DNA of 18,614 nucleotides, from the NCBI GenBank assembly GCA_947595415.1, contig CANQER010000004.1:1-18614 (forward strand). Reading direction: 5' to 3'. Position 1 is the stretch's first letter. The number at the start of each line of letters is the position of its first letter. The notes below the pieces were generated by a model that worked only from the letters and a program-made list of their open reading frames with translations, made no database searches and was not told where the DNA came from. The position numbers and the translations under genes were made by a program. This DNA comes from an uncultured Bacilli bacterium (GTDB lineage: Bacteria > Bacillota_I > Bacilli_A > RF39 > UBA660). This document shows, piece after piece, positions 1 through 18,614 of this stretch.

Positions 1-630
1 GGAGCAGTAGCATACTTATCGCATTCAAAGTATGGAAAAATTGGTAATGGACTTTATATTGGTTCTAATAAAGAAATATATCAAAATAAATATAGAGATT
101 CTTCAAAATATTCTTATACAGGATATAGTAATGGAACTCCAAGCAAAGATTCAATATTAACACAATGTTTGTGGAGTGATACAAAAGATAGAGGAAGTGG
201 ACAAGGAGCATGTGGGGCAGGAGCAAGTACAACAGGAAATATAACAGGAATCTATGATATGTCAGGTGGATCATATGAGTATGTGGCAGGATATAGAAAA
301 AATGGAAGTAGACAATATAGTGGATTTACAAGTGACCCAATAGAACAATATCCAAATTTAGCAAAATACTTTGACGTTTATGATGATGATAGTTTAGCAA
401 ATTCAGATACTAATTATAGTACAAGAAAATTAGGGGATGCAACGGCAGAAACAAGAAATTGGTATACTGATGATGCCTTCTTCATTTATTCTAGTAATTC
501 TTGGTTTATTAGAGGGTGTTATTATGCGGCTAATACATACGCTGGAATATTCCAATTTTCTAATCTTGATGGAAATTCTAATAGTATTTATTCCACTCGC
601 CTAGTCCTTTCACCAAGTACTACATCTTAA
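1..630 (+). CDS. C-terminal part of a large surface protein with FGE-sulfatase/C-lectin-like domain (5'-truncated by window)
   Basis: The frame is open from base 1, giving at least 209 residues; the N-terminus lies outside the window. It is a clear paralogue of the C-terminal third of the prepilin-like protein at 10150-12354. Both share GAVAYLS near the start, a DRG-x-G-x-GACGAGASTTGNITGIYDMSGG block, the DPI-[ED]-QYP and YFDVYD stretches, and an ending WFIRG...AGIF...IYSTRLVL. The GIYDMSGGxYEY and WFIRG...RLVL motifs resemble the GLYDMSGNVWEW and RGG...GFRLVL motifs of FGE-sulfatase (C-type-lectin-fold) domains. FGE catalytic function is not implied; ligand binding or adhesion is the likelier role. 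Codons end mostly in A (ACA, GGA, ATA) until about base 470, then mostly in T. The last ~50 codons look like a DGR variable region (see findings). By analogy a type IV prepilin N-terminus is expected, but it is not visible here. Confidence 0.85.
   Translation, partial: GAVAYLSHSKYGKIGNGLYIGSNKEIYQNKYRDSSKYSYTGYSNGTPSKDSILTQCLWSDTKDRGSGQGACGAGASTTGNITGIYDMSGGSYEYVAGYRKNGSRQYSGFTSDPIEQYPNLAKYFDVYDDDSLANSDTNYSTRKLGDATAETRNWYTDDAFFIYSSNSWFIRGCYYAANTYAGIFQFSNLDGNSNSIYSTRLVLSPSTTS
460..609 (+). other. Putative DGR-type variable region with terminal IMH-like block (copy 1)
   Basis: This is the last ~50 codons of the partial surface gene. It aligns almost gap-free with 12199-12345. The final 21 bases (589-609, codons TAT TCC ACT CGC CTA GTC CTT) are identical in both copies, although TCC, CGC and GTC are uncommon codons in this AT-rich DNA. 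Codons at 559-585 differ strongly from the other copy but keep T in third position. That is the layout expected of a variable region followed by an initiation-of-mutagenic-homing site. No template repeat is in the window, so the call is inferential. Confidence 0.5.
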
Positions 631-633
631 TAA

Positions 634-672
634 AAAAACATCTGAAATCATTAATTGAAATCAGATGTTTTT
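634..672. terminator. Bidirectional intrinsic terminator between the surface gene and alr
   Basis: A 12-bp perfect stem, AAAAACATCTGA (634-645) with TCAGATGTTTTT (661-672), starts just after the TAA at 628-630. It has T-runs in both orientations, so it can end the surface gene on + and alanine racemase on -. Confidence 0.85.
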
Positions 673-699
673 ATATGTCTAAATTGTGTTAAATTTACA

Positions 700-1743
700 C
701 TATTTGTACACCCTTAAAACTCTCTTACCAACACTACACAATACCTCATATGGAATCGTATCCAAATGTTTACTTACCTCATTAATATGATCATTATCCC
801 TTAACACTAAAACATCATCATAAAGTTTAACACTAGAATCAATAAGTACAAACATCATATCCATACAAATATTACCTATAATAGGGTATCTATTACCATT
901 AATATAAACATATCTATTCTTATTCTTTCTAATAACCCCATCAGCATAACCAATACAAACAACCCCAACAATCTCATCTTTTAAAGCAATGTGATCTTTA
1001 TTGTAACCTAACTTATCACCCTTACTTAACTTATTTATCTGAACAACTTGACTATGTAATTTAAAAGTACTCTTTAACTTCAAAACACTATTAAACCCAT
1101 ACATAATAATACCCAATCTAATACCACTAACTAAATCAAAATGATAATTCGTAATAGCATCACTAGCTTGAATATGAATAATTAAATTGCTTAAATCCTT
1201 ATCACTTATTAAACTTTTAAAAAGATCGTATTGGTCTAAAGTATCAGTTTCATTACCTGCATTATAAATGTGAGTATAAATTCCCTCTAGGTAAATATCA
1301 CTATTTAAAATTAAATCATAAACCTTATCAAACTCAGTTTTATCTTTGATACCTAGTCTATTCATACCACTATTAATCTTAATATGAACCCTTAAATTTT
1401 TACAATCATTTTTTAAAACATCATTCAAATAACTCAAAGAATTAATCGTAATTGTAATATTTTTTTTAATACACAAATCAATATAATTTGAAGGTATTAC
1501 CCCTAAACATAAAATAGGAATATCCTTATATAACTCTCTTATTTCTAAAGCCTCATCTAAAGTCGCTACAGCTAAATAGTTAATCCCACTTTCAATCATT
1601 GTCTTAATACACTTAATCCCATGTCCATAACAATCAGCTTTCACAACCCCAAAATAGTATTTATACTTGTAATTAGAAATAACTTCTTTAATATTATAAG
1701 CAATATTATTTAAATCAATATCAACATACGTATTTCGATACAT
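700..1743 (-). CDS. alr: Alanine racemase
   Basis: PLP-dependent interconversion of L- and D-alanine in the cytoplasm, supplying D-Ala for peptidoglycan. At 347 residues it is slightly shorter than the usual 360-390. The PLP-lysine motif VVKADCYGHG is at residues 33-42, with K35 the Schiff-base lysine and Y39 conserved. The phosphate-binding IGYADG, the LGYNKD stretch carrying the expected second catalytic Tyr, and GNICMDM are all present in the C-terminal beta domain. The start ATG has an AAGGTGG Shine-Dalgarno about 7 nt upstream. An overlapping ATG 5 nt further upstream is out of frame. The gene is divergent from pyruvate kinase and convergent with the surface gene. Its presence argues for a walled cell rather than a true mycoplasma. 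Confidence 0.95.
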   Translation of the reverse strand: MYRNTYVDIDLNNIAYNIKEVISNYKYKYYFGVVKADCYGHGIKCIKTMIESGINYLAVATLDEALEIRELYKDIPILCLGVIPSNYIDLCIKKNITITINSLSYLNDVLKNDCKNLRVHIKINSGMNRLGIKDKTEFDKVYDLILNSDIYLEGIYTHIYNAGNETDTLDQYDLFKSLISDKDLSNLIIHIQASDAITNYHFDLVSGIRLGIIMYGFNSVLKLKSTFKLHSQVVQINKLSKGDKLGYNKDHIALKDEIVGVVCIGYADGVIRKNKNRYVYINGNRYPIIGNICMDMMFVLIDSSVKLYDDVLVLRDNDHINEVSKHLDTIPYEVLCSVGKRVLRVYK

Positions 1744-1818
1744 ATCATAACCACCTTTACTATTTTATCATAAAAATTAGATAAATTAAAAAAAACTATT
1801 TAAAATTTATGCTTAGTT

Positions 1819-1827
1819 TGGTATAAT
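1819..1827 (+). promoter_or_regulatory. Extended -10 promoter for pyruvate kinase
   Basis: TGGTATAAT is a perfect extended -10 (TGnTATAAT) with only a poor -35 upstream. Transcription should start near 1834, downstream of the ATG at 1829, so the ATG at 1844 is the better start for the gene. Confidence 0.65.
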
Positions 1828-1843
1828 TATGATGGTGAATAAT

Positions 1844-3256
1844 ATGAATAAGACTAAAATAATCGCAACTATAGGTCCTGCTAGTAGTAGTAAAGATACA
1901 ATCAAACAATTAGTTGTTAAAGGAATGAATGTAGTAAGAATTAATTTAAGTCACGCAGATGAAGATTTTTGTAGAAATATCGTTCGTAATGTAGCAGAAG
2001 TAAATAAAGAATTAAATACCTATATCCCAATTATTTTTGATCTAAAAGGACCAGATATTAGAATTGGTAATATAACAGGAGATGAAGCATTCTTAAGTAA
2101 AGGTAGTAAAATTAGAATCTACATGGATGACGTAGTTGGAGATAGTACTAAATTTTCAATCGATTACAATCTAATCAAAGATATTAAAACCAATAACATT
2201 ATTAAAATAGGGGAATCTAGTGTTGAACTTAAAGTCATAGAAAAAGGAAGTAACTATATACTTTGTGAAGTCTTAAATGAAGGATTTATCCAAAGTCATA
2301 AAACTATAAGTATTCCAAATGTAAAACTAAACATTCCATTTTTAAGTGAATATGATAAAAAATGTATTTATCTAGCAGATGAATTAAAAGTTGATTTTTT
2401 AGCCTTATCATTTGTATCTGATTCAGAACAAGTATTAAAAGTAAACGATTTATTAATTGAACTTGGAAACGATCATATTGGAATAATTTCTAAAATTGAA
2501 AACCAAAGTGGTATTGATGATATTGATGAAATAATTAAAATAAGTGATGGAATTATGGTCGCAAGAGGAGATCTTGGTATGGAAATACCTCTAGAACGTG
2601 TACCTATTGTAAGTAAAATGATAACCAATAAATGTCATATTGCAGGAAAGATATGTATTATCGCAACAGAACTATTATCTTCAATGCAAAACGTAAATAG
2701 ACCTACTAGAGCAGAAGTAAGTGATGTCGCTAATGCTGTTATCGATAGTGTCGATGCAGTAATGTTATCAGGTGAGACTACCATTGGTAAATATCCAATC
2801 GAAACAGTTGAAATGATGCATAAAATTATAGCTTCAGCTGAAGAAAATATCGATTACTTGAGTTTACTTGATAGATCTTTACGTAGTGAAAAACAAGATA
2901 TAACTGGAACACTTGCTTATAGTGTTATTGAATGTGCTGATAGACTAAAAGCTAGATGTATTGTTGCTTTAACAGTCAGTGGTTATACAGCTAGAAAGAT
3001 GAGTCGTTTTAGACCAGTGTGTCCAATAATAGCTATCAGTCCTAATATTGAAACTGTTAAAAATTTAGCACTTTATTTTGGAGTATATCCAATTTTAATA
3101 GATGAATTAAATTCTTTGGATAAAATAATTGCTAAATCAAAACAATTAGTTATGCAAAATATGAATATTAAAAATGGTGATAAAGTTATTATAACTGGTG
3201 GTTATCCATTTAAAACTATTAAACATACCAATTTTATGAAAATAGAAGAATTATAG
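1844..3256 (+). CDS. pyk: Pyruvate kinase
   Basis: Converts phosphoenolpyruvate and ADP to pyruvate and ATP, the last step of glycolysis; cytoplasmic. The protein has 470 residues from this start, the normal size for the short form without the extra PEP-utiliser domain of Bacillus Pyk. Visible motifs are TKIIATIGPAS at the N-terminus, NVVRINLSHAD, FDLKGPDIRIG, the active-site stretch ISKIENQSGIDDIDEI, IMVARGDLGMEIP, and NRPTRAEVSDVANAV...VMLSGETTIGKYP. The usual ATQMLESM reads ATELLSSM. An upstream in-frame ATG at 1829 would lie before the predicted transcript start, and homologues begin like MNKTKIIATIGP, so 1844 is preferred. The GH31 gene follows after 15 nt, probably in the same transcript, linking glycan breakdown to glycolysis. 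Confidence 0.95.
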   Translation: MNKTKIIATIGPASSSKDTIKQLVVKGMNVVRINLSHADEDFCRNIVRNVAEVNKELNTYIPIIFDLKGPDIRIGNITGDEAFLSKGSKIRIYMDDVVGDSTKFSIDYNLIKDIKTNNIIKIGESSVELKVIEKGSNYILCEVLNEGFIQSHKTISIPNVKLNIPFLSEYDKKCIYLADELKVDFLALSFVSDSEQVLKVNDLLIELGNDHIGIISKIENQSGIDDIDEIIKISDGIMVARGDLGMEIPLERVPIVSKMITNKCHIAGKICIIATELLSSMQNVNRPTRAEVSDVANAVIDSVDAVMLSGETTIGKYPIETVEMMHKIIASAEENIDYLSLLDRSLRSEKQDITGTLAYSVIECADRLKARCIVALTVSGYTARKMSRFRPVCPIIAISPNIETVKNLALYFGVYPILIDELNSLDKIIAKSKQLVMQNMNIKNGDKVIITGGYPFKTIKHTNFMKIEEL

Positions 3257-3271
3257 AATAAGGGGTGGCTT

Positions 3272-5683
3272 ATGTACGAATTAGGCGAACAATTTAAAGT
3301 TAGTTATGATTTAGCTTTAACTAATCCTAAATCAATTATTTTAGGAAGTAATTATCGTATATCAATACTAACTGAAAGACTGGTAAGATTAGAGTATAAT
3401 GAAAGTGGACAGTTCGTTGATGAACCTACAGAATTAGTGTGGTACAGAAACTTTGAAGTTCCAAAATTTGAAGTTAAAGAAGACGCAAGAACTTTAGAAA
3501 TTAAAACTAGTTATTTTCATCTTTATTATGAAAAAGGTAAACCTTTTGTAGGAAGCAAAATAAATCCTATTGCTAATTTGAAAGTTCAACTAGTAAATAG
3601 TGATAGAACTTGGTATTATAATCATCCAGAAGCACGTAATATTGGAACACCTGGTTTTGATTTAATATCACAAAATGGCCAACAAAGATTTAAACGAGGT
3701 TTGTATTCAACAGAAGGTTTTGCTTCTATTGATGATAGTAATGATAATATCTTACTTCCTAATGGAGCAGTTAAGAAAAAAGAAAGTCAAGGAATTGATA
3801 TCTATTTATTTGTTTACCAAAAAGATTTTGAAGGTTGTCTAAGTGATTATTATAAAATAACTGGTTATCCATCTTTAATACCAAGATATGCTTTAGGTAA
3901 TTGGTGGAGTCGTAATATTGACTATAATGATGTCAGTTTAAAAAATTTAATCGATGAGTTTAATTTTAGTGAAATACCTTTATCAGTTTTACTTTTAGAT
4001 AAAGACTGGCATGTTAGAAAATATAATGGCGTTAATAACGTAAAAAGTGGATTTACTTTCAATAAAGAGTATTTTGAAGCTCCTTATGAAATGATATCTT
4101 ATCTTCATTCTAATGGTATTAGACTAGGTCTTAATATCAATCCTTTTAATGGAATATATCCTTATGAAGAAAGATATGAAAATGTAAGACAAGCTTTAAA
4201 TATAACTGAAGATATCATTATTCCATTTAATGTATATGATCCTCATGTTTTAGACACTTATTTAAAAGAGTTAATTCATCCTTTAGATGATTTAGGAGTA
4301 GATTTCTTTTGGATCGATTTTGATGATAAAAAAAGATTAAACGATTTATGGTTACTTAGTCATTATCAATTTTATGATATGATGCGTAACTCGAAAAGAC
4401 GACCTATGGTTTTAACTAGAAATACTAGTAAAGCAGCTCATAGATATCCAATTTTATATTCTGGTAAAACAATAGTTGGTTGGGATACTTTAAAATCAAT
4501 TCCATTTCACAATGTAAGTGCTACTAATATGGGAGTAAACTTTTGGGCTCATGATATAGGAGGATACTTTAAAGGGATTGAAGATAATAACTTGTATATT
4601 AGATATGTTCAATTAGGTGTTTTTAGTCCAATTTTAAAATTTGGAGCAGAAAAAGGTAAGTATTATAAAAGAGAACCTTGGCGTTGGAGTTTTAATACCT
4701 ATGAAATAACTAAACAATATCTTCAATTAAGACATCGTTTAATTCCATATCTATATACAGAAGCTTATAAGTATCATAAATATGGAAAACCAATGGTAGA
4801 ACCAATTTATTATAAATATCCTGAAATGTTTGATGATGTAAATATCAGAAATGAGTATTATTTTGGTAGTGAACTATTTGTATGTCCAATTGTAAATAAA
4901 AAGGATTATCTTATGAATAGGGTAATTCATAGATTTTATCTACCAGATGGTGTTTGGTATGATTTCGTAACTGGTAAAAAATTCCCAGGTAATAGAAACT
5001 ATATATCATTTTTCAAAGATCAAGATTATCCAGTGTTTGCTAAAGCAGGATCAATTATTACATTTGGCGAAAACGATAACTTAAACGATACAACACCACC
5101 TAAAAATATGGAAATTCAAATATTCCCAGGTAAATCTAATTTGTATAAATTATACGAAGATGATGGTGTAAGTGATCTATATAAAAAGGGTTATTATTTA
5201 CTAACTAGTATTGACTATAATTATCTACCTAATAACTATACTGTAATTATTAGAGCTTTAGAAGGTAAAAGTGGAATAGTTCCAGATAAGAGAAACTATA
5301 AAATTCGTTTTCGTAATACTAAAAGAGCTAATGATGTTATTACTTATTTTAATAATGATCCTATTGAAGCTAACTGTTATGTTGATAAAACAGACTTCGT
5401 AGTTGAAGTAAGAGATGTTCCAACAATTGGTCAGTTGACTTTAAATTGTAAGGGTAATGATATTGAAATAGATGCTGTAAGACTTATCAACGATGATATT
5501 GAATCAATCATATCTGATCTACAAATTGAAACAGAAATGAAAGAAAAAATCGATTCTATTTTGTTTAGTGAATTACCAATTAAGAAAAAAAGGATTGAAA
5601 TACGTAAACTAGGTAATCGTGGTTTAGAGCGAAAATATGTAAGATTATTCTTAAAACTTTTAGAATATATCGAACAAATCTAA
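3272..5683 (+). CDS. Glycoside hydrolase family 31 protein (alpha-glucosidase/alpha-xylosidase-like)
   Basis: An 803-residue protein with no signal peptide, so probably cytoplasmic and acting on imported alpha-linked oligosaccharides. It has the GH31 plan: N-terminal beta domain (about 1-200), catalytic barrel (about 205-530) starting at PRYALGNWWSRN, then beta domains and a charged helical tail (about 735-803). VDFFWIDFDD places D349 at the nucleophile position (WxDM/WxDW in relatives). HRYPILYSGKTIVGWDTL, NFWAHDIGGYFKG and GVFSPILKF match the GH31 branch with SGDT...W and SHDIGG motifs. However, the usual acid/base Asp of SGD[TN] is K399 here, so activity is uncertain (see findings). An AAGGGGTGG ribosome-binding site precedes the start. 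It follows pyk by 15 nt. Substrate cannot be told from sequence. Confidence 0.85.
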   Translation: MYELGEQFKVSYDLALTNPKSIILGSNYRISILTERLVRLEYNESGQFVDEPTELVWYRNFEVPKFEVKEDARTLEIKTSYFHLYYEKGKPFVGSKINPIANLKVQLVNSDRTWYYNHPEARNIGTPGFDLISQNGQQRFKRGLYSTEGFASIDDSNDNILLPNGAVKKKESQGIDIYLFVYQKDFEGCLSDYYKITGYPSLIPRYALGNWWSRNIDYNDVSLKNLIDEFNFSEIPLSVLLLDKDWHVRKYNGVNNVKSGFTFNKEYFEAPYEMISYLHSNGIRLGLNINPFNGIYPYEERYENVRQALNITEDIIIPFNVYDPHVLDTYLKELIHPLDDLGVDFFWIDFDDKKRLNDLWLLSHYQFYDMMRNSKRRPMVLTRNTSKAAHRYPILYSGKTIVGWDTLKSIPFHNVSATNMGVNFWAHDIGGYFKGIEDNNLYIRYVQLGVFSPILKFGAEKGKYYKREPWRWSFNTYEITKQYLQLRHRLIPYLYTEAYKYHKYGKPMVEPIYYKYPEMFDDVNIRNEYYFGSELFVCPIVNKKDYLMNRVIHRFYLPDGVWYDFVTGKKFPGNRNYISFFKDQDYPVFAKAGSIITFGENDNLNDTTPPKNMEIQIFPGKSNLYKLYEDDGVSDLYKKGYYLLTSIDYNYLPNNYTVIIRALEGKSGIVPDKRNYKIRFRNTKRANDVITYFNNDPIEANCYVDKTDFVVEVRDVPTIGQLTLNCKGNDIEIDAVRLINDDIESIISDLQIETEMKEKIDSILFSELPIKKKRIEIRKLGNRGLERKYVRLFLKLLEYIEQI

Positions 5684-5692
5684 CAAAAAATA

Positions 5693-5721
5693 TTGATAAT
5701 AAACGATATTTATATTATAAT
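5693..5721 (+). promoter_or_regulatory. Promoter of the leuS operon
   Basis: TTGATA (5693-5698), 17-nt spacer, TATAAT (5716-5721): near-consensus housekeeping promoter with a start near 5728. An inverted repeat TAAGGTT (5721-5727) / AACCTTA (5737-5743) straddles the expected start and could be an operator. Confidence 0.75.
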
Positions 5722-5753
5722 AAGGTTATAATTTAAAACCTTAGTTAGAAAAT

Positions 5754-5800
5754 AGTATTGTAAATTAAGGTAATAATTACTTGGTTTATGATACTTTTTT
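5754..5800 (+). terminator. Leader terminator hairpin (candidate attenuator) before the leuS operon
   Basis: A long stem pairs 5754-5769 with 5780-5795, about 16 bp including four G-U pairs (AGTATTGTAAA with TTTATGATACT at the base), followed by six T (5795-5800). It lies between the promoter at 5693-5721 and the first gene at 5816, so transcripts must pass it. It could also end read-through from the GH31 gene. No T-box consensus (AGGGTGG) is seen. Confidence 0.6.
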
Positions 5801-5815
5801 GTAGTAGGAGGAGTT

Positions 5816-6166
5816 ATGAATAATATAGTTGTATTTTTAGTATTTTTTATAGTTATCTATTTTTGTTATTTTATATTTGTAATATCTAAAAAACAACAAT
5901 TAGAAAAGTATAAAAAAAGTAGTGAAGTATTATATTTAGTTAAAAAATATAAAGTTGATTTAAAAAAAATCGATATTAAAAAGTTAGCTCATATAACTTC
6001 TTCTACTAATGCATTAATTATTTCTTTAACTATAACAGTTGTAGGAAGTTTTGATAATATATTATTTATTCCTATCATAGGTTTTCCACTGGTTATCATC
6101 TTGATTTTAATTATGTATCATATAATAGGGGTTAGTTTAAAAAGAAGGGAAGATAAAAATGTATAA
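5816..6166 (+). CDS. Small three-helix membrane protein of unknown function
   Basis: A 116-residue protein that I do not recognise as a named family. There is one hydrophobic segment at residues 3-24, a cytoplasm-type charged stretch (about 25-65, Lys-rich with [21 protein letters not shown]), and two more helices at about 66-84 and 86-108, ending KRREDKNV. A good AGGAGGAG ribosome-binding site precedes the ATG. It is the first gene of the operon and overlaps the leuS start by 8 nt, so the two are probably translationally coupled. Position alone does not reveal its role. Confidence 0.75.
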
Positions 6167-8552
6167 TTTTAGAGAAATTGAAAAGAAATGGCAAACATAT
6201 TGGGATGAGAATAAAACTTTTAAAACAGATGTTTATGATGATACAAAACCTAAATATTATGTTTTAGATATGTTTCCATACCCATCTGGCCAAGGACTTC
6301 ATGTTGGTCATCCTGAAGGGTATACAGCTACTGATATAGTTGCGCGTTATAAAAGAATGAAAGGGTTTAATGTACTTCATCCAATGGGCTGGGATGCTTT
6401 TGGACTTCCTGCTGAACAATACGCTATTCAAACAGGACATCATCCAAAAGAGTTTACTAGTGATAATATAAAAACTTTCAAAAGACAAATTAAATCTTTA
6501 GGTTTGTCTTATGATTGGGATAGAGAAATTTCAACCACTGATCCTTCATACTATAAATGGACGCAATGGATATTTTTAAAACTTTATGAAAAAGGTTTAG
6601 CTTATGTTGATGAGATACCTGTTAATTGGTGTGAAGAGTTAGGGACTGTTTTAGCTAATGAAGAAGTAATTAATGGTAAAAGTGAACGTGGTGGTTATCC
6701 TGTTGTTAGAAAACCAATGCGTCAATGGGTACTTAAAATAACTGAGTATGCAGATCGTTTGTTAGAGGATTTGGATTTAGTAGATTGGCCAGCTTCAACT
6801 AAGGAAATGCAAAAAAATTGGATTGGTAAAAGTGAAGGGGCTAATGTTGTTTTTAAAATAGCTGATACTGATAAAGAGTTTACAGTTTTCACAACTAGAT
6901 GTGATACTTTATTTGGGGCTACTTATTGTGTTTTAGCTCCAGAACATCCTTTTATCAAAGACATTTGTAGTGATGAACAAAGAAGTGAGATTGAAAAGTA
7001 TGTAGAAGTATGTATGAGTAAATCTGACTTAGAAAGAACTGAACTTAATAAAGAAAAAACTGGTGTATTCACAGGAGCATATGCGATAAATCCTGTCAAC
7101 GATAAAAAAATTCCTATTTGGATTTCTGATTATGTTTTAGCTAGTTATGGAACAGGGGCAATAATGGCTGTACCTGCTCATGATGAAAGAGATTATGAGT
7201 TTGCTAATAAATTTGATCTTCCTATTATTCCAGTTTTAGAAGGTGGGGATATAACTAAGGAAGCTTATGTTTTAGATGGAGTTCATATAAATTCTTCTTG
7301 GTTAGATGGACTTAATAAAGAAGATGCTATCAACAAAATGATTGCTTGGTTAGAAGAACACAAATGTGGTTGTAGAAAGGTTCAATATAAACTTCGTGAT
7401 TGGTTGTTTTCAAGACAAAGATATTGGGGTGAACCAATTCCAATTATTATCATGGAGGATGGAAGTTTAAGAACAGTTGATATTGATGAACTTCCTTTGG
7501 AACTTCCAGCTACAGATGATTATCGACCTAGTAAAACTGGTGAAAGTCCACTATCACATTGTACAGATTGGTTAACAGTAAAAATCGATGGTAAGGTTGG
7601 TAAAAGAGAAACTAATACGATGCCACAATGGGCTGGATCTTGTTGGTACTATTTAAGATATATCGATCCTAAAAACGACAAAGAAATATGTGATCCTGAA
7701 TTACTTAAAAAGTGGTTACCTGTTGATCTATATGTTGGGGGAGCAGAACATGCTGTACTTCACTTACTTTATTCAAGATTTTGGCATAAGGTTTTATATG
7801 ATTGTGGAGTAGTACCTACTAAAGAACCATTTAAAAAGTTATTCCATCAAGGTATGATTTTAGGATCTAATAATGAAAAGATGAGTAAATCAAGAGGTAA
7901 TGTTATTAACCCAGATGATATTGTTAATTCTCATGGGGCTGATACTTTAAGGTTGTATGAAATGTTTATGGGACCACTTGAAGCTGCTAAACCTTGGAGT
8001 GAACAAGGTGTTGATGGGGCTAAGAGGTTTTTAGATCGTATTTGGCGTCTTTATACTGAACTTGATAAAATAAAGGATGAAGCTAATCCTAATTTGGAAA
8101 GTATTTATCATAAGACTGTAAAAAAGGTAACTGAAGATTATGAAACTTTAGGATTTAATACAGCTATTAGTAGTATGATGATTTTTATTAATGCTGTTTA
8201 TAAGGAAGATGTTTTTCCACTTGAATATGCAAACAATTTCTTAAAACTTTTAAATCCAATTGTTCCTCATATTACTGAGGAGTTATGGCAAATGTTAGGT
8301 CATGATAATACAATTACTTATGAAGATTGGCCTACTTATGATGAAGCTAAAACTTTGGATGATATGTATGAAATGGTAGTTCAAGTAAATGGTAAGTTAA
8401 GAGGTAAAATTACTGTTAAAATGGATACTAGTAAAGATGAAATGGTAGCTTTAGCTAAAGAGATTGATAATGTTAAAAATTATATTGAGGGCAAAGAAAT
8501 TGTTAAGGTTATAACTGTTGAATCTAAGTTAGTTAATATTGTGGTTAAATAG
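6159..8552 (+). CDS. leuS: Leucyl-tRNA synthetase
   Basis: Charges tRNA-Leu with leucine using ATP; class Ia synthetase. The 797 residues are typical of the bacterial form. The HIGH-type signature is [16 protein letters not shown] (H48-H51) and the KMSKS signature is KMSKS at 574-578. The CP1 editing domain is present, with [20 protein letters not shown] and [19 protein letters not shown]. An anticodon-binding and C-terminal domain follows, with [12 protein letters not shown] near the end. Start: a GAAGGGA Shine-Dalgarno lies inside the preceding gene, which overlaps by 8 nt. All Trp codons are TGG. Expression probably depends on the promoter and leader hairpin at 5693-5800; no T-box is visible. 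Confidence 0.97.
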
Positions 8553-8559
8553 AGGTAAT

Positions 8560-9183
8560 ATGGATTTATATCACTATGAAAATGAGTTATATAATTTAGG
8601 GATAAATTATATAGGGGGAGTTGATGAAGTAGGCAGAGGACCTTTAATAGGTCCTGTGGTTGCTAGTTGTGTTGTTTTACCTAAGGGTTTTATCTTAGAG
8701 GGTCTTACAGATTCTAAAAAGCTTAGTGAGAAAAAAAGAAATTTGTTTTATGAATATATTGTTAATAATTGTTTAGCTTATGGTATTGGGGTTGTTTCTA
8801 ATAAGGAGATAGATGAGATTAATATTTATAATGCATCTAAAAAGGCGATGTTAATTGCGATTGCTGAGGTTAGAAAAAAGGTTAATTTAGAACATGTTTT
8901 AATTGATGCGATGCCTTTAGATCTTGATATTGAAACAACATCAATTATTAAGGGGGATTCAAAAAGTATTTCTATCGCAGCTGCTAGTGTTGTTGCTAAG
9001 GTAACTAGGGATAGGATGATGTATGATTTAGATAAAAAATATCCTAATTATGAGTTTGGTAAGCATAAGGGATATCCTACTAAAAGGCATATTGAACTTA
9101 TGAATAAGTATGGACTTATAGATGGATATAGATTAACTTATAGACCTGTGAAGGAGGTATTGGATGCAAGTAAAAGTAATTAA
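8560..9183 (+). CDS. rnhB: Ribonuclease HII
   Basis: Cleaves RNA in RNA-DNA hybrids and initiates removal of single misincorporated ribonucleotides. From the ATG at 8560 the protein has 207 residues, the compact length of the family without the Bacillus-type N-terminal extension. GVDEVGRGPLIGPVVAS supplies D22 and E23, LTDSKKLSEKKR is the conserved second block, LIDAMPL gives D116, and KVTRDRMM gives D151, completing the four acidic metal ligands. A longer reading frame from a TTG at 8539 exists but overlaps leuS; the ATG with AGAGGT just upstream is preferred. It follows leuS by 7 nt and overlaps the next gene by 20 nt. Confidence 0.93.
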   Translation: MDLYHYENELYNLGINYIGGVDEVGRGPLIGPVVASCVVLPKGFILEGLTDSKKLSEKKRNLFYEYIVNNCLAYGIGVVSNKEIDEINIYNASKKAMLIAIAEVRKKVNLEHVLIDAMPLDLDIETTSIIKGDSKSISIAAASVVAKVTRDRMMYDLDKKYPNYEFGKHKGYPTKRHIELMNKYGLIDGYRLTYRPVKEVLDASKSN

Positions 9184-9688
9184 GGTTGGTTTACTTCAAA
9201 CTAATTGTTATATTCTTGTTAAGGATGATGAGTGTTTGGTAATTGATCCAGGTGATGATTTTGGACGTATTGATGAGGAAGTAAAAAAATACAAGTTAAA
9301 AGGTGTATTACTTACACATAGACATCCTGATCATGTTGGTGCTTTAGGTGAGTTAGTTAAAAAGTATGGTGTGGTTGTTTATGATAAGGGGTATTTTGAT
9401 GAAGGGGAATATGAGATAGGTAATTTTAAGTTTAATGTTATTTATACGATGGGACATACTAATGATTCGATAAGTTACTTTTTCCCACTTGATAATATTT
9501 TATTTACAGGAGACTTTTTGTTTAAGGAGTCAATTGGAAGAACTGATTTAGATGGGGGAAGTGTTAAGGATATGGGTATGAGTATAGGTAAGATTAAGAG
9601 GATGAATGATTCTGTTTTGATTTATCCAGGTCATGGTCCTAGTACTAATTTAGGTTATGAAAAAAAGAATAATCCTTTTTTGAAGTAA
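9164..9688 (+). CDS. Metallo-beta-lactamase-fold hydrolase (glyoxalase II-like)
   Basis: A 174-residue cytoplasmic protein of the small glyoxalase II-like group (similar to B. subtilis YqgX). The metal-binding motif THRHPDH gives H52, H54, D56 and H57. The later ligands are in TMGHTNDS, FTGDFLFKESIGRTDL and YPGHGPSTNLGYEKKNNPFL. Relatives hydrolyse thioesters such as S-lactoylglutathione, but the substrate here cannot be assigned. An almost ideal AAGGAGG (9151-9157) lies 6 nt before the ATG, inside the end of rnhB, so it is well translated within the operon. Confidence 0.88.
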   Translation: MQVKVIKVGLLQTNCYILVKDDECLVIDPGDDFGRIDEEVKKYKLKGVLLTHRHPDHVGALGELVKKYGVVVYDKGYFDEGEYEIGNFKFNVIYTMGHTNDSISYFFPLDNILFTGDFLFKESIGRTDLDGGSVKDMGMSIGKIKRMNDSVLIYPGHGPSTNLGYEKKNNPFLK

Positions 9689-9903
9689 TGGATTTTAGTA
9701 AGAATAGTTTTAGAAATAATAATGAACCTAATTTAGTTAATCCTATTAAGAAACCTATGAATCAAAATACACGTTTTGATATGATTGAAAAATTTAAAAA
9801 AGACAATCAAGATTTGTTAAATGGTAAAGAGTTTAAGAAGGTTGAAAAACCTACTGATTTAAATCAGTTTAATAATTTAAATAGATTTAAGAATAATGAA
9901 TGA
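9688..9903 (+). CDS. Small Asn/Lys-rich hypothetical protein
   Basis: A 71-residue protein that I do not recognise. It is hydrophilic, rich in Asn, Lys and Phe, and probably largely disordered except for a possible helix around TRFDMIEKFKKDNQDLLNG. Its ATG overlaps the TAA of the hydrolase gene (TAATG at 9686-9690) and it has no strong Shine-Dalgarno, so translation probably depends on coupling. It ends in TGA, and the transcription terminator overlaps that stop codon, so it is the last gene of the operon. The regular coupling and terminator placement support a real gene. Confidence 0.65.
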   Translation: MDFSKNSFRNNNEPNLVNPIKKPMNQNTRFDMIEKFKKDNQDLLNGKEFKKVEKPTDLNQFNNLNRFKNNE

Positions 9904-9926
9904 TTCAAGTTATTGAATCTTTTTTA
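9902..9926 (+). terminator. Intrinsic terminator of the leuS operon
   Basis: GATTCAA (9902-9908), loop GTTA, TTGAATC (9913-9919), then seven T. The 5' arm overlaps the TGA stop at 9901-9903. Confidence 0.85.
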
Positions 9927-9938
9927 TGTAAAGTAGTA

Positions 9939-9989
9939 TATTACATACTTGAATAAATGTTGATTTAATGGTATATTAGTAATGTAATA
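9939..9989. repeat. 8-bp inverted repeat flanking a promoter
   Basis: TATTACAT (9939-9946) and ATGTAATA (9982-9989) are exact reverse complements. They bracket the -35 and -10 elements at 9949-9977 almost symmetrically. They could be operator half-sites or the ends of a very short invertible promoter. Chance is possible in such AT-rich DNA. Confidence 0.4.
9949..9977 (+). promoter_or_regulatory. Promoter upstream of the prepilin-like adhesin gene
   Basis: TTGAAT (9949-9954), exactly 17 nt, then TATATT (9972-9977). The predicted start is near 9984, about 165 nt upstream of the adhesin ATG, leaving a long leader that holds a short ORF and a terminator. Confidence 0.7.
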
Positions 9990-10013
9990 GATAGTAGATA
10001 AAGGAGAATGAGT

Positions 10014-10055
10014 ATGTTAGCAAATAGCAAATGGGGGGGGGTATTTAGTAAGTAA
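10014..10055 (+). CDS. 13-codon leader ORF containing a G9 tract
   Basis: ATG at 10014 is preceded by AAGGAG (10001-10006) at 7-nt spacing, a strong initiation site. The peptide reads MLANSKWGGVFSK and stops at TAA 10053-10055. The TGG GGG GGG G stretch contains nine consecutive G (10033-10041), exceptional in this AT-rich sequence. With one G fewer the frame would stop at 10075-10077, at the foot of the following terminator hairpin; with one more it would stop at 10046-10048. The ORF fits a leader peptide controlling the terminator at 10076-10103 rather than a functional protein, but this is inference. Confidence 0.45.
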   Translation: MLANSKWGGVFSK

Positions 10056-10075
10056 TAAATATAATAATGATACCT

Positions 10076-10103
10076 AAAAGTCATGTTTTAATCATGGCTT
10101 TTT
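10076..10103 (+). terminator. Terminator/attenuator hairpin in the adhesin leader
   Basis: AAAAGTCATG (10076-10085) pairs with CATGGCTTTT (10093-10102) over 10 bp with one G-U pair and a 7-nt loop, followed by T then GTTG. It lies between the leader ORF and the adhesin gene, and no convincing second promoter follows. Confidence 0.65.
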
Positions 10104-10149
10104 GTTGTGGGAAAATGTAGATAAATATAAGTATGGGAGGTATTAGAAA

Positions 10150-12354
10150 ATGAAGAAAAATAATAAGAAAGGATTTACATTAATAGAGCTTTTAGCAGTA
10201 ATCGTAATACTAGGAGTAATAGCATTAATCGCAACACCAATAGTAATAAACGTAATAGAAAAAGCAAAACAAGAAAGTTATAAAAGAAGTGTAGAGTTTG
10301 CGATGGATGCCACAGATTATTATTTGTTAGAAGAAAAAATAGATGAAATACCAAGTGAAGGAATAGAGGTAACAGATTTAAAATTAAAGAATAATAATTT
10401 TAAAAGTGGAGTAATAAAAGAGAATAGTAAAGAAGAAGTAATAGCAGATAAAGTAAGTAATGGAGAATATTGTGCAAGTGGTAGAAAAACTAGGTTAACA
10501 GTAGTAAAAGGAAGTTGTGATGAAATAGTAGAGCCACTAGAAATATATAATATAGTACCAAATTCAGTAACAAGTAGTAGTATAATAGTAGTAGTAGATG
10601 TAAATAATCAAAATAATATAAAAGGATATTATTATGCCATAAATGGAGAAGAATATGGAGAAATGGAAAATGAAAATACACATAAATTTACAGAATTAAC
10701 AAAAAATACAAGTTATAAAATAAAAGTAAAAGTAGAAGATAATGATGGTGTAATAGAAGAAGACACGATAACAGTAAAAACAACAGATATAAGTGAACCA
10801 ACATATAAAACAGTAGAAGAAGTAAATAAAGTAGTAGTAACAATAACATATCCAAATCCAAAAGAAGAAAATTGGGTATATGAATATCAAAAGTACACAG
10901 ATAGTTTAAGTGAAACTGGTTGGACAGAAGTAGAAGATGGAACAACAGCAACAGTAGATTTTACAAGTAATGGAAAATTAGTAGCACGAGTAAAAGATAC
11001 AGGAAATGGCAAGAATACAGTAACAGCGTCAACATATGAAGTAGCAAATATGACATATACAGATGAGATATTAAAAGGAAGTGATCCAGTAATAAAGGGA
11101 AATTTGGTACCAGTAAAAATATCAGAAAAAGGAAAAGTAACCAAAGCAGATACAACTAAAGAGTGGTATAACTATAGTAATCAAGAATGGGCTAATGCAG
11201 TACTACTAACAGACAATGCAGATGAAAGTAATTATAATGATTATACAACTGAAATTCCAGAAGAAAAAATAAGAGCTTATTTTGTCTGGATACCAAGATA
11301 TAAATATCAAATATTTAATTCAGAAAAATATGCATCACAAAGTGAAAATACAAATAAGGTACAACAAATAAAAATAGAATTTCAAAGTATTGATGATCAA
11401 GAAGAAGTTGGCACAACAACAGGAGAATGGTTAACCCATCCAGCGTTTACAACATTAGGAGTAAGTGGAATATGGGTAGGAAAGTTTGAAGTAGGATATA
11501 ATCAAAACGATGATACAAGTGGAGATATAGTAGTGGATGATAAATGGACAACAAAAGGAGCACAAACTACAGAATCGTATACAATTGAATTACCAAAAAA
11601 GATAATAGTAAAACCAAATGTATATTCATGGAGATTTCAAAATATAAATACATATTTTGAAACATTTTATAATTTTAATAGAGACTTAGATAGTCATATG
11701 ATGAAAAATACAGAATGGGGAGCAGTAGCTTATTTATCTAATTCAAAATATGGAAAGTATGGAAACAGCAAATATACAGAGGCGAATAAAGAAATATATA
11801 CAAATAATTCAAGTAATTATTATACAGGTAAAAGTAGTGGCAAACCAGGTTATAGTGGTACCTCATCAAATGGTACTTGTAGTTGGATAGATACAGAAGA
11901 TAGAGGAGAAGGAACAGGAGCCTGTGGGGCAGGAGCGTCAACAACAGGAAACATAACAGGAATATATGATATGTCAGGTGGGGCATACGAATATATGGCA
12001 GGATATAAAAAAAATATGGATTCACAAAGATTAGGAAATTGTGGATTTGAAAAAGACCCAATAGACCAATATCCAGATTTTAAAAAATACTTCGACGTAT
12101 ATGATGAAAATGCATATTTTAGCACAGATTATTCAAGAAGAATTTTAGGAGATGCCACAGGAGAGCTAGGACCATTTAGTAGTGAATATAAAAGTAGCTG
12201 GTATAATAATGGTGCTTTCTTCATTGGAACTACTTACCCATGGTTTATACGTGGAGGTAATTATAGTGAAAGTAGAGCTGGAATTTTCTATTTTTGTGAT
12301 GCTCATGGTAGTGGTAATGATATCTATTCCACTCGCCTAGTCCTTGCCCCATAA
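10150..12354 (+). CDS. Large type IV prepilin-like adhesin with Fn3-like and FGE-sulfatase/C-lectin-like domains
   Basis: A 734-residue, probably surface-exposed protein. Residues 1-32 are a class III prepilin leader and helix: KKG|FTLIELLAVIVILGVIALIATPIV, cleavage expected after G8, with E13 at position +5. A pilin-like stalk runs to about 125. An Fn3-like domain (about 128-211) and a second beta-rich domain (about 215-300) follow. From about 375 to the end there is an FGE-sulfatase-like C-lectin fold with GNITGIYDMSGGAYEY (600-615), WFIRGG (698-703) and STRLVLAP at the C-terminus. Conserved Cys residues (CSWIDTEDRG, GACGAG) could form disulfides. The ATG has GGGAGG 9 nt upstream. Length is far above a normal major pilin (about 150), so a tip or minor adhesin is more likely. 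Codons are strongly A-ending, unlike the T-ending housekeeping genes, until the last ~50 codons. Confidence 0.85.
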   Translation: MKKNNKKGFTLIELLAVIVILGVIALIATPIVINVIEKAKQESYKRSVEFAMDATDYYLLEEKIDEIPSEGIEVTDLKLKNNNFKSGVIKENSKEEVIADKVSNGEYCASGRKTRLTVVKGSCDEIVEPLEIYNIVPNSVTSSSIIVVVDVNNQNNIKGYYYAINGEEYGEMENENTHKFTELTKNTSYKIKVKVEDNDGVIEEDTITVKTTDISEPTYKTVEEVNKVVVTITYPNPKEENWVYEYQKYTDSLSETGWTEVEDGTTATVDFTSNGKLVARVKDTGNGKNTVTASTYEVANMTYTDEILKGSDPVIKGNLVPVKISEKGKVTKADTTKEWYNYSNQEWANAVLLTDNADESNYNDYTTEIPEEKIRAYFVWIPRYKYQIFNSEKYASQSENTNKVQQIKIEFQSIDDQEEVGTTTGEWLTHPAFTTLGVSGIWVGKFEVGYNQNDDTSGDIVVDDKWTTKGAQTTESYTIELPKKIIVKPNVYSWRFQNINTYFETFYNFNRDLDSHMMKNTEWGAVAYLSNSKYGKYGNSKYTEANKEIYTNNSSNYYTGKSSGKPGYSGTSSNGTCSWIDTEDRGEGTGACGAGASTTGNITGIYDMSGGAYEYMAGYKKNMDSQRLGNCGFEKDPIDQYPDFKKYFDVYDENAYFSTDYSRRILGDATGELGPFSSEYKSSWYNNGAFFIGTTYPWFIRGGNYSESRAGIFYFCDAHGSGNDIYSTRLVLAP
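12199..12345 (+). other. Putative DGR-type variable region with terminal IMH-like block (copy 2)
   Basis: Codons 684-732 of the adhesin. The last 21 bases (12325-12345) are identical to 589-609 in the first surface gene. The nine codons before ATC (12295-12321: TGT GAT GCT CAT GGT AGT GGT AAT GAT) all end in T and differ from the other copy mainly in first and second positions. This is expected if adenines of AAT codons in a template repeat were randomised. No template or reverse transcriptase is in the window. Confidence 0.5.
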
Positions 12355-12384
12355 AACATACATCTAAAAAATGTATGTTTTTTT
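12353..12384. terminator. Bidirectional intrinsic terminator between adhesin and gatD
   Basis: AAAACATACAT (12353-12363) pairs perfectly with ATGTATGTTTT (12371-12381), loop CTAAAAA, then more T. It overlaps the adhesin stop and can also serve gatD on the minus strand. Confidence 0.85.
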
Positions 12385-12407
12385 TACCCAAAATAAAACA
12401 AATAGAA

Positions 12408-13142
12408 CTAACTATTTGTAATAATATCTTTATAATAATTTTTAATAAAAGTATTGTAAGCATTAAAATCAACTGTAAGATCAAACTTCTTAAACTTAAA
12501 ATCTTTATCAATACTTAACACTAACTTCTTAATAAAAAACTTAACAAACATAGGATTTCTTGCAAGAAGGGGACCAATTACATAACTCCCATAAAAGTTA
12601 CGTGAAACAATACCCTCATTTTTACTATTTGGATAACTACCAATTCCCTTAACAACATCAAACAAATAATCCTTATTATCCTTAATTGTACTACCTTGAT
12701 TTTGAAAACCCAAAATATAACTATCAGATAAAGGACACTTAAACAATACCTCATCAACCATCCTAAAAGGTTCTCTTTTAGCAGTATAATTAAAAAGTCC
12801 TAAACATTTAATTTTTTTATTATTTTCTAAACTAATATACTTACCAAAAAGTTCAATACTATTTCCAGTAATCAAAAAGAACTTATCATTTTCATAATAT
12901 TTTTTAATATCATTTTTATACTTTTTCAAATGGTTAATAACTAACCTTTGATTTTCCTCAGTTCCCATACCCATATATACTAAATCATAACTAGAAAAAT
13001 CTAAATCATCACCTAAAGATAAAAACTTAACATTAACTAAAATACCTTGGTTTTCAAGTTGTTTTTTTAAAACTTTAATATTACCACTTTCACCATACAA
13101 ATTAAGTAAATCATAGTATAAATAAGCTATATTAATCGTCAT
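12408..13142 (-). CDS. gatD: GatD-like lipid II amidotransferase subunit lacking catalytic residues
   Basis: Homologue of GatD, the glutaminase partner of MurT in amidating D-iso-Glu of peptidoglycan. From ATG 13142 it has 244 residues, and starts MTINIAYLYYDLLNLYGESGNI, matching the family's LNIAHLYPDLLNLYGDRGNI. An upstream ATG at 13157 is in frame, but AAGGTGG sits just before 13142, which is preferred; the ORF overlaps murT by 11 nt. The nucleophile elbow, normally CGGYQLLG (C94 in S. aureus), reads GNSIELFG at 93-100, and YGTYLHGPLL (H189) reads YGSYVIGPLL with I189. The oxyanion-region GGGQDREQ is MGTEENQ. No other Cys replaces the nucleophile. The fold and MurT pairing are retained, but glutaminase activity should be absent. 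Confidence 0.85.
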   Translation of the reverse strand: MTINIAYLYYDLLNLYGESGNIKVLKKQLENQGILVNVKFLSLGDDLDFSSYDLVYMGMGTEENQRLVINHLKKYKNDIKKYYENDKFFLITGNSIELFGKYISLENNKKIKCLGLFNYTAKREPFRMVDEVLFKCPLSDSYILGFQNQGSTIKDNKDYLFDVVKGIGSYPNSKNEGIVSRNFYGSYVIGPLLARNPMFVKFFIKKLVLSIDKDFKFKKFDLTVDFNAYNTFIKNYYKDIITNS

Positions 13143-14472
13143 TTTTACCACCTTCATTCATTAAGTCATTAAAAGGTTTAACATAATCAAAATTTAAAAT
13201 ACCATAAATATTACCTTTAGTTTTATTTTTAATCGTATTTATAGCTTCTTCAAGGGATGAAAAACAAACAATCTTTTTTTTATCAATATTGGCATATTTT
13301 AATCTTGTCGCTATATCATAAGCATGAATACCTACACAAACAATTTTATCAACACTATCATTATTAAGAAGTTCAAAATTAATATCGTATAACCAAGATA
13401 GATCATCAAAATTATATCTTCTACTTATCTCTTTCCAACCAATCACAATTGTTTTTAAATTTTTACTTCTATCTGTAAAAAGAAGTGATTGATTAAAAGT
13501 AGTAGCATTTTCATTTTTATTGTTTAAAACATACACTAAACGATCTTTATACTTATATTGATTATAAATTTTTTTATTAGAACTCATATTAGAAATTACA
13601 TCACTAACTTTATTTAAATCGATATTTAAATTCCCAAACAAACTGAATGTAGCTAATGTATTATATACACAAAATAGAACATCTTGAGGAATGTGAACTT
13701 TATATTTTTTGTTGATTGTAATTAAAGAATTATCATAATCTAAATTAGTAACTTCATAATCAGGTTTAGGTCTTTGAAAGTGATTCTTACTACAATAGTA
13801 ATCACCTAAATCTTCAATATGATAAAAATTATATTTTAACTTATTATGACAAATAGGGCAGTGAGTCATATTTAAACTATCAAATTTAGGGTTTAAATAA
13901 CTATACTTATTTTTACTAATTCCATAATAGGTAACTTTGTATTTATTATCTATATTAAATTTAGCAAGATAAGGATCATCAGCATTTAAAATAAGATGCA
14001 TATCACTAGTTATTGAAGATAAAATATCATTAAAAACTAAATCAAAATGACCTTGTCTTGGAGGTTGATCTCTTGTAATATTAGTAACTACAACATACAT
14101 AGGAACAATATCTTTAAAAACAAATTTGGTATATCTTTCATCTATTTCAAAAAGTAAAACATCCTTTTTAATCTTACCAAACAAATTACTATTTTCAATA
14201 AGTAAAGTTAAAATTCCTAACCTTAAATTAGAGCCCTTATAGTTATAAGCAACTTTATAACCAAGACTCTTATACACATCAGCAATCATTTTAGTAGTAC
14301 TACCTTTACCAGATGATCCTGTAACTGCGATAACCATTTTAGGTAAGACAAATTTTTTAAAAATATTTTTATCTAGTTTTAAAGCTACCTTACCAGGTAA
14401 GACACTTCCACGATGTAATAAAGATCCTATAAATATTAAAATTTTTCCTATTAGTATTGAAACTATTTTCAT
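13132..14472 (-). CDS. murT: MurT-type Mur ligase (lipid II isoglutamine synthase subunit)
   Basis: ATP-dependent ligase that, with GatD, amidates the alpha-carboxyl of D-Glu in lipid II at the cytoplasmic membrane face. It has 446 residues, normal for MurT. A hydrophobic N-terminus (1-19) is followed by P-loop GSSGKGSTT (52-60), the DE-containing LFEIDERY, VVVTNITRDQPPRQGHFD, and the MurT-specific zinc ribbon insertion (205-231). In the ribbon CPIC and YYC are kept, but the fourth Cys is N230 followed by H231. The C-terminal DUF1727 region includes TTFNQSL and DDLSWLYD; D357 in the latter corresponds to the Asp that completes the GatD triad in S. aureus (D349). The order murT-gatD with an 11-nt overlap is standard. 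Confidence 0.9.
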   Translation of the reverse strand: MKIVSILIGKILIFIGSLLHRGSVLPGKVALKLDKNIFKKFVLPKMVIAVTGSSGKGSTTKMIADVYKSLGYKVAYNYKGSNLRLGILTLLIENSNLFGKIKKDVLLFEIDERYTKFVFKDIVPMYVVVTNITRDQPPRQGHFDLVFNDILSSITSDMHLILNADDPYLAKFNIDNKYKVTYYGISKNKYSYLNPKFDSLNMTHCPICHNKLKYNFYHIEDLGDYYCSKNHFQRPKPDYEVTNLDYDNSLITINKKYKVHIPQDVLFCVYNTLATFSLFGNLNIDLNKVSDVISNMSSNKKIYNQYKYKDRLVYVLNNKNENATTFNQSLLFTDRSKNLKTIVIGWKEISRRYNFDDLSWLYDINFELLNNDSVDKIVCVGIHAYDIATRLKYANIDKKKIVCFSSLEEAINTIKNKTKGNIYGILNFDYVKPFNDLMNEGGKNDD

Positions 14473-14489
14473 AATAACACCCTAATAAA

Positions 14490-14498
14490 ATTATATCA
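14490..14498 (-). promoter_or_regulatory. Extended -10 promoter for murT-gatD
   Basis: On the minus strand this reads TGATATAAT, a perfect TGnTATAAT extended -10, 18 nt upstream of the murT ATG. An AGGGTG ribosome-binding site lies in between. No good -35 is seen. Confidence 0.6.
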
Positions 14499-14591
14499 TA
14501 ATTTGTATAAAAAAAATAATTTTTTCTAGTTTTGTCGAAACTATTAATTAACTATTTAGATTATGTTATAGTAATCAAGGAGGCGACCATC

Positions 14592-14837
14592 ATGATAAAA
14601 GCAAATATGGAATATTCTAATAATACTTTATATATCTATTTAAAAGGTAATATTAAAAGTAATGATATAAAAAAAATAAAGAGGAAACTTTATTATATAA
14701 TTTGTGAGTATGGGATAAATACAATTATTATCGATGTTTTAAATGTTGATGATATTGATAAAAATAGTTTTTATGATTTTTTAGATGAATATGATATAGA
14801 TTATGGAGGTAGATTAGAATTAGTAGGAAGTATATAA
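14592..14837 (+). CDS. Small STAS-like (anti-sigma-factor-antagonist-like) protein
   Basis: An 81-residue cytoplasmic protein from the ATG at 14592, which has a perfect AAGGAGG (14577-14583) upstream. A longer frame from a TTG at 14532 lacks a ribosome-binding site. The predicted order strand (LYIYLKGNI), helix (KKIKRKLYYIICEYG), strand (TIIIDVLNVDDI), helix (KNSFYDFLDEY), strand (RLELVG) fits a STAS domain as in SpoIIAA. The phosphoserine motif MDSSG is not intact; the equivalent region reads IDKNSF. No anti-sigma kinase or sigma factor gene is adjacent. Assignment rests on fold-like pattern only and is tentative. Confidence 0.5.
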   Translation: MIKANMEYSNNTLYIYLKGNIKSNDIKKIKRKLYYIICEYGINTIIIDVLNVDDIDKNSFYDFLDEYDIDYGGRLELVGSI

Positions 14838-14839
14838 AA

Positions 14840-14858
14840 AGGATAGATAAACTATCCT
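14840..14858 (-). terminator. Intrinsic terminator of the PASTA gene
   Basis: On the minus strand AGGATAG, loop TTTAT, CTATCCT, then TTTTTATA. The stem overlaps the TAG stop of the PASTA gene. On the plus strand it lacks a T-run, so it acts mainly on the minus strand. Confidence 0.75.
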
Positions 14859-16609
14859 ACAATATATATACTATATGTTTTACCTTGAGTGAATGTATAA
14901 GCTTTACCACCTTGAATAGGAGATGATGGATGAATTAATCCACTAGTTAAAGTATTATGAGATTTTTTAACAATGTTAAATGTTACTCCAGGACACAAAC
15001 TAGTTAGTTTTGATTTTAGATTACTAATAGTTTTACTAGTATTACCTATCGCTAACCAACCTTCTTGAATTACGATGTTACTGTATGTTTTAGCAGAACC
15101 ACTACTAAGTGTAATATACATACTTGTATTTTTAGGTACTGTTGTTCCACTTTTAAATTGTTGACTTACAGCATAGTCTTTTTTGATTGTATCGTTATAA
15201 GATGAATAGTTAAAACTACATACTAAACCAATTTCTGAACATTTATTTTTAATATAAGTTTTACTTTGATTGTAGAAATTAGGAATAGTAATTTTACCAC
15301 CTTTAGAATATTTGACTAATATTTTTTTATTTGTATCTATATATTCACCAACTTTTGGATCAGTACTTATGATATATCCAGGTTCAACTTTATCACTATA
15401 TACATCTTCTAAATCGTAGTTTAAATTTAAACTATCTGCCCAAGCTTTAAAGTCTTGGTATTTTTTAAATTCTTTCATTTTTAACTTACCTAATGAGGTA
15501 GTTATAACAATATTGGTTCCTTCTTCAACTAGATCACCTTTACTATAATTAGCTTTAATTATTTTACCAACCTCCATATTACTATATTCTTCTTTAAAGG
15601 TTACTTTAAGTTTGTTTTGGATGATAAAATCAGTAGCTTCTTTAACAGTCATACTTTTAAAGTCAGGTATCATAATTTCTTTTCCTTTTGAAATAGTAAT
15701 TGTAACTAAATCTTTAGAAGGGGATAATATAGTATTTACATCTACATCTTGACTTATTACATAGTCTTTTTTAATGGTATTAGAAAATTCATAATTTATT
15801 TTATAGTTTAAACCATTTCTTTTAAGCCATAAGGTAGCATCAAAATTACTCATGTTAACTAAATCAATCATTGATACATCAGGTAGTTTTTCATTACTAA
15901 GGGATACTGTTAGAATGATTTTAGTGTTTCTTTTTATTTGGCCACTTTTATTTTGACCAATTATTATATCTTTTTTTTCTTCATTTTTGACATAGTTAAT
16001 TATAACGTTGTTTAAATAGTTTTCTTTTATTACCTCAACAGCTTCATCGATATTCCAACCAAGCATATTAGGAATAATTACTTCTTTTTCATAATTTGGT
16101 CCATTTGATACGATAAAGTTAATTTTATCAATACTATCAATTGGTTCATTTGGAGTCGCACTTTGAGAGATGATTGAAAATTCTTCTATGTTATCACTAT
16201 ATTCATAAACTTGACTTACTTCAATTTTATTACTACTAGCCCAAGAAAGACCTTTTTGGATGTTTTCACCTACAAAGTTAGGAGTAAGAGTTACGTTAGT
16301 TTGTGTTTTTTCAAGTAGGTTATATCCTATAAGACCTATAAAAAGAATACCTATAAATAAACCTAAGACTTTTTTACCTAATTCTTTTTTGATAAAGATT
16401 AAAATTATAAATAAAAATATAATTAAAGTTATTAAAGAACCATTTATAACTAAATCTAAATTATCTATATTTTTAACTACATAATAAACTCCTAGTCCTA
16501 GAGTAAATATTAAAACTAGAGCTAAAATAAAATTAATAAATCCATGTTTTTTTTCTTTAACTTCATTTCGATTTAATCTTCTTAAAATCTCTTTTTTATC
16601 TTCATTCAT
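14852..16609 (-). CDS. PASTA-domain membrane protein without kinase or transpeptidase
   Basis: A 585-residue protein with a charged cytoplasmic N-terminus (1-23), three membrane helices (about 24-45, 53-73, 81-98), then an extracellular chain of about six PASTA repeats (roughly 107-170, 176-238, 241-308, 312-373, 376-436, 440-503). Each repeat carries the family pattern, such as PNFVG...A, IPNMLGWNIDEA, or VISQ...G..V..G/N..I...VS.G. A final Cys-containing module spans about 510-585. PASTA domains bind muropeptides or lipid II and normally sit on PrkC/StkP kinases or PBP2x. Neither catalytic domain is present here, although the chain is complete with its own start (GTGGTGG ribosome site) and terminator. 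A wall-sensing or scaffolding role is inferred. Confidence 0.85.
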   Translation of the reverse strand: MNEDKKEILRRLNRNEVKEKKHGFINFILALVLIFTLGLGVYYVVKNIDNLDLVINGSLITLIIFLFIILIFIKKELGKKVLGLFIGILFIGLIGYNLLEKTQTNVTLTPNFVGENIQKGLSWASSNKIEVSQVYEYSDNIEEFSIISQSATPNEPIDSIDKINFIVSNGPNYEKEVIIPNMLGWNIDEAVEVIKENYLNNVIINYVKNEEKKDIIIGQNKSGQIKRNTKIILTVSLSNEKLPDVSMIDLVNMSNFDATLWLKRNGLNYKINYEFSNTIKKDYVISQDVDVNTILSPSKDLVTITISKGKEIMIPDFKSMTVKEATDFIIQNKLKVTFKEEYSNMEVGKIIKANYSKGDLVEEGTNIVITTSLGKLKMKEFKKYQDFKAWADSLNLNYDLEDVYSDKVEPGYIISTDPKVGEYIDTNKKILVKYSKGGKITIPNFYNQSKTYIKNKCSEIGLVCSFNYSSYNDTIKKDYAVSQQFKSGTTVPKNTSMYITLSSGSAKTYSNIVIQEGWLAIGNTSKTISNLKSKLTSLCPGVTFNIVKKSHNTLTSGLIHPSSPIQGGKAYTFTQGKTYSIYIVG

Positions 16610-16624
16610 ATTACCACCACTTTA

Positions 16625-16630
16625 ATTATA
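16625..16630 (-). promoter_or_regulatory. Probable -10 of the PASTA gene
   Basis: TATAAT on the minus strand 16 nt upstream of the ATG at 16609. The -35 at 17-nt spacing (TTCTGT) is weak, so the call is modest. Confidence 0.4.
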
Positions 16631-16691
16631 ACCTATTTATAAAAAAAACAGAATAGATAAATTAAAATTATAAAATATTTTACATATTTAC

Positions 16692-16720
16692 TTGACTAAA
16701 TTGAATATATCGCTTAATAT
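16692..16720 (+). promoter_or_regulatory. Promoter of the NlpC/P60-prepilin operon
   Basis: TTGACT (16692-16697), 17-nt spacer, TAATAT (16715-16720), giving a start near 16727. The AGGAG site (16727-16731) then sits almost at the 5' end of a leader of about 12 nt. TATAAT at 16718-16723 overlaps but would have a 20-nt spacer. Confidence 0.55.
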
Positions 16721-16738
16721 AATACTAGGAGCGTATGT

Positions 16739-18088
16739 ATGAAGGTAAAGGTAATTGTGGTAATTTTAGTTATCGATCTTTTAATAGGAGGTATTTTACT
16801 AATAACTTTTTTATCAAATAGAATTCCTAAGGTTAAAATAGTATATAATGATTTTAATGTTACAGTAAACTTTTCTTACAACATTTTTTCTGAAGATGGT
16901 TGGTGTATTTTAAAAGAGAAAAATGAAATACCTAGTTTATCAGATGATTGGGTAAAGGCAATTTCTGGTAAGTGTAGTTATACAATCGATAACTATAAAA
17001 AATACTATTTGTTTATCAAGAACAAATATGATAAAATAAGTGATAGTATGTTAGTAAGTACTAGTGTTGATAAAATTACTAGTTTTAAAGTTAGTAAAAA
17101 CACTTATTACCTACCTATAAATACTAGTAAAAAAATAAAACCTAAAATTAAATACGTTGGAAAACCTGATTTAAGTATTAAGTGGGAAACTTCTAATGAA
17201 AGTGTCGCTACTGTAAGTAAGGGGATTATAAAAACTCATAAAAAAGGTAGTGCTACTATTACAGCAAGTACTTCTTATAACGATGTTTTGAAAATAAAAG
17301 TTGTAGTTACTAATTTAATAGATAAACCTACATTAAACACTAATAAACTGTCTCTTCCTTGTAAAAAATACACAAAAAAAGAAGCTGAGTTACTTGATAA
17401 AATTTTACTAGATAGGATAAATGAAGCAGGGTATAAAACACGTGCTGGAGTAGTCGCAGCTCTTAGATTTTTAACTTTAGAGTTTCCTTACAGAATTGAT
17501 TACTTTTTTGAAAATGGACGATTAAACAATAATGCTGGGGGAGATTATATTGATGCTGAAGGAAGGTATTATCATAAAGGATTATATCTAAGTGAGGATA
17601 AATTTAAAGATGTTGTTAAGTCTTTATCAGGACCTGTTATATGGGGTTGTCCTTTAACTAATTGGGAAAATCAATATGGTTATGTAAGAGGAAGGATGTA
17701 TCCTAATGGACTTGATTGTAGTGGTTTTATAAGTTGGGCTTTACTAAATGGAGGATTTGATGTAGGTGATACAGGAGCTGGTATCGACTATAGTAGAAAT
17801 GATAATTTGTCAGATTTAGGAGAAAGGCTTCCTATTACTTATGATCTTATGACTTCAGGGAAAGTAAAAGCAGGTGATATTATCGCAGCTGATGGTCATA
17901 TTGCGATGGTTTTAGGAATTGATGATACATATATTTATGTAGCTGAATCAACAGTAAATGGAAGAGGAGTTAATGTTTCAACTTGGACTTTAAGAGGAAG
18001 TATTTTAAATACTAATTTACTTACATATGTAATATTAATGGATGATTATTATAAAAAAGATGGTAACTATAAAGCTATGTGGGAGTAG
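16739..18088 (+). CDS. Membrane-anchored NlpC/P60-type peptidoglycan endopeptidase with Ig-like domain
   Basis: A 449-residue protein. Residues 5-25 form an N-terminal membrane anchor without an obvious lipobox. A poorly defined extracellular domain follows, then a bacterial Ig-like BIG_2 domain at about 110-192 (IKWETSNESVATVSKGIIKTHKKGSATITAS is diagnostic, over several segments). The C-terminal half (about 205-440) is an NlpC/P60 papain-like domain: the nucleophile is in GLDCSGFISWA (C327) and the catalytic His in ADGHIAMVLGI (H387). Relatives cut D-Glu-DAP or similar bonds in stem peptides. An out-of-frame ATG lies 4 nt upstream; the AGGAG spacing favours 16739. The next gene, a prepilin, starts 7 nt after the stop, so the enzyme may open the wall for, or work with, a pilus-like structure. 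Confidence 0.87.
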   Translation: MKVKVIVVILVIDLLIGGILLITFLSNRIPKVKIVYNDFNVTVNFSYNIFSEDGWCILKEKNEIPSLSDDWVKAISGKCSYTIDNYKKYYLFIKNKYDKISDSMLVSTSVDKITSFKVSKNTYYLPINTSKKIKPKIKYVGKPDLSIKWETSNESVATVSKGIIKTHKKGSATITASTSYNDVLKIKVVVTNLIDKPTLNTNKLSLPCKKYTKKEAELLDKILLDRINEAGYKTRAGVVAALRFLTLEFPYRIDYFFENGRLNNNAGGDYIDAEGRYYHKGLYLSEDKFKDVVKSLSGPVIWGCPLTNWENQYGYVRGRMYPNGLDCSGFISWALLNGGFDVGDTGAGIDYSRNDNLSDLGERLPITYDLMTSGKVKAGDIIAADGHIAMVLGIDDTYIYVAESTVNGRGVNVSTWTLRGSILNTNLLTYVILMDDYYKKDGNYKAMWE

Positions 18089-18095
18089 GTGAAAT

Positions 18096-18449
18096 ATGAA
18101 AGGATTTACATTAATTGAAGCTTTAACTGTGTTAGTAGTTTTTGGAATAATTTGTTTAATTGGAATACCTATTGCGAAAAATGTTTTATCTAGATCAAGT
18201 GATAGTTTGTATGATACTCAAGTTAAGTTGATTGAAGATACAGTTGAAGAGATGACTATTGATGATAGAAGTATGTTAGGGAAAGTAAGTTGTATTAATC
18301 TAGAAGATGTTATAAAAAGTGGTTACTTAGATCAAAAACAAATAATTGATCCTAGAAACAATGAGGCAATGGATGGTAGTGTAAATATTACTTATGATGC
18401 TGAATATGACGATTATAGTTTTAAATATCAAGAGACTAGATGTTCTTAA
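18096..18449 (+). CDS. Short type IV prepilin-like protein
   Basis: A 117-residue protein starting MKGFTLIEALTVLVVFGIICLIGIPIAKN in effect: a very short leader ending in Gly3, Phe as first mature residue, Glu at +5, and a single hydrophobic helix. This is the class III signal of type IV pilins, competence pseudopilins and type II secretion pseudopilins. The soluble part is small and acidic, with two Cys residues (SCINLED and the C-terminal TRCS) that could form a disulfide. GTAGGTG overlapping the upstream stop is its ribosome-binding site, so it is co-expressed with the NlpC/P60 enzyme. No prepilin peptidase, ATPase or platform protein is in the window, so the apparatus must be encoded elsewhere. 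Which pilin class it is cannot be told. Confidence 0.8.
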   Translation: MKGFTLIEALTVLVVFGIICLIGIPIAKNVLSRSSDSLYDTQVKLIEDTVEEMTIDDRSMLGKVSCINLEDVIKSGYLDQKQIIDPRNNEAMDGSVNITYDAEYDDYSFKYQETRCS

Positions 18450-18474
18450 AAAGACTTTTTAAAGGTCTTTTTTT
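18448..18474. terminator. Bidirectional intrinsic terminator
   Basis: AAAAAGACTTT (18448-18458) pairs with AAGGTCTTTTT (18462-18472) in an 11-bp stem with one G-U pair, followed by further T. It overlaps the prepilin stop and can also end the minus-strand FtsW/RodA gene. Confidence 0.8.
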
Positions 18475-18614
18475 ATTTTTCATACCTAGATATATTTAGT
18501 AGTATTCCCATACTTATCATAGTGATTAATAAACTAGATCCTCCATAACTTAAAAATGGAAGTGTAACTCCCTTTGCCCTTTTAGAGTTATAAAAAAATA
18601 TAGGGTTGCCTGTA
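18473..18614 (-). CDS. C-terminal end of an FtsW/RodA/SpoVE-family protein (truncated by window edge)
   Basis: The minus-strand frame is open from the right edge to a TAA at 18473-18475, giving 47 codons. It contains [16 protein letters not shown] followed by a last membrane helix ([13 protein letters not shown]) and a short RYEK tail. The LPF[LI]SYGGSS signature near the C-terminus is diagnostic of SEDS-family peptidoglycan glycosyltransferases (FtsW for septation, RodA for elongation). Upstream residues [13 protein letters not shown] differ from the usual TGLLPVTG stretch, including a T7 run that could hide a sequence error. FtsW and RodA cannot be separated from this fragment. It fits the wall-related neighbourhood. 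Confidence 0.8.

Follow-up and report, generated by a model that had tools for sequence, protein, structure and literature searches.

A dispersed family of prepilin-like genes in an uncultured Bacilli bacterium, with tails that a DGR acting in trans very probably overwrites or until recently overwrote

The stretch of DNA analysed here (18,614 nucleotides, referred to as the window throughout) is contig C4 of the genome of an uncultured Bacilli bacterium, G000, whose assembly comprises 935,318 bases in 119 contigs and is 68.4% complete. It encodes a large prepilin-like protein, and an initial annotation made from the sequence alone proposed that the C-terminal tail of this protein is diversified by a DGR located outside the window. 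The question is whether such a system exists, and whether it acts on this gene. For the genome and the gene family the proposal holds, as a reverse transcriptase (RT), an Avd gene and a MutS-like gene are found elsewhere in G000, and changes in sister genomes (G021, G014 and G009) are adenine-restricted, but the statistic that was cited for it does not carry it. A DGR that acts in trans very probably overwrites the tails of the family, or did so until recently. The basis for this is the cassette on contig C61, the repeated gene family, its NNC/NNT codons, a shared string, the predicted fold and the adenine-restricted pairs of sister genomes, including pairs that span different contigs; against it stand the lack of an intact template, an RT broken three times beside a MutS-like gene broken once, and window tails without the adenine-restricted pattern.

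The features of the window gene and of a second, partly included paralogue are collected in Table 1. The prepilin-like nature of the protein was confirmed, with the N_methyl profile (PF07963) matching residues 3-28 at 34.9 bits (cut-off 21.2), which makes it type IV prepilin-like. The C-terminal domain has a predicted FGE/CLec-type fold and belongs to a DGR-target family, in agreement with the target domain that had been suggested, and the conserved block following the variable region is indeed a string of 18 bases identical in the two paralogues, which resembles a homing site (IMH-like) and borders the variable region on its 3′ side. An FGE-sulfatase profile did not match the window protein, and matched 8 of 22 members (best E 4e-4). 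From the alignment used for the fold, one of 23 candidates, L104, was excluded as a frame with stops. Elsewhere in the window, another small prepilin-like ORF (18096-18449) has an N_methyl score exactly at the cut-off, and the minus strand of 14852-16609 encodes a 585-aa protein with six PASTA stretches.

Table 1. Features of the two family members in the window
Feature	Position	Strand	Basis
Prepilin-like gene of the target family, 734 aa, C-terminal FGE/CLec-type domain	10150..12354	+	ORF, Pfam, family matches, fold
N-terminal prepilin methylation motif	10156..10233	+	Pfam PF07963, translation
Variable-region equivalent, 40 codons, drifted copy	12208..12327	+	Codon alignment with paralogues
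Homing-site-like (IMH-like) 18-base string	12328..12345	+	String shared with paralogue
Inverted repeat, 11-bp arms, 7-nt loop, T-run; just 3′ of the IMH-like string	12353..12381	+	
Second paralogue of the same family, 3′ part; 5′ end outside the window	1..630	+	
Variable-region equivalent of the second paralogue, 41 codons, drifted	469..591	+	Inferred-template comparison, translation
IMH-like 18-base string, second copy	592..609	+	Identical to 12328..12345
Inverted repeat, 21-nt arms, 86% complementary; 3′ of the second copy	630..676	+	

The proposal was originally built on eight codon pairs just upstream of the conserved block, which do differ at 10 of 16 first and second positions and at 0 of 8 third positions. 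However, these are 8 of 10 consecutive codons, and the two that were skipped (GGA/GGT and ATT/ATC) differ at the third position only, so that the full tally is 5, 5 and 2 differences in 10 codons. When all 40 aligned codons of the two variable-region equivalents are considered (one codon of the second paralogue is unmatched), the differences number 16, 12 and 15 at first, second and third positions, and the third-position statistic is not borne out as proof of a DGR. The corresponding counts for 150 upstream codons are 37, 38 and 55; third-position change is therefore about equal in both parts (15/40 and 55/150), with a modest rise in first- and second-position change (28/80 in the variable region against 75/300 upstream). 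Moreover, the third base of the family's upstream codons is A in 48%, T in 39%, G in 8% and C in 5% of cases, and with T this common a shared T is often to be expected. The codon pattern of the window pair alone is weak evidence.

The domain that forms the C-terminal part of the window gene has 32 matching places in G000, the tails of 30 of which were aligned; the other two, C59:5069-5530 and C27:1048-1494, are family members whose match ends just before the variable region and were omitted for this reason. Among 21 copies examined at their N-termini, the start region is present in seven and the prepilin motif in six of these, while several others open shortly after the first residues of the motif, at the point where the retrieved sequence starts. 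The copy on C41 has neither the prepilin motif nor a homing-site-like string, and the genome also encodes a prepilin peptidase and PilC-type proteins. Codon statistics were based on 21 of the 30 tails, namely those with GC-rich variable regions, which leaves aside both window copies and the tails on C2, C30, C34, C41, C44, C57 and C18:12790-13377. Variable codons in these 21 tails are mostly NNC or NNT and are set between fixed blocks, and they differ pairwise at 0.64, 0.65 and 0.46 of first, second and third positions, against 0.50, 0.57 and 0.44 in the upstream hypervariable codons, a contrast that is real but modest (Mann-Whitney p 0.04).

Compared with an inferred template, the family forms a ladder of non-adenine mismatches from 1/79 (C24:6-284) to 46/70 (C18:12790-13377), with the window gene at 25/78, the second paralogue at 29/79 and the string-less C41 copy at 36/79; as the inferred template was built from the tails themselves, the comparison is partly circular. 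Change in the window gene is thus not confined to template adenines, and extends to third positions. The GC3 of the variable regions (6/40 and 8/40 in the window copies) is host-like, and reaches 27/40 in other tails. On these two counts the idea that the two window tails are being diversified at present is not supported, and both copies look like old DGR targets that have since drifted.

A search of G000 with RVT_1 hits two adjoining fragments in a single place, on contig C61, where a MutS-like gene, a bAvd gene, the RT and four further genes follow one another on one strand. Judging from their sequences, we take these four to be amino-acid-carrier-like, uracil-DNA-glycosylase-like, TilS-like and FtsH-like (start only). 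The RT is of DGR type, scoring above the RVT_1 cut-off, and its frame is broken in three places; the MutS-like gene, above the Pfam cut-off for MutS_I, is broken once, and the Avd frame beside the RT is whole (74.6 bits, cut-off 40). Some DGRs include MutS-like accessory genes. The RT pieces contain IPIGN.TSQ and YMDD and share 55-67% identity with the unbroken RT of locus L080 (G011), and a profile of five related RTs, run against solved structures, gave 8ub7 as the best match at 221 bits, the next reaching 111. An Rfam scan of C61 produced no match at the gathering threshold. The RT fragment is matched in 19 of 60 genomes, G000 included. In IMG/VR, the best 80 of 109 related loci are at 26-43% identity. 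The best 80 of 551 named relatives are MAGs, mostly labelled as uncultured Bacilli or Clostridia, with many isolate names beginning with Lapin. A strict motif scan of these 80 named loci detected a target-like frame in 9, two of which also encode a prepilin motif within that frame, counts that are no estimate of frequency since many of the loci end near the RT. One DGR survey (PMC3521204) contains no term for MutS-type accessory genes.

The proposed genome-wide search for an RT together with an A-rich template repeat was accordingly successful in its first half, the RT being found with its three frame breaks, but yielded only relics of a template. BLAST with the family tail (40 of 90 candidates scored), with a consensus template (26 of 26 scored) or with the relic on C80 (40 of 70 scored) gave targets, relics and short chance-like matches among the candidates scored, and no intact template in the 68.4%-complete assembly. 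Contig C61 stops 188 bases 5′ of the MutS-like gene; the template or template-like copies of L080 and L083 lie ~220-370 bases 5′ of theirs. The first relic, C80:1755-1841 (L043), is located in non-coding DNA behind another target and has an internal deletion: 43 bases match the predicted template, three of the four variable codons there being AAC, the middle is absent and the 3′ end is present (the alignment scores 72.6, and none of 200 shuffles scored above 30). The target gene ahead of this relic has a 3′ end of its own, of another type (TCTTGCCGCTTGGTGCTC). On C48:74-143 (L347), a promoter-like stretch as in C80 runs straight into the final 13 bases of the homing-site-like string, so that only the two ends of a template survive in this relic; a stretch similar to this promoter-like one also exists in the C61 cassette, 5′ of the MutS-like gene.

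Template relics and a broken RT suggest that the DGR of G000 is decaying, or that the genome, incompletely assembled, has several cassettes of which C61 carries one. Another reading holds that the breaks on C61 are assembly errors, or that C61 is a dead duplicate of an intact cassette in the missing third, and that the system is active today. This we regard as a serious candidate, if somewhat on the doubtful side. The incompleteness of the assembly, a freshest tail with a single non-adenine mismatch in 79 and RT pieces that still share more than half of their residues with an intact relative are all compatible with present activity, and for Pseudogulbenkiania, where a mutated RT lies near remote targets, another RT was proposed to serve them (PMC3521204). 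Against this reading, the three neighbour genes that lie wholly on C61 are open, while all four breaks fall within ~1.75 kb of the cassette, and two template relics with deletions also suggest decay.

Direct evidence that the domain is a DGR target comes from sister genomes. A search of G000 and 36 further genomes of its family found it in 20 of the 37, with 47 places in G021, 45 in G004, 19 in G029 and 15 in G014. In G021, where the only RVT_1 gene is cut by a contig end, template and adjacent target differ at 9/34 adenines and at 0/115 other bases. The tails of 16 of the 47 domain copies match this template by BLAST, 15 of them on other contigs, with 225/544 adenine and 282/1834 other changes; 13 of the 16 are individually significant (p<0.01), and three have no significant adenine bias. 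G014 has two RVT_1 genes, and 17/44 template adenines are changed both in its local target and in a tail on a different contig, with 1/100 and 2/100 changes, respectively, at other bases; four more tails have 14-21 adenine changes plus 8, 16, 18 and 22 others per ~100 sites. For the local target of G009 the counts are 9/30 at adenines and 1/90 elsewhere, and the local pairs of all three genomes are thus adenine-restricted. For rows L212 and L230 the target region was cut out, and the template itself removed, before template and target were compared. Given the non-adenine changes in four of six G014 tails and the absence of bias in three of 16 in G021, many relatives have drifted or are not template-derived.

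Templates of these genomes also predict which codons vary in G000. More specifically, of the AAN codons in the proven G014 template (L086), 14/15 coincide with columns that are variable among the GC-rich tails of G000 (21 of the 30 own rows, picked for this property), against 7/35 for other codons, and the values for the proven G021 template (L083) are 10/10 against 11/40. The template-like copy of L080, an all-Asn stretch at a contig edge ~220 bases 5′ of the MutS-like, Avd and RT genes of G011, is read as a template rather than as a cut-off target tail because of its A-rich codons and its position, and gives 14/14 against 7/34. At these 14 AAN codons the window pair differs 7, 6 and 7 times at first, second and third positions; a fresher pair of G000 differs 8, 7 and 1 times, which is the pattern the initial annotation had hoped for.

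A prepilin start is not a common property of such targets, the motif being present in 0 of 8 sister-genome frames that include the start (three of G021, five others). In three G021 loci (L083, L121 and L227) the DGR-target domain is joined to N-terminal parts of quite another kind, which have no prepilin motif, and the domain may therefore have been shuffled onto other anchors there. G004 has one RT gene, whole, which lies with Avd beside one target; no MutS-like frame is among those listed at that place, and no template was identified. The tails of this genome (L236-L265, 30 of 45 paralogues fetched) are highly variable and largely host-like, with a GC-rich 3′ end. They were taken as the longest frames, of which 29 of 30 were usable (L264 was dropped), since a regular expression caught only 3 of the 30 loci.

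The 18-base string is present in exact form in 6 of 30 aligned tails, and its probability as a synonymous string under the family's own upstream codon usage is ~8e-9. In the two window copies and C34 together, all 18 third positions of the string are kept, against 48/107 in the variable regions, and in the 29 tails of G004 GC3 is 274/1160 in the variable region, 596/3190 upstream and 74/145 at the 3′ end (p 3e-11). The homing-site-like string therefore seems to be maintained as DNA, via selection or via short-tract copying. That drifted copies owe it to short-tract copying of the template's 3′ end, and not to selection, is a possibility that we regard as somewhat less likely than not: in its favour, the string stops abruptly where the variable region begins in C34 and in the two window copies, and the badly diverged C18:12790-13377 retains the core TCCACTCGCCT, but in the fresh tail on C28 the 3′ half of the string has drifted, which copying would be expected to restore.

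Perfect stems of at least 8 bp occur within 70 bases of 14 of 27 string-bearing places (the C80 relic included), against 9 of 69 control gene ends. In the BPP-1 system a stem-loop 3′ of the IMH assists homing (PMC12875486). Since a T-run follows the stem of the window gene, a terminator fits equally well, and the inverted repeat can be a terminator and/or a DGR stem-loop. The string has two matches in IMG/VR.

It could also be argued that the window copies have not drifted at all, and that a second, AAT-type template still diversifies them, with the NNT tails as its fresh products. Codons ending in T and an intact homing-site-like string fit this notion, as does G004, in which near-host third positions across 29 tails accompany a whole RT, so that largely host-like tails can coexist with an intact enzyme. 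We nevertheless consider it improbable, because the window pair differs at 7 third positions among the 14 AAN codons, no AAT-rich non-coding copy appeared among the BLAST candidates scored (40/90, 26/26 and 40/70), and the G000 assembly has no unbroken RT. Finally, ordinary duplication with positive selection on an adhesin tail and no DGR, although the window pair alone has no excess third-position conservation and upstream hypervariable codons also change less at third (0.44) than at first and second positions (0.50, 0.57), is very hard to reconcile with the RT/Avd cassette, with GC-rich NNC codons where upstream third-position C is 5% and with an 18-base synonymous string of chance ~8e-9, and is refuted for G021 and G014 by direct template/target pairs.

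If the tails are overwritten in trans, as we prefer to read them, an RT-Avd complex would copy the template RNA, misreading adenines, and the cDNA would replace the 3′ end of those family genes in which the short, GC-rich site for homing is present. Both the window gene and its partial paralogue at 1-630 would then be surface-type proteins, prepilin-like in G000, with a C-terminal FGE-type CLec domain, and members of the family may well be assembled as surface filaments. The C61 system presumably served the window genes, whose tails would have long escaped overwriting, with the homing site kept by selection or short-tract copying.

Remote DGR targets and pilus-protein targets are already known. 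Treponema denticola has two to seven remote targets (PMC4891356), cyanobacterial DGRs have 76 (PMC7517822), Thiohalocapsa PB-PSB1 has 15 targets over nine DGR loci (PMC10907252), some of them candidate remote targets, and Pseudogulbenkiania has distal targets with a mutated RT nearby (PMC3521204). Templates with a dozen to hundreds of copies are also mentioned, the named example being atypical with few A-to-N changes (PMC6642488). The TvpA family of T. denticola consists of lipoproteins, whereas the G000 family is prepilin-like and has 32 domain copies (47 in G021, 16 with tails matching the template). Cyanobacterial remote variable proteins are likewise dispersed paralogues, but are mostly predicted to be cytosolic and signalling-linked, in contrast to one large prepilin-like family in G000; Thiohalocapsa also has many targets per genome but nine loci, where one RT gene each was found in G000 (broken), G021 and G004. 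The type V tip pilins of Bacteroides are DGR targets as well (review PMC12632263), and differ from the type IV prepilin signal of G000 in pilus type and phylum, while TaqVP, the variable protein of a Thermus aquaticus DGR (5vf4), is encoded with its own DGR in a prophage, unlike the G000 family. A literature search with partial coverage, based on titles and the starts of abstracts, returned no paper pairing a DGR with RF39 or with Mollicutes, and no description of a prepilin DGR family of this size. At least one DGR survey states that its automatic detection could not reach targets located on a different contig or at a distance above 5 kb from the RT (PMC3521204), and a large dispersed target repertoire is therefore easily missed.

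The scale is unusual: G000, G004 and G021, all of them small genomes, have 32, 45 and 47 copies of the domain, and one RT gene was found in each. Opinion can be evenly divided on the boldest reading, namely that in a lineage of ~1-Mb uncultured Bacilli some 5-7% of the genome (an estimate from 32 places at ~1.5-2.2 kb each) is a surface-protein repertoire, prepilin-like in G000 and with other N-termini in G021, in which one RT serves tens of dispersed targets in trans, the homing site acting as a membership ticket that leaves drifted tails rewritable. If so, small uncultured Bacilli would own a renewable repertoire. The size of such a repertoire would be comparable to that of classical antigenic-variation families. 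The series of fresh to drifted tails within one genome would furthermore allow direct measurement of target turnover and of the rules that govern homing sites. The tails on C11, C79 and C80 share a common, different 3′ string (TCTTGCCGCTTGGTGCTC or close to it), perhaps a second type of homing site or template.
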